From Pseudophaeobacter arcticus DSM 23566 (GTDB lineage: Bacteria; Pseudomonadota; Alphaproteobacteria; Rhodobacterales; Rhodobacteraceae): DNA of 64,000 bases. The translations under genes were made by a program, and so were the position numbers. The first letter of the stretch is position 1, and each line of letters starts with the position of its first letter. Below are positions 1 through 64,000 of this stretch, piece after piece. The DNA lies in contig NZ_KI421507.1 in NCBI RefSeq assembly GCF_000473205.1, forward strand, positions 2,027,945 through 2,091,944, in the 5' to 3' direction. The notes under the pieces were generated by a model. The model was given only the letters and a program-made list of their open reading frames with translations. It was not told the DNA's origin and ran no database searches.

Positions 1-1503
1 TCCGCCGAAGCGCGCGCCGCCTCGATCCTCAAAGGTCTGGGTTTCGACGAAGAGGCACAACAGCGGCCCTGCTCTGACTTTTCAGGTGGCTGGCGGATGC
101 GGGTTGCCCTGGCGGCGGTGCTGTTTTCCGAACCCGACCTGTTGCTGCTGGACGAACCGACCAACTATCTTGATCTGGAAGGCGCGCTTTGGCTTGAGGC
201 CTATCTGGTCAAATATCCGCACACCGTGATCATCATCAGCCACGACCGTGAACTGCTGAACCGGTCGGTGGGCGGCATCCTGCATCTGGAAGACCGCAAG
301 GTGACCTATTATGGCGGCAACTACGATCAGTTTGCCCGCCAGCGCGCCGCCAATCGCGCCAACCAGGCCGCCCAGGCGAAGAAACAAGACGCCCGGCGCG
401 CCCATCTGCAGAGCTTTGTCGATCGCTTCAAGGCCAAGGCCAGCAAGGCCAAACAGGCGCAGAGCCGGGTGAAAATGCTGGAAAAGATGGAAACCATCCG
501 CGCGCCCGAAGATGCAGCACGCACAGTTTTCACCTTTCCCACGCCGGAAGAGCTGTCGCCGCCCATTATCGCAACCGAGGGCGTCAAGGTTGGCTATGAC
601 GGCAAGGTGATCCTGAGCAATCTGGATCTGCGTATCGATCAGGACGACCGCATTGCCCTGCTAGGCAAAAACGGCGAGGGCAAATCCACCCTGTCCAAAA
701 TGCTCTCGGCGCGGCTTGCGCCTATGGGCGGCAAGATGACCCAGTCGAGCAAGCTGCGGATCGGCTTTTTTGCCCAGCACCAGGTGGATGAGCTTTATAT
801 TGACGAAACCCCGCTGCAGCACCTGATGCGCGAGCGCGCCAGTGAGGGCCAGCCGCGGCTGCGGGCGCGTCTGGCCGGGTTTGGCCTGGGCGCCGATCAG
901 GCGGATACCGCCGTGGGCCGCCTGTCGGGGGGGCAAAAGGCACGTCTGTCCTTGCTCTTGGCCACATTGGATGCCCCGCATCTGTTGATCCTCGATGAGC
1001 CGACCAACCACTTGGATATCGAAAGCCGCGAGGCCCTGGTTGAAGCGCTGACTGCCTATACCGGCGCGGTGATCCTGGTCAGCCACGATATGCACCTGCT
1101 CAGCCTGGTGGCAGACCGTCTCTGGCTGGTCTCCAAGGGCACGGTAACCCCCTATGAGGGCGATCTGGCCTCTTATCGGGCGTTGTTACTGGAAAAAGAC
1201 AAGCCCGCGCCAAAGGACAAGCCTGCCAAGAAAGAAAAGGCCAAGCCAGCACGCCCCTCGCGGGATGCCATCCTGGCCCTGCGCAAGGAAGCGCGCAAAT
1301 CCGAAGAGCGTGTCACCAAACTGACCCAGATGAAAGACAAGCTGGATGTCAAACTGGCGGATCCGGAGCTTTACGAACCTGAGAAAAAAGACGAGGCTCG
1401 GGTTTGGCAGGGCAAACATGCCGAGGTCATCACCGCATTGGAGCGGGCTGAGCTGTTGTGGATGCGCGCCTTGGAAAAATTGGAAAAAGCTGAGGCTCTA
1501 TGA
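1..1503 (+). CDS. ABC-F family ATPase, YheS-like (5' end outside window)
   Basis: The reading frame is open from the first base of the window, so the N-terminal part is missing. Visible first are the signature FSGGWRMR of nucleotide-binding domain 1 (bases 79-102), its Walker B LLLLDEPTNYLD and an H-loop SHDREL. A charged linker follows, then domain 2 with Walker A GKNGEGKS, signature LSGGQKARLS, Walker B LLILDEPTNHLD and H-loop SHDMHL. The last ~100 residues are Lys/Glu-rich and probably coiled coil. There are no membrane segments, so this is a soluble ABC-F ATPase of the ribosome-associated type. Domain order and tail are closest to YheS. The stop overlaps the marC start by 4 bases (ATGA), indicating translational coupling. 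The exact ribosomal role is not deducible. Confidence 0.93.
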   Translation, partial: SAEARAASILKGLGFDEEAQQRPCSDFSGGWRMRVALAAVLFSEPDLLLLDEPTNYLDLEGALWLEAYLVKYPHTVIIISHDRELLNRSVGGILHLEDRKVTYYGGNYDQFARQRAANRANQAAQAKKQDARRAHLQSFVDRFKAKASKAKQAQSRVKMLEKMETIRAPEDAARTVFTFPTPEELSPPIIATEGVKVGYDGKVILSNLDLRIDQDDRIALLGKNGEGKSTLSKMLSARLAPMGGKMTQSSKLRIGFFAQHQVDELYIDETPLQHLMRERASEGQPRLRARLAGFGLGADQADTAVGRLSGGQKARLSLLLATLDAPHLLILDEPTNHLDIESREALVEALTAYTGAVILVSHDMHLLSLVADRLWLVSKGTVTPYEGDLASYRALLLEKDKPAPKDKPAKKEKAKPARPSRDAILALRKEARKSEERVTKLTQMKDKLDVKLADPELYEPEKKDEARVWQGKHAEVITALERAELLWMRALEKLEKAEAL

Positions 1504-2123
1504 TCGACACTGCCTTTCTGATCACCTCTTTTGTGACCCTCTTTGTGATCATTGATCCCATTGGGCTCACCCCGATCTTTTTGGCACTGACCCAGGGGGC
1601 AACCCCGCACGAACGGCGCTCGATTGCGCTGCGCGCCGCACTTACCGCCATGTTTTTGCTGGCACTCTTTACCGCCTTTGGCGAGGCAGTTTTGGGCTTT
1701 GCCGGTATCTCCATGGCCGCATTCCGTGTGGCGGGCGGAGTGTTGCTGTTCCTCACCGCGTTGGACATGTTGTTTGAGCGGCGCACCAAGCGACGGGAAA
1801 ATCAGGGTGAAGAGGCCACCCCGGCTCAGGACCCGTCGATTTTTCCAATGTCGATCCCGCTGATTGCCGGGCCTGGATCCATTGCAACGGTGATCCTGCT
1901 GGCTGGGCAAAAACCTGGGCTGGAGGGTTTTGCCCTGGTGATGTCTGTGGTCTTTGCGGTGCTGACTGTGATGTTGACCATGTTCCTCGCCTCAGGCCTG
2001 TTTGAACGCGCCCTTGGCAAGACCGGCATCAATGTGGTGACCCGGCTCTTGGGGATGCTGCTCGCCGCCCTGTCGGTGCAGTTTGTCCTGGACGGGCTGC
2101 GTGATTTTGGCTTTGCCAGCTAG
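1500..2123 (+). CDS. MarC family integral membrane protein
   Basis: A 207-residue hydrophobic protein with about six predicted membrane helices. It carries MarC (UPF0056) hallmarks: an N-terminal FVIIDPIGLTPIFLALT segment and a central IPLIAGPGSIATVI loop. A charged cytoplasmic loop (ERRTKRRENQGEE) separates the two halves. The family was once linked to multiple antibiotic resistance, but that role has not held up and its substrate is unknown. The start ATG overlaps the stop of the upstream ABC-F gene. Length matches the family norm of just over 200 residues. Confidence 0.92.
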   Translation: MIDTAFLITSFVTLFVIIDPIGLTPIFLALTQGATPHERRSIALRAALTAMFLLALFTAFGEAVLGFAGISMAAFRVAGGVLLFLTALDMLFERRTKRRENQGEEATPAQDPSIFPMSIPLIAGPGSIATVILLAGQKPGLEGFALVMSVVFAVLTVMLTMFLASGLFERALGKTGINVVTRLLGMLLAALSVQFVLDGLRDFGFAS

Positions 2124-2165
2124 CCGGGGCGCATAGCCACACGCAAAAGGGAGCACATGTGACCC

Positions 2166-2747
2166 ATGGAAGACATCGATTATGGCCGTCTGCTCTACCT
2201 GTTGTTGCTGCTCTGTGCGGTGGGGTCTTGGGTTTTTGTGCAAACGCGACAAAACCTGAGCACAACCCTGCAACAGCTGGCGATCTGGGGCTTTATCTTT
2301 CTGGGCGTCATCGCCGGCTACGGTCTGTGGGAGGACATTCGCCAAACCGTACGCCCACAACAATCGGTGATGAGCGAAACCGGGCGCGTCATTGTTCCCC
2401 GCGCGCCCGATGGCCATTACTACCTCACCCTTGCCGTCAATGGTGCTAAGGTCGAGTTTCTGGTGGATACCGGTGCCAGCGAAGTTGTCCTGAGCACGCA
2501 GGATGCGCGCCGCGCCGGGTTGGAACCGGAAAAGCTGGCCTATCTCGGACGGGCCAATACGGCAAACGGCATTGTGCGCACCGCATCTGTGCGGATTGAT
2601 GAACTCACCCTTGGTGAGATCCGAGATCGCAATCTACGGGTATCCGTCAATCAGGGTGAGATGGACAAGTCATTGTTGGGTATGACCTATTTGCAGCGAT
2701 GGTCCAGTATTGAAATTCGCAACGGCGCCCTGGTGCTGACCCGCTAG
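2166..2747 (+). CDS. Membrane-anchored retropepsin-like aspartic protease (TIGR02281 type)
   Basis: A 193-residue protein with two N-terminal membrane helices (about residues 9-25 and 39-57) and a C-terminal retropepsin-like domain. The catalytic motif DTGAS lies at residues 101-105 in the context VEFLVDTGASEVVLS, and a second conserved segment LLGMTYL lies near the C-terminus. One such motif per chain implies a homodimeric active site. The domain probably faces the periplasm. The start ATG is preceded by a GGGAG-like sequence. The gene is 42 bases after marC and may be cotranscribed. Substrates are unknown. Confidence 0.88.
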   Translation: MEDIDYGRLLYLLLLLCAVGSWVFVQTRQNLSTTLQQLAIWGFIFLGVIAGYGLWEDIRQTVRPQQSVMSETGRVIVPRAPDGHYYLTLAVNGAKVEFLVDTGASEVVLSTQDARRAGLEPEKLAYLGRANTANGIVRTASVRIDELTLGEIRDRNLRVSVNQGEMDKSLLGMTYLQRWSSIEIRNGALVLTR

Positions 2748-2794
2748 ATCCCGCTTTGCAGCGAGGGCGATAGGGATATGCAGCCAGCAAGCTG

Positions 2795-3682
2795 TCAGCT
2801 CACCGAAATCAATTGCTTCAATCGGTCCTGCTCCATCAATTCCGTGAACTCAAGCCCCAGATAGTCCCCCTTGCTCCAGACGATCTTGCCCACAAACGAC
2901 CAGCTGTCATAGGTGACTGCGTGATCAGGGAAATTTATTCTCTTTCTGGGTAAGACGACTTCGATCTCGCTCCCGACCTTGTAAACGGTCTCTGTTTTCA
3001 CCTTGGCGCCAATTCGGCTGACATCAACAATTCGGGCCTCGGCGTCCTCCTCCTCCTCTTTTCCGGCCTTCACCTTGCAATCGATACGACAAACAAACCG
3101 TTTTTGAATATCGGATTTTTTTTGTCGCATCCGATCAAAGAGAACAAACGCAACAACACCCAGGATCAAAACCATGAGGGCGCCGATGCCGGCCGTTTTA
3201 CTGGTGACCAGGGCCTCACTAACGGTCTCTCCCGCTGTTCGCCAAAACCCGTTCACCTCCCCACAGGGGAGAGCGACCAACTCTTTTCGGTAGACCTCCA
3301 GTTTGTCACGGACGCGCAGCTTCCGCGCCGCCTCCGCGGCTTTGAACTGCCCCCCAATCGAACGCATTTTCAAAATGGTTTTTTGCAGCGCCACAAGTTT
3401 GGCAGTTGGGGTGCTAATTTTCTCAAACCCGTTTTCGACGATCAGGAGCCGCAGTTCGACCACTGGTGTTTTGCGCAGAAAGTTGGAAAGCCTATTGGCA
3501 GCCCCGGTATCCGCACCAGTTTCAACGTTATCCAGAAAATCTTCGCTCAGATGCACCAAGGTCGTCAAATCGTCAAAGACACGGCAATTCATTTCCTGCG
3601 CGGAGGTGGCTCCAGCCCCGCCCAGGAAAAGCGCCACCAGCAATAGGAAACGCGCGCACCGACGCTTACCTTGAAGCGTCAC
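2795..3682 (-). CDS. Signal peptide, periplasmic region, TM helix and C-terminal PilZ domain
   Basis: From the GTG at 3682 this is 295 residues; an ATG 105 bases upstream (3787) would add 35 residues without signal-peptide character. Residues ~1-29 form a signal peptide (RFLLLVALFLGGAGATSAQ). A helical, mostly periplasmic region follows, then a membrane helix at ~163-184 and a cytoplasmic PilZ domain. Both cyclic-di-GMP motifs are intact: RFVCR (RxxxR, ~195-199) and DVSRIGA (DxSxxG, ~220-226). A run of acidic residues (KEEEEDAEA) sits inside the PilZ domain. Inference: it couples a periplasmic input to cyclic-di-GMP binding, or the reverse. No neighbour indicates the partner. Confidence 0.75.
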   Translation of the reverse strand: MTLQGKRRCARFLLLVALFLGGAGATSAQEMNCRVFDDLTTLVHLSEDFLDNVETGADTGAANRLSNFLRKTPVVELRLLIVENGFEKISTPTAKLVALQKTILKMRSIGGQFKAAEAARKLRVRDKLEVYRKELVALPCGEVNGFWRTAGETVSEALVTSKTAGIGALMVLILGVVAFVLFDRMRQKKSDIQKRFVCRIDCKVKAGKEEEEDAEARIVDVSRIGAKVKTETVYKVGSEIEVVLPRKRINFPDHAVTYDSWSFVGKIVWSKGDYLGLEFTELMEQDRLKQLISVS

Positions 3683-3787
3683 ATGACCAACGAGCCTTTG
3701 AGCTGCGCTCACAGAACATTCGGGACACCCATTGCCCGCCTTCCGCCGCCAGATCACCTGCAGGTTTTGAGTAATAACTTTAAACAT

Positions 3788-4391
3788 TTACACACTCATC
3801 CAGCTCCGCCCAAAGCAGCCCAGCCCCTGGGCACATCTTCGAGCCAACAACACCTATCATCTGGCCAATATGCCAACCGATTGAAGATTAGGCTTCCGGC
3901 ACCCCCACCCAACGATGGAAAACCTATCCGAAAGCAATATTTCCACTATCTCCCGAAAAAATTAAGAACCATTATACCAATCACAAATTTACCGTCATAT
4001 CGCGCCCAAAGTAAATTTGGGGTTTTGAATGTATCTTTTGAGACCGGTACACTTTTACGACCGATACAATAGCTTCCTTTAAAAGGCTCGCCCATTGATT
4101 GGAAGCAAGCGCGAAGCTATTCTTAAATTGACATCCGACGTCCCGGGAAAGGCCAATCCCGTGCCCTTCTGTATCAAAACAACCTGTATCAAAACAACTC
4201 AAGGATTGGCAAGCGGCATCAAGCCCCCCCCTATGCGGGAAAATTTCTACAATCTGACTCCATTACAAATGCTAGGCGGCTCTCCCCCTACAGGCGAGTT
4301 GTCCGCGGCATCAAAAGAAACCCATAATTCTGACCGCTCATCAAGTGGAAGATCGCAGATCAATGAGGCGCTGCTTGACCCGCCAGCCCCC
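3788..4391. other. AT-rich intergenic stretch without a convincing gene
   Basis: About 600 bases, clearly richer in A+T than the surroundings. Open frames here lack plausible start sites and family signatures. It contains a perfect 15-base tandem duplication (4169-4198) and the string ATTATACCAATCA near 3970, which resembles short repeats seen between genes in marine proteobacteria (from memory, unverified). A 73-codon minus-strand frame (3981-4202) spans the duplication and reads CFDTGCFDTE there; I do not consider it a supported gene. The stretch could be decayed or acquired DNA. Confidence 0.5.
4169..4198. repeat. 15-base perfect tandem duplication
   Basis: The unit CTGTATCAAAACAAC occurs twice head to tail with no mismatch, within the AT-rich spacer between the PilZ gene and holC. 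It looks like a recent slippage duplication. Confidence 0.85.
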
Positions 4392-4850
4392 TCAGGCCTC
4401 TGCTTTCTTTTCCCAACGCCCAGATTCCTCGGACCAGTACTGGGCAGAACAGCCCGCACCTGTCAGGCTTTTCCATTGTCCCCGCGCCTGCTGAACCGCA
4501 TCCGGGTCCGTGCCGTCGAACAGAATACACACGCGCTCCAGCGCCTGAACCTCCTCAGGGGTCACAACCGCGCCATCAACTGTCATCAGACACTCTGGCG
4601 CGTTGGCGCTCTCGGCGGTGTTGGTCAGCAAAATGGGCTGCAACGCATCATGGGGCCCACCCGCCAGACCATGGGCCAGGAAACTGTCCGTACTGCCCTG
4701 CCAAAGGCTGTCATCCAGCCAACTCATCCGGTCGGCCATCGTGCCCCGCACTGCGATGCGCCAGCCTGCACCGCGCGCCTTTTGCAGCAAAACCGGAAGG
4801 GTCTCCTGCAAAGGATGGCGGGTCAGGTGATAAAAATAGGCAGCGCCCAT
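4392..4850 (-). CDS. holC: DNA polymerase III subunit chi
   Basis: A 152-residue protein starting MGAAYFYHLT. It fits HolC: an N-terminal FYHLT strand, then QETLPVLLQKARGAGWRIAV and a C-terminal half containing the ILLT and ERVCILFDGTD segments of the Rossmann-like chi fold. Chi links the clamp loader to single-strand-binding protein at the replication fork. An in-frame ATG 21 bases upstream lies inside pepA and is less likely; the chosen start sits 7 bases after the pepA stop. The pepA-holC order is common in proteobacteria and supports the call. Confidence 0.88.
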   Translation of the reverse strand: MGAAYFYHLTRHPLQETLPVLLQKARGAGWRIAVRGTMADRMSWLDDSLWQGSTDSFLAHGLAGGPHDALQPILLTNTAESANAPECLMTVDGAVVTPEEVQALERVCILFDGTDPDAVQQARGQWKSLTGAGCSAQYWSEESGRWEKKAEA

Positions 4851-4857
4851 GATCGAC

Positions 4858-6333
4858 TTATTCCGCCTCAAAGGTGTTTTGCACTAGGCGATCCAAGGCC
4901 ATGACGCCCCAACCGGTGGCGCCTTTGGGCGCATAGGATGTGGCGGATGTCACCGAGGCAACGCCGGCAATATCCAGGTGAATCCAGGGCATATCGTCCT
5001 TGATAAAGCGTTTGAGGAACTGCGCGGCGGTGATCGAGCCGGCAGGGCGGCCACCAACGTTTTTCATATCGGCAATCCGCGATTTCAGCTGATCGTCATA
5101 CCCCTGGCCAAGCGGCAGGCGCCAGGCGCCTTCATCGGTTGCCTTGGCCGCCTTGAGAAAACCATTACACAGGCTGTCGTCATTGGAGAAAACCGCCGCG
5201 TTTTCATGGCCCAGGCCAATAATCACCGCGCCGGTCAAGGTGGCCAGATCAATGATGCCACAGGGATTGAACCGCTCCTGCGCGTACCACAGCACATCAC
5301 AAAGCACCAAACGGCCCTCGGCATCGGTATTGATCACCTCAACCGTGTCCCCCTTCATCGATTTCACCACATCGCCGGGACGGGTGGCATTGCCCGAGGG
5401 CATATTTTCCACCAGACCCACCAGCCCCACCACATTGGCGCGGGCCTTGCGCAGGGCCAGCGCCTTCATGGTGCCGACAACCACCCCGGCGCCGCCCATA
5501 TCCATGGTCATGTCTTCCATGCCAGCGGCGGGCTTTAGCGAGATACCGCCGGTATCAAAAACCACACCCTTGCCAACCAGGGCCAGCGGAGCTTCGCCCT
5601 CGGCCCCGCCTTTCCAGTTCATAATCGCAACCTTGGAAGGGCTGTCAGAGCCCTGCCCGACACACAGCAGCGCTCCCATGCCGAGCTCTTGCAGCTGCGC
5701 CTCGTCGAGAATTTCCACCTCAAGCCCAATCTGAGACATGTCTTCGATCCGGCGGGCAAATTCGCTGGTGGTCAGCACATTGGCGGGTTCATTGACCAGA
5801 TCGCGGGTCATGTGAACGCCCTCGGCCACGGCAGCCAATGGCGCATAGGCGGCTGCCATCTCGTCATAGGCCCTGTGCGCAATGGTAATCTCGGCTGCAG
5901 GTTTGGCCTCTTTCATGGCCTTGTGCCGGTCAAACTCATAGCTGCGCAGCGCCATCCCCATCGCCAGCTCGGCAGCCTTTGGAATCGAGCCCGCCATCAC
6001 CGTCATGGTTTTCTGTGGCGCCGCAACGATCAGCTTGGCGCCGGCCCGACGGGCCGCGATTGGGGTGGTGCGGCGTGGCAAGACCAGCACATGCAGGGCT
6101 TCTGCGGCCATGCCAGCAGGCCAGGCCAGGGAAATCACCGTGCCTGGCTTGTGGGTTGCAAACTCCGGAGCAGCGATCAGACGTGCCAGGGCGCCTTTGG
6201 TCAACCGGTTGGCACTGCGCGCAGCCTGATCCATCACACCATCGGGGGTGACCAGAACAACAACATGATCGGTCATCCCAGCGAGGGCCTTGGGGTCGTA
6301 ATCGGTAAAACGGACGGCGGGCATAGTGCGCAT
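4858..6333 (-). CDS. pepA: Leucyl aminopeptidase (M17 cytosol aminopeptidase)
   Basis: 491 residues from the ATG at 6333, which is preceded by AGGAG at a spacing of about 10 bases. The C-terminal catalytic domain is complete: GKGVVFDTGG (metal ligands K255 and D260), K267, MDMGGAG (D278), and the family signature NTDAEGRL at 335-342 (D337, E339, R341). This dinuclear metallopeptidase removes N-terminal residues from peptides, and in some bacteria also binds DNA; only the peptidase role is supported here. It is the first gene of a minus-strand pair with holC and diverges from the lpt operon. Confidence 0.97.
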   Translation of the reverse strand: MRTMPAVRFTDYDPKALAGMTDHVVVLVTPDGVMDQAARSANRLTKGALARLIAAPEFATHKPGTVISLAWPAGMAAEALHVLVLPRRTTPIAARRAGAKLIVAAPQKTMTVMAGSIPKAAELAMGMALRSYEFDRHKAMKEAKPAAEITIAHRAYDEMAAAYAPLAAVAEGVHMTRDLVNEPANVLTTSEFARRIEDMSQIGLEVEILDEAQLQELGMGALLCVGQGSDSPSKVAIMNWKGGAEGEAPLALVGKGVVFDTGGISLKPAAGMEDMTMDMGGAGVVVGTMKALALRKARANVVGLVGLVENMPSGNATRPGDVVKSMKGDTVEVINTDAEGRLVLCDVLWYAQERFNPCGIIDLATLTGAVIIGLGHENAAVFSNDDSLCNGFLKAAKATDEGAWRLPLGQGYDDQLKSRIADMKNVGGRPAGSITAAQFLKRFIKDDMPWIHLDIAGVASVTSATSYAPKGATGWGVMALDRLVQNTFEAE

Positions 6334-6582
6334 AATCTTGAGGCTCCTGTCGGAATGGGGTCTTGTTTTATTTACACAATAGGTAACTGGGGCTCTGCAC
6401 AATAGCCAGCCCCCACCGGCCCGCTGAGCCAGGGGAAATCAGGCATTGCAAACGAGCTGACGTCGACACCAACCTGCCAAACCTGCAATAGACCTCAGAA
6501 ATCACGCAGATAGCAGTTTTCCCCGTGAAACAATTCCTCTAAGGTTCCGCAAAATGATAATGGCAGGGTCTGGGGGGATCGA

Positions 6583-7734
6583 ATGTCACGCTTTGACAGA
6601 TATGTCCTGTCGCAATACCTGCTGTTTTTCAGCTTTTTTGCGCTCATTCTTGTTGCTGTCTTCTGGGTCAACCGGGCAGTTGTGCTGTTTGACCGGCTGA
6701 TCGGTGACGGCCAGACGGCACTTGTCTTTCTGGAGTTCACCGCCCTCACCCTGCCCAATCTCATTCGCATGGTGCTGCCTGTGGCGGTCTTTGCCTCTGC
6801 GGTCTGGGTGACCAACCGGCTGCAAAGCGAAAGTGAGCTGACCGTGCTGCAGGCCACTGGCACAAGCCCCTGGCAAATGGCGCGACCGGCCTTGGTTTTT
6901 GGGCTGGTCACCGCCCTGATGATGTCTGTGCTCACCCATTTCCTGTTGCCCAGCTCGATTGGCCAACTGGCGCTGCGTGAACAGGAGGTATCGCGCAATG
7001 TTACCGCCAAGCTACTGACCGAGGGGCATTTTCTGCACCCGGCTAAGGGCGTGACCTTCTACATCCGTCAGATTGATTCCAATGGAACGCTCAATGATGT
7101 CTTTCTGTCTGACCGCCGCGATCCAAATCAAATCGTGACCTATACCGGTGCGCGTGCTTTTCTGGTGCGTGACGGGGACAAAACCCACCTGATCATGGTC
7201 AACGGCATGGCGCAGCGCCTGAACAATCGGACCAAGCAGCTCTCCACCACCAACTTTTCTGATTTCTCCTATGACATCAGCTCTCTGGCCAACAAAAGCT
7301 CAACAATACAGCGCAGTATCCGCGAGATCTCCAGCTGGGAGCTGCTGCAAAACCGGGAGGAAATCAACCTCTCCGAAGGCTTTAGCCTTGGCGCGCTGGC
7401 CGAAGAATTTCATCTCCGCTTTGCCCGCGCTCTGATCTGCGTTGTGGTGGCGCTTATCGGATTCTCTGCGCTCATGATCGGATCACATTCGCGTTTTGGC
7501 GTTTGGCGGCAGGCGCTGCTGGCCTTTTTGTTGTTGATCATCGTCGAGGGGCTGCGGGGCGTGGTTTCGGAACCGGTGCGGATCAGTCCTGATCTGTGGC
7601 CGCTGATCTACCTGCCTGCCCTGATCGGCCTGGTGATTGCAGTCGGATTTTTGCAATTGGCCGCGCATCCGCTGACCCCGCGTCGCAGGTCTGTCTCGAG
7701 TCTCGAAATTGGTAGCCAGGAGGCCGGATCATGA
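6583..7734 (+). CDS. lptF: LPS export ABC transporter permease LptF
   Basis: 383 residues of the YjgP/YjgQ family: three membrane helices at each end flank a large periplasmic beta-jellyroll (about residues 130-280). The N-terminal half carries the coupling-helix sequence SELTVLQATGTSPWQM that contacts the LptB ATPase. With LptG and LptB it extracts lipopolysaccharide from the inner membrane and passes it to the periplasmic bridge. The start is preceded by a G-rich stretch (GGGGGGATCG). The stop overlaps lptG by 4 bases (ATGA). It is first in a plus-strand run reaching rsmA. Confidence 0.96.
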   Translation: MSRFDRYVLSQYLLFFSFFALILVAVFWVNRAVVLFDRLIGDGQTALVFLEFTALTLPNLIRMVLPVAVFASAVWVTNRLQSESELTVLQATGTSPWQMARPALVFGLVTALMMSVLTHFLLPSSIGQLALREQEVSRNVTAKLLTEGHFLHPAKGVTFYIRQIDSNGTLNDVFLSDRRDPNQIVTYTGARAFLVRDGDKTHLIMVNGMAQRLNNRTKQLSTTNFSDFSYDISSLANKSSTIQRSIREISSWELLQNREEINLSEGFSLGALAEEFHLRFARALICVVVALIGFSALMIGSHSRFGVWRQALLAFLLLIIVEGLRGVVSEPVRISPDLWPLIYLPALIGLVIAVGFLQLAAHPLTPRRRSVSSLEIGSQEAGS

Positions 7735-8834
7735 CGCTGGATCTGTATTATGCCCGACGGTTTTTCCAATGGTTTGCAGTGATCTGCGGCGTGTTGATGA
7801 CCCTTGTTATTCTCATCGACCTGAACGAGCAGATCCGCCGTTTTGATGCCTTTGATGTGAGCGCCAGCCAAATTGTTGGGCTCACGCTTCTGAATGCCCC
7901 CGCAGCGCTCAGCGAGTTCCTGCCGCTGATTATGATCCTGACCACCATTGTGTTGTTTGTCGGTCTCGCCCGCAGCAGCGAGCTGGTGGTGACGCGGGCC
8001 GCTGGGCGATCGGGCATTCGAGCGCTGGCGGCGCCGGTTCTGGTGGCCGGGCTGCTGGGGCTGCTGGCGGTGAGCACCCTCAACCCAATTGTTGCAGCCA
8101 CAACCAACCTGTCCAAGAGCCTGGCCGACACCTATCGCACCGGCGGGCCCTCGGCCCTGTCGCTCTCTGGTGAAGGGTTATGGCTGCGCCAGGGCAGTGC
8201 CAACGGCCAGTCGGTCATCCATGCCAGCTCTTATGGCGGTGGGCGCGACGACATTGTGCTCTATGATGTCACCATCCTTGCCTATGCACCCGGCGGCGGC
8301 CCCATCCGGCAAATCATCGCCGAAACGGCCCGGCTGGACGGCGATGAATGGCTGCTTCACAAGGCCAAGGCCTGGCATATGACGGCGGGTCTCAATCCTG
8401 AAAGATCAGCCGCCACCCATGATACCCTGCGGATCCCGACCTCGCTGACGCAGGACCGCATTCGGGACCGGCTGGGATCGGCGGATGGGATTTCCGTCTA
8501 TGACCTGCCAACCACCATTCGCGATCTTGCCGAGGCCGGCTTTGCCACCAAACGCTACCAGGTCTGGTACCAGGTAGAATTGGCCCGGCCCCTGTTCCTG
8601 ATTGCCATGGTGCTGGTTGGGGCCGCCTTTACCATGCGCCATACACGATTTGGCGGCACTGGCCTTGCAGTGCTAACTGCTGTGTTATTAGGCTTTGGAC
8701 TGTACTTTATACGAAATTTTGCGCAGATTCTGGGGGAGAATGGTCAGATTCCGGTGGCCCTTGCCGCCTGGGCTCCGCCGGTTGCCTCAATACTGCTGAC
8801 GATGGGACTGCTTTTACATGCTGAGGACGGATAA
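7731..8834 (+). CDS. lptG: LPS export ABC transporter permease LptG
   Basis: 367 residues with the same architecture as LptF: helices at about 12-32, 50-70 and 95-118, a periplasmic domain, and three C-terminal helices. The coupling region reads SSELVVTRAAGRSGIRAL. It starts within the lptF stop, so the two permease halves are translationally coupled, fitting their 1:1 complex. lptD follows with only one base between the lptG stop and the preferred lptD start. Confidence 0.96.
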   Translation: MTLDLYYARRFFQWFAVICGVLMTLVILIDLNEQIRRFDAFDVSASQIVGLTLLNAPAALSEFLPLIMILTTIVLFVGLARSSELVVTRAAGRSGIRALAAPVLVAGLLGLLAVSTLNPIVAATTNLSKSLADTYRTGGPSALSLSGEGLWLRQGSANGQSVIHASSYGGGRDDIVLYDVTILAYAPGGGPIRQIIAETARLDGDEWLLHKAKAWHMTAGLNPERSAATHDTLRIPTSLTQDRIRDRLGSADGISVYDLPTTIRDLAEAGFATKRYQVWYQVELARPLFLIAMVLVGAAFTMRHTRFGGTGLAVLTAVLLGFGLYFIRNFAQILGENGQIPVALAAWAPPVASILLTMGLLLHAEDG

Positions 8835-8835
8835 T

Positions 8836-10998
8836 ATGCGCCGCGCCCTGTTGCTCTCGGTGGTTTTGCCCTGGCTAGCCATCACCTCCCCTGCGGGAGC
8901 GCAGCAAAACGGACCTGCTCCCACTGCGGAGCAGCCTGCGATTCTGGTTGCTGATCAGTTGTTTATCACCCCCGAGCGGCAATTGATCGCAAAGGGGAAT
9001 GTTGAAGCGTTCCAAGGGGATGTCCGGCTACAGGCACAGCGGATCATCTTTGAAGAGAGCTCTGGAACCCTGCAGATCGAAGGCCCTATCCGGATTGATC
9101 AGGGCGGCGACATTACAATTCTGGCCAATGCAGCCGAACTGGACCGCAGCCTGCGCGACGGGCTTTTGACCGGGGCGCGCATGATCTTTAAACAGCAATT
9201 GCAGCTGGCCTCCTTGCAGATGACCCGCGTGGGAGGGCGCTATACGCAGCTCTACAAAACCTCGGTGACCTCTTGCCATGTCTGCGAAGATGGCAAGCCA
9301 CCGCTTTGGCAGATCCGCGCCGGGCGCGTCATTCATGACCAGGTTGAGCAGCAGCTTTATTTTGAAAACGCCCAGGTCAGAATTCTTGATGTGCCGGTGT
9401 TTTACTTCCCCGCCGTGCGTCTGCCAGATCCAAACCTAAAGCGCACCAGCGGCTTTCTGGTGCCCTCGACCCGGACCACCTCGAACCTCGGAACCGGGGT
9501 CAAAGTTCCTTATTTCTTCACGCTTGGCGACAGCCGGGACCTTACCCTGTCACCCTATATTTCGGGCAGCACCAGAACCCTGGAGGCCCGTTACCGGCAG
9601 GCCTTCCGGCGTGGCTCCGTTCAACTCGAAGGGGCCTATACCCGGGATGATCTGCAGCCAGGCGAAGACCGTGGGTACCTCTTTGCGACGGGCCTGTTTG
9701 AGCTGCCGCGAGATTTCCAGCTGGAGTTTGACCTCAAGACGGTTTCGGATGACGCCTATATTGCAGATTACAGCCTGCCCGACCTTGACCGCCTGCGGTC
9801 CGAAGTCACCCTGACTCGCTCCACCCGAGACAGCCTGCTGCACGCGGCTTTGATTAACTTCAAGACCCTGCGCGACAGCGAAGATCAGGATCTCATCCCC
9901 TCCACCATTGGTGAGGCCTATTTTCAAAAGCGTTACTTCCCGACCTCCATTGGCGGTGAGACCCGGTTGACACTTGAGGCCCACGGCCACAACCGCACCT
10001 CTGATCAAGAAGGTAACCTCACCACCGCCAATGGTCGCGATCACGGGCGTTTCACCGCAGATCTTGATTGGCGCCGGAGCTGGCAATTGGCCGGTGGGGT
10101 GCAGCTGGAATGGGAGATCGGCTCTGCCATTGATGGCTTTACCACCTATGACGATTCGTATTTTTCCGAACACAGTTCGCGCCTCACCCCCAGATCCGCG
10201 CTCACCCTGCGCCTGCCCATGTCCAAAACCGACGCCAGCGGCGCCGCCCAGTACTTTGAACCCATCGTGCAACTGGGCTGGAGCAATGTGATCGGAGACA
10301 GCGTTGCGCAAGATGAAAGCAACTATGTCGAATTTGACCAGGCCAATCTGTTGTCGCTGTCGCGGTTCCCGGCGTCGGACGCGCGCGAAGACGGGCTGAC
10401 CCTCGCCTATGGCTTCAACTGGGCGCGCTTTGCCACCAGTGGCTGGCAGGCCTATGCGACGCTGGGCCAAGTGATCCGCCAGGACGCCGACAGCCGTTTC
10501 ACCAAAAGTTCGGGCCTGGGGGGCACCACTTCGGACCTGCTATTGGCGGGTCAATTGAAATTCAACGACGGCATTGCCCTGACCGCGCGCGGCCTGCTGA
10601 ATGATTCTCTGAACTTCTCCAAAGCAGAGGTGCGTGGGGACTGGTATCGTGATGCGCTGGCCGTTTCTGGCAGCTATCTCTGGCTTGGCACCGATCCAAA
10701 CGAGAACCGCATCACTGAAACCTCTGAAATCTGGTTTGATGGCTCCTACAAGGTCTCTCCCAGCTGGAAAGCCAGTGCCAGCCTGCGCTATGATATTTCC
10801 GATGCCCGGGCAACGCGGGCGGGACTTGGCCTAGCCTACAGCAACGAATGTGTGACGGTCGACCTTTCGGTAAACCGTCGCTATACCTCAACAACAAGCG
10901 TAGATCCCTCAACGGATTTTGGGTTTTCAATTTCCATGAACGGGTTCTCAGTCAATAACGGCAGCAAACAGTACAGGCGATCATGCAGACAATCTTGA
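8836..10998 (+). CDS. lptD: LPS assembly outer-membrane protein LptD
   Basis: 720 residues from the ATG at 8836, preceded by GAGG; an ATG at 8818 inside lptG would add six residues ahead of the signal peptide. Residues ~1-23 are a signal peptide ending in GAQQ. A periplasmic OstA/LptA-like jellyroll follows (ADQLFITPERQLIAKGNVEAFQ), then the cysteine pair SCHVCEDGKPPLW and a long beta-barrel region rich in alternating aromatic and polar residues. Another Cys lies near the C-terminus (YRRSCRQS), so disulfides typical of LptD may form. It inserts LPS into the outer leaflet. Its 3' end overlaps surA by 16 bases. Confidence 0.94.
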   Translation: MRRALLLSVVLPWLAITSPAGAQQNGPAPTAEQPAILVADQLFITPERQLIAKGNVEAFQGDVRLQAQRIIFEESSGTLQIEGPIRIDQGGDITILANAAELDRSLRDGLLTGARMIFKQQLQLASLQMTRVGGRYTQLYKTSVTSCHVCEDGKPPLWQIRAGRVIHDQVEQQLYFENAQVRILDVPVFYFPAVRLPDPNLKRTSGFLVPSTRTTSNLGTGVKVPYFFTLGDSRDLTLSPYISGSTRTLEARYRQAFRRGSVQLEGAYTRDDLQPGEDRGYLFATGLFELPRDFQLEFDLKTVSDDAYIADYSLPDLDRLRSEVTLTRSTRDSLLHAALINFKTLRDSEDQDLIPSTIGEAYFQKRYFPTSIGGETRLTLEAHGHNRTSDQEGNLTTANGRDHGRFTADLDWRRSWQLAGGVQLEWEIGSAIDGFTTYDDSYFSEHSSRLTPRSALTLRLPMSKTDASGAAQYFEPIVQLGWSNVIGDSVAQDESNYVEFDQANLLSLSRFPASDAREDGLTLAYGFNWARFATSGWQAYATLGQVIRQDADSRFTKSSGLGGTTSDLLLAGQLKFNDGIALTARGLLNDSLNFSKAEVRGDWYRDALAVSGSYLWLGTDPNENRITETSEIWFDGSYKVSPSWKASASLRYDISDARATRAGLGLAYSNECVTVDLSVNRRYTSTTSVDPSTDFGFSISMNGFSVNNGSKQYRRSCRQS

Positions 10999-12242
10999 CC
11001 CAGGCCTTCTCCGCTTCCTTGATCCGAAGCCTTTCCAGAGCGACGGTGGCTATCACGTTGAGCCTCGCGCTCTCTTCGACAGCAGCGCCACTGGCCGCGC
11101 AGGGGCTGTTTTCACCCGCAGTGACCGTCGACAGCTCTGTCATCACCCATTACGAGCTGCAACAGCGCGCCCGGTTCATGAACGTGTTGCGGACGCCTGG
11201 GAACCCGGAAATCATGGCGCGCAAAGAGCTGATCAAGGATCGGCTCAAACAGGCTGAACTGGCCAGGGTTGGCATCTCCCCCAGCGAGGAAGAGATTACC
11301 GCAGGCATGACCGAACTGGCCGGACGGGCCAATCTGTCGCTCAATGAGTTTCTGACGGTTCTCAAAGACAACGGAGTCGATCCCGAAACTTTGCGCGATT
11401 TTACCGAGGTGGGTATTGGCTGGCGCGAATATATTGGCGGGCGGTTTTTGTCCCGGGCACGCCCCACAGAGGTGGAAATTGACCGTGCAATGGGTCAGGC
11501 GGGTTCCGGCGGGGTGCAGGTTCTGCTGTCAGAACTGATCGTGCCCATCAACGAACAAAACGCGCAACAGGTCCAGAACCTGACCGATCAGGTTGGGGAA
11601 ATAACCAGCTTTGCTGCCTTTTCGACTGCAGCCACCCAGTATTCCGCCTCAGACAGCCGGAACAATGGCGGCCGTCTGCCATGGATGAACCTGACCAAAC
11701 TGCCGCCACAGCTGCAACCAATTGTCCTGGCGCTTGACCCCGGCGAAATCACCGAGCCCCTGCCCTTGCAGGGCGCCGTGGCGATGTTCCAGATGCGTGG
11801 CGTGCGCGAAGTCGTCGGCAGCAACCAGAAATATTCCGCAATCGAATATGCCGCCTATTATCTCCCCGGTGGCCGCAGCCCCGAGACCCTGGCCCAAGGC
11901 CAGAAGATTGCGGATAGCATCGACAGCTGCGACGACCTTTATGGCATCGCAAAGGACCAGGACCCCAGCATTCTGGACCGCCAAAGCCTGGTGCCTGCTG
12001 AAATCCCCCAGGACATCGCCATCGAGCTGGCCAAGCTGGATGACAATGAAATTTCCCTCAATCTAACCCGCAACCAGGGTCAGACACTGATGTTGCTGAT
12101 GCTCTGTGGGCGCACCGCCGAACTGGGCGAAGGTGAATCTCGTGAAACCGTCGCCAATGCTCTGACGCACCAACGGCTGACGTCTTTGGCCGAGAGCTTC
12201 CTTGAACAGCTTCGGGCCGACGCCCTGATCGTTGAGAAATGA
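10983..12242 (+). CDS. surA: SurA-like periplasmic peptidyl-prolyl isomerase and chaperone
   Basis: 419 residues. A signal peptide (ending about residue 40, ...STAAPLAAQ) is followed by a SurA N-terminal chaperone region beginning VDSSVITHYELQQRARFM. One parvulin-like segment lies at about 176-280 (ELIVPINEQNAQQV to GGRLPWMNLTKLPPQL). E. coli SurA has two parvulin domains, so this is the shorter alphaproteobacterial form. It overlaps lptD by 16 bases, and LptD is a classical SurA client, so position and function agree. Confidence 0.9.
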   Translation: MQTILTQAFSASLIRSLSRATVAITLSLALSSTAAPLAAQGLFSPAVTVDSSVITHYELQQRARFMNVLRTPGNPEIMARKELIKDRLKQAELARVGISPSEEEITAGMTELAGRANLSLNEFLTVLKDNGVDPETLRDFTEVGIGWREYIGGRFLSRARPTEVEIDRAMGQAGSGGVQVLLSELIVPINEQNAQQVQNLTDQVGEITSFAAFSTAATQYSASDSRNNGGRLPWMNLTKLPPQLQPIVLALDPGEITEPLPLQGAVAMFQMRGVREVVGSNQKYSAIEYAAYYLPGGRSPETLAQGQKIADSIDSCDDLYGIAKDQDPSILDRQSLVPAEIPQDIAIELAKLDDNEISLNLTRNQGQTLMLLMLCGRTAELGEGESRETVANALTHQRLTSLAESFLEQLRADALIVEK

Positions 12243-13249
12243 CCCGCTCTGGCCTGCCCCAGCGTCCCATCGCATTGAGCTGTGGCGAACCAGCCGGGGT
12301 TGGCCCTGAGATCACCGTAAAGGCCTGGCAGCTCTTGCAAGAGAGCTGCCCCTTTTATTGGATTGGTGATCCACGCCATCTGCCAAAAGACGCGCCCTTT
12401 GCAGTGATCCAGGCACCAGAGGAGGCTCTGGCGCTCTGCGGCCATGCGCTTCCGGTCTTGCCATTGGAGTTTGCCGGTTCCGCTCTCAAGGGCCGCGCCG
12501 ACCCCAAAAACGCGCCGGGGGTTGTGCAGTCCATTGAACGCGGCGTTGCTTTGGTCCAGTCGGGGCAGGCCTCGGCACTTTGCACCGCCCCCATCCACAA
12601 AAAGGCGCTGATTGATGGGGCTCAATTTGCCTTTCCCGGACATACCGAGTTTCTCGCCCATCTGGCAGGCTGCAGCCGCGTTGTGATGATGCTGGCCAGC
12701 CCTGCCCTGCGGGTGGTTCCCGCCACCATCCATATCGCGCTGAGCGAGGTCCCGCGCGCCCTCACCCCGGATCTGCTGCGAGAGGTGATCGCCATCACCG
12801 CCCAGGGGCTGCGCAGCCAGTTTGGCATTGCCCATCCGCGCATCGCGGTGGCCGGGCTGAACCCCCATGCCGGTGAAGGCGGCGCCATGGGGCAGGAAGA
12901 GCTGTTGTGGATCAATGATCTTATCCGCGAGTTGACCTCGGACCAAGTCACTCTCACCGGGCCACATCCGGCGGATACCCTGTTTCATGCTACCGCCCGC
13001 GCCCGCTATGACGCCGCCATCTGCATGTATCACGATCAGGCGCTGATCCCGATCAAGACGCTGGACTTTGATCGCGGCGTCAATGTCACCCTGGGCCTGC
13101 CCTTTATCCGCACATCGCCAGATCACGGCACGGCCTTTGATATTGCAGGCACCGGCCAGGCAAACCCGTCCAGCCTGATTGAAGCGCTGAAACTGGCCCA
13201 GACCATGGCGCAGCGCAGTGCCAACCAGGGCGCGGCAGAGCAACCTTAG
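12239..13249 (+). CDS. pdxA: 4-hydroxythreonine-4-phosphate dehydrogenase
   Basis: 336 residues. It begins with the typical PIALSCGEPAGVGPEITVKAW segment. The three metal-binding histidine contexts are visible: FPGHTEFLAHL, NPHAGEGG and MYHDQALIPIK, together with TAPIHKKALI. The enzyme oxidises 4-phosphohydroxy-L-threonine in the DXP-dependent pyridoxal phosphate pathway. The start overlaps the surA stop by 4 bases. pdxA between surA and rsmA is conserved across many proteobacteria. Confidence 0.96.
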   Translation: MTRSGLPQRPIALSCGEPAGVGPEITVKAWQLLQESCPFYWIGDPRHLPKDAPFAVIQAPEEALALCGHALPVLPLEFAGSALKGRADPKNAPGVVQSIERGVALVQSGQASALCTAPIHKKALIDGAQFAFPGHTEFLAHLAGCSRVVMMLASPALRVVPATIHIALSEVPRALTPDLLREVIAITAQGLRSQFGIAHPRIAVAGLNPHAGEGGAMGQEELLWINDLIRELTSDQVTLTGPHPADTLFHATARARYDAAICMYHDQALIPIKTLDFDRGVNVTLGLPFIRTSPDHGTAFDIAGTGQANPSSLIEALKLAQTMAQRSANQGAAEQP

Positions 13250-13263
13250 GCGGTAGCCTCCCC

Positions 13264-13292
13264 TTGACGCCTCTCAGCCGACTGCCTATCCC
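13264..13292 (+). promoter_or_regulatory. Possible sigma-70-type promoter for rsmA
   Basis: TTGACG and TATCCC are separated by 17 bases in the 101-base gap between pdxA and rsmA. The -35 is good and the -10 weak. The gap itself suggests rsmA can be transcribed separately from the lpt-surA-pdxA run. Confidence 0.3.
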
Positions 13293-13350
13293 TCCCCCAC
13301 CCTTTCTTTGACTGGCGCCCCGCAAGGCCGCGCGCCCTGGACATATCGCA

Positions 13351-14196
13351 ATGAGCGCCATCGACTCCCTGCCTCCCCTGCGTGAGGTCATCGACACCCA
13401 TCAGCTCCTGGCGCGCAAATCGCTGGGACAGAACTTTCTGCTGGATCTCAACCTCACCTCAAAAATCGCCCGCCAAGCCGGCGATCTGAGCGAATGTGAT
13501 GTGCTGGAGATTGGCCCCGGCCCCGGCGGCTTGACCCGCGGATTGCTCGCCGAGGGGGCCCGCCGGGTTCTGGCCGTGGAGAAAGACAGCCGCTGCATGC
13601 CCGCCCTGGCAGAAATTGCCGAGGCCTATCCGGGCAGGCTGGAGCTGATCAATGGCGATGCGCTTGACGTGGATCCGCTGGCGCATCTCACCCCGCCCGT
13701 TCGGATTGCAGCCAACCTGCCCTATAATGTCGGCACTGAACTGCTGGTGCGCTGGCTCACCCCCAAGGACTGGCCGCCCTTCTGGCAAAGCCTCACCCTG
13801 ATGTTTCAGCGCGAAGTGGCCGAACGTATCGTCGCCCAGCCCGGCACCAAGGCTTATGGCCGTCTGGCGCTTTTGGCGCAGTGGCGCGCGGATGCGCGTA
13901 TTGTTCTCTCCCTGCCCCCCGAAGCCTTTAGCCCTCCTCCCAAGGTCCATAGCGCGGTTGTGCATATCACCGCTCTGGAACAACCCCGCTTTCCGGCGGA
14001 TGCCGCCACCCTGTCACGGGTGATCGCTGCCGGCTTTAACCAGCGTCGTAAAATGCTGCGTGCCAGCCTCAAAAGCGTAGCCCCCGGTATTGAAGACCAT
14101 TTGCAAGCCGCAGGTATTGCCCCAACCGAGCGGGCCGAACAGGTCAGCCTGGAAGAGTTTTGCGCCCTGGCCCGCAGCATCAAACCACTGGACTAG
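13351..14196 (+). CDS. rsmA: 16S rRNA (adenine1518/1519-N6) dimethyltransferase
   Basis: 281 residues. The SAM-binding motif I is [12 protein letters not shown], preceded by the family hallmark [16 protein letters not shown], and the catalytic motif is NLPYNV. The C-terminal domain carries [13 protein letters not shown]. The enzyme (KsgA) dimethylates two adjacent adenines in the 3' hairpin of 16S rRNA late in 30S assembly. It is the last gene of the plus-strand run and is followed by a strong hairpin terminator. Confidence 0.97.
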
Positions 14197-14240
14197 CCTG
14201 TGCAGCCACTGCCGCTGCAGACTCCGATGTGGTCACACAA

Positions 14241-14272
14241 AAAAACCGGCCTTCTTGCGAAGGCCGGTTTTT
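14241..14272 (+). terminator. Bidirectional intrinsic terminator between rsmA and the DUF4167 gene
   Basis: A perfect 14-base stem (AAAAACCGGCCTTC paired with GAAGGCCGGTTTTT) has a 4-base TTGC loop. A-rich and T-rich flanks let it work on both strands, and it lies between convergent genes. Confidence 0.9.
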
Positions 14273-14295
14273 CTATTTCTGTTCCATAGCCGGAA

Positions 14296-15078
14296 TTATT
14301 CGGCCACCTCTGGCGCATCCTCGGGCTTTGGTTTGGGCTTTCGCGGCCGGGGCGCCCGCTTGGGCTTGGGGTCCTGGGCCACCTCTGCCGCAGCAGGGGC
14401 CTCGCCTTCGGCGGCAGGGGTCGGCGCAGCATCGGCGTCAGGTTTCGCCTCCACGGGTTTGCGTCCGCGCGGCTTGCGGGCCGCTGGTTTTTTCGGCGCG
14501 GCAGCGGGTTCTTGCCCGTTGCTTTCCGGTGTGTCCACCAGGCCGCTGTCCTGGGCGTCATCACTGACCACATCGCGGGGGTCAAGCACCTCTGGCTGCG
14601 GCGCGCTGGCCGGATCCTGGCGAGGGGGTGCAGGCCTTGCTGCTACATCGCCCTGGTTCTCAGCGCTGGACTGACCATGTTGAGACTGCTGCCGCCCAGT
14701 ATGAGGTTGCGCCCCTTGATTGGCGGTTGCTTCCCGCTCCTGACGCTCAAGCCGTTCAGCCCGTTCGCGGTCACGATCAGCCTGACGCTCGCGGTTCTGG
14801 CGTTCCTGATCTTCCCGACGGGCATCAATTTCGCGCTGCGCTTCATTCAAAAGCCGCAGGTAATGCTCCGCATGCTGCTGAAAATTCTCGGCAGCAACCC
14901 GGTCATTGCTGAGTTGTGCGTCCCGTGTCAGCTGGTTGTATTTATCAATGATCTGCTGCGGAGTCCCGCGCACCTTGCCCTCTGGGCCGGAGCTGTCGAA
15001 GACGCGATTTACAACATTAACCCCATTGGGGCGATTTCGGTTCGACTTCGAACGCGAACGTGATTTTGACGATCTCAT
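14296..15078 (-). CDS. DUF4167 domain-containing protein, basic and low complexity
   Basis: 260 residues from the ATG at 15078 (MRSSKSRSRSKSNRN). The very basic N-terminus leads into the DUF4167 core (PEGKVRGTPQQIIDKYNQLTRDAQLSNDRVAAENFQQHAEHY), then a long Arg/Glu-rich probable coiled coil and a Pro/Ala/Lys-rich tail (KPKRAPRPRKPKPKP). The composition suggests nucleic-acid or ribosome association, but function is unknown. An ATG 33 bases upstream is possible but lacks support. In this order it commonly sits next to prmC and prfA, as here. Confidence 0.88.
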   Translation of the reverse strand: MRSSKSRSRSKSNRNRPNGVNVVNRVFDSSGPEGKVRGTPQQIIDKYNQLTRDAQLSNDRVAAENFQQHAEHYLRLLNEAQREIDARREDQERQNRERQADRDRERAERLERQEREATANQGAQPHTGRQQSQHGQSSAENQGDVAARPAPPRQDPASAPQPEVLDPRDVVSDDAQDSGLVDTPESNGQEPAAAPKKPAARKPRGRKPVEAKPDADAAPTPAAEGEAPAAAEVAQDPKPKRAPRPRKPKPKPEDAPEVAE

Positions 15079-15302
15079 ATGCCTAACGTAAGCCTTAATT
15101 TCATGGGTCAAGGATCTAATTCAGCGCATCATTGCGCCGGATGATCGACTATTTTGGGCTTGGTGTCGCTGGGAGGTAGAACAACCTCGCCGTTTTAAGC
15201 GACACTTTGAGTAACCACTTTATATGCCCCCAGACAAGGGGCGCGCCTCATATTTCGCGAAGTTTCTTTCAAAAAGACAAATTTTCGCCGAAAAAAGGCC
15301 GA

Positions 15303-16166
15303 TCAGGCTCCGTTTTGGGCCCCGTTTCGGGCAAAGACAACCCGGTCGCGCCCGTCGAGATCCGGCAGGATTGCGATATCCGTCAACCCGGCCTGGTGCA
15401 GCATGGCAGCGACGTCCTGCCCCTGTGTGGGGCCAATTTCCAGACACAGCCGCCCCCCGGGGCGCAGATGTGCCCCCACACCAGCGGCAATCGCGCGATA
15501 CGCCGCCAATCCGTCGCCACCATCCGTCAGGGCAAGGTCTGGCTCGTGCTCGCGCACCTCTGGCGACAGATCCGCCATCTCCTGCAGCGCGATATAGGGC
15601 GGGTTCGAGACAATCAGGTCAAAGCTGCCACTGACCGTGGAAAACCAATCCGATTGCTGGATCTCTGTGCGGGCCTCAACCCGGTGCAAAACTGCATTGG
15701 CGCTGGCTTGCAGGCAGGCGGCCTCGCTCAGATCCACTCCCAGCCCCGAGGCCAGAGGCATCTCTGCCAGCAGCGTCACCAGAATACAGCCAGAGCCAAG
15801 CCCCAGATCCAGCACCCGTTCAAAAGGTTCCGCCAGGGCGACCTCGATCAGGGTTTCGGTTTCCGGGCGCGGGTCCAGTACATCCTTTGAAACCTTGAAC
15901 CTCCGGCCATAGAACTCCCGCTCGCCAAGCAAATGCGACACCGGCACCCGGATCGCGCGCAGTGCAATCAGCTGCTCGTAGCGCTCTGCCACATCGGGAT
16001 CGAGATCCTCCGGGGCAATCAGCGTCACCCGGCTTGCCTCGATCCGGGCGGCATGGGCCAGCAGAATGCGCGCATCTCGGGCGGGGTCATCCACCCCGGC
16101 GGCGCGCAGCCGGGCGGCGGCAGCGGCCATGGCGCGCGCCGCTGTCATGGCCTGAGCGGCAGTCAT
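15303..16166 (-). CDS. prmC: Release factor glutamine methyltransferase PrmC
   Basis: 287 residues. An N-terminal helical domain with an alanine-rich start is followed by a SAM-dependent methyltransferase fold: motif I VLDLGLGSGCILVTLL and the catalytic NPPYIAL. It N5-methylates the glutamine of the GGQ motif in class I release factors. The substrate RF1 gene lies directly upstream, 19 bases away, so enzyme and substrate are cotranscribed. Confidence 0.96.
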   Translation of the reverse strand: MTAAQAMTAARAMAAAAARLRAAGVDDPARDARILLAHAARIEASRVTLIAPEDLDPDVAERYEQLIALRAIRVPVSHLLGEREFYGRRFKVSKDVLDPRPETETLIEVALAEPFERVLDLGLGSGCILVTLLAEMPLASGLGVDLSEAACLQASANAVLHRVEARTEIQQSDWFSTVSGSFDLIVSNPPYIALQEMADLSPEVREHEPDLALTDGGDGLAAYRAIAAGVGAHLRPGGRLCLEIGPTQGQDVAAMLHQAGLTDIAILPDLDGRDRVVFARNGAQNGA

Positions 16167-16185
16167 GGCGCGTCCCTGCTCATTC

Positions 16186-17241
16186 TCATTGCCCCATTTC
16201 AGCCAGCAGCCGCGCCTGATTGTCAGCCGTTAGCGCATCTATGATTTCATCCAGGTCACCCTGCAGGATTTGATCCAGCTTATAAAGCGTCAGGTTGATG
16301 CGATGGTCAGACATACGTCCCTGTGGGAAATTATAGGTGCGGATCCGTTCCGAGCGATCCCCTGAGCCCACCTGGCTGGCACGATCCGCAGAGCGTTCCC
16401 CATCAATGCGCTGACGTTCCAGATCATAAAGCCGTGCACGCAGAACCTGCATGGCAATCTCGCGGTTGCGGTGTTGTGATTTCTCGGCGCTGACCACCAT
16501 GACCCCGGTGGGAATATGGGTGATACGCACGGCGGAATCGGTGGTGTTGACGTGCTGTCCACCGGCACCAGAAGCCCGCATGGTATCAATGCGGATATCA
16601 CCGGGATCAATTTGCACATCGACTTCCTGCGCTTCCGGCAGCACCGCCACGGTCGCCGCAGAGGTGTGGATGCGGCCACCGCTTTCGGTCACCGGGACCC
16701 GTTGCACCCGGTGCACTCCGCTTTCATATTTCATCCGCGCAAAGACGTTCTCGCCCTTGATATGGGCAACAACCTCTTTGATGCCGCCCAGCTCGGTGGC
16801 CTGTTCTTCGATGATCTCGAATTTCCAGCCGCGCGCCTCGGCGTAGCGCTGGTACATGCGCAGCAGATCGCCAGCAAATAGCGCCGCCTCATCGCCGCCG
16901 GTACCGGGGCGGATTTCCAGCATGGCCGGGCGCGCATCTGCAGCATCTTTGGGCAGGAGCGCCAGCTGCAAGGCCTCTTCGGCGGCGGGCAGAGCCGCCT
17001 TGAGCTGCGGAATTTCTTCCGCCGCCAACTCCTTCATATCCGGATCCGACAACATGGCTTCAGCATCGCCCAGATCGGTGAGCAACTGCCGATAGGCGGT
17101 AATTTGTTCAGCAACCGGTTTGATCTCGGAATACTCGCGCGCCAGATCTGCGATCTCAGCGCCGCTGACACCCTCTGCCATTGCGGCTTCAAGATATTGA
17201 AACCGTTGCAGGATCTGTTCTAGCCGCTCTTCGGGGATCAT
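16186..17241 (-). CDS. prfA: Peptide chain release factor 1
   Basis: 351 residues from the ATG at 17241, preceded by GAGG at a spacing of 5 bases. The open frame extends 53 codons further upstream, but that part lacks RF1 character. The stop-codon recognition tripeptide PVT appears in [10 protein letters not shown], and the catalytic [16 protein letters not shown] holds the GGQ loop. It releases peptides at UAA and UAG. The C-terminal basic helix ([20 protein letters not shown]) is complete. It is expressed ahead of prmC. Confidence 0.97.
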
Positions 17242-17314
17242 CCGTGCCTCATTTACTTTTGGGGTATCATCCTGCCACTTTGGCAGCCTGTTGTTTCTGT
17301 GATATGCTAGCTCC

Positions 17315-17635
17315 ATGCAACATGCCAGAGTCCTTATCACATTCGCACTGATCCTGTCGGCAGGCCCTACGTTGGCGGATGTCATTGGCCCGGGTGGCAA
17401 GGTGATCGACTGTTACTGCACTGACAAAAGTGGCGCACGGGTCGATCTGGGTGAAATTCGCTGCCTGGATGTCGACGGGCGACAGTTTCTGGCCCAGTGC
17501 CAAATGTCGCTCAACGTGCCGATGTGGCGGGAAGTGCAGGCCAATTGCCTGTCAGCCGAACTGCAAGCCCCCGACTCGCAAAAGCCTGACCATGCGCCCT
17601 ATTCCGTTGCCCAGGCGGACCTGCCTGATCTCTAA
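17315..17635 (+). CDS. Small secreted cysteine-rich protein of unknown function
   Basis: 106 residues. Residues 1-21 form a signal peptide ending LSAGPTLA. The mature part has cysteines at 33, 35, 50, 62 and 78 ([38 protein letters not shown]), which could form disulfides or bind metal. It is transcribed divergently from prfA, with starts 73 bases apart. I do not recognise a named family. The clean signal peptide and regular Cys spacing make it a real gene rather than a chance frame. Confidence 0.75.
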
Positions 17636-17704
17636 ACTCCCGGACTATATCGGTCTCACTGCGGCCTCTTGTTGGATGGCGCAAAGCGTCACGTTCTGGC
17701 CGCT

Positions 17705-18127
17705 CTAGTCCTGGGACCGGGACATCAACGACAACCACCCGTCAATGCGCGACTTGTTGACGCCAAGGTCAGAGCGGCCAAACCGCAGCCGGGCGTAGAC
17801 CTTGAGCAAGTCACCATCCTGACGGGCGGTGGTGTAGTCGGGGAAGCCAATGACCTTGGTGCGGGTCACATAGGTGGCCATGCCCTCCTCGACGGATCCG
17901 GCCAGAAGTTTTGTTCGTGGTGCAGCACTGGCGATCCGGTCAAAATGCTGCAGCCCTTCAGGACCAGTGCGCACGACTTTAAACACACCGCCGCGAAACT
18001 CTTTGTCCTCAGAGAGTTCCGGCTGGGTGTTCCAATCAAAGGGATCAACCGGCGCCAATCTGATAAAGCCAACAACAACAACCGCTGCCGCCAGCAGAAC
18101 CCAAATCAGCATCATAATCTTCCCCAT
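17705..18127 (-). CDS. DUF1499 domain-containing membrane-anchored protein
   Basis: 140 residues. One N-terminal membrane helix (MLIWVLLAAAVVVVGFIRL) is followed by a periplasmic domain containing GFPDYTTARQ and LKVYARLRFGRSDLGVNKSRIDGWL, characteristic of DUF1499. Function is unknown. It lies 61 bases upstream of the ureohydrolase gene end and is convergent with the small secreted protein gene. Confidence 0.85.
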   Translation of the reverse strand: MGKIMMLIWVLLAAAVVVVGFIRLAPVDPFDWNTQPELSEDKEFRGGVFKVVRTGPEGLQHFDRIASAAPRTKLLAGSVEEGMATYVTRTKVIGFPDYTTARQDGDLLKVYARLRFGRSDLGVNKSRIDGWLSLMSRSQD

Positions 18128-18188
18128 CGTGGCCCTGCCCTCTCCTTGGTACCCACAGCCCCCAATCGGGAGGCCGCCATAGAGGAGC

Positions 18189-19136
18189 TTAACGTGACTT
18201 CACGCCAGGAAGAACGCACATCATCTCATAAAGCAAATTAGCCGCAGTCAGGGCGGTATTGCCGGTGGTGTCATAGGGAGGCGAAACCTCCACCAGATCA
18301 CAGCCAACGATATTGAGCCCTTTCAGGGACCGGATCAGCTCTAGCGCCTGCGGTGTGGTCAAGCCGCCGATTTCTGGCGTGCCGGTGCCAGGCGCATAGG
18401 CCGGGTCCAGACTGTCGATATCAAAGGTAATATAAACCGGACGTGTGCCAATATCGCGACGGATCTCGGCCCCCATATTGTGCAGCGGCCGCCCCCAAAG
18501 CTCCTGAGCGGGGAACTGTTGAAAGCCCCAGCCCTGCGCCTCGGTGAAGTCATCGGCGCCATAGCCAGTGCCACGGATACCAATCTGATAGGTCTTGTCT
18601 GCGACGATCAGCCCTTCCTCATAGGCGCGGCGAAACACCGTGCCGTGGGTTTCTCGTTCGCCAAACATGTCATCATTCACATCCGCATGGGCATCCACAT
18701 GGACCAGCGCGACAGGGCCAAATTTTGCTGCAATCGCCCGCAGGATCGGCAGGGTGATCGAATGATCGCCCCCCATCGCCATCGGGATCACACTGCCGGA
18801 CAGGATCGCCTGATAGCTTTCCTCGATGATGCGCAGCGATTCTTTCAAGGAAAACGTATTGATCGCCAGATCGCCAATATCGCCCGCATTCAGACTGTCA
18901 AAAGGCGCCGCTCCCGTGGCCATGTTATAGGGACGCAGCATGGCGCTCTCGCTGCGGATTTGTTTAGGACCAAAGCGGGTGCCTGACCGCCAGGACGTTC
19001 CGATATCCATCGGCACCCCCAGAAAGGCCACATCCAAACCTTCGAGCGAGGTTGCCTGCGGCAGGCGCATAAAGGTGCTTGGCCCGGAAAACCGCGCCAG
19101 ATCATTGCCACTAATCGGTTGATTGAACTCAGCCAT
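18189..19136 (-). CDS. Ureohydrolase (agmatinase/guanidinobutyrase family), second of a tandem pair
   Basis: 315 residues. All six dinuclear manganese ligands of the arginase/agmatinase fold are present: H125 (GGDHS), D148, H150 and D152 (DAHAD), and D239 and D241 (DIDSLDPAYAPGTGTP). The family hydrolyses guanidino compounds to urea plus an amine. Agmatine, guanidinobutyrate, guanidinopropionate or free guanidine are all possible substrates, and sequence reading alone cannot choose. The start overlaps the end of the paralogue upstream by 8 bases, so the two are coupled. Confidence 0.88.
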   Translation of the reverse strand: MAEFNQPISGNDLARFSGPSTFMRLPQATSLEGLDVAFLGVPMDIGTSWRSGTRFGPKQIRSESAMLRPYNMATGAAPFDSLNAGDIGDLAINTFSLKESLRIIEESYQAILSGSVIPMAMGGDHSITLPILRAIAAKFGPVALVHVDAHADVNDDMFGERETHGTVFRRAYEEGLIVADKTYQIGIRGTGYGADDFTEAQGWGFQQFPAQELWGRPLHNMGAEIRRDIGTRPVYITFDIDSLDPAYAPGTGTPEIGGLTTPQALELIRSLKGLNIVGCDLVEVSPPYDTTGNTALTAANLLYEMMCVLPGVKSR

Positions 19137-20097
19137 TTTCTCTCATATTCCAGCCCAGAAGGCAGATAATTTCCATTGCAACATGGGCCCCGGCAATTGC
19201 AGTCGCCCCTGTGGTGTCAAACGGAGGCGAGACCTCCACCACGTCACCGCCTTTGATATTGATCCCGGCGATCTCGCGCAAGATGCGAGCAGCCTGCGCA
19301 GAGGTAAGCCCGCCCCAGACAGGGGTGCCTGTGCCCGGTGCATAGGCCGGATCCAATCCGTCGATATCAAAGCTGAGGTAGCAGGGACGATCCCCGAGGA
19401 TCTTTTTGATCCGGGCGGCGGTTTCAACCGGGCCAATTTCATGCACAGTTGCCGCATCAATGATATTGACCCCCAAACTGTCCTCATTGGTGGTGCGAAT
19501 CCCCACCTGAACCGAAGTCGCCGGGTCAACAATGCCCGACTTCACCGCCTTGTAGAACATGGTGCCATGATCGACGCGGGTAAAATCATCATCCGGCCAG
19601 GTGTCGGTATGGGCATCAAACTGCAGCAACGAGATGGGCCCGTATTTCTCGGCATAGGCCTTGAGGATCGGAAAACTGATATAGTGATCCCCTCCCAGCG
19701 TCACCGAGGCCGTATCGGTCGCAAGAATGCCGCGCATGTGATCGCGCAGCACATCCGGGAAAGCCGCGACATTGGCGTAGTCAAAGGCCAGATCGCCGTA
19801 GTCGACAATGGCCAGTTCACTCAGCGGATCATAGCCCCAGCCATAGGGGGCATCCGGGCTTTGCAACTCCGAAGCCTCGCGGATCGCCCGTGGACCCAAA
19901 CGCGTACCCGGACGATTGGTAACCGCCTGATCAAAAGGCACACCGGTCACAGCAATATCGGCGAGGCTCAGGTCTTTGCTATAGCGACGGCGCGCAAAAG
20001 ACAGCGCGCCGCCAAAGGTATTCTCAAAGCTGAGTCCGGTCAGATCCTTGCGCGTAAAGGCCTGATCTACCTGTGTTTTTGCGTCGTTCAGTGCCAC
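19129..20097 (-). CDS. Ureohydrolase (agmatinase/guanidinobutyrase family), first of a tandem pair
   Basis: 322 residues. Metal ligands are intact: H138 (GGDHY), D161, H163 and D165 (DAHTDTW), and D244 and D246 (DIDGLDPAYAPGTGTP). It shares the C-terminal EVSPPxDTTG motif with its neighbour but differs in the N-terminal ~90 residues and in the substrate loops (DHGTMF versus THGTVF), so the pair is an old duplication with likely divergent specificity or heteromer formation. An M20 amidohydrolase gene lies 145 bases upstream on the same strand. Confidence 0.88.
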   Translation of the reverse strand: MALNDAKTQVDQAFTRKDLTGLSFENTFGGALSFARRRYSKDLSLADIAVTGVPFDQAVTNRPGTRLGPRAIREASELQSPDAPYGWGYDPLSELAIVDYGDLAFDYANVAAFPDVLRDHMRGILATDTASVTLGGDHYISFPILKAYAEKYGPISLLQFDAHTDTWPDDDFTRVDHGTMFYKAVKSGIVDPATSVQVGIRTTNEDSLGVNIIDAATVHEIGPVETAARIKKILGDRPCYLSFDIDGLDPAYAPGTGTPVWGGLTSAQAARILREIAGINIKGGDVVEVSPPFDTTGATAIAGAHVAMEIICLLGWNMRENG

Positions 20098-20242
20098 TCT
20101 ATCCTACCCCTGTGCAACTCCCCGCCCCGGCAGGGCCAACCAGGCGCAAACCAGGCAGCACGCAGAACGGTGAAAATTTGATCATATCACAGAGACGGAA
20201 TAGCCATTTTCAGAGCGCCTGTCACCTTCGCTCGCGCCAAAC

Positions 20243-21418
20243 TTATCCTAAGGGCTGCGCCCGCTCCACCAGACGCGCAAAGAAGGAGGCGCCAATTGGG
20301 GCGATATCGTCGTTGAAATTGTACTTTGGGTGATGCAGGCCTGCGCCATCCCCCTGGCCCAGGAAAAGATAGGCACCCGGGCGCGCGTTCAACATATAAG
20401 AGAAATCCTCAGCCCCCATTTCGCGCCCGCCATCGGCCTCGACATTTTCTGGCCCTGACACCTCGCCAGCAACCTCAACTGCGAATCCGGCCTTAGCGGC
20501 ATCATTGATGGTCGCCGGATAGCCAATCTCATAGTTCAACTCCGCCGTCACACCATAGCTCGCGGCTTGCCCCGCAACGATCTCCTCCATGCGGCGCATG
20601 ACCATGGCCTGCACCTGCGGGTTGAAGGTCCGCACCGTGCCATTGATATAGGCCGTATCCGGGATCACATTGTCCACGGTTCCGGTGTGGATTTGCGTGA
20701 CCGAGACCACCAGATCTTCAAGCGTGTGATGATTGCGGCTGATGATGGTTTGCAGGGCCTGGGCAATACCACAGGCTGCCATCACCGGATCGCGGGTCTC
20801 ATGTGGCATGGCACCATGCCCGCCAAGCCCCTGAATATGAATATGAAACGTATCCACAGCCGCCATCAGCGCACCCGGCGTGGTCACAAAGGTGCCCTCT
20901 GGCAATCCCGGTGCATTGTGCAATGCATAGACTTCGCCGATATCAAAGCGCTCCATGATGCCCTCTTCGACCATGATCCGGGCACCGCCAATGGCCTCTT
21001 CTGCGGGCTGAAAGATCAGCGCCACCCGGCCAGAGAAATTGCGCGTCTCCGCCAGGTATTTGGCCGCCCCCAGCAGCATGGTTGTATGGCCGTCATGGCC
21101 ACAGGCATGCATATTGCCCGCATGCTGCGAGGCATAGTCAACGCCGGTTTCTTCCGGGATCGGCAGCGCGTCCATATCGGCGCGCAGCCCAATTGTTGGC
21201 CCCTGCCCCGCCGCGTTGCCCTGGCCATTGATGATGGCCACCATGCCAGAGGTGGCAATGCCTTCGTGCAGCTCATCCACGCCAATCTCGCGCAGGCGCT
21301 CCGCCACATAGGCGGCTGTCTTGGGCAGAGCCAAAGCCAATTCAGGGATTTGATGCAGATGCTGACGCCAGGTCTTCATCTCGGGGGCAAAATCAGCAAT
21401 GCGGTTCACGACGGCCAT
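20243..21418 (-). CDS. M20 family amidohydrolase (hippurate hydrolase-like)
   Basis: 391 residues. Metal-site motifs of the M20D amidohydrolases are present: LRADMDALP, NMHACGHDGHTTMLLG (C106, H108), FQPAEEAIGGA (E140/E141) and ALHNAPGLPEG, with a C-terminal LHHPKYNFND. The family cleaves N-acyl amino acids or amino-acid conjugates. It reads in the same direction as the two ureohydrolases and might act in the same catabolic route, but its substrate is not visible. The start MAVVNRIADF is typical of this subfamily. Confidence 0.92.
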   Translation of the reverse strand: MAVVNRIADFAPEMKTWRQHLHQIPELALALPKTAAYVAERLREIGVDELHEGIATSGMVAIINGQGNAAGQGPTIGLRADMDALPIPEETGVDYASQHAGNMHACGHDGHTTMLLGAAKYLAETRNFSGRVALIFQPAEEAIGGARIMVEEGIMERFDIGEVYALHNAPGLPEGTFVTTPGALMAAVDTFHIHIQGLGGHGAMPHETRDPVMAACGIAQALQTIISRNHHTLEDLVVSVTQIHTGTVDNVIPDTAYINGTVRTFNPQVQAMVMRRMEEIVAGQAASYGVTAELNYEIGYPATINDAAKAGFAVEVAGEVSGPENVEADGGREMGAEDFSYMLNARPGAYLFLGQGDGAGLHHPKYNFNDDIAPIGASFFARLVERAQPLG

Positions 21419-21481
21419 GGGGTGGACTCCTGTGCAAGGATCGGGATTGATGCATCTGACACAGGAACAAGAGAGGCTGCA

Positions 21482-22327
21482 ATGCCCGAAACACCGCCAC
21501 TACCACCTTTTGACATGACACTGATTCAAGACAAAACCGCAGGAATTGAACGGCTTGTTGCGATCATGCAGGCCCTGCGCGATCCCAGCCACGGCTGCCC
21601 ATGGGATCTGGAGCAGGATTTTGCCTCCATCGCGCCCTATACCATCGAAGAAGCCTACGAGGTCGCCGACGCGATTGAGCGCCAGGCCTGGGATGAGCTG
21701 AAGGGCGAGCTGGGGGATCTTTTGTTCCAGTCCGTCTTTCACGCCCAAATGGCAACGGAGGCCGGGCATTTCAGCTTCCAGGATGTGGTCACCACCATGT
21801 CCAACAAGATGGTCTCGCGGCATCCCCATGTCTTTGGCGATGAGTCCCGTGACAAAAGCGCCGACCAACAAACCGCCGATTGGGAAGCCATCAAGGCAGC
21901 CGAACGGGCGGGCAAGCAGGAAACCGGCACATTGGACGGCGTCGCCGTGGGGCTTCCCGCCTTGCTGCGGGCTTACAAGTTGCAAAAGCGCGCCGCCCGC
22001 GTTGGCTTTGACTGGCCCGTCATTGACGAGGTCATTGCCAAAATCGCCGAGGAAAGCGCCGAGCTGGCCGAGGCCCGTGCCACGCTGACCCAGCTGCAGG
22101 TCGAAGAAGAATATGGCGATCTGATGTTTGTCATGACCAACCTTGGCCGCCATCTAGGTGTTGAACCCGAAGCAGCCCTGCGCAAGGCCAATGCCAAATT
22201 CATCCGCCGCTTTGAAGGCGTCGAGGCCAAGCTGGCCCAACTGGGCAAACGCCCCGAAGACAGCGACCTGGCGGAAATGGATGCGCTTTGGGACGCGGTA
22301 AAGGCCGAGGAACCAAACCCCAACTGA
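21482..22327 (+). CDS. mazG: Nucleoside triphosphate pyrophosphohydrolase MazG
   Basis: 281 residues from the ATG at 21482, which has GAGAGG 5 bases upstream; the frame stays open far upstream, but that stretch is antisense to the amidohydrolase gene. Two MazG helical repeats are present. The N-terminal one carries HGCPWDLEQDF and EEAYEVADAIE with ELGDLLFQ, and the C-terminal one EESAELAEA with EEYGDLMFV. These acidic motifs bind magnesium. The enzyme hydrolyses NTPs to NMP plus pyrophosphate and clears aberrant nucleotides. Confidence 0.95.
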   Translation: MPETPPLPPFDMTLIQDKTAGIERLVAIMQALRDPSHGCPWDLEQDFASIAPYTIEEAYEVADAIERQAWDELKGELGDLLFQSVFHAQMATEAGHFSFQDVVTTMSNKMVSRHPHVFGDESRDKSADQQTADWEAIKAAERAGKQETGTLDGVAVGLPALLRAYKLQKRAARVGFDWPVIDEVIAKIAEESAELAEARATLTQLQVEEEYGDLMFVMTNLGRHLGVEPEAALRKANAKFIRRFEGVEAKLAQLGKRPEDSDLAEMDALWDAVKAEEPNPN

Positions 22328-22442
22328 CCGCCGTTGCCTCTTTCCAAGAAAATTCAAAATTCCGCCCCGTCCCCTCTCGACAGGTTGCTGGACATTTGTG
22401 ATGCCCGCTGCGACCCTCACCTTTTGTCACAGGATCCCTCGC

Positions 22443-23384
22443 ATGACCGCCCGCAAAGTAATAATCGACACCGACCCCGGTCAGGATGATGCCGTCGCAC
22501 TGCTGCTGGCGCTGGCCAGCCCTGATGACATCGAGGTCCTGGGCATTACCTGTGTGGCCGGTAATGTGCCGCTGCCGCTGACCCATAAAAACGCCCGCAT
22601 CATCTGCGAGGTGGCAGGCCGCTCCGATGTTCCGGTCTTTGCCGGTCGCGCGGCCCCCCTGTCGCGCCCCCTGGTCACCGCCGAAGAGGTACATGGCAAA
22701 ACGGGGCTGGACGGCCCGGAGCTGTTTGAGCCAACACTGCCGCTGCAGGATCAGAATGGCGTGGATTTCATCATCGACACCCTGCGGCGTGAACCGGCTG
22801 GCACGGTGACGCTCTGCCCGCTGGGGCCGCTCAGCAATATTGCCGCCGCCTTTCAGGCGGCGCCGGATATCGTGGATCGGGTGCAGGAGGTGGTGCTGAT
22901 GGGCGGCGCCTATTTTGAAGTCGGCAATGTCACCCCCGCGGCTGAGTTTAACATCTACGTCGACCCGGAAGCCGCTGACATCGTGCTGAAATCCGGCATT
23001 CAAATCACCATGATGCCGCTGGATGTCACTCATAAGGCCCTGACCACCCGCCCCCGTATCGAGGCGCTGCGGGCACTGGGTAATCGCGCCGGGTCTTTCA
23101 CCGCTGAGATGCTCGATTTCTTTGAGCGGTTCGACATGGAGAAATATGGCTCAGAGGGTGGCCCGCTGCACGACCCCTGCGTGATTGCCTATCTGATCCA
23201 GCCCGCGCTATTTTCGGGCCGCCAGATCAACGTCGAGATTGAAACCCAGTCCGACCTTACCCTTGGCATGACTGTTGCCGACTGGTGGGGTGTCACCGCG
23301 CGCGCGCCCAATGCGCTCTTCATCGGTGATCTGGACGCCGAGGGGTTCTTTACCCTCATCACTGACCGTCTGGCCCGCTTGTGA
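22443..23384 (+). CDS. Inosine-uridine preferring nucleoside hydrolase
   Basis: 313 residues from the ATG at 22443. The calcium-binding signature DTDPGQDDA lies at 9-17. Further family motifs are LGPLSNIAAAF, VVLMGGAYFEVGNVTPAAEFNIYVDPEAA, PLDVTHKAL and GPLHDPCVIAYL. The enzyme releases ribose and base from nucleosides for salvage. The specificity class cannot be set by eye. Its stop overlaps the next gene's GTG start by 4 bases. Confidence 0.93.
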   Translation: MTARKVIIDTDPGQDDAVALLLALASPDDIEVLGITCVAGNVPLPLTHKNARIICEVAGRSDVPVFAGRAAPLSRPLVTAEEVHGKTGLDGPELFEPTLPLQDQNGVDFIIDTLRREPAGTVTLCPLGPLSNIAAAFQAAPDIVDRVQEVVLMGGAYFEVGNVTPAAEFNIYVDPEAADIVLKSGIQITMMPLDVTHKALTTRPRIEALRALGNRAGSFTAEMLDFFERFDMEKYGSEGGPLHDPCVIAYLIQPALFSGRQINVEIETQSDLTLGMTVADWWGVTARAPNALFIGDLDAEGFFTLITDRLARL

Positions 23385-23830
23385 GCGCCGCCCTGCATCT
23401 GGCCCGCCCCGAGCATCTGGAAAAGCTGCTCACCCTGGTGGAGGCCTTCCATATCGAAGAAGGCCTCGACACCAGCCCAGAGCAGCGCCGCGCCGGGATT
23501 GAACCGCTGCTGGAAGGCATTCCCTATGGTGCCGTCTATATCATCGGCCCCACCCGTGCCCCCATTGGCTATATCGTGGTCACCTTTGGCTGGTCGGTGG
23601 AATTTGGCGGCATGGATGGGTTTGTCGATGAGATCTACATCCGCCCGCCCGTGCGCGGCCGTGGTCTCGCCTCCGAGGTGCTGATAGAGCTGCCCAAGAC
23701 CCTGGCCCAGGCCGGGATCAAGGCGCTGCACCTGGAGGTGGACCGGGACAATGAACAGGCCCAAAGGCTGTACCAGCGCGCCCGGTTTCATCCCCGCGAC
23801 CGATATATACTGATGACAAAACTGCTCTAG
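23381..23830 (+). CDS. GNAT family N-acetyltransferase
   Basis: 149 residues with a GTG start inside the stop of the nucleoside hydrolase gene (GTGA). The acetyl-CoA binding loop is PPVRGRGLASEVLIEL, followed by the typical ALHLEVDRDNEQAQRLYQRARFHPRDRYILM ending. The acceptor is unknown. Translational coupling suggests a linked, but undefined, role with the nucleoside hydrolase. Confidence 0.9.
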   Translation: MSAALHLARPEHLEKLLTLVEAFHIEEGLDTSPEQRRAGIEPLLEGIPYGAVYIIGPTRAPIGYIVVTFGWSVEFGGMDGFVDEIYIRPPVRGRGLASEVLIELPKTLAQAGIKALHLEVDRDNEQAQRLYQRARFHPRDRYILMTKLL

Positions 23831-23847
23831 GCCAGCAGCCACGCGGC

Positions 23848-24363
23848 CTAGTCCAGGTTGCGCATCAGCCCGATATTGCAGGCCGTGGCATAGCCCATGG
23901 CGCGTTTGATGCCGGGCAACAGGGCCGCGCCATTCATCGCGTAGCTCAGCTCAATCAATCCCTTTTCGCCAAAGGCTTTTACAATCTGCGCCCGCGCCTC
24001 AGTATCATCGGCGCGCTCGGCGGTCACGGCCTGCGACAGGGCCACCACCGCCGCAAGCTCTGGTGTCAGCTCCCCCTTGGTCAGGATCGCCTTGATCAAA
24101 GTTTTTGGCAGGCCGGCCTGCAGCGCCAGATTGATCTCTGCCTCGACGCAGGTCCCACAATCGGCGGCCAAAGCACCGGTCAACCGCGCCGCGTGATAGG
24201 CCTCTGGTGGCAGATGACGGTTCGGGTTCACAAACCCGAATATCCGGTTGTACCGCGACAAAAGACCAAAATCAGCCTCTGCGATGGCGTGGGTATAGTC
24301 CAAGGGAACATTCAGCTGCTTTTCAGCGCGCCGGATCATAAAATGGGCAATTCTACGAAGCAT
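23848..24363 (-). CDS. Carboxymuconolactone decarboxylase/AhpD-fold protein
   Basis: 171 residues from the ATG at 24363 (MLRRIAHFMIRRAEKQ). The redox-type CxxC is present in AADCGTCVEAEINLALQAGL, but the residue three after the second cysteine is Glu rather than the histidine usual in AhpD (CxxCxxxH). The helical pattern and TPELAAVVALSQAVT support the CMD fold. An alkylhydroperoxidase or small-molecule role is possible. It lies downstream of eno but is separated from it by a strong hairpin, so it is probably transcribed on its own. Confidence 0.75.
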   Translation of the reverse strand: MLRRIAHFMIRRAEKQLNVPLDYTHAIAEADFGLLSRYNRIFGFVNPNRHLPPEAYHAARLTGALAADCGTCVEAEINLALQAGLPKTLIKAILTKGELTPELAAVVALSQAVTAERADDTEARAQIVKAFGEKGLIELSYAMNGAALLPGIKRAMGYATACNIGLMRNLD

Positions 24364-24380
24364 CAATAGGTCCTCGAAAC

Positions 24381-24414
24381 AAGTGGGCCGAGGCATTTCT
24401 GCCCCGGCCCACTT
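24381..24414 (-). terminator. Hairpin terminator downstream of enolase
   Basis: A 15-base stem with one mismatch (AAGTGGGCCGAGGCA against TGCCCCGGCCCACTT) and a 4-base loop, followed on the minus strand by TTGTTT. It lies between the eno stop and the CMD-family start. Confidence 0.8.
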
Positions 24415-24461
24415 AGGATTGCAAGTTCCAAATCCCTTTGAAACCCCGCGTTGTAAACCCT

Positions 24462-25799
<1,338 letters not shown>

Positions 25800-25911
25800 C
25801 AGGTCTCGTTATCGCTAACACGGTTTATTTCACGAGGTTAGGGCTAACATATCGCTGTTTGCGCCACCGGTATCGATGCCGTTTTCGGCGCCTGCAGACT
25901 TCGGCCTCACG

Positions 25912-26844
25912 CTAGGGCGCGACACCAGCAGTCCCAGGCTTTGCAGAACCCCCAGCCCCCGCGCGCTGCAGCCGCGCCTGTTCACGGGCCAAACGCCGTT
26001 CCCGCACAAAGGTATAGAGGCCAGAGGCAATGATCAGCGCGGCACCACCTAGGGTCATGGCATCTGGACGCTCACCAAAGACCAGCACCCCAACCAGAAT
26101 GGAGAACAACAACCTGCTGTAGCGAAACGGCGTGACCGCTGATGCATCCCCGATACGGGTTGCCGTCACGATGGCGTAATAGCCTGCGACTCCAAAGACG
26201 ATCCCGCCCAGCATCATCCCTATCTGGCGACCATCCAGCCCGGTAGGCTCACCGCCGGTTGTGACCAGCAACAACCCACCGGCCACCACCACCGAGGCAA
26301 AGGCCTGAAAGCTGACAACCGCCGAAGAAACGGTGCTGTCGACCATACGGGTCAGCAAATCCCGTGCGGCAATGGCCAGAACGGCCACCAGCACCAGAAT
26401 CACCGAAGGGTTAAAACCTGCCAACCCAGGGCGTACAATCATCAAGACCCCGGCAAAGCCCACACAGATCGCGCTCCATCGCCGCCAGCCGACCTGCTCG
26501 CCCAGAAACAGCGCAGCCCCCATGGTGATGACCAGCGGCAGCGCCTGAAACACCGCAGCAACCGTGGAAATATCAACCAATGACAGCGCAGTGGCAAAGG
26601 CCACGGCCCCCACGGCCTCGGACAGGGTGCGCAGGATCGCCGCGCCCCGCCAGGCTGCTGGCGCAAAAAGATTGTCGCCCCGGTACACAGCCGCAGCCGC
26701 AAAGACAGCCCCAGAGCCCAGGCCCAGCATGATCAGGATCTGTCCCACCGGAATCTCCCCCGACAGGCGCTTGATGAACATATCTTCCAGGGTAAAGGCG
26801 GCCATGGCCGCAATGATAAAGAGAATTCCGTTTAGATTGTTCAC
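25912..26844 (-). CDS. EamA/DMT superfamily transporter
   Basis: 310 residues from a GTG start at 26844, which has GGAGG 7 bases upstream; the frame's first ATG, 41 codons earlier, lacks a ribosome binding site and gives a polar lead that does not suit the family. About ten membrane helices form two EamA repeats. The second repeat holds FGVAGYYAIVTATRIGDASAVTPFRYSRLL, close to RhaT/YdcZ-like exporters. A basic Arg-rich tail ends the protein. Substrate unknown. Confidence 0.88.
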   Translation of the reverse strand: MNNLNGILFIIAAMAAFTLEDMFIKRLSGEIPVGQILIMLGLGSGAVFAAAAVYRGDNLFAPAAWRGAAILRTLSEAVGAVAFATALSLVDISTVAAVFQALPLVITMGAALFLGEQVGWRRWSAICVGFAGVLMIVRPGLAGFNPSVILVLVAVLAIAARDLLTRMVDSTVSSAVVSFQAFASVVVAGGLLLVTTGGEPTGLDGRQIGMMLGGIVFGVAGYYAIVTATRIGDASAVTPFRYSRLLFSILVGVLVFGERPDAMTLGGAALIIASGLYTFVRERRLAREQARLQRAGAGGSAKPGTAGVAP

Positions 26845-27077
26845 GCCAGGCCCTCCAAAAACATGCGTACTGCTATGCCTGCCGTTTGTCACCGGACCAC
26901 TGCAGCACCCGGACAGGAAATGCGGATCAACCAGAGGCACCGCAAGCCAATTCACGACATGGATCACAACAGTTTGTGGGTTGGGACTTCACAAGAGTTG
27001 ATAGGTTGAAGAAAAGTCATGCTCTGCCTGGTCCCGTGCCGACCTTTCTACAGAGGCAGACCTGCGCCTTCTGACGC

Positions 27078-27497
27078 TTAATCAGAGGGGGTATTTTTCT
27101 TCAGGGGCACGCCATAAAGCTCCAGCTTGTGACCTTTGAGCTGATAGCCCAGCTTGGCCGCGATGCGTTCCTGCAGGGCTTCGATGTCGGGATCACAAAA
27201 CTCGATCACTTCGCCGGTATTGATATCAATCAGATGATCGTGGTGATCCCGGTCTGCGTCCTCGTAGCGGGCGCGGCCATCGCCAAACTCCAGCCGGTCC
27301 AGGATCCCGGCTTCCTCGAACAGTTTGACGGTGCGGTAAACCGTGGCAAGCGAAATCCCGCTGTCCAGCGCGCTGGCACGGGCATATAGCTCTTCCACAT
27401 CCGGGTGGTCGGCACTGTCCTGCAAGGCACGGGCAATCACCCGGCGCTGGCCGGTCATCCGCAAGCCCTTGGCCTCACATCGAGCGATAATCGTCAT
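27078..27497 (-). CDS. fur: Fur family metal-responsive transcriptional regulator
   Basis: 139 residues from the ATG at 27497. The winged-helix DNA-binding domain reads GLRMTGQRRVIARAL to SLATVYRTVKLFEEAGILDRL. The dimerisation and metal domain holds the DRDHHDHLIDINTGEVIEF segment. There is no C-terminal CxxC zinc pair. In alphaproteobacteria the Fur homologue often acts as the manganese regulator Mur and iron control passes to Irr/RirA; Fur and Mur cannot be told apart here. Neighbours give no hint of the regulon. Confidence 0.9.
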   Translation of the reverse strand: MTIIARCEAKGLRMTGQRRVIARALQDSADHPDVEELYARASALDSGISLATVYRTVKLFEEAGILDRLEFGDGRARYEDADRDHHDHLIDINTGEVIEFCDPDIEALQERIAAKLGYQLKGHKLELYGVPLKKNTPSD

Positions 27498-27858
27498 CAC
27501 GTTTTGCTTTCCGTCCACTGGTCTGGGTTCTCTATGTAGCCAATCAACGCGCCGACGAAAACCAAAATCCCACCAGAACTCGTCATTGACTTTATCCACA
27601 GAACACCCCATGTGAACCTCAGGCATCCTTCCCTGCCGCGTGAGCAGAGACAGCCCGGACGCGCACCATATGCGCGACAGACCCGGTGTCTAGTGAAGTG
27701 CCAAGGTTCCCAAAATCACGCGTGGGGCACTTGCAAATCCCAGCGGCCAGGCATTCGTCTGCGCCCGCTTGAGGGCTTTGCCCCACCAAAAGCCAGCGCA
27801 TTTTGCGACTGGTCGACACGGTTCGTGCCATAGGCATTGAGCCGCGAAAGGACGATAC
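27498..27858. other. Divergent intergenic region between fur and the DEAD-box helicase gene
   Basis: 361 bases holding the promoters of both genes and a long leader for the helicase. A perfect DnaA-box-type 9-mer TTATCCACA lies at 27592-27600. I see no convincing small gene. A long 5' leader is common for cold-inducible RNA helicases, but no regulatory structure could be assigned by eye. Confidence 0.4.
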
Positions 27859-29190
27859 GTGACTGAATTTTCGACAATGGGTCTACCCGATCTGGTTCTG
27901 GCCCGTCTGGCCGATATGGGTCTGAAGGATCCAACCCCGATCCAGGCCCGCGCCATTCCCCATGCTCTCAACGGTGAAGACGTGCTGGGTCTGGCCCAGA
28001 CCGGCACCGGTAAAACAGCCGCCTTTGGCGTGCCCTTGATTGCCCGCATGCTGGACTATGGCCGCAAACCTGCCGCCCATACCGTGCGCGGTCTGGTGCT
28101 GGCGCCCACCCGCGAACTGGCCAACCAGATTGCCGCCACCCTGAAAGACCTGACCGAAGGCACCCCGATGAAAATCGGCCTGGTGGTGGGCGGTGTTTCA
28201 ATCAACCCGCAGATCCAGCGCATTTCGCGCGGGACCGACATTCTGGTGGCCACCCCTGGCCGCCTGCTCGACATCCTGGACCGCAAGGCGCTGGATCTTG
28301 GCTCCTGCGATTTCCTGGTGCTGGACGAGGCCGACCAGATGCTGGACCTCGGCTTTATCCACGCCCTGCGCAAGATTTCCGCCCTGCTGCCCGAAGAGCG
28401 CCAGACCATGCTGTTCTCGGCCACCATGCCAAAACAGATGAACGAGATCGCCAATTCCTATCTCAACCGCCCCGTGCGCATCGAAGTCTCGCCTCCCGGC
28501 AAACCCGCCGCCAAGGTCACCCAATCGGTGCATTTCATCGCCAAGGCGGAAAAGCTGAGCCTGCTGAAGGAACTGCTGACCGAACATAAAGATGAGCGCA
28601 CTCTGGTCTTTGGCCGGACCAAACACGGTATGGAAAAGCTGATGAAAGTGCTGGAAAAATCCGGCTTTTCCGCAGCAGCCATTCATGGCAACAAAAGCCA
28701 AGGTCAGCGCGAGCGTGCTCTGGCAGCCTTTAAATCCGGTCAGATCAAGGTTCTGGTTGCAACGGATGTTGCTGCTCGTGGTCTGGACATCCCGGATGTG
28801 AAATATGTCTACAACTACGAGCTGCCCAACGTGCCCGATGCCTATGTGCACCGGATCGGCCGGACCGCGCGTGCCGGCAAGGATGGCCAGGCCGTCGCCT
28901 TCTGCGCTCCGGATGAGATGGAAGAGCTGAAAGCAATCCAGAAGGTGATGAAAATCACCATCCCAACGGCCTCTGGCAGCCCATGGGAGCCAATTCCCGG
29001 CGCCACCCCCTCTCGTGGTGGTCGCCCCGGTGGCAAACCAGGGGGCAAACCCGGTGGCGGCAACCGTCGGCGTGGCGGCGGTGGCCGCGGTCAATCCCAG
29101 GGCGGTGGTAAACCCGCTGGTGCAGCCGGCGGATCCGGCGCGGGTGCAGGTGGTGGTGCGGGCAACAACCGACGCCGTCAGGCCCGCTAA
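27859..29190 (+). CDS. DEAD-box ATP-dependent RNA helicase (RhlE-like)
   Basis: 443 residues with a GTG start (GTGACTGAATTT). Helicase motifs appear in order: Q motif PTPIQARAIP, motif I AQTGTGKT (46-53), Ia PTRELANQ, motif II DEAD (156-159), motif III SAT, and motif VI HRIGRTARAGKDG. After about residue 375 the tail is Gly/Arg/Pro-rich (GGRPGGKPGGKPGGGNRRRGGGG in part), typical of RhlE-type RNA-binding extensions. It likely remodels rRNA or mRNA, particularly at low temperature. A strong hairpin terminator follows. Confidence 0.95.
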   Translation: MTEFSTMGLPDLVLARLADMGLKDPTPIQARAIPHALNGEDVLGLAQTGTGKTAAFGVPLIARMLDYGRKPAAHTVRGLVLAPTRELANQIAATLKDLTEGTPMKIGLVVGGVSINPQIQRISRGTDILVATPGRLLDILDRKALDLGSCDFLVLDEADQMLDLGFIHALRKISALLPEERQTMLFSATMPKQMNEIANSYLNRPVRIEVSPPGKPAAKVTQSVHFIAKAEKLSLLKELLTEHKDERTLVFGRTKHGMEKLMKVLEKSGFSAAAIHGNKSQGQRERALAAFKSGQIKVLVATDVAARGLDIPDVKYVYNYELPNVPDAYVHRIGRTARAGKDGQAVAFCAPDEMEELKAIQKVMKITIPTASGSPWEPIPGATPSRGGRPGGKPGGKPGGGNRRRGGGGRGQSQGGGKPAGAAGGSGAGAGGGAGNNRRRQAR

Positions 29191-29282
29191 GCCGTCGGGC
29201 CTGCTAAGTAGTGCCCCCCAGGCCCGCGCGTTGCGCGGGTCCCCCGGTCCGCAGATCGCTTACAAGGCCAATTTCACACCTC

Positions 29283-29309
29283 TGGCGCCCTGCTTCCGGC
29301 AGGGCGCCA
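29283..29309 (+). terminator. Intrinsic terminator of the DEAD-box helicase gene
   Basis: A perfect 11-base stem (TGGCGCCCTGC/GCAGGGCGCCA) with a 5-base loop, followed by TTTATTTT. Confidence 0.9.
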
Positions 29310-29390
29310 TTTATTTTGGCGACAATCTGCTGCTGTGACGATACCAGCTCCGCCCCCGTTGGGGTCAGCTCCAGATCTCAGCCTCCAAAT

Positions 29391-29515
29391 GCTCCCGCCC
29401 ACTCCAATTGCATCAAGATGCAACAGGAGCAGTTGGGGGTGGCGCCGTGCCTTTGGCACGGCGCCACCCCCAACGGGAGGAGAGCTTATTTATAAGCTCG
29501 ACGACGGGCGGGAGC
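29391..29515. repeat. Nested palindromic intergenic element, copy A
   Basis: The outer arms GCTCCCGCCC (29391-29400) and GGGCGGGAGC (29506-29515) are inverted. Inside lies a perfect 20-base stem with a 3-base TTT loop (29432-29451 with 29455-29474) and then an 8-base-stem palindrome GAGCTTAT/ATAAGCTC (29482-29499). The modules GCACGGCGCC, CCCAACGGGA and GGGCGGGAGC recur with identical spacing in copy B near 60.0 kb. Confidence 0.85.
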
Positions 29516-29615
29516 GCTCCCCTTGCCTGGTCTCTGACATCTGTCTGGGGCAGGCCCTTTCGCCGGATTTAATCTAGACCTTATCTAGACCTTAACTAGA
29601 CTTGGCAGGCTCTCA

Positions 29616-31034
29616 TCAGGTGCCACAAAAGGTTGCTGTGACAACCTCATGCGCCTCGGGAGGTCGTTGCAGATCTTCGGCGCCCTGCTGCTCAGTAAAT
29701 GGCTGTTGCAGAACCGTCCCCAGGCGCTCAAACAGGGTGAAGTCGCCCGCCACCGCGGAGGCAATCATCTCTTCGATCCGGTGATTGCGGGGAATATAAA
29801 CCGGGTTGCTGGCTCGCATTATCGCCTGCGGGTCCTGTTCCTGTTCGCGCCGCTGCATCCAGCGGGCCTGCCAGGGTTCAAAGGCCTTGGAATCGCGGAA
29901 GTAATCCACTGCGCGCCCATCAGCCAGGGCGCGGAAGCTATTGGTAAAATCCGCCTGCCCCTGCTCCATCAACTCTAGCAGATCCGAGATCAGATCCATA
30001 TCCGCATCCTGCGCCGTCTCTAACCCGATCTTTCGACGGAACAGACGCAGCCATTCGGTCTCTATCAGGGCGGGCATGGTGTGGACAATTTCGGTCGCTT
30101 CCTCGACTGCCTGTTGCGGATCATCCAACTGCTGGATCAAAGCGGTGGCCAGCTGCGCCAGATTCCAGACCGCAATGCTCGGCTGGTTGGAATAGGCATA
30201 CCGCCCCATGCGGTCGATCGATGAAAACACCTGATCGGTGCGGTAGTGATCCATGAAAGCGCAAGGACCGTAATCAATGGTTTCCCCGGAAATGCTGCTG
30301 TTGTCGGTGTTCATCACGCCGTGTATAAACCCAACAGACATCCAGGCGGCAATCAGCCGGACCTGCGCATCGCGCACCGCGCGCAGCAATCCCATCGGCC
30401 CCTCGGCTTGGGGATAGTGGCGGCTGATGGCATATTCGGTCAGCTGCCGCAGCGCTGCGGTTTGCCCCCGCGCCGCAAAGAACTGAAAGGTGCCGACCCG
30501 CAGATGGCTGGCGGCGACGCGGGTCAGCACCGCACCGGGCATCCCGCCTTCGCGCCAGACCGTTTCGCCAGTGGACACCGCTGCCAGCGCCCGGGTGGTA
30601 GGGACCCCAAGTGCAAACATCGCTTCCGAGACCACATATTCACGCAGCACCGGCCCCAACCAGGCGCGACCGTCCCCCTGGCGCGAATAGGGCGTGCGCC
30701 CCGCACCTTTCAGCTGGAGATCATAGCGTCTGCCATCAGTGCCCAGCACTTCGCCCAGCAAGATTGCGCGCCCATCCCCGAGCTGCGGGTTAAACGTGCC
30801 AAACTGGTGGCCTGCATAGGCCTGCGCCAGAGGATCCGCCCCCTCTGGCACCTGGTTTCCGGCAAAGACCTCAGCCATCTCCACAAGATCACCGGCTTGC
30901 ACCTGCAACAGGTCAGCCAGAGTCTGGTTAAAGGCAATCAGCTGCGGAGCGGCCACTGGCGCGGGGCGCTGCCTGGAATAGAACCCGGAGCCCAGCTGGG
31001 CATATGTATTGTCAAAGGGGATGTGCAAAGCCAT
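29616..31034 (-). CDS. selO: Protein adenylyltransferase SelO (YdiU family)
   Basis: 472 residues, matching the ~480-residue family length. The pseudokinase fold is recognisable: NPQLGDGRAILLGEV, YDLQLKGAGRTPYSRQGDGRAWLG, and the metal-binding NTDNSSISGETIDYGP. The C-terminus is FCGT, retaining the cysteine that corresponds to the selenocysteine position of eukaryotic SelO. SelO transfers AMP to Ser, Thr or Tyr of redox proteins and is linked to oxidative-stress responses. It is divergent from the DUF985 cupin gene. Confidence 0.95.
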   Translation of the reverse strand: MALHIPFDNTYAQLGSGFYSRQRPAPVAAPQLIAFNQTLADLLQVQAGDLVEMAEVFAGNQVPEGADPLAQAYAGHQFGTFNPQLGDGRAILLGEVLGTDGRRYDLQLKGAGRTPYSRQGDGRAWLGPVLREYVVSEAMFALGVPTTRALAAVSTGETVWREGGMPGAVLTRVAASHLRVGTFQFFAARGQTAALRQLTEYAISRHYPQAEGPMGLLRAVRDAQVRLIAAWMSVGFIHGVMNTDNSSISGETIDYGPCAFMDHYRTDQVFSSIDRMGRYAYSNQPSIAVWNLAQLATALIQQLDDPQQAVEEATEIVHTMPALIETEWLRLFRRKIGLETAQDADMDLISDLLELMEQGQADFTNSFRALADGRAVDYFRDSKAFEPWQARWMQRREQEQDPQAIMRASNPVYIPRNHRIEEMIASAVAGDFTLFERLGTVLQQPFTEQQGAEDLQRPPEAHEVVTATFCGT

Positions 31035-31087
31035 AGCCCCAAGATATGTCTCAGATACAGGAATACCAGTGTGAAGGTGCTGCCACG

Positions 31088-31519
31088 ATGACTGCGGATG
31101 AAATCATTACAAAACTGCAACTCTCTCGCCACCCCGAAGGCGGCTGGTATCGTCAAACCTGGGTGGCTGAAAACGCGGGTCGCCCCAGCGGCACCTGCAT
31201 CTATTTCCTGCTGCGCGGCGATGAGACCAGCCACTGGCACCGGGTCGATGCCAGTGAAATCTGGCTCTACCATTCCGGCGCGCCCCTGATCCTGTCGCTC
31301 GCCGCAACCGACGCAGGCCCCGCCACAGAACATCTGCGCACCCCGGATCTCACTGTAGGGCAGCCCCAACTCATCGTCCCCGCAGGCCACTGGCAAGCCG
31401 CCCGCAGCACCGGTGACTACACTCTGGTCAGCTGCACCGTGTCGCCGGGCTTCCAGTTTGAGGGGTTTGAGCTGGCCGCACCTGAGTTTGATATTCCGCG
31501 ATCTAACAGCCCCCATTGA
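31088..31519 (+). CDS. DUF985 family cupin protein
   Basis: 143 residues from the ATG at 31088 (MTADEIITKLQLSRHPEGGWYRQTW). An ATG at 31046 would add 14 residues outside the family start. Cupin motifs include TCIYFLLRGDETSHWHRVDASEIWLYHSG with paired histidines, and VPAGHWQAARS. The family is of unknown function, possibly binding a metal or small ligand. Start to start it faces selO across about 50 bases. Confidence 0.88.
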   Translation: MTADEIITKLQLSRHPEGGWYRQTWVAENAGRPSGTCIYFLLRGDETSHWHRVDASEIWLYHSGAPLILSLAATDAGPATEHLRTPDLTVGQPQLIVPAGHWQAARSTGDYTLVSCTVSPGFQFEGFELAAPEFDIPRSNSPH

Positions 31520-31653
31520 AACACGCGCGTTTCTCTCGGGTAGCAATTGCCACCGATCTGGCACCCCCTCCCTCTTCTGATCTCAGCATATTTTTGGTCG
31601 ATTTTCATCGCAAAATCGCGCCGCCCCCCTAAGACGACCGTGGGGCGGATGTG

Positions 31654-31758
31654 ATGTCTCTCGAAAAGGTGCAGCTACAGTCACTCTATTCAATCCATGA
31701 AAAGTGGTTGCGTCCCTATGAGCGCAAACCCATGGATGCTGTTTTGGCCACTGCTTGA
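31654..31758 (+). CDS. Possible 34-residue small ORF
   Basis: ATG at 31654 and TGA at 31756-31758 encode MSLEKVQLQSLYSIHEKWLR followed by PYERKPMDAVLATA. It sits alone in the 298-base gap between the DUF985 gene and the end of anmK. The upstream GGGGCGGATGTG is a poor ribosome binding site. The composition is protein-like (amphipathic helix, Trp, several Lys/Arg), but I recognise no family and it may be chance or a remnant. Confidence 0.25.
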   Translation: MSLEKVQLQSLYSIHEKWLRPYERKPMDAVLATA

Positions 31759-31817
31759 TCTTCTACAGATCTTCAAATGAACAGTTTGCAAGATTCAGGA
31801 TCCTACAGGTGCAACGC

Positions 31818-32930
31818 CTACTCCCCCGGCACGCTGATCACCCCGCCGCCAACGCAGGCCCGCACACCTGTGGTGCCCGGACAGGAGGTCGGCAGGCCAC
31901 GCGAGACCCGCACGGCCAGAAAGCCAAAGGCCTGGGCCTCCAGCATGTCACCATCCAGCCCGACCTCCTCAACCGGTTTGACAGGACAGTCCAGTGAGAC
32001 CGCCAGCATCTGCATCAGCACCGGATTGTGCCGCCCCCCTCCGGTCACCAGAACCACCGAAGGTGGCTCGGGGCAGTGCTCCATGCCCTGGGCCACCGAG
32101 GCCGCGCACATGGCCGTCAGGGTGGCGGTGGCATCCGCATCGCTCAGCTCTTTCACCAGATCAATCATCTCCGCAAAGTCATTCCGGTCCAGTGACTTTG
32201 GCGGCATTCGAAAAAAATAAGGCTCAGCCAGAAACAATTCCAGCGCGCCGGTCTCAACCTCTCCGCTACTGGCAACCCCCCCGTCTTTGTCAAACGCCAG
32301 CCCCAGCCGCGCCTGCAGCAGATCGTTGATCGGCGCATTGGCCGGTCCGGTATCAAAAGCCAAGAGCGCGCCGGGGTCTTCCGGTTTGTCAAACCGCGGA
32401 TCGACATAGGTGATATTGCCAACCCCACCGAGATTCAGGAAACAAATCGGGCCGGTGGCCTTGATGTATTTGGCACAGGCAAAGTGAAAAAACGGCGCCA
32501 GTGGCGCGCCTTCGCCCCCCATGGAAACATCATCGCTGCGAAAGTCCCAAACAACCGGCAACTTCAGCGCCTCAGCCAGAACCGCGCCATTCCCTACCTG
32601 CAGGGTGCCTTGCTGGCGCGGAGCATGGGCCAGAGTCTGGCCATGAAACCCAACCAGATCAATATCTTCAAAGCCACCAAGCGCTGCCATATGTTTGGCC
32701 TCCACCACCTCGGCAGCCGCCTCAACCTCGGCGCCGTGCCAGCGTCCCAGGCCTGCGCGCAGGATCACTCTCTCAGCGTCAGAGTAGGGCTGGTACCCAC
32801 TGGGGCCAAAGCCTGCAATCCGCAGACCATCGGTCTCAACCACCGCAACATCCACCCCATCCAGCGAGGTGCCACTCATCGCACCCAGGGCGCGCAACAC
32901 GCCGGTTTTGGCAATCACTTTGCTCATCAT
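31818..32930 (-). CDS. anmK: Anhydro-N-acetylmuramic acid kinase
   Basis: 370 residues from the ATG at 32930 ([10 protein letters not shown]). The ATP-binding signature [15 protein letters not shown] starts the protein; [25 protein letters not shown] and [11 protein letters not shown] complete the ASKHA kinase pattern. It hydrolyses and phosphorylates 1,6-anhydro-MurNAc to MurNAc-6-phosphate in peptidoglycan recycling, downstream of NagZ (also in this window). It is divergent from tyrS. Confidence 0.95.
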
Positions 32931-33126
32931 CTGTCTCGTCTCATTGTGCCCAAAGCCCTGCCCGGCAACCGGGGCAATCGCCCAGAGCATTCGTCTCTGC
33001 ATAGCAGCCTGCTCTGGCACAGGGAACAGTCACCAAGAACAGCTGCAATTTTGTCAGGAAAACAGGTTCCATGTGGGCAATTTGCGTCTTATACACCACG
33101 TCGCAAACCAAACGCCGAGGCATGTT

Positions 33127-34383
33127 ATGACCTATCACCCAAAATCGGACTTTATCGCTGTCATGATGGAACGCGGGTTCCTTGCTGATTGCACCGATTA
33201 TCAAGGCCTTGATGAGGCCCTGATGCAGGGTGTTAAGCCTGCCTATATCGGTTTTGACGCCACCGCAAAATCCCTGCATGTGGGCTCGCTGATCCAAATC
33301 ATGATGCTGCGCTGGTTCCAGAAAACGGGCCACCAGCCGATCACCCTGATGGGCGGTGGCACCACCAAGGTCGGCGACCCCTCCTTTCGCGCCGATGAGC
33401 GCCCGCTGCTGAACGACGCCCAGATCGACGACAATATCGCCGGCATCAAAAAGGTGTTCTCCGCCTATATCGACTATGACAGTGACGCGCCCAACAAGGC
33501 GCTGATGCTGAACAATGCCGAATGGCTGAACGGGCTCAACTACCTTGAATTCCTGCGCGACATTGGCCGCCATTTCTCGGTCAACCGCATGCTGGCCTTT
33601 GAATCAGTCAAATCGCGGCTGGACCGCGAACAGTCGCTGTCCTTCCTCGAATTCAACTACATGATCCTGCAGGCCTATGACTTCCTAGAGCTGAACCGTC
33701 GCTATGGCTGCATCCTGCAGATGGGGGGCTCGGATCAATGGGGCAATATCGTCAACGGGATCGACCTGACCCGCCGGGTGCTGGACACTTCCATCTACGG
33801 GTTGACCTCGCCGCTGCTGACCACCTCGGACGGCAAAAAGATGGGCAAAAGCCAGGACGGCGCAGTCTGGCTCAACGCAGAAATGCGCTCGCCATATGAG
33901 TTCTGGCAATTCTGGCGCAACACCACCGATGCCGACGTTGGCCGCTTCCTGAAACTCTATACCGAATTGCCGGTGGAGGAATGCACCCGCTTGGGGGCGC
34001 TCGCAGGGTCCGAGGTCAATGCCGCCAAAGTGATCCTTGCCAATGAGGTGACCAAACTCCTGCACGGAGCCGAGGCCGCAGCCACCGCCGAAGCCACCGC
34101 CCGAGAGGTCTTTGAAAAGGGCGGCGTTGGCGACGATCTGCCAACCTTGACCCTGACCAGGGCAGAGCTCGGGGAGGGCGTCTCTATCGTTCAGCTGATT
34201 GTCAAATCCGGCCTGGCCAAATCGGGCAAGGATGCCAAACGGCTGATCAGTGAAAATGGCGCCAAACTGGATGACAAAGCGCTCAGCGATGCGGGTCTGA
34301 TGATCGACGCCACGGCCCTGTCGAGCCCCATCAAGCTCAGCGCCGGCAAAAAGCGCCACGCCCTGGTGCAGCTCTCGGACTGA
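33127..34383 (+). CDS. tyrS: Tyrosyl-tRNA synthetase
   Basis: 418 residues from the ATG at 33127; the frame is open upstream across the anmK promoter, but similarity begins [17 protein letters not shown]. Class I signatures are HVGS (51-54) and KMGKS (238-242). Other landmarks are [13 protein letters not shown] and [13 protein letters not shown]-terminal S4 domain ([21 protein letters not shown]) binds tRNA. A hairpin terminator follows. Confidence 0.97.
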
Positions 34384-34421
34384 TCCGCCGCCCCATAAAA
34401 CACTCAGCCCATAAAACACTC

Positions 34422-34446
34422 AAAAGGGGCTCAACAGCCCCTTTTT
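34422..34446 (+). terminator. Intrinsic terminator of tyrS
   Basis: Stem AAAAGGGGCT/AGCCCCTTTT with loop CAAC and a run of five Ts. Just upstream, CCCATAAAACACTCA occurs twice in tandem. Confidence 0.9.
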
Positions 34447-34609
34447 CCCACCCGCAAGCCCCCTTATCCCCGTGCCCAGCCAGCCAGCCAGCCAGGCCAA
34501 AGACACAATGGCTCAGCCCACGCACCGTCAACCGCTTTTCATCTTTCTAAAAATACCTCGGAGTGTGAGGCAGAGCCTCACGAACAGATCCTCCAAAAGA
34601 ACTGGCCCG

Positions 34610-34765
34610 TCAAAAGAACCACCACTCCATCAGGCTCAACAGCACGAAGACCGGGATGGACACAACGCTTGCCAATACAAAGGCCGCCGACAGGGTCAGC
34701 TTGGGGTTTGGTGCGATCCGGCCCAGAACAGGTGTTTGCTTTTTCATCCCCAGATTAACCATCAT
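34610..34765 (-). CDS. Small single-span membrane protein
   Basis: 51 codons (two adjacent ATGs at 34765 and 34762; a further ATG at codon 7). The product reads MVNLGMKKQTPVLGRIAPNP, then KLTLSAAFVLASVVSIPVFV and a LLSLMEWWFF end. A short basic N-terminus precedes one clear membrane helix and an aromatic C-terminus, consistent with N-in topology. The helix and the codon pattern argue for a real gene, although no strong ribosome binding site is visible. It diverges from the FemAB-like gene, with only ~27 bases between the starts. Function unknown. Confidence 0.55.
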   Translation of the reverse strand: MMVNLGMKKQTPVLGRIAPNPKLTLSAAFVLASVVSIPVFVLLSLMEWWFF

Positions 34766-34792
34766 TTAGGTTTCTGATTGGTAAATAGTCCC

Positions 34793-35752
34793 ATGCTGGA
34801 CGTTGATATATCTGCCTCTCTCTCTGCCCCCCTGCCGCCTCAACCTGGTGGCGGCTCCGGCCTCCCGGCGTCTCTCCCGGCTTTGGCGCAATCTGCGGAA
34901 TTTGCGCGCGCCCTGACAGCTCAGGGACAGGCCCCGACCATTCTGCCAGAACTGCACAACAGCCTTGTCACGACGCGCCGCTTTGCCGCCGGTTTTTCGC
35001 TCGCCATGATCAATCGCGCAACGCTCTCCCAGCCCAGTCAGGTACAGGAGGCGCTGCGGGCCAATGGTCTCGGCAAAACCCCAGTGATCCTTTCTCCCGA
35101 ACAGCCCTGCCCCGCGCTTGCAAATATTGGCGCCCTGCCGCTGGTCAGCCCCGCCTTTGTTGCCCGCCTTGACCTCTCCTCAAGCGCCAATCAACGCAAA
35201 GCCGCCCTGCATCAAAAATGGCGCAACCGGTTGACCCGGGCGCAGTCCTACGACCTCAGGGTAAGCCGCCAGAACATGCCGCTGGATGCCCGCCACTGGC
35301 TGTTTCTCGCAGATCAGACGCAACAGCGGCAGCGTGGCTATCGCAGCTGGCCCATCGAGCTGACCCTCGCCTATGGGCGTGAAAACAAAGGCAAGGCAAA
35401 GCTGTTTCAAGCCTTCAGTGGCAGCGAAACTGTCGCCGCCATCCTGATCCTGCGCCATGGTCTTGGCGCGACCTACCACATTGCCCATGCCACCCAGACC
35501 GGAAAATCGCTCTCGGCGCATAACCTGCTGATGTGGGAGGCGATGACCTGGCTCGCCTCCAAAGGCTGCCAGCAACTGGATCTTGGCCTGATAAACACCG
35601 AAGAGGCGCCCGGCCTTGCGCGCTTCAAACTGGGCACCGGCGCCCGCCTGTCGCAACTGGGTGGCACCTGGGCGCTGTGGATGCCCCTTGGGCGGCTGTT
35701 CTCCCCCCTGTCCCGCTGCGACCGCAAGCTGATGAGTGCCCGCGCCTTTTAA
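34793..35752 (+). CDS. FemAB/GNAT-like (BioF2-type) acetyltransferase
   Basis: 319 residues from the ATG at 34793; a TTG 15 bases upstream is a weaker alternative. The C-terminal half holds a GNAT-like fold: FQAFSGSETVAAILILRHGLGATYHIAHAT, then LMWEAMTWLASKGCQQLDLGL and GLARFKLGTGA, the pattern seen in FemAB and BioF2-like proteins. The N-terminal region is poorly conserved. Such proteins transfer acyl or aminoacyl groups, often in envelope or exopolysaccharide assembly; the substrate here is unknown. Confidence 0.75.
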   Translation: MLDVDISASLSAPLPPQPGGGSGLPASLPALAQSAEFARALTAQGQAPTILPELHNSLVTTRRFAAGFSLAMINRATLSQPSQVQEALRANGLGKTPVILSPEQPCPALANIGALPLVSPAFVARLDLSSSANQRKAALHQKWRNRLTRAQSYDLRVSRQNMPLDARHWLFLADQTQQRQRGYRSWPIELTLAYGRENKGKAKLFQAFSGSETVAAILILRHGLGATYHIAHATQTGKSLSAHNLLMWEAMTWLASKGCQQLDLGLINTEEAPGLARFKLGTGARLSQLGGTWALWMPLGRLFSPLSRCDRKLMSARAF

Positions 35753-35827
35753 CAGGAAATGCTAGACAGGGCGTCTTCATCTGGTAGTTATTGAACAGAT
35801 GTTCAGATACCTGAAGGACCAGCTCTT

Positions 35828-36583
35828 ATGAAACTCGCACAGACCTGCGCCATCATTACCGGCGGCGCCTCCGGCCTCGGAGAGGCCACCGCACGCCACT
35901 TTGCCGAAAACGGCGCCAAAGTTACCATTTTGGACCGAGACGCCGAACGCGGCCCAAAGGTCGCTGCAGAAATCGGCGGGCATTTTGTTCAAACCGACGT
36001 CACCGATGAGGAATCCGTGAGCGCAGCCATTGCCTTTGCAGTTGAGAAAATGGGGCGCATTTCCGCCTGTGTGAACTGCGCCGGCATTGCCTATGGCATC
36101 AAAACCATCGGTCGCGATGGCCCCCACCCTCTGGATGCATACAAGCGCACCATCGACATCAATCTGGTTGGCACCTTCAATGTCGCCCGCCTTGCCGCTG
36201 TTGAAATTGCCAAAAACACCCCCGAAGCCGATGGCGCCCGCGGTGTGATCATCAACACCGCCTCCATTGCGGCCTATGATGGTCAGAAAGGCCAAGCCGC
36301 CTATGCCGCCTCCAAAGGCGGCGTGGTTGGCATGTGTCTGCCGATGGCGCGCGATCTGGCCTCTACCGGCATCCGGGTAATGACCATTGCGCCGGGCATC
36401 TTCATGACGCCCATGCTGGCGGGGCTTCCCGAAGAGGTTCAGCAGCAACTTGCCGCAGATGTGCCCAACCCGGTGCGTCTCGGCGATCCGGCAGAATACG
36501 GCCGCCTGGCCGGGTTCATCACCGAAATGGGCTATCTCAACGGCGAGGTCATTCGCATTGACGGCGCCCTGCGGATGCGCTGA
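35828..36583 (+). CDS. SDR family oxidoreductase (3-hydroxyacyl-CoA dehydrogenase type 2-like)
   Basis: 251 residues. Cofactor motif TGGASGLG (11-18), NAG-type motif VNCAGI, and catalytic Tyr159 and Lys163 in QAAYAASKGG, preceded by the serine in NTASIAAYDGQ. The C-terminus (FITEMGYLNGEVIRIDGALRM) closely matches the 17beta-HSD10/short-chain 3-hydroxyacyl-CoA dehydrogenase group, suggesting NAD-dependent oxidation of 3-hydroxyacyl-CoA. It is monocistronic, with a hairpin between it and the convergent uup. Confidence 0.88.
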   Translation: MKLAQTCAIITGGASGLGEATARHFAENGAKVTILDRDAERGPKVAAEIGGHFVQTDVTDEESVSAAIAFAVEKMGRISACVNCAGIAYGIKTIGRDGPHPLDAYKRTIDINLVGTFNVARLAAVEIAKNTPEADGARGVIINTASIAAYDGQKGQAAYAASKGGVVGMCLPMARDLASTGIRVMTIAPGIFMTPMLAGLPEEVQQQLAADVPNPVRLGDPAEYGRLAGFITEMGYLNGEVIRIDGALRMR

Positions 36584-36614
36584 TCGGCAGATGTAGCACC
36601 CAGTCAAAAATTAA

Positions 36615-36638
36615 GGGCGCGGCAAAACTGCCGCGCCC
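36615..36638 (-). terminator. Hairpin between the SDR gene and uup
   Basis: A perfect 10-base stem GGGCGCGGCA/TGCCGCGCCC with loop AAAC. On the minus strand it is followed by TTAATTTTTG, so it best fits termination of the uup transcript. Confidence 0.75.
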
Positions 36639-36725
36639 CTAGCCCCAGACTACGGGGCGAACTTAAAGTTAATACTATGCGTTAGTAATTTGTTAACTAA
36701 CACATTTCTTGCTTCACAAGCAGGA

Positions 36726-38552
36726 TCACCCTTCGGATTTCTCTTCCAGCATCATCCATTCTTCTTCGGCGGCTGCCAGCTTTTCCTGGCGCTCGACCAG
36801 GGCTTGGGTTGCCTTTTTGAACTTGACTGGCTCACGGGTGAACAACGCCGGATCCGCCATCAGTTCTTGCAGCTTGGCAATCTCTTGTTCCAGCCGTTCG
36901 ATTTCTGCGGGCAAGGCCTCCAGCCGGTGCTTTTCCTTGAAGGACAGCTTTTCCTTGGCACCGGAGTCGGCGGCAGTATCTTTAGCCTGGGCTTTTTGGG
37001 CTTTGATTTTCTGCGGTTTTTCGCCTTTGTCGCCACCGGGCAGACCACCACGCTGGCTGATATAATCGCTCCAGCCGCCCGCATAGGCGGTCACCTTGCC
37101 GTCGCCCTCCATGGCGATGGTGGTGGTGGCAACACGGTCCAGAAAGTCCCGATCGTGGCTAACCAAAAGCACTGTGCCCTCGTAGGAATCCAGCAGTTCC
37201 TGCAACAGGTCCAGCGTTTCCACATCCAGATCATTGGTGGGTTCATCCAACACCAGGAGATTGCTTTCGCGGGCCATCAGACGGGCCAGCAGCAACCGCG
37301 CCTTTTCCCCGCCCGAAAGCGACCGTACCGGGGCGCGGGCCTGGGCCTCATCGAACAAAAACTCCTTGAGGTAACCGACCACATGTTTGGGAACGCCGCG
37401 CACCATGACCTGATCCGCCTTGCCCGAAATCCCCAACAAGGGATCCGAGGTCAGATTCTCCCAAAGCGTGGCATTGGGATCCAACTGGTCACGGGTCTGG
37501 TCAAACAGCGCAATTTCCAGATTGGTCCCCAGTTTGACGGATCCTGCGTCAGGCTCCACCTGTCCCAGCATGAGTTTCAGCAACGTGGTCTTGCCCGCCC
37601 CGTTTGGGCCAACAAAGGACACTCGGTCACCGCGTTGAATTTTAAGCGAAAAGTCCTGAACGATCACCTTGTCGCCAAAGCTTTTGCTCAGACCTTCTAC
37701 CTCGATCACCTTGCGACCGGATTTGGGGCCGGAGTCCAATGCCAGCTCGGCTGCGCCCTGGCGTTTGATCTGGCCTGCGCGTTGATCTTTCAGCTCGTGC
37801 AGGGCCCGCACCCGGCCCATGTTCCGCTTGCGCCGCGCCGAAATACCCTCAACCGCCCAACGGCTCTCGCTCTTGATCAAGCGGTTCAGCTTATGGCGCT
37901 GCTGGTCTTCTTCTTCCCAGATCTTGTCGCGCCAGGCCTCAAAGCCCTCAAAGCCCTTTTCCTGACGCCGCACCTGACCGCGATCCACCCAAAGGGTCGC
38001 CCGGGTCAGCGCCCGTAAAAAGGCCCGGTCGTGTGAGATCAGCACATAGGCGGCGCGGGTGGATTTCAGCTCGGCCTCCAGCCAGGTGATGGCCTCGATA
38101 TCCAAATGGTTTGTCGGCTCGTCCAACAGCATCAGATCTGGGGCTTCCGCCATCAGCTTGGCCAGGGCGGCGCGGCGTTTCTCGCCGCCAGAGGCGGTGG
38201 CAACCGGGCGGTCGGGATCAAATTTCAGCCCCTCACCGGCGCGCTCTACCTTGTAGAGTTCGCCCGGATCGAGCTCCGAGGCGGCAAATTCGCCAAGGGT
38301 GGCAAACCCGGCCATCTGCGGATCCTGTTCCATATAGCCAACCGAGCGGCCAGAAGGCACCACAAGCGTTCCGGCATCAGCTTCAACAAGCCCTGCCATC
38401 ACCTTCATTAGGGTGGATTTTCCGGATCCATTGCGCCCGACAAGGGCGACCCTGTCACCAGGTTGCACCACCAGATCTAGATCTGAAAAGATGGGATCAC
38501 CGCCAAAGGTGAGGGAGATCCCGGTCATCTGCAAAAGAGGAATACGTGCCAT
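36726..38552 (-). CDS. uup: ABC-F family ATPase, Uup-like
   Basis: 608 residues, two ABC domains and no membrane part. Domain 1: Walker A GRNGSGKS, signature ASGGEKRR, Walker B LMLLDEPTNHLD. Domain 2: Walker A GPNGAGKT, signature LSGGEKARL, Walker B LLVLDEPTNDLD. The C-terminal ~100 residues form a Lys/Glu-rich coiled coil (LEALPAEIERLEQEIAKLQE) typical of Uup, which binds DNA or ribosomes and has been linked to precise transposon excision and ribosome function. It is distinct from the YheS-like gene at the left edge. Confidence 0.94.
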   Translation of the reverse strand: MARIPLLQMTGISLTFGGDPIFSDLDLVVQPGDRVALVGRNGSGKSTLMKVMAGLVEADAGTLVVPSGRSVGYMEQDPQMAGFATLGEFAASELDPGELYKVERAGEGLKFDPDRPVATASGGEKRRAALAKLMAEAPDLMLLDEPTNHLDIEAITWLEAELKSTRAAYVLISHDRAFLRALTRATLWVDRGQVRRQEKGFEGFEAWRDKIWEEEDQQRHKLNRLIKSESRWAVEGISARRKRNMGRVRALHELKDQRAGQIKRQGAAELALDSGPKSGRKVIEVEGLSKSFGDKVIVQDFSLKIQRGDRVSFVGPNGAGKTTLLKLMLGQVEPDAGSVKLGTNLEIALFDQTRDQLDPNATLWENLTSDPLLGISGKADQVMVRGVPKHVVGYLKEFLFDEAQARAPVRSLSGGEKARLLLARLMARESNLLVLDEPTNDLDVETLDLLQELLDSYEGTVLLVSHDRDFLDRVATTTIAMEGDGKVTAYAGGWSDYISQRGGLPGGDKGEKPQKIKAQKAQAKDTAADSGAKEKLSFKEKHRLEALPAEIERLEQEIAKLQELMADPALFTREPVKFKKATQALVERQEKLAAAEEEWMMLEEKSEG

Positions 38553-38590
38553 GTGAGCCAGCTAAACCGCGCAGGCGATAAGGTCAACGC

Positions 38591-39388
38591 TCAGTGCTGT
38601 TCAGCGACGCCCCGCAACAGACGTTTGCGCGTTGCCGGGATGTCTGTGACCTCGAGCCCGGTAAAAACATGGCAGGTGTTGAGCGCGGCGTCGATCACCA
38701 CGTGATCGCTCACCCAGCCCCCCATCGCCAGATAGCTGCGCAACAATGGCGGCAGCTGGGCCTGAGCCTGCTTTAAATCCGGTTTCTGGCCCTCAGCCCG
38801 GCCCCGCAACAGATCAGAAAAGGATCGGGCCTCAGCTGCCTTGATACCGGGACGCTGGCGGGGCGGTGCGAGATGGCGGTGCTGCAACAGGGCGAAGGCC
38901 TCGACATAGGATTCGGGGGTTGTTCCGGCAAAAGACGAACAGCCAAACAGCAGCGCAACCCCCTGCCGGTCCACCATACTGGTGACAGCGCCCCAGGCCA
39001 GACGCAGAACGTCAGCATCCTGAACACCGGGATCAATGCAAAAACGACCAAGCTCCAACATGCGTCCTGGAAAGCTGGCAAGCCGTGAAAGCTCGTAATA
39101 CTGAAAAGAGTAGCTCTGCGACAGCTCCGCACCGCTTTCCAGCAGCATCAGCCGGAAACAGCCAACCAGCGCCCCCGAGGAGCGGCACTCGATCAGCACA
39201 TGCAGACAGCCTGCATCAAATTGGTCCTGATCCAGGGCTCCTGTTGCAAAGCAACGCGCCCGCAGGAGCCGCGCCGCCATCACATCGTCAGCGCCTTGCG
39301 CAAGCCGCGCCCGGTAGCCGCCCTTTTCCAGCAGCACGCCTGAAACGGGCATCTCAGCCAGCGCCATCCTGTCGTCTCTGCCTGACAC
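38591..39388 (-). CDS. OlsB-like GNAT acyltransferase (amino-acid lipid synthesis)
   Basis: 265 residues from a GTG at 39388, which has GGAGG 7 bases upstream; an ATG at 39367 is the alternative. The segment RLARGADD-like start (RARLAQGADDVMAARLLRARCF), the SYSFQYYELSRLASFPGRMLELGRFCIDPG core and LFGCSSFAGTTPE match the OlsB family, which N-acylates ornithine (or, in some roseobacters, glutamine) using acyl-ACP to make lyso-aminolipids. The partner O-acyltransferase gene olsA, often adjacent, is not next to it. Amino-acid specificity is undetermined. Confidence 0.82.
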   Translation of the reverse strand: MSGRDDRMALAEMPVSGVLLEKGGYRARLAQGADDVMAARLLRARCFATGALDQDQFDAGCLHVLIECRSSGALVGCFRLMLLESGAELSQSYSFQYYELSRLASFPGRMLELGRFCIDPGVQDADVLRLAWGAVTSMVDRQGVALLFGCSSFAGTTPESYVEAFALLQHRHLAPPRQRPGIKAAEARSFSDLLRGRAEGQKPDLKQAQAQLPPLLRSYLAMGGWVSDHVVIDAALNTCHVFTGLEVTDIPATRKRLLRGVAEQH

Positions 39389-39496
39389 TCCCAGCCCTCC
39401 TTGCCCAACGAAATGGCCACAGCAGGTGACCAATCCCTCACAATTCAGACAAACCAACCGGGCGCGCGTTGCGCACCCGGGGTAAAATCCCCAAGG

Positions 39497-39967
39497 TTAT
39501 TGCTCCAGCAGAGAGCCTGGGTTGAAGTTGCCAAGGCTGCCAAGCAGCTGTCGGATAAATGTTTTATCCTCAACGCTGGAGCTGGTGACCCGGCGTTCCA
39601 GCGGAATCACCTTGCCGTCCTCAAGGCTGTAGCGCTCGATGCCTGAAACAACATCGCGCGAGTCAAAGCTGATGGCGACCAGTGAGCGCGAAACTGGCTT
39701 TGTGGCGCCGGCGCCACGTGTGCGCATCAAGGTTGATACATAGTAGTATCCGCTCTCATTCAAAACCCCCGAGGCCGTCGGGGTGCCAACTGTCTCGGCC
39801 ACGGAATCTTTGGTATCAACACCAACAACGACCTCAGCCAATTGTTCTTCGGTGGGGGTGTAGCCGTGTTTCTGATAGATCGCGCTACATCCGGCCAAGG
39901 CCGCCGCAGCAAACGCCCAGGCCGCAAATTTCACCGCTGATCTCAGCTGGTCTTTCTGTGCATTCAT
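39497..39967 (-). CDS. bamE: Outer membrane protein assembly factor BamE
   Basis: 156 residues from the ATG at 39967. A lipoprotein signal peptide ends at the lipobox LAGC. The SmpA/OmlA domain reads YTPTEEQLAEVVVGVDTKDSVAETVGTPTASGVLNESGYYYVST. BamE is a lipoprotein of the BAM complex that inserts beta-barrel proteins such as LptD. It is divergent from yceD. Confidence 0.9.
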   Translation of the reverse strand: MNAQKDQLRSAVKFAAWAFAAAALAGCSAIYQKHGYTPTEEQLAEVVVGVDTKDSVAETVGTPTASGVLNESGYYYVSTLMRTRGAGATKPVSRSLVAISFDSRDVVSGIERYSLEDGKVIPLERRVTSSSVEDKTFIRQLLGSLGNFNPGSLLEQ

Positions 39968-40065
39968 GATGATCCCCACAACACTGCATTGCCTCTGGCT
40001 TGAACACGCCCTTGAACCCGATTACCTAATGCGGGCGCCCGGTTCAAGAAACGAAAGTAGCCAAC

Positions 40066-40608
40066 ATGACTGACAGCACCACTCTAAAGGTGTCCGATCT
40101 GCCACAGAACAGGGCAACCACGTTTGATCTGCACCCAGACGCAAAGACGCTTGAAACACTGGCCCAAGAGCTGGATATCAAGGGTTTGCGCAAGCTCCGG
40201 TTCACCGGAACGGTCAGCACCAAGGGCCGTCGCGACTGGCAGCTTTCCGGCCATTTGGGGGCAACGGTTTTGCAGGATTGCGTGGTGACGCTGGAGCCGA
40301 TGACCACGCGAATCGATGAAAAGGTTGAAAGATTTTTTGTCTCCAACCTGTCTGAACCCGATGATCCTGAGGTGGAAATGGATGCTGATGAACGCATAGA
40401 ACCGCTCCAGGATACCATTGATCCCGCAGCTGTAATGATCGAGGCGCTTTCCTTGCTGATCCCGGCCTACCCGCGAAAAGAGGGCGCAGAACTGGGCGAG
40501 GCAGTCTACAGCCAGCCCGGAGTTGCCCCGATGCGAGAGGACGATGTCAAACCCTTTGCCGGGCTTGCCGCGCTCAAGAAACAGATGGACCCAGAGAATA
40601 AGAGCTAA
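40066..40608 (+). CDS. YceD/DUF177 family protein
   Basis: 180 residues. The DUF177 features are LRFTGTVSTKGRRDWQLSGHLGATVLQDCVVTLEPMTTRIDE followed by an acidic region and EALSLLIPAYPRKEGAELGE. In E. coli and plants YceD homologues affect 23S rRNA processing or accumulation. Its position just upstream of rpmF is conserved in bacteria and supports a ribosome-biogenesis role. A single Cys lies in the DCVVTLEP motif. Confidence 0.93.
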   Translation: MTDSTTLKVSDLPQNRATTFDLHPDAKTLETLAQELDIKGLRKLRFTGTVSTKGRRDWQLSGHLGATVLQDCVVTLEPMTTRIDEKVERFFVSNLSEPDDPEVEMDADERIEPLQDTIDPAAVMIEALSLLIPAYPRKEGAELGEAVYSQPGVAPMREDDVKPFAGLAALKKQMDPENKS

Positions 40609-40670
40609 AAATCTCTGAAGATGGCGGTTTTCCGGCTGGCATCATTGCGCCACCTAGCTTAAAAAACCGC

Positions 40671-40698
40671 TTGCGCAGACGGAGATTCTCAGTATTTT
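40671..40698 (+). promoter_or_regulatory. Possible promoter upstream of rpmF
   Basis: TTGCGC and TATTTT with a 16-base spacer in the 221-base gap between yceD and rpmF. The long leader is typical for ribosomal protein genes. Moderate match only. Confidence 0.3.
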
Positions 40699-40829
40699 CG
40701 CGCGCTCATCGGAATTTTTGGTTGGACATCGGAGAGGCTGCGGCCTAAACGCTCGCCTACCGATCTAACGAACGAATGTGAAACGCGCCGCGGGCATAAC
40801 CCCAAGGCCCCAAATACGAAGGTTGAGAC

Positions 40830-41036
40830 ATGGCCGTCCAACAGAATAAAGTATCCAAGTCGCGCCGTAACAACCGCCGCGCGCACGACGCTCTGGTTGC
40901 TGCAAACCCGAACGAATGCTCGAGCTGCGGTGAATTGAAGCGCCCACACCACGTTTGCCCCTCCTGCGGCAACTATGACAGCAAAGAAATTGTTGCCATG
41001 AACGACGACGTCGAAATCGACGAAGACGCGGCATAA
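40830..41036 (+). CDS. rpmF: 50S ribosomal protein L32
   Basis: 68 residues starting [20 protein letters not shown]. Four zinc-ligand cysteines are present: C30 and C33 (CSSC) and C43 and C46 (CPSC), so this is the zinc-binding (C+) form. It is the first gene of the rpmF-plsX-fabH block, which links ribosome and membrane lipid synthesis in many bacteria. Confidence 0.98.
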
Positions 41037-41075
41037 GATCGCGACGATCACACATTTTGCGGGGCGGATTTTTGC

Positions 41076-42182
41076 ATGACGGGTAAACCCGATCAATCAG
41101 TGACAAAATCCGACCGCATTGTGATCTCGGTTGACGCCATGGGCGGAGATGCCGGCCCTGCTGTTGTGGTGGCCGGCCTTGCCATGTCTGCAAAGAAGAA
41201 CCCTCAGCTGGGTTTTTTGCTGCATGGTCCGATCCAGGAATTGACCCCGCTGGTGGCCAAGCGCCGCATTCTGGACGGGCGCGTCGAAATTCGCGACGCC
41301 CAAAAGATCGTCACCATGGAAGACAAGCCCAGCCAGGTCATGCGCAATGGCAAGGGCACCTCGATGTGGTCTACTCTGGATGCGGTCAACAACGGCGAGG
41401 CCGCCGGAGCCGTGTCCTGCGGCAACACCGGGGCCTTGATGGCTCTGTCGATGCTGCGCCTGCGTAAAATGCCGGGGGTGAACCGCCCAGCCATTGCGAT
41501 TCTCTGGCCATCACGCAATCCACAGGGATTTAACGTGATGCTCGACGTGGGTGCGGATGTCCGCGCCGATGCGCAGGATCTGCTGCAGTTTGCCCTCATG
41601 GGCACTTCTTATGTGCGCAATTCCATGAATATCCGCCGCCCCCGCGTCGGGTTGCTCAATGTTGGCACCGAGGCCCACAAGGGCCATGCCGAACTGAAAG
41701 AAGCCCATGCCCTGATCGCAGAACAGGCAGAGCGGGCCGACTACGAGTTTGTTGGCTTTGTTGAGGGCAGCGACATCCCCGGAGATGTGGTCGACCTGAT
41801 CGTGACCGATGGTTTCACCGGCAATGTTGCCATTAAAACTGGCGAAGGCACCGCCAGCATGCTGCGCACGACCCTGCGGGAAGCCTTTGAATACTCATTC
41901 CTTTCCCGCATCGCTGCTATCCTGGCCTATACCTCTCTTTCGCGGCTGACCAAACGGATTGATCCGCGGCGGGTCAACGGCGGGGTGTTTCTCGGCCTGA
42001 ATGGCACTGTGGTCAAATCCCACGGTGGCGCCGATGCCACTGGCATCTCGGCCGCGGTCAAGCTCGCCTTCCTCTTGGCCCAGCAGGGCTTTGCCGAAAA
42101 GCTGGCTGCACGGGTTGCATCTGTCGTCGAGCTTACTCAAGATGATGCAGCTCTCCAGGATGCTGAGCATCCCATCAAATAA
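41076..42182 (+). CDS. plsX: Phosphate acyltransferase PlsX
   Basis: 368 residues. Conserved segments include ISVDAMGGDAGPAVVVAGL, SGNTGALMA-like SCGNTGALMALSMLRL, VGLLNVGTEAHKGH, EGSDIPGDVVDLIVTDGFTGNVAIKTGEG and GVFLGLNGTVVKSHGGAD. PlsX converts acyl-ACP to acyl-phosphate for PlsY in phospholipid synthesis. It lies 39 bases after rpmF. Confidence 0.97.
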   Translation: MTGKPDQSVTKSDRIVISVDAMGGDAGPAVVVAGLAMSAKKNPQLGFLLHGPIQELTPLVAKRRILDGRVEIRDAQKIVTMEDKPSQVMRNGKGTSMWSTLDAVNNGEAAGAVSCGNTGALMALSMLRLRKMPGVNRPAIAILWPSRNPQGFNVMLDVGADVRADAQDLLQFALMGTSYVRNSMNIRRPRVGLLNVGTEAHKGHAELKEAHALIAEQAERADYEFVGFVEGSDIPGDVVDLIVTDGFTGNVAIKTGEGTASMLRTTLREAFEYSFLSRIAAILAYTSLSRLTKRIDPRRVNGGVFLGLNGTVVKSHGGADATGISAAVKLAFLLAQQGFAEKLAARVASVVELTQDDAALQDAEHPIK

Positions 42183-42202
42183 CTCCAAAAGGCAGGCATA
42201 GA

Positions 42203-43174
42203 ATGACGCGACGTGCGGTAGTGGTTGGCACAGGACATTATCTCCCCAAACGGGTGGTGGAAAACGCGGAATTTGAAGCCTCTTTGGACACCAGCGATGA
42301 ATGGATTCGGTCGCGCTCGGGAATCGAGCGGCGCCATTTTGCCGCCGAGGGTGAAACCACCTCTGAAATGGCAACCGCAGCCGCCCTGGCAGCGCTGAAC
42401 GACGCCGGGCTGGAAGCCAAAGATATCGACGCCATCATCCTGGCCACTTCCACCGCCGATCTCACCTTTCCCTCTGCCGCAACCATGGTGCAGGCCAATC
42501 TGGGCATGACAAATGGCTTTGCCTTTGACGTCCAGGCCGTTTGCGCCGGGTTTGTCTATGCCTTGACCAACGCCAATGCGCTGATCTTGTCCGGCCAGGC
42601 AGAGCGTGTTCTGGTGATCGGCTCGGAAACCTTTAGCCGCATCATGGATTGGACCGACCGCTCGACCTGCGTCTTGTTTGGCGATGGCGCCGGCGCGCTT
42701 GTGCTCGAGGCCCAGACCCAGACCGGCAGCAAAGACGATCGTGGCATTCTCGCCACCGATCTTAATTCTGACGGGCGTTACAAAGATCTGCTCTATGTGG
42801 ATGGCGGCGTTGCCACGCAAAACACCGGCCATCTGCGCATGCAGGGCAACCAGGTGTTCCGCCATGCGGTGGAAAAACTGGCCAAAACCGCAACCACAGC
42901 GCTGGAACGTGCCGAGCTCACCACCGCTGACGTCGATTGGATCGTGCCACATCAGGCCAATATCCGCATCATTCAAGGCACCGCCAAAAAGATGGGCCTG
43001 TCGATGGACAACGTGGTTGTGACGGTTCAGGACCACGGTAACACCTCCGCCGCCTCGATTCCGCTGGCGCTGTCGGTGGGCAAGGCACGCGGCCAGATCA
43101 AGCCCGGCGATCTGATTGTCACCGAAGCCATTGGTGGCGGTCTGGCCTGGGGCGCAGTAGTGTTGCGCTGGTAG
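42203..43174 (+). CDS. fabH: 3-oxoacyl-ACP synthase III
   Basis: 323 residues. The catalytic triad is Cys114 (FDVQAVCAGFVYAL), His250 (WIVPHQANIRI) and Asn280 (DHGNTSAAS). Substrate and start features are GTGHYLPKRVV and SDEWIRSRSGIERRHF. FabH condenses acetyl-CoA (or another short acyl-CoA) with malonyl-ACP to start fatty-acid synthesis. It lies 20 bases after plsX. Confidence 0.97.
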   Translation: MTRRAVVVGTGHYLPKRVVENAEFEASLDTSDEWIRSRSGIERRHFAAEGETTSEMATAAALAALNDAGLEAKDIDAIILATSTADLTFPSAATMVQANLGMTNGFAFDVQAVCAGFVYALTNANALILSGQAERVLVIGSETFSRIMDWTDRSTCVLFGDGAGALVLEAQTQTGSKDDRGILATDLNSDGRYKDLLYVDGGVATQNTGHLRMQGNQVFRHAVEKLAKTATTALERAELTTADVDWIVPHQANIRIIQGTAKKMGLSMDNVVVTVQDHGNTSAASIPLALSVGKARGQIKPGDLIVTEAIGGGLAWGAVVLRW

Positions 43175-43214
43175 CTCCGAAGCCAGGAAACAGGGCTCTT
43201 GCAATTCATTGATA

Positions 43215-43244
43215 TTGACAGGGAAATTCCCCTGCCCCTATGAT
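43215..43244 (+). promoter_or_regulatory. Probable ihfA promoter
   Basis: A perfect -35 TTGACA and a -10 TATGAT separated by 18 bases, 24 bases ahead of the ihfA start. The spacer contains the palindrome GGGAAATTCCC, which may be an operator. Confidence 0.65.
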
Positions 43245-43267
43245 TTGAGAAACAACGGGGATTTAGC

Positions 43268-43570
43268 ATGAGCGAAAAAACTCTTACACGCATGGATCTG
43301 AGCGAAGCTGTCTTCCGTGAGGTCGGCTTGTCTCGAAACGAAAGCGCCCAACTGGTAGAGAGCATGTTACAGCACATGTCCGATGCTCTTGTGCTGGGAG
43401 AGCAGGTGAAAATCTCGTCTTTTGGCACCTTTAGTGTCCGGGATAAGTCTGCTCGTGTTGGTCGAAATCCCAAAACCGGCGAGGAAGTTCCGATCCAGCC
43501 ACGACGCGTTCTGACCTTCCGCCCTTCACATCTGATGAAAGACCGGGTCGCAGACGGAAACCGCAAATAA
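43268..43570 (+). CDS. ihfA: Integration host factor subunit alpha
   Basis: 100 residues. The HU/IHF fold is clear: [29 protein letters not shown], then [43 protein letters not shown]. The DNA-intercalating arm carries the RNPKTGE motif. With IhfB it bends DNA at promoters and recombination sites. It follows fabH, with its own promoter. Confidence 0.97.
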
Positions 43571-43685
43571 CGCGGCATCCTTCCGTTTTGCCCGTCTTTG
43601 CCTGCCTTCTGCCCGGCTCTGCCTTCCGATCCGGTTAGGCCAGCCTCCCAGCTCTTCCCAGAGCATGATCATTGGAACTATCAAG

Positions 43686-44861
43686 ATGTCAAAATCAGCA
43701 GACGCCTTTCGCACCATCAGCGAAGTCGCGGACTGGCTCGGCGTGCAGGCCCATGTACTGCGCTTTTGGGAAAGCAAATTCACCCAGATCAAACCCGTAA
43801 AACGGGCGGGTGGTCGGCGCTATTACCGACCTGCGGATATGCTTCTGTTGGGGGGGATCAGGAAGCTTTTGCACAAAGATGGGCTGTCGATCAAAGAGGT
43901 CCAGGCGATTCTGCGGGATCTTGGCATTTCCCATGTGAGTCAGATGTCCCACGATCTGGACTCCGATGGTCCGCCATCAGATAGTTTTTTGCCGGGCGCG
44001 CTGTCCAAAACCACCGGAGGCTCTCGGAACGCGGGTTCGGCAAGTAGCCCGCAGCAGACCACGTCCCCTTCCCCCGTTGAAGAGGCGACCCCAGAAGACG
44101 CAACGCGTCCTTCAGGGGATGCGGCAAATGACCAAAGACCACCGGGATTGAGCAACAAAACCTCCTCGTCCTCGGACCAGGCAGCTGATGTCTTACCCCC
44201 CCTGGCGACCAAAGGGGCAAGCGGGACAGAAACTGCTCCCCTCGCCGATGAGACTTTTGACACCCGTCAAAGCGAATCATTCCCTGCTTCAGATCTGGCT
44301 ACCGTCACTGACGCACCGGCAACCGTTGAGGACAGCCTATCCGAACTGGGGTCCGAACAGCTGCCGCAAACGGATCCCATTCCGCCGAGCCCGCCAGCCG
44401 AGACAGATTTGGTGCAGCCCGATGCTGCTACGGCGGAACCCGAACAAATGTATATGGAGCTCGACGGCCCAGCCGAGCTCGCCCCGGCGGCCCAGACGCT
44501 GTCTGAGCTCGGCGAGACGGGAGCGGTCGACACGACACCACTAGACACAGCGCCAAGTGCCGCTGATCCGGTTGAACTTATGCAGCACTCCCCCTTGACC
44601 GGCGAGTCACAGAATCCCGCCGCCGATGTCGCAGTGGATTCGCTTGAAGCCCCCTCTCAACATGCATTTCCTCCTCAAGAGCAGGCAGACCCAGCATACA
44701 TCACCGATGCAACGGAGTTGCCACAGCCCCCTGCGCCCCCCTCCGCTCCCGCAGCGACTGTCCTCGCCCTGCTTGCACAGACCTCACGCCTGCCCGCGCA
44801 TATCAAAGCGGATGTTGCCGGCTGCGCCGCAGAGCTGCGCGCAATCCTGGCCGCAGGCTAA
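43686..44861 (+). CDS. MerR family transcriptional regulator with a long disordered tail
   Basis: 391 residues from the ATG at 43686. The MerR-type winged helix is confined to about residues 1-85: [43 protein letters not shown] and [14 protein letters not shown]. The next ~280 residues are Pro/Ala/Glu/Thr/Ser-rich, largely acidic and probably disordered, with a short helical end ([25 protein letters not shown]). No Cys-based metal site is visible. The order ihfA, merR, tRNA-Pro is conserved in this group. Targets unknown. Confidence 0.88.
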
Positions 44862-44937
44862 AATATTCACTGCTACTGAAAAAAACCGGAAATACCCCCT
44901 TGCCCCCGCCGGGAAATACAGTAGAACCCGTCATCAG

Positions 44938-45014
44938 CGGGCTATGGCGCAGCCTGGTAGCGCGTCCGTCTGGGGGACGGAAGGTCGCAGGTTCGAGTCC
45001 TGCTAGCCCGACCA
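44938..45014 (+). tRNA. tRNA-Pro (anticodon GGG)
   Basis: 77 bases including an encoded CCA end. The acceptor stem CGGGCTA pairs with TAGCCCG. The anticodon arm TCCGT/ACGGA encloses loop CTGGGGG, giving anticodon GGG (reads CCC and CCU). The T arm contains GGTTCGAGTCC. A strong terminator starts at its last base. Confidence 0.97.
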
Positions 45015-45050
45015 AAAACCGTTTGAGTGTTCTACACTCAAACGGTTTTT
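45014..45050 (+). terminator. Intrinsic terminator after tRNA-Pro
   Basis: A perfect 17-base stem (AAAAACCGTTTGAGTGT with ACACTCAAACGGTTTTT) and a 3-base TCT loop, ending in six Ts. Confidence 0.95.
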
Positions 45051-45147
45051 TGCTTTTCACCTCATCTGCTTGCAGCTTTTGCCAAATCTCCAAAGAGGTG
45101 ATATCGGTCAGCCCTATCGGCCCACCTAAGCCAGAGGATAATGGATC

Positions 45148-46227
45148 ATGACCGGCGTTCTACCCAGCCAAGCTATTGAAAAAATGTTTCAACGTGGTGA
45201 AATCACCCTCGCCGAACCTCTGGTCGATGGTCAGGTTCAACCCGCCAGTTTGGACCTGCGACTTGGCACCGTTGCCTATCGTGTCCGCGCCTCCTTTCTG
45301 GCGGGGCGGGAATGCAGCGTCGCAGAGCGGATCAGCGAATTTGAGATGCATCGCATTGATCTGACCAAAGGCGCAGTGCTGGAAAAGGGCTGCGTCTATC
45401 TTGTACCCTTGATGGAGGGGCTGGCGCTGCCCCAGGATGTATCGGCAGTGGCCAATGCCAAAAGCTCAACCGGGCGTCTCGATCTATTGACCCGGACCAT
45501 CACCGATGGCGGCGTGGAGTTTGACCGCATCAAACCCGGCTACAGCGGCCCGCTTTATGCCGAGATATGCCCGCGCTCCTTTTCGGTGCTGGTGCGTCCG
45601 GGGATGCGGCTGAACCAAATCCGTTTCCGTCAGGGCCAGGCCGTTCTCAGCGATGCTGAACTGGCCGAACTGCACCAGCAAAGCCCCCTGGTGGATGGGA
45701 CAGCCGTGATCGAAGACGGGCTGGGCTTTTCTGTCGATCTGCGCCTGCCCGGATCCGATCTGGTGGGCTACCGCGCCAAGCCGCACACCGGGGTGATTGA
45801 TCTGGATCGGATCGGTGAATACGATCCGCAAGACTATTGGGAAGAGGTCCACAGCACCTCTGGCCGCATTATTCTGGATCCTGGCGCCTTTTACATTCTG
45901 GTCAGCCGCGAAGCCGTGCAGATCCCCCCGGCCTATGCCGCTGAGATGGCCCCCTATCTTGCCATGGTAGGCGAATTCCGGGTGCATTACGCTGGCTTCT
46001 TTGACCCTGGCTTTGGCCATGACGCCGCTGGCGGCACCGGCTCTCGCGGGGTGCTGGAGGTGCGCTGCCACGAAGCGCCCTTTGTCCTGGAACACGGGCA
46101 GGTGGTTGGTCGCCTGGTCTATGAGCGCATGAGCCAACTGCCCGAGCAGCTTTATGGGGCTGGCATTGCCTCCAATTACCAGGGCCAGGGTTTGAAGCTT
46201 TCCAAGCATTTCAAATCCCCGCGCTGA
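45148..46227 (+). CDS. dcd: dCTP deaminase, two-domain form
   Basis: 359 residues, nearly twice the E. coli Dcd length, made of two dUTPase-like beta domains. The N-terminal half carries VQPASLDLRLG, ANAKSSTGRLDLLTRTITDGG and YSGPLYAEICPRSFSVLVRPGMRLNQIRF. The C-terminal half repeats the pattern (LDPGAFYILVSREAVQIPP, FDPGFGHDAAGGTGSRGVLEVRCHEAPF). It deaminates dCTP to dUTP for dTMP synthesis. The long form is usual in alphaproteobacteria. Confidence 0.94.
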   Translation: MTGVLPSQAIEKMFQRGEITLAEPLVDGQVQPASLDLRLGTVAYRVRASFLAGRECSVAERISEFEMHRIDLTKGAVLEKGCVYLVPLMEGLALPQDVSAVANAKSSTGRLDLLTRTITDGGVEFDRIKPGYSGPLYAEICPRSFSVLVRPGMRLNQIRFRQGQAVLSDAELAELHQQSPLVDGTAVIEDGLGFSVDLRLPGSDLVGYRAKPHTGVIDLDRIGEYDPQDYWEEVHSTSGRIILDPGAFYILVSREAVQIPPAYAAEMAPYLAMVGEFRVHYAGFFDPGFGHDAAGGTGSRGVLEVRCHEAPFVLEHGQVVGRLVYERMSQLPEQLYGAGIASNYQGQGLKLSKHFKSPR

Positions 46228-46394
46228 TCATATTGCCTTGGGCGGCTTCCAATCTGGCAGCCCCCAAGCAGCGAGGCCGACCCTATTTCAGCTCGCTCAT
46301 ATTTCTGACGCCACGCATCTTGCAGCCTGGGCTTTCCTTCAAGAGGGGCTAAGGCTAGGAGCAGGGAACCAGATCCGCGCAAAAGGTGATTCAT

Positions 46395-47600
46395 ATGCCG
46401 CTGCCGTCCTCTCCGCCTCTGCAGCAACCGCTTTGGGCCTCGATCCTGATCCTGATGAGCGCAATTGGCATTGTTGGCTCTAACTCCCTGCTCCTCTCAC
46501 CGCTGGTTCTGGCCGTGGGCAATGATCTGGGCGCCGATCCTGCCGGTGTGATGCAGGCCGCCAGCGCCTACGGGCTTGGGGTTGCGGCTGCGGCCCTCAC
46601 CCTGGCGCCCTTGGGAGACCGAATCGGAGCGGGACGGCTGTTGCGCATTGCCTTGCTGGTGCTGGCACTTGGGTTGGCCGCCAGCTCCGCCGCACCGGGG
46701 CTTTGGGGCTTGATAGCGGCGCAGGCTTTTTGTGGTCTCGCAGGAGGGGCCGCCCTGCCCTCAATATACACCCTGGCTGCGGTGATTGCCCCAAGGGGGC
46801 GCGAAGCCCGCGTGGTTGGCCTGGTTTTGACCGGTTGGACCCTGTCTATGGTGCTGGGCGTCAGCCTGAGCGCATGGCTGGCCGATCTGGCGGGCTGGCG
46901 GTTGGTCTATCTGGCCCTGGCGCTATTGGCAGCCGGGCTCTGGCTCAGCTCTGCAGGGCTTGGTCGGATCACTTCCAGCTCGGGGGGGCAGGCCAGCTCC
47001 CCCCTGACGGCGCTGCGGGTACCGGGAATTCGGCGCGGGTTGCTGGCCTCCTGCCTGCTGATGCTCAGCTTTTACACCACCTATTTTTTCACCGGTGCCC
47101 ATGTGACCCTCACCCTGGGCCTCAGCACCGCCCAGGCAGGGCTGCTGCCACTGTTTTACGGCATTGGCTTTGGGCTTGCGGTGATCTTTGATCCGCTGCT
47201 GGACCGGCTGGGATTGGTCCGTGCCACGCCGCCGATCTTTGTGCTGATTGCCCTTACCTACCTGGTGATGCTCAGCGTTGCAGGCAACTACACATTGCTG
47301 CTGCTTTTTGCGCTGGTCTGGGGCGTTTTCCAGCACCTCGGCCTCAACCTTCTGGTGGCACGGCTCACGAGTTTGGATCTCGAACAACGCGGAGCCATCA
47401 TGGGGCTCTATAGCACCATTACCTATCTCTGCGTCTTTGCAGCGCCTTTTGTCGGCGGGCTGCTCTTTCCGCTCTGGGGGCTCATGGGCTGCCTGGCGCT
47501 GTCGGCGCTCCTATGCCTTTTCGAGGCCATTGAGGCCGCAATAAGCCTGCGCCGCCCTCTCCCTCCTACTAATCCCGTTTTGCCCGACGCGCCTGTCTGA
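46395..47600 (+). CDS. MFS transporter
   Basis: 401 residues from the ATG at 46395, with AAGG 8 bases upstream. About twelve membrane helices are present. The loop between helices 2 and 3 holds LAPLGDRIGAGRLLRIALL, the MFS motif A variant, and a repeat of the pattern appears after helix 6. It belongs to the drug/arabinose exporter-like (DHA1) group by appearance, but the substrate is unknown. Its 3' end overlaps the convergent small gene by 32 bases. Confidence 0.9.
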   Translation: MPLPSSPPLQQPLWASILILMSAIGIVGSNSLLLSPLVLAVGNDLGADPAGVMQAASAYGLGVAAAALTLAPLGDRIGAGRLLRIALLVLALGLAASSAAPGLWGLIAAQAFCGLAGGAALPSIYTLAAVIAPRGREARVVGLVLTGWTLSMVLGVSLSAWLADLAGWRLVYLALALLAAGLWLSSAGLGRITSSSGGQASSPLTALRVPGIRRGLLASCLLMLSFYTTYFFTGAHVTLTLGLSTAQAGLLPLFYGIGFGLAVIFDPLLDRLGLVRATPPIFVLIALTYLVMLSVAGNYTLLLLFALVWGVFQHLGLNLLVARLTSLDLEQRGAIMGLYSTITYLCVFAAPFVGGLLFPLWGLMGCLALSALLCLFEAIEAAISLRRPLPPTNPVLPDAPV

Positions 47601-47790
47601 TAGCACGGATACGATCCCGTTCCGCGCGGGCTTCGGCCTCGGCCGGTGTTTCTGCGCCGCCCGGCCCGTTGCGGCCAGAGCTCCGCGATTTTCGCCCAGA
47701 CAGGGCCCCAAGCCCGGCATCAACCCCCGCATTCACCGCCTTGCCCAGCAAACGCCGCATCACCATTTTTATAATCATATCAAAATTCAT
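47569..47790 (-). CDS. Small basic protein of unknown function
   Basis: 73 residues: an amphipathic N-terminus (MNFDMIIKMVMRRLLGKAVN), a Gly/Ser/Arg-rich centre and an Arg/Ala-rich helical tail (EAEARAERDRIRAIRQARRA). The tail may be a coiled coil. I recall similar short frames in roseobacters but no named family. It is convergent with and overlaps the MFS gene end. Confidence 0.6.
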   Translation of the reverse strand: MNFDMIIKMVMRRLLGKAVNAGVDAGLGALSGRKSRSSGRNGPGGAETPAEAEARAERDRIRAIRQARRAKRD

Positions 47791-47931
47791 TACGTCTCTC
47801 CCACGGCCAGAAGCGCCAATTTCACCGGGCGCGCCTCATTGGCTGCACATCACCGCCACGATACCTAACAGCAGAATTTGGCAATTCCTTGACCAAGACA
47901 CCCCACCTGCCACCAAGGCCCAAGGGCTGGG

Positions 47932-48609
47932 TTACTCGCCAAACAGTTCGGGCTGATCGCCGATCTCTTCGTCGTCCTCACCGCCCTGCCCCAGTTGCAG
48001 GCTCCCGGGAGGAGGCCTGTTTTCCAGCAGGCCAGCGGCGCGCAGCTCTTTCAGCCCGGGCAGATCACGGGCGCTTTCCAATCCAAAATGGTCCAGAAAC
48101 ACTGGTGTCACCACAAAGGTCACAGGTCGCCCTGGCGTCATCCGCCGCCGCCCTATGCGAATCCATTCCATTTCCAACAGCTGATCCACCGTGCCGCGCG
48201 AGACAGAGACCCCCCGAATTTCCTCGATCTCGGCCCGGGTCACCGGCTGGTGATAGGCAATGATCGCCAGGGTCTCGATTGCAGCGCGACTCAGCTTGCG
48301 GGTTTCAACAATCTCTTTTTGCATCAAAAAGCCAAGGTCAGGCGCGGTGCGTATGGCCCAGGCCTCGCCGACCTGAACCACCCGGACCCCACGCCCTTCG
48401 TAGCGTTTGCGCAGATGTTCCAGGGCCGTCGCCGGATTGCAGCCATGCGGCATCCGCCCTTCCAGATCGCGCAGGGTTACCGGCGTGGCACTGGCAAAGA
48501 GCACGGCCTCTACCATGCGCTCCTGCTCTGCAATGGGCGGGGCATCAAACAGGCTGTCGCTGTCACTTTGCGGGTCATTCGCGGAGGCGGCGCTATGGGG
48601 GGGGTGCAT
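47932..48609 (-). CDS. scpB: Segregation and condensation protein B
   Basis: 225 residues. Two winged-helix domains are recognisable: MVEAVLFASATPVTLRDLEGRMP and KLSRAAIETLAIIAYHQPVTRAEIEEIRGVSVSRGTVDQLLE with IGRRRMTPGRPVTFVVTPVFLDHFGL. ScpB dimers regulate SMC-ScpA. Acidic tails flank the core. Its start is at the scpA stop (1-base overlap), as expected for subunits of one complex. Confidence 0.95.
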   Translation of the reverse strand: MHPPHSAASANDPQSDSDSLFDAPPIAEQERMVEAVLFASATPVTLRDLEGRMPHGCNPATALEHLRKRYEGRGVRVVQVGEAWAIRTAPDLGFLMQKEIVETRKLSRAAIETLAIIAYHQPVTRAEIEEIRGVSVSRGTVDQLLEMEWIRIGRRRMTPGRPVTFVVTPVFLDHFGLESARDLPGLKELRAAGLLENRPPPGSLQLGQGGEDDEEIGDQPELFGE

Positions 48610-49406
48610 CAGCTATCCTCGTCCAGGCTGCGCAGTTGAATAGGCGCAAAATTCTCGTTCTGACGGATTTCAAGCCGCCCTTCCTTGACCAGCTGCAAAG
48701 AGGCCGCAAAGGTCGCCGCCGTGGCCGAGCGCCGCTTCACCGGGTCCTTGTGCCAGCCATCCGGCAGATAGCTGAGCATATCCGTCCAACTGCCTGTAAA
48801 GCCAATCAAAGCCCGCATCCTCTCGAGCGCCTCTTCCATGGTGTAAACGCTGTCGCGGTCCATTACAAAGGGGCGGAAATCATCCTTGGTGCGGATCCGG
48901 GCATAGCCCTGCATCAGGTCCAAAAGATTGGCAGAATAGGTTACGGTCCTGATCCGTTCGACATCTTCGTTTTGCCCCCGCACAAAAAAGTCGCGCCCCA
49001 TCTGGTCGCGCCCCATCAGACGGGCGGCAGCATCGCGCATTGCCTGCAACCGTTCCAGCTGAAAGGCCAGATGGGCGGCAAGCTCCGCCCCGGATGGCCC
49101 GTCTTCGCTGGGATCAGGGGGCAGCAGAAGGCGTGATTTCAAATAGGCCAGCCAGGCCGCCATCACCAGGTAATCCGCTGCCAGCTCGATGCGCAGCTCC
49201 TTGGCGTGTTCCACAAATGTCAGATACTGTCGGGCCAGTTCCAGCACCGAGATCCGGCGCAGATCAACCTTTTGCGTCCGCGAGAGAGACAGCAACAGAT
49301 CGAGCGGCCCTTCAAAGCCGTCGACATCAATAATCAGTGCCTCCGCTGCCAGCCGCTCTTCGACGGACTGCGCGGTGACTTCATGAAACAGGTTTTTTTC
49401 AGACAT
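48609..49406 (-). CDS. scpA: Segregation and condensation protein A
   Basis: 265 residues. The kleisin N-terminus reads LIIDVDGFEGPLDLLLSLSRTQKVDLRRISVLELARQYL, followed by AADYLVMAAWLAYLKSRLLLP, and a C-terminal winged helix (FAASLQLVKEGRLEIRQNENFAPIQL). ScpA bridges SMC heads in chromosome organisation. It overlaps nagZ by 8 bases. Confidence 0.96.
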   Translation of the reverse strand: MSEKNLFHEVTAQSVEERLAAEALIIDVDGFEGPLDLLLSLSRTQKVDLRRISVLELARQYLTFVEHAKELRIELAADYLVMAAWLAYLKSRLLLPPDPSEDGPSGAELAAHLAFQLERLQAMRDAAARLMGRDQMGRDFFVRGQNEDVERIRTVTYSANLLDLMQGYARIRTKDDFRPFVMDRDSVYTMEEALERMRALIGFTGSWTDMLSYLPDGWHKDPVKRRSATAATFAASLQLVKEGRLEIRQNENFAPIQLRSLDEDS

Positions 49407-50406
49407 AGACCTTTCCGCCCATCAAGGCGGTAAGTTCGGCTTCAGCTGCCGCAGTGTCAAGTGGACTGGGGGGCTGGCGCCGCGCCAAAGCCACCTCAGC
49501 CCGGGCCAGCCCTGCCGCATCCATTGGCCCTGCGGCCTCTGCAACTGCGCGGCGCTCCGCAAGCGAGGCATTACAATACAGCACCAGATCGCAGCCCGCC
49601 TCGCGGGCCGCCGCTGCATTTTTCGCAGGGGTTCCGGCCAATGCCTTCATCGAGATATCATCGGTCATGATCAGACCGCCAAAGCCGATCTCACTGCGGA
49701 TCATTGTCATGACACTTTTTGAAATGGTGGCCGGTTGCCCATCCAGCGCCCCATAGACCAGATGCGCCGTCATGCCGATTGGCAGGTCGTTCAACTGCGC
49801 AAAGACAGCAAAATCCTGCGCCCGCAGCGTTTCCAGAGGAGCCGACACAAACGGCAGGTCCTTGTGGCTATCCACGGTTGCGCGACCATGGCCCGGAATA
49901 TGTTTCAACACGGGCAGCACGCCGCCATCCAGATGTGCCTGTGCCGTCACCCGTGCCAGCGCGACGACCTGTTCAAGGCTGTCGCCATAGCAGCGGTTTT
50001 TCAAAAACTCATGGGTGTTTGGCGTCACCAGATCGCCAACCGGTGCGCAGTTGCTATCGATGCCAAGATCAAACAACTCCTGCGCAATCAGGCGATAGCG
50101 CAGATACATGGCGCGCTCGGCCTCTGCGCCAGCCTGTATCACATGGTCCAGCGGCGCCATCCAATCCCGCGCCAGCGGGCTGCGCAGGCGCTGCACCCGG
50201 CCACCCTCCTGGTCGATGGTGATCAGACAGTCGCGACCTACGGCCTCGCGCAGTTCACAGCACAGTGCCCGCGTTTGATCGGCGCTTTTGATATTGCGGG
50301 CAAAGAGAATAAAGCCAAAAGGATCCGCTGCGCGGAAAAACGCCTTTTCCTCAGCACTCAGAACCAGCCCTTCGGCATCAAGAATGGTAGCGCCGCAGGC
50401 CGTCAC
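49399..50406 (-). CDS. nagZ: Beta-N-acetylhexosaminidase NagZ
   Basis: 335 residues from a GTG at 50406 overlapping the upstream stop (GTGA); a TTG 21 bases earlier is less likely. GH3 signatures are ITIDQEGGRVQRL, the catalytic-loop KHIPGHGRATVDSHKDLP, and the nucleophile in IMTDDISMKAL. It removes GlcNAc from GlcNAc-anhydroMurNAc peptides in cell-wall recycling, the step before AnmK. Fits the argS-SPOR-nagZ-scpAB cluster. Confidence 0.95.
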   Translation of the reverse strand: MTACGATILDAEGLVLSAEEKAFFRAADPFGFILFARNIKSADQTRALCCELREAVGRDCLITIDQEGGRVQRLRSPLARDWMAPLDHVIQAGAEAERAMYLRYRLIAQELFDLGIDSNCAPVGDLVTPNTHEFLKNRCYGDSLEQVVALARVTAQAHLDGGVLPVLKHIPGHGRATVDSHKDLPFVSAPLETLRAQDFAVFAQLNDLPIGMTAHLVYGALDGQPATISKSVMTMIRSEIGFGGLIMTDDISMKALAGTPAKNAAAAREAGCDLVLYCNASLAERRAVAEAAGPMDAAGLARAEVALARRQPPSPLDTAAAEAELTALMGGKVYV

Positions 50407-52106
50407 CGTGTTGTCACCGGGATGCAATCCGCCTTACCGGCGACCAAAGTGGAGCAGAACCGGCGGGCATCGGACAGCCCGTCAAAACCCATGGCGCGCA
50501 ACCGGTAGAAGGTCCGCCCGCCACTTTCGGCCCGCTGGATTACCCGGGTTTTACCCTCCAGGTAGTCTTCAAAGCGGTGATAGATCCGATCCCATTCCGC
50601 ACGGGCCACTTCGGCGCTTTCATAGGCGCCCAGTTGTGCCAGGCGCGTTCCAGCCGGAAGACTGTTGGGGTCAACTTCGAGGGTCGCTCGACCAGCGCCG
50701 GGGGACACCTGTGCAACTGCAGGGCTGAACCGTGCCGGACGCAGAGTTGGACGCAGCGAGATCTTGACACCGGGCGCATTGAGCAGCGCAGAAGAGGGTC
50801 TAACGGCAGCGCCGATAGCAGCGATTTCAACAGGTTGCAACGGTTCTGGCTGCACGATCACCGGAGCCACCGAAGGCTGCTCCTGTGAATTATCTTCAGT
50901 ATCTTCAAGGCGGGCAACCCCATCGGTGAGTTCCGCCACCAAAGCGTCGATATCGCCGTTCTGGTATGCGGTCACCGAGGCCTCAGAGATCTGCGGCACG
51001 GCTGTTTGGCTGCCTTGGTTGATCACCTGTGGTGGCACGTCTGCTTCTGGCGTTGTGAGGCGCGACATGGGCTGATCGTCCTGTGACAGTTCGATGGGTT
51101 GCGGCGCCAGGGTCAAGCGCTCGGCTGGCGCTTCGGCGGTGCCATTGGCGGCAACCGAGTTCACCGCCAGCCCCTGATGATCCGCCTGGCTCCCACCAGG
51201 ATTTTCAGGCTGCGCCCGCATTGGTCCTTCGACCGCGCGCACAACAGGAACGCCACTGACGTCGCGCATGACCAGCTGATAGCCCCAGACGCCCAGGCCG
51301 ATCACCAGCGCCAGAGACGCGGTGGCTCCCAGCAGGCCGGTGGCACGCGCCAGACCAGACGCCATCCCCGGCGTCGCATAGCTGCTGTCGTCGTCATAGC
51401 CGTAGTCTGTGTCTTCGTCTTGCGTCTCATAGCCATAGCTCTGCGCCGCAGCGCCGCCATAGGTGCTATCGGCGGTGCCTTGCAGGGCGGCAAAATCTTG
51501 CCCGACATGCCCAGCTCCGGCAGGAACCTCAGTTACCTCAGGCGCGGCGGCGTAGCTCTGCGTGCGAAAGCTCTGGGTGGAATAGTCCTGCGCGCCAATC
51601 CCCGGAACGCTATAATCTTCGCTCACGTAGTCCTGCAGCTTTGGCTGTTGCAGCGGTGCCGCTGCGGGCGGAGCAACAGCAAAGGCAATTGGCGCCGCGG
51701 CGGCGGCCTCAGTCTCTGATGGGCGCGGCTGGTAATTGGCGTAGAGATCAGGGCCTTCCGCCGGAAAAGGACTCACACTGCGGGACGCGCGTGGCGAAAC
51801 GGGCTGTTGGCTGACCTGATGTTGCGTGGCGTGGTGCTGCGTGGCGTGATGTTGACTGGCCTGCGCCTGGGGCGCGTAATGGCTCCCCTGCGCCTGCCCC
51901 GCCGGAACGCTGCGTGCGGTCACATGCGGGTTCACAGTGATCTTGGGGCCAGAAGTGTTGGGGCCAGAGGTATTGGTGCCAGAGGTATTGGTGCCAGAGG
52001 TATTGGTGCCAGTGCCGCCATGCCCAAAGCGATCAGAAGCCCCCTCATTGCGGGAACCGTTATGGGAATAGGGCTGATCAGAGCCCGCCTGCGCAAAATA
52101 CGCCAT
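50403..52106 (-). CDS. SPOR domain-containing membrane protein with repetitive N-terminus
   Basis: 567 residues. Residues 1-250 are low-complexity and cytoplasmic, including GTNTS-type tandem repeats (32-53) and His/Gln-rich ATQHH repeats (88-97). A membrane helix lies at about 254-279. A Pro/Gln-rich periplasmic linker leads to a C-terminal SPOR domain (about 487-560: RLAQLGAYESAEVARAEWDR to RRFCSTLVAGKADCIPV) that binds denuded septal peptidoglycan. It likely acts at the division site. The gene precedes nagZ, itself a peptidoglycan enzyme. Confidence 0.88.
   Translation of the reverse strand: MAYFAQAGSDQPYSHNGSRNEGASDRFGHGGTGTNTSGTNTSGTNTSGPNTSGPKITVNPHVTARSVPAGQAQGSHYAPQAQASQHHATQHHATQHQVSQQPVSPRASRSVSPFPAEGPDLYANYQPRPSETEAAAAAPIAFAVAPPAAAPLQQPKLQDYVSEDYSVPGIGAQDYSTQSFRTQSYAAAPEVTEVPAGAGHVGQDFAALQGTADSTYGGAAAQSYGYETQDEDTDYGYDDDSSYATPGMASGLARATGLLGATASLALVIGLGVWGYQLVMRDVSGVPVVRAVEGPMRAQPENPGGSQADHQGLAVNSVAANGTAEAPAERLTLAPQPIELSQDDQPMSRLTTPEADVPPQVINQGSQTAVPQISEASVTAYQNGDIDALVAELTDGVARLEDTEDNSQEQPSVAPVIVQPEPLQPVEIAAIGAAVRPSSALLNAPGVKISLRPTLRPARFSPAVAQVSPGAGRATLEVDPNSLPAGTRLAQLGAYESAEVARAEWDRIYHRFEDYLEGKTRVIQRAESGGRTFYRLRAMGFDGLSDARRFCSTLVAGKADCIPVTTR
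51945..52012. repeat. 15-base in-frame tandem repeats inside the SPOR gene
   Basis: Four to five copies of a unit close to GGTGCCAGAGGTATT encode GTNTS or GPNTS pentapeptides. The in-frame unit length suggests copy number can vary without frameshift. Confidence 0.85.
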
Positions 52107-52203
52107 AATCCGCCTTACTGCCCTTTAGAGTCAGGCGAGATATCTCTCACCTGACTGCTGTGGGTCTCTTGAACTGCCTCAGTCCGACGGTTGTGTGCGG
52201 TTT

Positions 52204-53949
52204 TTACCGCATCTCCTGCGCCGGTTTCACCCCTAGAATACCAAGACCGGCGGAAATAACAATGGAAACGCTGCGCGCCAGCGCCAAATTGGCATGTGTT
52301 GCTGTTTCGCTGCTCTCGTTAACAAAACGTAAACCATGCTCAGTTTTGCCAAGGTGGTAGAGACCATGCAGCTCGGACGCGAGATCGTAGAGGTAAAAGG
52401 CCACCCGATGCGGCTCGTTTGTGCGGGCGGCAATTTCAATCTGGCGCGGCCATTCCGCTAGTTTCTTGATCACAGCCAGCTGCGACGGGTGCGACACCTG
52501 GGCCAGATCTGCGGCAGCAAGTACGGCATCATTGGTGGCGATCCCTGCCTCCTCTGCCTTGCGCAGGGTCGAGCAGATCCGCGCGTTGGCATATTGCACG
52601 TAGAAGATCGGATTGTCCTTGGATTGCTCCAGCGCCTTATCCAGATCAAAATCAAAACCCTGATCATTTTTGCGGGTGAGCAGCATAAAGCGGGTGACAT
52701 CAGGGCCAACCGCGTCAACCACATCGCGCAGGGTGACAAAGGTCCCTGCCCGTTTTGACATCTTGAATTCCTGGCCGTCCTTGAACAGCTTCACCAGCTG
52801 ACACAGCTTGATATCCAGTGGCACCTTGCCATCGGAGAGGGCCGATACAGCCGCCTTCATCCGCTTGACATAGCCGCCGTGATCGGCGCCCAGAACGTCG
52901 ATCAGCTCATCAAAGCCACGGCTGACCTTGTCGTAGTGATAGGCAATATCCGGGGCAAAATAGGTCCAGGCACCATCGGATTTTTTCACGGCCCGATCCA
53001 CATCGTCGCCATGGTCTGTGGATTTGAACAGGGTTTGCTCGCGCGGCTCCCAATCGTCTGGCTTTTTGCCTTTTGGTGGCTCCAGCACGCCCTGATAGAT
53101 CAGACCCTTGCTCTCAAGCTCTGCCAGAGCGGCCTCGATCTTGCCGGTGCCGTACAGGGATTTTTCCGAATAAAACACATCCATCTTGATGCCCAGCATA
53201 GCCAGATCTTCGCGGATCAGCGCCATCATCGCATCGGTGGAGAATTCCCGCACATCCGCCAGCCAGACGTCCTCGGGCTGGCCAACATAGGCATCACCAA
53301 CCTTGTCCTTGAGCGCCTGGCCAACTGGCACCAGATAGTCGCCAGGGTAGGTCCCATCTGCAAAGGCGATCTCCTGACCGTGGGCCTCCAGGTAGCGCAG
53401 ATAGACCGAGCGCGCCAGCACATCGACCTGGCCACCGCCATCGTTGATGTAATATTCTCGGGTGACGTCATAGCCCGCATAGCCCAGCAACGAGGCAAGC
53501 GCGTCCCCAAAGACCGCGCCACGGGTATGGCCCACATGCAAAGGTCCGGTGGGGTTGGCCGATACATATTCGACGTTAACCCTTTTCCCCAGCCCCAGAT
53601 TGGCACGGCCATAGTCCGTCCCGGCGTCCAGAACCGCCCCCAGCACGCTTTGCCAAACAACGGGTGCCAGCCGCAGGTTCAAAAATCCAGGCCCCGCCAC
53701 CTCTGCCGAGGAGATGCGCCTGTCCTCTGCCAGTTTGGCTGCCAGCGCATCCGCGATATCGCGGGGCTTCAGCTTGGCGGGTTTGGCCAGCACCATGGCG
53801 GCATTGGTGGCCATATCCCCATGGGCCGCATCACGCGGTGGCTCAACCGCGACATTTTCAAAGTCGAGCCCCTCGGGCAGTGCGCCCTCAGCAGTCATGG
53901 CGGTGAGGCTGTCGATGACAAGCGCGCGGATATCGGAAAAAAGGTTCAT
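52204..53949 (-). CDS. argS: Arginyl-tRNA synthetase
   Basis: 581 residues. Class I signature [20 protein letters not shown] contains [21 protein letters not shown] carries a KMSKS-like motif, and [10 protein letters not shown] begins the ArgRS-specific DALR anticodon-binding domain ending LGVKPAQEM. The N-terminal Arg-tRNA-synthetase additional domain is present ([32 protein letters not shown]). It heads the argS-SPOR-nagZ-scpAB minus-strand cluster. Confidence 0.97.
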
Positions 53950-54106
53950 CTCTGGCGTCCCATTGGTTCGACTTTGCGGCTTATCATGCCTAGCTCAATG
54001 GTCAACCATTCTGTGGCGCAAGACCAGCCCACAGGCGCTGCAACAGGGCACAATAGACGCATCTTTGTCCAAAGTCCTGCGCCCTGCGCTCAAAGCGGAG
54101 CTGCCA

Positions 54107-54403
54107 TCAAAGCGCCGCCTGGCCCACAGAGGCATCGCCCCAGGCGCGGATTTTATAGCGCCGTAAAGAGGCGACATAATAGGGATCAGACAGGATCAGG
54201 CGTTCCACATCCGCCCGCGTTTCCGCCTGCACCGTCCAGATGGCGCCGGGAAAATCCTGCATCGGCTGCATGGCCAGCGGTCCGCCAATTTGCAGCTCAG
54301 CCCGACCGCGCACAAAAGCGATATGGGCAATACGGCGGGATTTATCCCCCCGGATACGTGACATGTCAGGGGCATCCTGAAAGGTAACTGTCCATTGTTT
54401 CAT
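54107..54403 (-). CDS. YciI-like protein
   Basis: 98 residues. The ferredoxin-like YCII fold is suggested by WTVTFQDAPDMSRIRGDKSRRIAHIAFV, LQIGGPLA and SDPYYVASLRRYKIRAWGD. Family members may act as small-molecule enzymes, but roles are mostly unknown. It lies between argS and dgt on the same strand, with gaps of about 150 and 130 bases that hold no recognisable feature. Confidence 0.85.
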   Translation of the reverse strand: MKQWTVTFQDAPDMSRIRGDKSRRIAHIAFVRGRAELQIGGPLAMQPMQDFPGAIWTVQAETRADVERLILSDPYYVASLRRYKIRAWGDASVGQAAL

Positions 54404-54534
54404 AGCGCGGCCCCGGTCTTGGCTTTGTGATCTCGCTATAAAAAAGCTCTGTCAGCGCGGGATCATAGGGCCAGATTTTGCCACCGTTACAGCCAGCGCC
54501 CATTGCCCCGTCTCCCCTGGGCCCGCTGCGGCTG

Positions 54535-55686
54535 CTATGCCAGCTTGCCCTCGCGGCTCAGCTGCTCGTGCAGTTGCAGCGCAAACCGGTCTGTCATGCC
54601 CGCGATATAATCCGAGATGATCCGCGCCAGTGTGGTCTGATCCAAAGCCGCGGCAATCTCATCATGCCAGCGCTCTGGCATTTGCAACGGATTGGCCAGA
54701 AAATAAGGAAACAGCGCCGCGACAACTGCTGCCATGCGAACGCGCACCTCCATCACTGAGGGCGCGCGGTACATACGACGGAACAAAAAAGCGCGGATCT
54801 CTTTCAGATCCCGCCACAGCTCTGGTGAAAAGGCCACCACCGGGCGCCCCAGCGCCCGCACCTCCTCGACGCTTTGGACCCCGCTGTCGCGCAAATTTTT
54901 GCGTGAGGTATCAATAACATCCCCGACCATGACACCAAAAACCCGGCGCAAGGCCTCGTGACGTCGGCGCAGGGCATCCAACCCGGAGTATTTCTGATCG
55001 ACCTCTTGATAAGCGGCGCCAATGATCGGCAGATGGGCAATGTCCTCATCCGTAAACAGCCCGGCGCGCAGCCCGTCGTGCAGGTCGTGGTTGTTATAGG
55101 CGATATCATCCGACAGGGCCGCCACCTGCGCCTCGGCGCTGGCGTGGGTATGCAGTTCCAGATCCATAGCCGCGTTGCATTCCGCCAGCGCCCAGGGAAG
55201 TTCTCCGACCACCGGCCCATTGTGTTTTGCAATGGCTTCAAGGGTTTCCCAGGTGAGGTTCAACCCGTCAAATTCAGCGTAGTGACGCTCCAGACAGGTG
55301 ACAATGCGGATCGCCTGGGCGTTGTGATCAAAGCCGCCATAGGGCTGCATCAGCGCATGCAGCGCATCTTCGCCAGTATGTCCAAAGGGCGTGTGACCCA
55401 GATCATGGGCCAGCGCCACTGCCTCGGTCAGTTCCTGATTGAGCCCCAGCGCCGCAGCAATTGTGCGCCCGACCTGGCCGACCTCAATCGAATGGGTGAG
55501 CCGGGTGCGATAATTATCCCCTTCGTGTTCAACAAAGACCTGAGTTTTATGTTTCAACCGGCGGAAGGCGCTGGCATGGATGATCCGATCCCGGTCGCGC
55601 TGATAGGGTGAGCGAAAACTGCTTTCCTCTTCAGAGATCAGTCTGCCCCGGCTTTGGTCCGGTTTGGTGGCATAAGAGGCATGCAT
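54535..55686 (-). CDS. Deoxyguanosinetriphosphate triphosphohydrolase-like protein
   Basis: 383 residues from the ATG at 55686; the frame extends 30 codons further, but the family start is MHASYATKPDQSRGR. The HD-domain motifs are H65 (RLTHSIEV), H94-D95 (AHDLGHTPFGHTGE) and a later AALSDDIAYNNHD. It hydrolyses dNTPs to nucleoside plus triphosphate. The length is that of the shorter dGTPase-like class rather than E. coli Dgt (505). It is divergent from the IscA/ErpA gene. Confidence 0.94.
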   Translation of the reverse strand: MHASYATKPDQSRGRLISEEESSFRSPYQRDRDRIIHASAFRRLKHKTQVFVEHEGDNYRTRLTHSIEVGQVGRTIAAALGLNQELTEAVALAHDLGHTPFGHTGEDALHALMQPYGGFDHNAQAIRIVTCLERHYAEFDGLNLTWETLEAIAKHNGPVVGELPWALAECNAAMDLELHTHASAEAQVAALSDDIAYNNHDLHDGLRAGLFTDEDIAHLPIIGAAYQEVDQKYSGLDALRRRHEALRRVFGVMVGDVIDTSRKNLRDSGVQSVEEVRALGRPVVAFSPELWRDLKEIRAFLFRRMYRAPSVMEVRVRMAAVVAALFPYFLANPLQMPERWHDEIAAALDQTTLARIISDYIAGMTDRFALQLHEQLSREGKLA

Positions 55687-55710
55687 GACTAATCTTTCTC
55701 CCGTGAAATC

Positions 55711-55741
55711 TTGTCGTCTTGGTCGCACCTTTCTATATAAT
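55711..55741 (+). promoter_or_regulatory. Possible promoter of the IscA/ErpA-type gene
   Basis: A perfect -10 TATAAT at 55736-55741 with TTGTCG 19 bases upstream, about 35 bases ahead of the start codon. The -10 overlaps the palindrome-like TATATAATGTAATG, which could hold an operator. Confidence 0.45.
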
Positions 55742-55776
55742 GTAATGCGCTGCAATACAGCACCGGGAGAGACCAC

Positions 55777-56100
55777 ATGAACCTGCCACCAAAAGTGACC
55801 GATCGGGCCTTTGCCCGGCTGACCGAGATTGGCGCTGCAAGCCAGGGCCAGGCGCTGCGTATTGCGGTCGAAGGCGGCGGCTGCTCCGGCTTCCAGTATG
55901 AGATCGGCCTTGATGCCCCTGGCGAAGATGATCTGGTGCTTGAAGGTCAGGGCGAAAAAGTCGTGGTTGATACCGTATCGCTTCCCTTTTTGGAAAACGC
56001 CGTGATTGACTTCACCGAAGAGCTGATCGGCGCGCGGTTCACCATTGAGAACCCCAATGCCTCGTCCAGCTGCGGCTGCGGCACCTCGTTTTCGATGTAA
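55777..56100 (+). CDS. erpA: A-type iron-sulfur cluster carrier (ErpA/IscA)
   Basis: 107 residues. The three conserved cluster-binding cysteines are C36 (GGGCSGFQYEI), C99 and C101 (SSCGCGTSF) at the C-terminus. ALRIAVEGGG and DTVSLPFLENAVIDFTEEL are typical of HesB/IscA/ErpA. It transfers [Fe-S] clusters to apoproteins. ErpA, IscA and SufA are hard to separate by eye; ErpA is preferred because no suf or isc gene is adjacent. Confidence 0.9.
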   Translation: MNLPPKVTDRAFARLTEIGAASQGQALRIAVEGGGCSGFQYEIGLDAPGEDDLVLEGQGEKVVVDTVSLPFLENAVIDFTEELIGARFTIENPNASSSCGCGTSFSM

Positions 56101-56188
56101 CAGCGACCGCGCAGGCCTGCCACCGGCAGCCGCGCGCCATCTGGCTGCCGCCTGTTCAGATCGGGGGATTGGACGACAAGACGCGTCT

Positions 56189-57202
56189 TTAGGCGAGCAA
56201 CCGCTGCCTGGCTCGTGGTTTCACCACCTGCCCCCGCAGCAGGAACAGGCCGGACCCAATCACGATAAAGCCGCCGATCCAGGTGCCTTGGCTCGGCATT
56301 TCGCCAAAGACCCATGCGCCGATTGTCAGCATCCAGACAAATTGCAAATTCATCAAAGGTGTCACCACATAGGCCGGCAGCAGGCGCAGGGCCGCCACCG
56401 CCAGCCACCGGGCGGCAAAAAGCAACCCGGCATATGCCAAGGCCCAGGCCAGATCCGCCAGTGGCATCGGCTGCCAAACAACTGGCAATAGCGGAACCAT
56501 TGCAAGGCAGAGTAGCAGATTGGGATAAAAGACCTGCGGCAGCAGGTTCGTATCATGGCGACTGATATAGCGCGCCATGACCATAGAAAATGTCCCCCAG
56601 GTCGCCCCCACAAGCGCCAGGACGTGCCCCCCCGAGATAGATGAGACACCGCTGGGAAACAAAAACAGCACGCCAACAAATCCCATCCCCAGGGCAATCC
56701 AGGCGCCAAAACTGATCCGCTCTTTCAGGATCAGCCCGGACATAACCCCTGCCAGCAGCGGCATCAGACCAATAAACAGAAAAACCTGCGCAAAAGGCAG
56801 CAGGCGAAACGCATAGAAAAAGCAAATAGCCCCCAGCAGGGCCGCCAGACTTCGCAGCCCCATGGCACGCGGGCAAGCCGTTCGCCAGGGCAGGTATTTG
56901 GCAAAGACCCCAGAGGGTGGCTTCTGCCCCCCCGGCCCCGTCCTTTGCCCCCCCGGTCCTGTCCTTTGCCCCAAGGGCTGATGAATTGACAGCTGGGGTA
57001 AGGCGCGCTTGTCCTCTCGCGACATGCACAGCCAGTTGACCAGTATCGACAGGACGGCAACCATGCCTCCCGCGAGCACATAGATCTGGGCCGCCTCATA
57101 GCCCCCTGACAAGAGTTTGATGATCCCATCCGCAGACGAGATAAGTCCCGTGTACGCCACGATCATCAGCCCCCCCAGAACTGGCGTTGAAAGCCCCCTC
57201 AT
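56189..57202 (-). CDS. EamA/DMT transporter in the repeat-peptide operon
   Basis: 337 residues with about ten membrane helices in two EamA repeats (GLISSADGIIKLLSGGYEAAQIYVLAGG starts the first). Between helices 2 and 3 a long hydrophilic insertion contains the tandem octamer GQRTGPGG twice, with a third partial copy (GQKPPSG), absent from usual family members. Its start overlaps the stop of the helical-protein gene by 4 bases, so it is translationally coupled. By position it could export a product of the repeat-peptide operon, but DMT substrates are usually small metabolites. Confidence 0.85.
   Translation of the reverse strand: MRGLSTPVLGGLMIVAYTGLISSADGIIKLLSGGYEAAQIYVLAGGMVAVLSILVNWLCMSREDKRALPQLSIHQPLGQRTGPGGQRTGPGGQKPPSGVFAKYLPWRTACPRAMGLRSLAALLGAICFFYAFRLLPFAQVFLFIGLMPLLAGVMSGLILKERISFGAWIALGMGFVGVLFLFPSGVSSISGGHVLALVGATWGTFSMVMARYISRHDTNLLPQVFYPNLLLCLAMVPLLPVVWQPMPLADLAWALAYAGLLFAARWLAVAALRLLPAYVVTPLMNLQFVWMLTIGAWVFGEMPSQGTWIGGFIVIGSGLFLLRGQVVKPRARQRLLA
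56926..56973. repeat. 24-base in-frame tandem repeat in the DMT transporter gene
   Basis: Two copies of a unit containing GTCCTTTGCCCC plus a C-rich stretch, with a third partial copy. They encode GQRTGPGG octamers in a predicted cytoplasmic loop. Confidence 0.8.
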
Positions 57203-58368
57203 CCGTTGTTTACCCGCGCAATTGGCCCCTCCGTCGTGCCGCTGCGGGCAAAGGCCTCAAAAAAGGTCTCAAAGCCGACAGAGCTGCGCTCTGCCGCACA
57301 GAGCAGTTCGTAGGCGCTTTCACTCAAGCCTGCAGAAATCAAGGGGCGCAAGGCCTGCCAGTCTCCTGCTCGGCTTCCGGCCTGAAACACGGCCTGCGAC
57401 AGGTGATGCAAGACCCCCTGTTCGGCAGGGCGTTGGAAGCGCAGGGCTGCTGACGGAATTCTGTCGTAAAAACAGGACCCCGCGTATAGGGCCTGATGCC
57501 AGCTGCTCACCAGGAACATGTGATAGTCGTCCCGGTGCAGCGGCGGTGCAGCCGCCCTGCCCGCCTCCATCAAGGTAAATCCTTGATGGTGCCGCGCCAG
57601 CCAGTCCTCCCAGATTGCCGAGGGCGTTTCGCCACAATAGCGCAGCGAAATGCAGATCTCGGACAGAAGGTCGGCATCCTGGTCCAGAAAGGCGAGCAGC
57701 CCGACATGGGTGAGACTTTGGACTGCTGCCGGTGACAGCCCCGGTGGCCGGCGTCCATAGTCGCTCAGATAGAATACAATATGTGTGAGCTCATAGGCGG
57801 CCTTGCGATTGGGCACCGCAAACTGGGCGCTCTCATCGACAAAGGCATGCAGCCTCTCGTCCAGTCCTGGAAAATCCGCAACCAGCCCGCGGCGCGCCAA
57901 CAGCCGACGGGCCTCAGCGCGTTGCAGGTCGGACAACTCATGGCTTGGCAGATCCTGCTCTATCACCCACTGCGCCAGGGCTTCGCCCTTCCCTGCCGAG
58001 TCAGCTGAACCTGAGCCAACACCTGAGCGAACAAGGCCAAGATCTTCCAGGTCCATACAGATGGACAAAACAAACCGGTAGTACTGTCGGAAAAAACAAA
58101 GATGGCGGTCCGCACCAGCATAAAAGGCGCGCAGCGGAGCAAGGGCCGCAGGGGCAATCCCGTCCAGATCACGCCCCCCAGCCGCCACACCTGCCCCAGA
58201 GGCCTCTTGGGTGCATTCAAGGACATTCAGCAGTTCAGCGTTTTCTTTCAACCAATAGACATCTTCCTGGGCGTGGCGATGACAGGATACCGCCTCTATC
58301 AGGTGCGACAGGGTGTCGACACGGCGCAGCGGCCAGTTGCTTTTGGGAAACCTCAGTATCTGCGCCAT
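57199..58368 (-). CDS. Helical protein of unknown function (probably DUF6902) beside a repeat peptide
   Basis: 389 residues, predicted mostly helical, with no signal peptide or membrane segment. The clearest motif is YELTHIVFYLSDYG (192-205, H196). Other conserved-looking spots are HLCFFRQYYRFVLSICMDLEDLG (about 89-111), DQDADLLSEICISLRYC (229-245) and RDDYHMFLVSSWHQAL (279-294). The pattern of repeated helical pairs with His, Asp and Tyr suggests an enzyme or peptide-binding scaffold. I believe it matches a roseobacter family catalogued as DUF6902, from memory only. It lies between the repeat-peptide gene (108 bases upstream) and the transporter (4-base overlap). Confidence 0.78.
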   Translation of the reverse strand: MAQILRFPKSNWPLRRVDTLSHLIEAVSCHRHAQEDVYWLKENAELLNVLECTQEASGAGVAAGGRDLDGIAPAALAPLRAFYAGADRHLCFFRQYYRFVLSICMDLEDLGLVRSGVGSGSADSAGKGEALAQWVIEQDLPSHELSDLQRAEARRLLARRGLVADFPGLDERLHAFVDESAQFAVPNRKAAYELTHIVFYLSDYGRRPPGLSPAAVQSLTHVGLLAFLDQDADLLSEICISLRYCGETPSAIWEDWLARHHQGFTLMEAGRAAAPPLHRDDYHMFLVSSWHQALYAGSCFYDRIPSAALRFQRPAEQGVLHHLSQAVFQAGSRAGDWQALRPLISAGLSESAYELLCAAERSSVGFETFFEAFARSGTTEGPIARVNNG

Positions 58369-58435
58369 TGTCGCGTCTTCCTATTCCTCGCCTCATCCAG
58401 GCCTGGGCGCCCCGCAGGCAACCCGATACTGGCAC

Positions 58436-58464
58436 TGGCGCGCCAACCAACTCGGGGCGCGCCA
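58436..58464 (-). repeat. Inverted repeat between repeat-peptide gene and the next ORF
   Basis: TGGCGCGCC and GGCGCGCCA form a perfect 9-base stem with an 11-base loop in the 108-base gap. No T-run follows on the minus strand, so it is more likely an mRNA-stabilising or attenuating structure than a full terminator. Confidence 0.6.
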
Positions 58465-58476
58465 TGTTTTTATCCC

Positions 58477-58788
58477 TTAGCTGCCCGACGAGAACAGCCC
58501 AGACAGATCACCACGCACCACAGTTGCCCCTGCTGTAGGCGCAGACCCGGAGGAGAAAAGCTCCACCAATGCGCCAGAGCCCTGATCGCCCCGCGCCTGA
58601 GGTGCAGAGCCAGAAGAGAACAGAGCCGTGTTCTCGCCACTCCAGCAGGTGCTCATTTCTGGTGCGGAGCCGGAGGAGAAAAGCTCCGCCCCGTCGCCGC
58701 AGAACAGGCTGCAGCCTTTGGAATTCGACTCAACCTTAGCCTGATCTGAAGAAAAAGTCGCCATGTGAGTTTTGTGCAAAGCAGTCAT
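58477..58788 (-). CDS. Repeat peptide with four LFSSGSAP motifs (probably DUF6749)
   Basis: 103 residues from the ATG at 58788, with GGAGG 5 bases upstream. After a ~25-residue lead (MTALHKTHMATFSSDQAKVE) the octamer LFSSGSAP occurs at 36-43, 56-63 and 78-85, and the protein ends in a truncated copy LFSSGS at 98-103. A degenerate copy (SLFCGDG) lies at 27-33. Spacers of 12-14 residues vary in sequence; three cysteines (26, 30, 48) lie outside the octamers. There is no hydrophobic signal peptide. This looks like a multi-core precursor or a multivalent binding peptide. I believe such proteins are catalogued as DUF6749 (memory, unverified). It is the first gene of a three-gene operon. Confidence 0.82.
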   Translation of the reverse strand: MTALHKTHMATFSSDQAKVESNSKGCSLFCGDGAELFSSGSAPEMSTCWSGENTALFSSGSAPQARGDQGSGALVELFSSGSAPTAGATVVRGDLSGLFSSGS

Positions 58789-59154
58789 TAGAACCTCCGT
58801 TTGAAGTGAGTAATCACCCCCAAACGCTTGCACGGCATTTCCTGTCTGAAAATAGATTAATTCAATTTTAAGTTGCCAGAAAAAGGATACCCACGTTAAC
58901 TTTTAACTAGATTTAACTGTTCCTTTTCAACTAAGTAATTCAATCCCCAGGTGAGTAGATGATTTATCCACACCTCTGTAGACGCAAGGCTATCGCCACC
59001 CGCGTGGATTGCGCCCCGCAACTGTGCAAAACGCGTCGCGCAACGCGGGGAAACGCCACAGACTGATTCGCCCTTTCCGGCGCCTCTTGCTCCAGCCTCT
59101 CTATTGGGCGATAGAACAGCCAAAGCATCCAAACCCCCACGGCAGGAGACGCAA
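58789..59154. other. AT-rich divergent control region between repeat-peptide gene and xthA
   Basis: 366 bases. The part at 58850-58945 is strongly AT-rich, with TTAACTTTTAACTAGATTTAAC-like repeats of TTAAC and a minus-strand TTGAAA-18-TTAAAA pair, suitable for the repeat-peptide operon promoter. A perfect 9-mer TTATCCACA lies at 58964-58972. No gene found. Confidence 0.45.
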
Positions 59155-59961
59155 ATGAAGATCGCCAGTTTCAATATCAACGGCATCAAGGCCCGCGCCG
59201 CCGCTCTGCCGCAGTGGCTGGATGAGGCCAAACCTGATGTTGTCCTGTTGCAGGAGATCAAATCCATCGACGAGGCCTTCCCCCGTGAACTGTTTGAAGA
59301 TCGCGGCTATGCTGTGGAAACGCACGGGCAGAAAGGGTTCAACGGGGTCGCAATCCTGTCAAAGCTGCCACTGGAGGACGTCAGCCGGGGCCTGCCTGGC
59401 GATGACACCGACCTGCAGGCCCGCTGGATCGAAGCAACCGTTGTTGGCAAACAGGCCCTGCGCATCTGCGGCCTCTACCTGCCAAATGGCAATCCGGTTG
59501 AACTCACCTCCGAGGGTAGCCCCGTGCCGGGCGGGAAATACGCCTACAAGCTGGCCTGGATGGAGCGACTGCAGGCCCGCGCCCGCGCTCTGCTGGACAG
59601 CGAAATGCCAGCGCTGATGGCGGGGGATTACAACATCATCCCTCAGGCCGAAGACGCCAAGCGCCCCGAGGCCTGGCGGGAGGATGCATTACATCGCCCC
59701 GAAAGCCGCGCCGCCTACCAGCGAATCGTCAACCTGGGCTTCACCGAGGCCTTCCGGGCGCGCCATCAGGGGCCAGGGCATTATACCTTCTGGGATTACC
59801 AGGCCGGGGCCTGGAACCGGGACGACGGTATTCGCATTGACCATTTCCTGCTGAGCCCACAGGCGGCAGATCTGTTGCAGGACTGCCAGATCGACAAAGA
59901 AATCCGCGGTCGCGAAAAACCCTCCGACCATGTGCCGATCTGGGTAGAACTGGACCTTTAA
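59155..59961 (+). CDS. xthA: Exodeoxyribonuclease III
   Basis: 268 residues from the ATG at 59155, with AGGAG 7 bases upstream (CAGGAGACGCAAATG); the 17 codons upstream in frame are not family-like. Endonuclease/exonuclease/phosphatase motifs are FNINGIKAR, LLQEIKSID (Glu34 metal ligand), LPNGNP, MAGDYNIIP (catalytic Asp/Asn), RIDHFLLS and the final SDHVPIWVEL. It repairs abasic sites and trims 3' ends of DNA. Confidence 0.97.
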   Translation: MKIASFNINGIKARAAALPQWLDEAKPDVVLLQEIKSIDEAFPRELFEDRGYAVETHGQKGFNGVAILSKLPLEDVSRGLPGDDTDLQARWIEATVVGKQALRICGLYLPNGNPVELTSEGSPVPGGKYAYKLAWMERLQARARALLDSEMPALMAGDYNIIPQAEDAKRPEAWREDALHRPESRAAYQRIVNLGFTEAFRARHQGPGHYTFWDYQAGAWNRDDGIRIDHFLLSPQAADLLQDCQIDKEIRGREKPSDHVPIWVELDL

Positions 59962-59975
59962 GGTAAGGCCCCCAC

Positions 59976-60000
59976 AATCCCCGCTTCCGCTGCGGGGGTT
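59976..60000 (+). terminator. Weak hairpin after xthA
   Basis: AATCCCCGC pairs with GCGGGGGTT (one G-T pair), 7-base loop, without a T-run. It starts 15 bases after the xthA stop. Confidence 0.4.
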
Positions 60001-60023
60001 AAGTGACAGATCTGGATCATAGT

Positions 60024-60096
60024 GCGCCGCGCGGCAGCGCGGCGCCGGGCCCAACGGGAAGCCGGGCCGCGTGTCGGCCCAACTCCGGGCGGGAGC
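60024..60096. repeat. Palindromic intergenic element, copy B
   Basis: It starts with a perfect 9-base stem GCGCCGCGC/GCGCGGCGC (loop GGCA). Modules GCGCGGCGCC (60037), CAACGGGA (60052) and GGGCGGGAGC (60087) are spaced 15 and 35 bases apart, exactly as in copy A at 29456, 29471 and 29506. GGCCCAAC occurs twice inside it. Confidence 0.85.
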
Positions 60097-60185
60097 CCCC
60101 CCTTTTTTGATCCCACCTGTCTGAGGATCCACCAGCCCCTGTTTAAGATCTCCCCTTCGGCATTTCCTGTCGGGGATTTCCTGTC

Positions 60186-60273
60186 AGGCAGGTTCACTCT
60201 GGCCGGTTTTCTTTGGTCCGTTTTCTCTGGCCGGTTCACTCTGGTTGGCTTACTCTGGTTGGCTCATTCGGGC
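60186..60273. repeat. Imperfect 14-15 base tandem repeats
   Basis: About six units related to GGTTCACTCTGGCC (variants GGTTTTCTTTGGTCC, GTTTTCTCTGGCC, GGTTCACTCTGGTT, GGCTTACTCTGGTT, GGCTCATTCGGGC). Just upstream ATTTCCTGTC is also duplicated (60162 and 60176). They end 14 bases from the stop codon of the FAD monooxygenase gene. Confidence 0.75.
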
Positions 60274-60286
60274 AATCCAGCCAGCG

Positions 60287-61486
60287 TTAGCCCTGTTGGG
60301 TCACATCGTGACGGTAGATCCAGTCAAACTGGGCCACCATTTTCTGGGGCGCAAAACGGCCTCCCAGTTTCAAGATCTGATGCGCAGGCCAGCTCAGCGG
60401 AGCACGTAGATGATACTTCCAGGCGTTGCGACTGGCAGCCTCTACCACCCTGGCTGCCCGGTCCCGCCGGTGGGTCTGATAGGATGCAAGCGCGGCGGGG
60501 ATATCCCCGGGCTGGGCTTGCAGTGCTGCGCCAAGCACCCAGGCATCTTCCAGGGCCAGATTGCCGCCCTGTGCCATAAAGGGCAGGGTTGGATGGGCTG
60601 CGTCTCCAAGCAAGGCAACCGCCCCGCGGTGCCAATGGGGGGCCACAGGATGGCGAAACAACCCCCAGAGCGCGCAGTCCTGAACCTGTGACAACAATTG
60701 ATGGGCTTCGCCGCCAAATCCCGCAAAGGCGCGGCGCATGTTTTCCGGATCATCCGGCAGATGCCAGCCTTCGTCTGCCCAGGCGCGGCGTTCCTGTGCC
60801 GCCACCAGATTGAGCAGCGAGCCATCGCGTAAGGGGTAGGCCACCAGATGGCGGCCCGGCCCCATAAAGACCTGGGCCTCGGCGGGCAGTTTGCTGTGAT
60901 TGGGCACGATCGCCCGCCAGGCCACCTGCCCGGTGAAAAACGGCTGGCTCGCCTCATTCAGCGCCCGCCGGGCCTGTGAATGCAGCCCATCTGCGCCGAT
61001 CACCAGATCTCCGCCACACTGGGCGCCATTGGCAAGATGCACCACGGGCTTTGGCCCGCAGTCGACCCGCTCCACCTTTTGCAACAACCGCACCTGCACC
61101 CCGGCCTCGCGGGCTGCATCGGCCAGAATTCTGATCAGGTCCGCACGATGGACAAAATAGTAGCGCAGATCGGCGGCATATTGATCCAGGTCCAGCCGCA
61201 GCACCTCGCCGCCGTCGCGATGTCCGCGCAGCACCACGGCCTTGGCACGCTGCGAAGACCAGGCCAGCGCATCGTTCAGCTCCAGCGCAGTCAGAACCGC
61301 CATGCCATTGGGCGTGATCTGCAAGCCCGCCCCAACTTCCGAGACGGCCCCGGATTGCTCCAACACAGTGACCTGCGCCCCTTTGCGCTGCAAAACCAAA
61401 GCCGCCGCCAGGCCGCCGATGCCTGCGCCGATGATGGTAACGTTGAGATGTCTCAGTGTCATTGCTGCCTGCTGTATTTCGCTCAT
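60287..61486 (-). CDS. FAD-dependent monooxygenase (salicylate hydroxylase-like)
   Basis: 399 residues; an ATG eight codons downstream (61462) is a possible start. Class A flavin monooxygenase motifs: dinucleotide fold IIGAGIGGLAAALVLQRKGA (18-37), the DG motif VIGADGLHSQARR, and the GD motif LLGDAAHPTLPFMAQGGNLALEDAWVL. It likely hydroxylates an aromatic substrate with NAD(P)H. It stands alone, without a degradation gene cluster, so the substrate is open. Confidence 0.92.
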   Translation of the reverse strand: MSEIQQAAMTLRHLNVTIIGAGIGGLAAALVLQRKGAQVTVLEQSGAVSEVGAGLQITPNGMAVLTALELNDALAWSSQRAKAVVLRGHRDGGEVLRLDLDQYAADLRYYFVHRADLIRILADAAREAGVQVRLLQKVERVDCGPKPVVHLANGAQCGGDLVIGADGLHSQARRALNEASQPFFTGQVAWRAIVPNHSKLPAEAQVFMGPGRHLVAYPLRDGSLLNLVAAQERRAWADEGWHLPDDPENMRRAFAGFGGEAHQLLSQVQDCALWGLFRHPVAPHWHRGAVALLGDAAHPTLPFMAQGGNLALEDAWVLGAALQAQPGDIPAALASYQTHRRDRAARVVEAASRNAWKYHLRAPLSWPAHQILKLGGRFAPQKMVAQFDWIYRHDVTQQG

Positions 61487-61558
61487 GCATTGTCCATAAA
61501 CGAAAATCGCCGGAGCAACAGGCCCCGGCGTGATGGTTTTTTTGCATTCTCTCAGAAA

Positions 61559-61981
61559 TCAATCGTCACGATGGACTTTCTCGCGGCGTTCGTGACGTTC
61601 CTGCGCTTCAAGGCTCATCGTGGCATTGGGACGCGCATCCAGACGTTTCAGAGAAATTGGCTCTCCGGTCACTTCGCAGTAACCATATTCGCCCTCATCA
61701 ATCCGGCGGATCGCCGCGTCAATTTTGGAAACCAGCTTGCGCTGGCGATCTCTGGTCCGCAGCTCCAATGCCCGGTCCGTTTCTTCGCTGGCCCGGTCTG
61801 CAACATCAGGAATATTGCGGGTGTTGTCTTGCAACCCTTCGATGGTATCGCGGCTTTCTGCGAGCAGATCCTGCTTCCAGTTCAGAAGTTTACGACGGAA
61901 ATACTCAAGCTGCCGATCATTCATGAAAGGCTCATCTTCGGCCGGACGGTAATCTTCCGGCAGAAACATCTCTTGTTTCAT
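61559..61981 (-). CDS. dksA: RNA polymerase-binding transcription factor DksA
   Basis: 140 residues from the ATG at 61981, which has AAGGAG 5 bases upstream; upstream in-frame ATGs add a non-family lead. The coiled coil carries the tip motif DxA (DVADRASEETD, D62 and A64). The C-terminal globular domain keeps only one of four zinc-finger cysteines (C102; the other positions are T105, S123 and A126), as in zinc-independent DksA types. It works with ppGpp to modulate rRNA and amino-acid promoters. It diverges from the MoxR gene. Confidence 0.92.
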   Translation of the reverse strand: MKQEMFLPEDYRPAEDEPFMNDRQLEYFRRKLLNWKQDLLAESRDTIEGLQDNTRNIPDVADRASEETDRALELRTRDRQRKLVSKIDAAIRRIDEGEYGYCEVTGEPISLKRLDARPNATMSLEAQERHERREKVHRDD

Positions 61982-62167
61982 TTCGGCTCCTTCGGTCTCG
62001 CCCATTCTGTAGGTCTCTTCAATCTTCGCCATACATCCTGGCTCCCCATGCCGCTGCGTTTATCCCCTGACAAGCCGATTGTCACTACACAATAGTAAAC
62101 AGACCGGGTTAAAACCTTCCTAAATGCGCCAGATCGCGAGAAAGCAAGCAGGGGATGTATATAAATT

Positions 62168-63007
62168 ATGCAGTTTCAAGGCACTAAAGACTACGTCGCC
62201 ACCGACGACCTGAAAATAGCAGTCAATGCAGCCGTCACACTGGAGCGCCCGCTACTGGTCAAGGGCGAACCCGGCACCGGCAAGACTGAATTGGCCCGTC
62301 AGGTGGCTGAGTCCCTAGGGCTGAAGATGATCGAGTGGAACGTCAAATCCACCACCCGCGCCCAGCAGGGGCTGTATGAATATGACGCGGTCAGCCGGTT
62401 GCGCGACAGCCAGCTTGGTGAAGAGCGCGTGCATGACGTCAAAAACTACATCAAAAAAGGGAAGCTCTGGGAAGCCTTTGAAGCGGATGAAAAGGTCGTG
62501 TTGTTGATTGATGAGATCGACAAGGCAGATATCGAGTTTCCAAACGATCTGCTGCAGGAGCTCGATAAGATGGAGTTTCACGTCTACGAGACCGGCGAAA
62601 CAATCCGCGCGGTCAATCGCCCGATCATGATCATCACCTCCAACAACGAAAAAGAGCTGCCCGACGCCTTTTTGCGCCGCTGCTTCTTCCACTACATCCA
62701 GTTCCCCGACGCCGCGACCATGAAAAAAATCGTCGCGGTGCATCATCCGGATATCAAGGAGTCGCTGCTGACAGCTGCGCTGACACAGTTCTACGAGATT
62801 CGCGACACCGCCGGTCTGAAGAAAAAGCCTTCGACCTCAGAGGTGCTGGACTGGTTGAAGCTGCTTTTGGCCGAAGACCTGAGCCCAGAAGATCTGGCCC
62901 GCAACGGGGCCGATGCGCTGCCCAAACTGCATGGTGCTCTGCTCAAGAACGAACAGGATGTGCATTTGTTTGAACGCCTGGCCTTTATGGCACGCGGTCG
63001 CAAGTAA
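62168..63007 (+). CDS. MoxR family AAA+ ATPase
   Basis: 279 residues. Walker A GEPGTGKT (33-40), Walker B LLIDEIDKAD (D115, E116), sensor 1 IITSNNEKELPDAFLRRCFFHYI with the arginine finger. It matches the short MoxR subgroup (APE2220/CoxD-like) that usually pairs with a VWA-domain protein to insert cofactors or activate enzymes. No VWA gene follows within the visible 1 kb. A long inverted repeat starts 9 bases after the stop. Confidence 0.92.
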   Translation: MQFQGTKDYVATDDLKIAVNAAVTLERPLLVKGEPGTGKTELARQVAESLGLKMIEWNVKSTTRAQQGLYEYDAVSRLRDSQLGEERVHDVKNYIKKGKLWEAFEADEKVVLLIDEIDKADIEFPNDLLQELDKMEFHVYETGETIRAVNRPIMIITSNNEKELPDAFLRRCFFHYIQFPDAATMKKIVAVHHPDIKESLLTAALTQFYEIRDTAGLKKKPSTSEVLDWLKLLLAEDLSPEDLARNGADALPKLHGALLKNEQDVHLFERLAFMARGRK

Positions 63008-63016
63008 GGACGCTGT

Positions 63017-63062
63017 GATCCTCAAAACAGGGTGCGGGATGTCTTGCCCCTGTTTTGGGATC
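63017..63062. repeat. Imperfect inverted repeat after the MoxR gene
   Basis: GATCCTCAAAACAGGG and CCCCTGTTTTGGGATC face each other across ~14 bases, giving a long stem with a minor bulge. No T-run follows. It may be a 3' transcript end or an operator for the next gene. Confidence 0.55.
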
Positions 63063-63211
63063 ATGTCTGGGCTGAGACACAACCGACAAGTTCCTCTCAG
63101 CCGCCTCTGTCTCTTCAAATTTGCGCCCCATTACCTTATTACCTTGGCACGGATCTATTGACTGGGTGCCGTATCGCGCCGATTTTTTTGTGACGCATGC
63201 TGGAGCTCCGA

Positions 63212-64000
63212 GTGATTCCCCAAAGATTTCAATTTGGTCCCTTTGCCACCTCCAAGCGCCCTCATGGTCTGGCCCGGCCTGATGCGCTGGCAGGACCTCG
63301 GGCTCTGGCGCGGCTGGTATTGCCGCTTGGCCTGGCAGCCCTTGTCTCGGCCTGCACGCTTCCGGCAGCGCAAAAGACGCCCAGCCGCGCCGCTTTGGCC
63401 AGCAGCAGCCTGCCTGCCGCCAAGGCCTTTTCCGCGCCGCGCCCGCTCCCCCCGCAGCGCTCCAACCGGGATATCGCCCGCGATTTTCTGGATCTTCACT
63501 TCCAGCTCGAAGGCGGCACCACTTTGCCGGTCTTCACCCGGTTTGAGCGCCCCATCCGCCTGCGGGTTGTCGGCAATCCCAGCGCCGGGTTTCAAAGAGA
63601 CCTCAACCAACTGTTGCACCGCTTCAAGCAAGAGGCCGGGATTGATATCCAGCGGGTAAACAGCGGCCCGGTTGAGATCACGGTTCAGGCTGTCTCCAGC
63701 CGCGCAATCCACCGCGCCCTCCCCAAAGCCGCCTGTTTTGTCGTGCCAAATGTTGATTCACTGGCCGAGCTGCGCCGCAAACGGCGCAGCCCCGACACCG
63801 ACTGGTCGCGCCTGCGCAGCCGTGAACGTCTGGCGGTTTTTGTGCCCAATGACATCAGCCCACAGGAATCCCGCGATTGCCTGCACGAGGAGCTGGCCCA
63901 GGCCATTGGTCCCCTCAATGATCTCTATCGCCTCTCGGATTCCGTCTTTAACGACGACAATGTTCACACCGTGCTTACCGGGTTTGACATGTTGGTGTTG
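63212..64000 (+). CDS. DUF2927 domain-containing lipoprotein (3' end outside window)
   Basis: 263 codons are visible and open to the window edge. The GTG at 63212 follows GGAG by 6 bases; an ATG at 63197 is the alternative. A long N-region leads to a hydrophobic stretch and lipobox LVSAC, so it is probably a lipoprotein. A Pro/Ser/Arg-rich linker follows, then the DUF2927 domain: RDIARDFLDLHFQLEGGTTL, FVPNDISPQESRDCLHEEL and LNDLYRLSDSVFNDDNVHTV. The family is common in Rhodobacterales and of unknown function, perhaps envelope-associated. Confidence 0.85.
   Translation, partial: MIPQRFQFGPFATSKRPHGLARPDALAGPRALARLVLPLGLAALVSACTLPAAQKTPSRAALASSSLPAAKAFSAPRPLPPQRSNRDIARDFLDLHFQLEGGTTLPVFTRFERPIRLRVVGNPSAGFQRDLNQLLHRFKQEAGIDIQRVNSGPVEITVQAVSSRAIHRALPKAACFVVPNVDSLAELRRKRRSPDTDWSRLRSRERLAVFVPNDISPQESRDCLHEELAQAIGPLNDLYRLSDSVFNDDNVHTVLTGFDMLVL

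Follow-up and report, generated by a model that had tools for sequence, protein, structure and literature searches.

What does a gene for a repeat peptide do beside a gene for a helical protein and a gene for a transporter? The question is raised by a small cassette in the window, i.e. the whole 64,000-nucleotide stretch of DNA that was analysed, which lies within a 4.2-Mb contig of a 5.05-Mb genome. Probably, the cassette encodes a RiPP-like pathway in which a DUF6902 protein modifies each core of a tandem multi-core precursor, possibly by epimerisation, and an EamA protein exports the products. The components of this answer differ in strength. It is very probable from the sequences that the DUF6902 protein and the precursor are enzyme and substrate, while the chances that the EamA protein exports the peptides are about even. 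Epimerisation as the reaction is a tentative proposal drawn from analogy. Judged by its genes, this is an uncharacterised kind of RiPP-like pathway rather than an established RiPP. A gene-encoded precursor adjoins a candidate modifying enzyme and is inherited together with it, as in RiPP loci.

The cassette comprises three minus-strand open reading frames, which were found exactly where the earlier note had placed them (Table 1). The second and third genes overlap by 4 bases, as reported there, and the common bases are ATGA. The tight order described for all three applies to these two closely joined genes, whereas the first and second are separated by 108 bases. The start codon of the 103-residue frame is plausible: GGAGG lies just 5′ of it and the N-terminus MTALHK is like the starts of relatives, 49 of the 79 precursors fitting the loose pattern M..A[LQRMYV].K. 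Relatives of the proteins are named from genera such as Pseudophaeobacter, Leisingera and Ruegeria, names which we read as placing the window in a marine bacterium of the roseobacter group.

Table 1. Features of the cassette, in positions of the window, and the basis on which each was assigned
Feature	Position	Strand	Basis
Precursor-like peptide gene, multi-core, 103 aa	58477..58788	-	ORF calls; relatives 5′ of DUF6902 in 79/81 loci
DUF6902 protein, 389 aa, candidate core-modifying enzyme, also DUF6895 match	57199..58368	-	ORF, Pfam, conserved residues
EamA (DMT) transporter, 337 aa, putative exporter	56189..57202	-	ORF, Pfam, neighbourhood counts
Core 1, FSSGS, residues 37-41	58666..58680	-	ORF translation, core parsing
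Core 2, FSSGS, residues 57-61	58606..58620	-	ORF translation, core parsing
Core 3, FSSGS, residues 78-82	58543..58557	-	ORF translation, core parsing
Core 4, FSSGS, residues 99-103, extreme C-terminus	58480..58494	-	ORF translation, core parsing
Candidate active-site residues of the DUF6902 protein: H196, Y200, D233, E237, D280, H283

According to Pfam, the cassette is flanked on its 5′ side by a divergent Exo_endo_phos gene (xthA-like) and on its 3′ side by two genes, a convergent Fe-S_biosyn gene and one for an HD phosphohydrolase; the families matched beside it are Exo_endo_phos, Fe-S_biosyn, HD and FAD_binding_3. The operon contains no peptidase or other maturation gene, and no radical SAM gene is among the scanned flanking genes of the window. 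Two GGCGCGCC octamers lie in the gap between the precursor and DUF6902 genes (58369-58476), which folds no better than its shuffles (z -0.8). A hairpin in this gap was considered as a means of balancing expression and set aside as weak, given this value in the window and a z below -2 in 15 of 61 folded gaps (median -0.56). The sole promoter-like site is on the opposite strand and such sites are no more frequent than shuffles yield.

The peptide had been described as a series of LFSSGSAP motifs. This octamer is not the repeat unit: the real repeat measures about 20 residues and only FSSGS is constant. The dipeptide AP follows cores 1-3 only and the protein terminates on the fourth core. The spacers of the window precursor are nearly unrelated (identity 0.09) versus four identical cores; a count by near-matches gives 0.84 for the cores, as its rule lets in a fifth, imperfect copy. 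The window precursor matches no Pfam or NCBIfam family and scans of its relatives revealed no convincing one. A T6SS_Vgr match of the L101 precursor just over the cut-off (24.4 versus 22.4 bits, E 3e-5), in which no single stretch passes, was rejected as a probable repeat artefact. The name DUF6749, a UniRef label of precursor P0131, was set aside, as Pfam finds no match to DUF6749. Within the genus of the window, the peptide was matched in 10 of 12 genomes including the window's own; one of the misses is an assembly of 86% completeness.

Across the family, precursors contain 2-20 repeats, mostly spaced by 20-21 residues. In each repeat, a variable spacer of about seven residues precedes G-[D/E]-[A/G]-[V/T]-x-[M/L/A]; the five-residue core F-x-[S/T]-x-x comes next, mostly followed by [A/G]P. 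In 62 loci with at least four repeats (469 repeats, anchored on G.....[FY] only), the repeats within a precursor show an identity of 0.95-0.96 at core positions +1 to +4, 0.50-0.69 at -5 to -1 and 0.32-0.37 at +7 to +9. Another count took near-matches to the commonest core as its anchors, which favours the core; it gave 0.27-0.35 for the spacer before the glycine, and the core exceeded the spacer in 64 of 64 loci. Between loci the cores differ: 37 core types occur in 78 loci, among them FSSGS, FTSWS, FTSGL, FITSC and FTNWC, and they require at least 51 changes on a DUF6902 tree in which many forks are poorly supported. This tree covers 78 loci (L111, L128 and L120 were left out) and nine core labels were set by eye. 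The core parser miscounted some spacer pieces such as FDGEG, so that the list of 36 majority cores has a few errors. In 38 of 75 parsed precursors, that of the window among them, the commonest core forms the C-terminal end. Positions which are uniform within a precursor yet free to vary between species would point to a defined product rather than to docking sites.

The second gene belongs to Pfam DUF6902 (PF21843; 416.6 bits against a cut-off of 27, E 9e-125) and also to DUF6895 (PF21836; 76.6 bits against a cut-off of 23.8, E 2.8e-21). Through the latter match, the second protein, called unknown in the earlier note, belongs to a family that is not entirely new: judging from the title of a study, a member of DUF6895 is an epimerase of lasso peptides (Shi et al., ACS Catal. 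2026, 16, 1757; cited in PMC13352647). The two families have in common the motifs H, D, D-x-D-x3-E and YH, of which H, D and D-x-D-x3-E are invariant in 23 DUF6895 proteins; hhalign of the two family alignments reached a probability of only 89.5 (E 2e-6). In sequence comparisons of DUF6902 proteins, H196, H283, D233, E237 and D280 are near-invariant.

The DUF6902 protein is predicted to be mainly helical. Its model found no match in the PDB with Foldseek at E 0.001, and a sequence search of solved structures returned none at E < 0.05. Cyclases and lyases appear among the structural rows, at a Z that is attainable by chance with helical models. The VIA rows listed contain no HEXXH, calcineurin-like or other RiPP enzyme fold. 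The only further enzyme family for this protein in Pfam and NCBIfam at E ≤ 1 is GHMP_kinases_N, in a weak row that stays under its cut-off. Plasmids yielded no DUF6902 match and PADLOC no match.

Evidence for a functional link comes from the joint occurrence of the peptide and the DUF6902 protein. In a sample of 295 Rhodobacteraceae genomes, one per genus, DUF6902 is present in 82. A precursor profile of 62 positions, built from 26 precursors and used at a threshold of E 1e-5, found the peptide in 74 genomes, all within these 82 and in none of the 213 others (Fisher 5e-61, a value which is strong but not exact since the genomes are related by descent). Eight of the 82 gave no profile match, and five of these have deviating or few cores (G041, G099, G264, G283, G293). 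The remaining ones are a contig-edge fragment (G139) and two genomes without a precursor (G288 and G039, loci L111 and L128).

The neighbourhoods agree with the profile. We read 81 loci of the 82 genomes, 80 fetched and the window, after two contig-edge fragments (G181:C73 and G139:C17) were dropped. A peptide gene lies 5′ of DUF6902 in 79 of them, a count which takes in four deviating precursors judged by eye (L112, L114, L125, L127) as well as several that are cut or partly masked. By an automated count, the precursor ends within 150 bases of the start of the DUF6902 profile in 74 of the 79. Longer distances of 270, 345 and 494 bases separate it from DUF6902 in L113, L058 and L124, and the precursor frames of L099 and L122, which fall outside the automated 74, stop 0 and 65 bases ahead of the open frame of DUF6902. 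Two extra family genomes from a phylum survey (L145, L146) also have a repeat peptide 5′ of DUF6902, with the core motif FSTSSF; the DUF6902 identity of L145 was established by a Pfam run.

The two precursor-less loci are informative about the enzyme. H196, Y200 and D233 are replaced only in L111 and L128 (2 of 81), exactly the loci that lack a precursor; L128 is additionally devoid of E237 and H283, both of which L111 retains. The coincidence was noticed post hoc, and its chance for two given loci of 81 is 1 in 3240. That these three residues are kept only with the peptide is the best single argument that they act on it. The DUF6902 copies of L111 and L128 are themselves candidates for decayed or repurposed enzymes.

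The third gene is a member of the EamA/DMT transporters (61.2 bits against a cut-off of 28.2, E 2e-16, in two stretches). Of the 81 loci, 62 have an EamA gene directly 3′ of DUF6902; the other 19, one of which (L120) is interrupted by a contig end, lack it at this slot. Because of these 19 loci, export by EamA is not essential, and the precursor and DUF6902 are shown to be the constant pair of the cassette. The EamA protein of the window contains a low-complexity insert, GQRTGPGGQRTGPGGQ, at 56910-56990, and its 337 residues compare with 295-316 as called in 28 of 40 clustered relatives.

Could the three genes be neighbours without a joint function, passed on together only because they sit in a stable chromosomal slot bounded by the Exo_endo_phos and Fe-S_biosyn genes? 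The slot is indeed syntenic, with a divergent Exo_endo_phos gene upstream in 75 of 81 loci. However, it is also kept where the cassette is absent. From the matches listed, we chose 40 of the 213 DUF6902-free genomes by high xthA similarity and completeness, and read a stretch of up to 6 kb past xthA in each. A Fe-S_biosyn gene was present in 36 of the 40 stretches, sometimes adjoining xthA, and EamA in none, although the stretch of L179 reaches only 1.9 kb. EamA is thus present or absent along with the cassette. Together with the lack of the precursor in all 213 genomes, this largely refutes passive co-inheritance, which we hold to be very improbable. The condition that each gene usually occurs alone, which would have spoken against a unit, was looked for among the 295 genomes and not found. 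The co-occurrence (74 within 82, 0 of 213) and the slot counts (62 of 81, 0 of 40) support the view that the precursor belongs with the helical protein and the transporter in a single unit.

A further question is whether DUF6895 genes have similar partners elsewhere. Five of them lie directly 3′ of a short peptide gene, in a Rhizobium (L142), two other Pseudomonadota (L143, L144), a Flavobacteriaceae member (L149) and an Acidimicrobiales member (L150). These short genes come from reading open frames and, where scanned, have no Pfam or NCBIfam match over the cut-off. In a family genome without DUF6902 (G242), a DUF6895 match falls in a 228-codon frame with a similar-looking short frame just 5′ of it (L147). 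Such genes are possibly further precursor-enzyme pairs. Some of the peptides at these six loci contain GPW[FY] or GWW. In two Streptomyces loci (L153, L157), Pfam-checked LANC_like and ABC transporter genes are located within 2 kb upstream of DUF6895; a third (L158) likewise has such genes nearby. No short peptide gene was seen at the DUF6895 loci L151, L152 and L154-L156, where open reading frame calling is poor in the GC-rich DNA.

Several known systems resemble the cassette in part. FxSxx-COOH radical-SAM cyclophane RiPPs occur in Actinomycetota and have a C-terminal pentamer F-x-S-x-x similar to the core described here. They differ in that the flanks of the window are free of radical SAM genes, and NCBIfam was negative on the window precursor, P0131 and three precursor pieces. 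The DUF6895 lasso epimerase of Shi et al., as far as its title tells, is akin to the DUF6902 protein of the window, which matches the DUF6895 model (2.8e-21) and has the H, D, D-x-D-x3-E and YH motifs in common with that family. In contrast to a lasso locus, the window cassette has no lasso flanking genes, and its precursor is a tandem multi-core one. A lasso B peptidase and C cyclase beside the precursor are absent from the window according to Pfam; the neighbour clusters of other loci were read by eye. MslH, the epimerase of the lasso peptide MS-271, is described with two His/Asp pairs, a calcineurin-like fold and Ca(II) (PMC10406935). DUF6902 likewise has two conserved histidines and several acids but is predicted to be mainly helical. 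The microviridin ligase AMdnC treats several cores of one precursor, AMdnA (PMC5934393), as proposed for DUF6902; however, AMdnA has three cores versus up to 20 here, and AMdnC is an ATP-grasp ligase. A description of the cassette was not found among the open-licence papers listed for its DUF families, repeat and multi-core precursors, lasso-peptide and other peptide epimerases, FxSxx peptides and Roseobacter RiPPs.

We propose the following sequence of events. DUF6902 would bind the motif preceding each core. The core would then be modified by acid/base chemistry of a cluster of His, Asp, Glu and Tyr residues on a fold that is predicted to be all-helical and may resemble a toroid. The likeliest single reaction would be Cα epimerisation (L to D) of one core residue, because a member of DUF6895 is titled a lasso-peptide epimerase. 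Housekeeping proteases may separate the repeats, a step proposed because the operon has no peptidase, and the short peptides may be exported through the EamA protein.

Two other readings of the pair deserve consideration. DUF6902 might modify the cores differently, by metal- or acid/base-dependent cyclisation, hydroxylation, dehydration or backbone cleavage at F-x-S/T-x-x. The conserved F and S/T of the core, the two conserved histidines and several Asp/Glu of DUF6902 and the invariance of H, D and D-x-D-x3-E across 23 DUF6895 proteins would suit such chemistry, as would the chance-level cyclase and lyase rows. The closest reported activity, by the title of Shi et al., is nevertheless an epimerase, and the family scans add no other enzyme besides the sub-cut-off GHMP_kinases_N row; we regard these alternatives as rather unlikely. 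Still less likely is that the repeats are multivalent docking sites and the precursor a scaffold or sponge for DUF6902 from which no product is released. A motif G-[DE]-x-[VT]-x accompanies every core and could be a binding site, and the operon is without a protease. However, core positions +1, +3 and +4 hardly vary among the repeats of a precursor, differ between species and are stricter than the flanking motif, a pattern that suits a product sequence better. Moreover, the loss of the conserved polar residues in the two loci without a precursor favours an enzyme that would act on the peptide over mere docking.

The core idea of the earlier note, a precursor served by a processing protein and an exporter, stands on much firmer ground, with its repeat unit, enzyme family and transporter role corrected. 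Returning to core modification by DUF6902, a bolder version can be considered with some reservation: a new RiPP class, present in more than a quarter of the sampled genera of one marine family, in which a stand-alone DUF6902 epimerises or otherwise modifies all the species-specific pentapeptide cores of a tandem precursor and the DMT transporter exports very short peptides with D-residues. On this speculative version, the operon would dispense with radical SAM, ATP-grasp, YcaO and lanthionine machinery, and the peptides might be species-specific signals. The unassigned Pfam family DUF6902 now has a candidate substrate, present in dozens of genera; its candidate catalytic residues are named and the minimal two-gene system is testable in E. 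coli. Should DUF6902 prove to epimerise peptides, it would offer a compact means of introducing D-residues into ribosomal peptides. For the bacteria themselves, cores that are uniform inside a precursor and change between species are as expected of species-specific small peptides.
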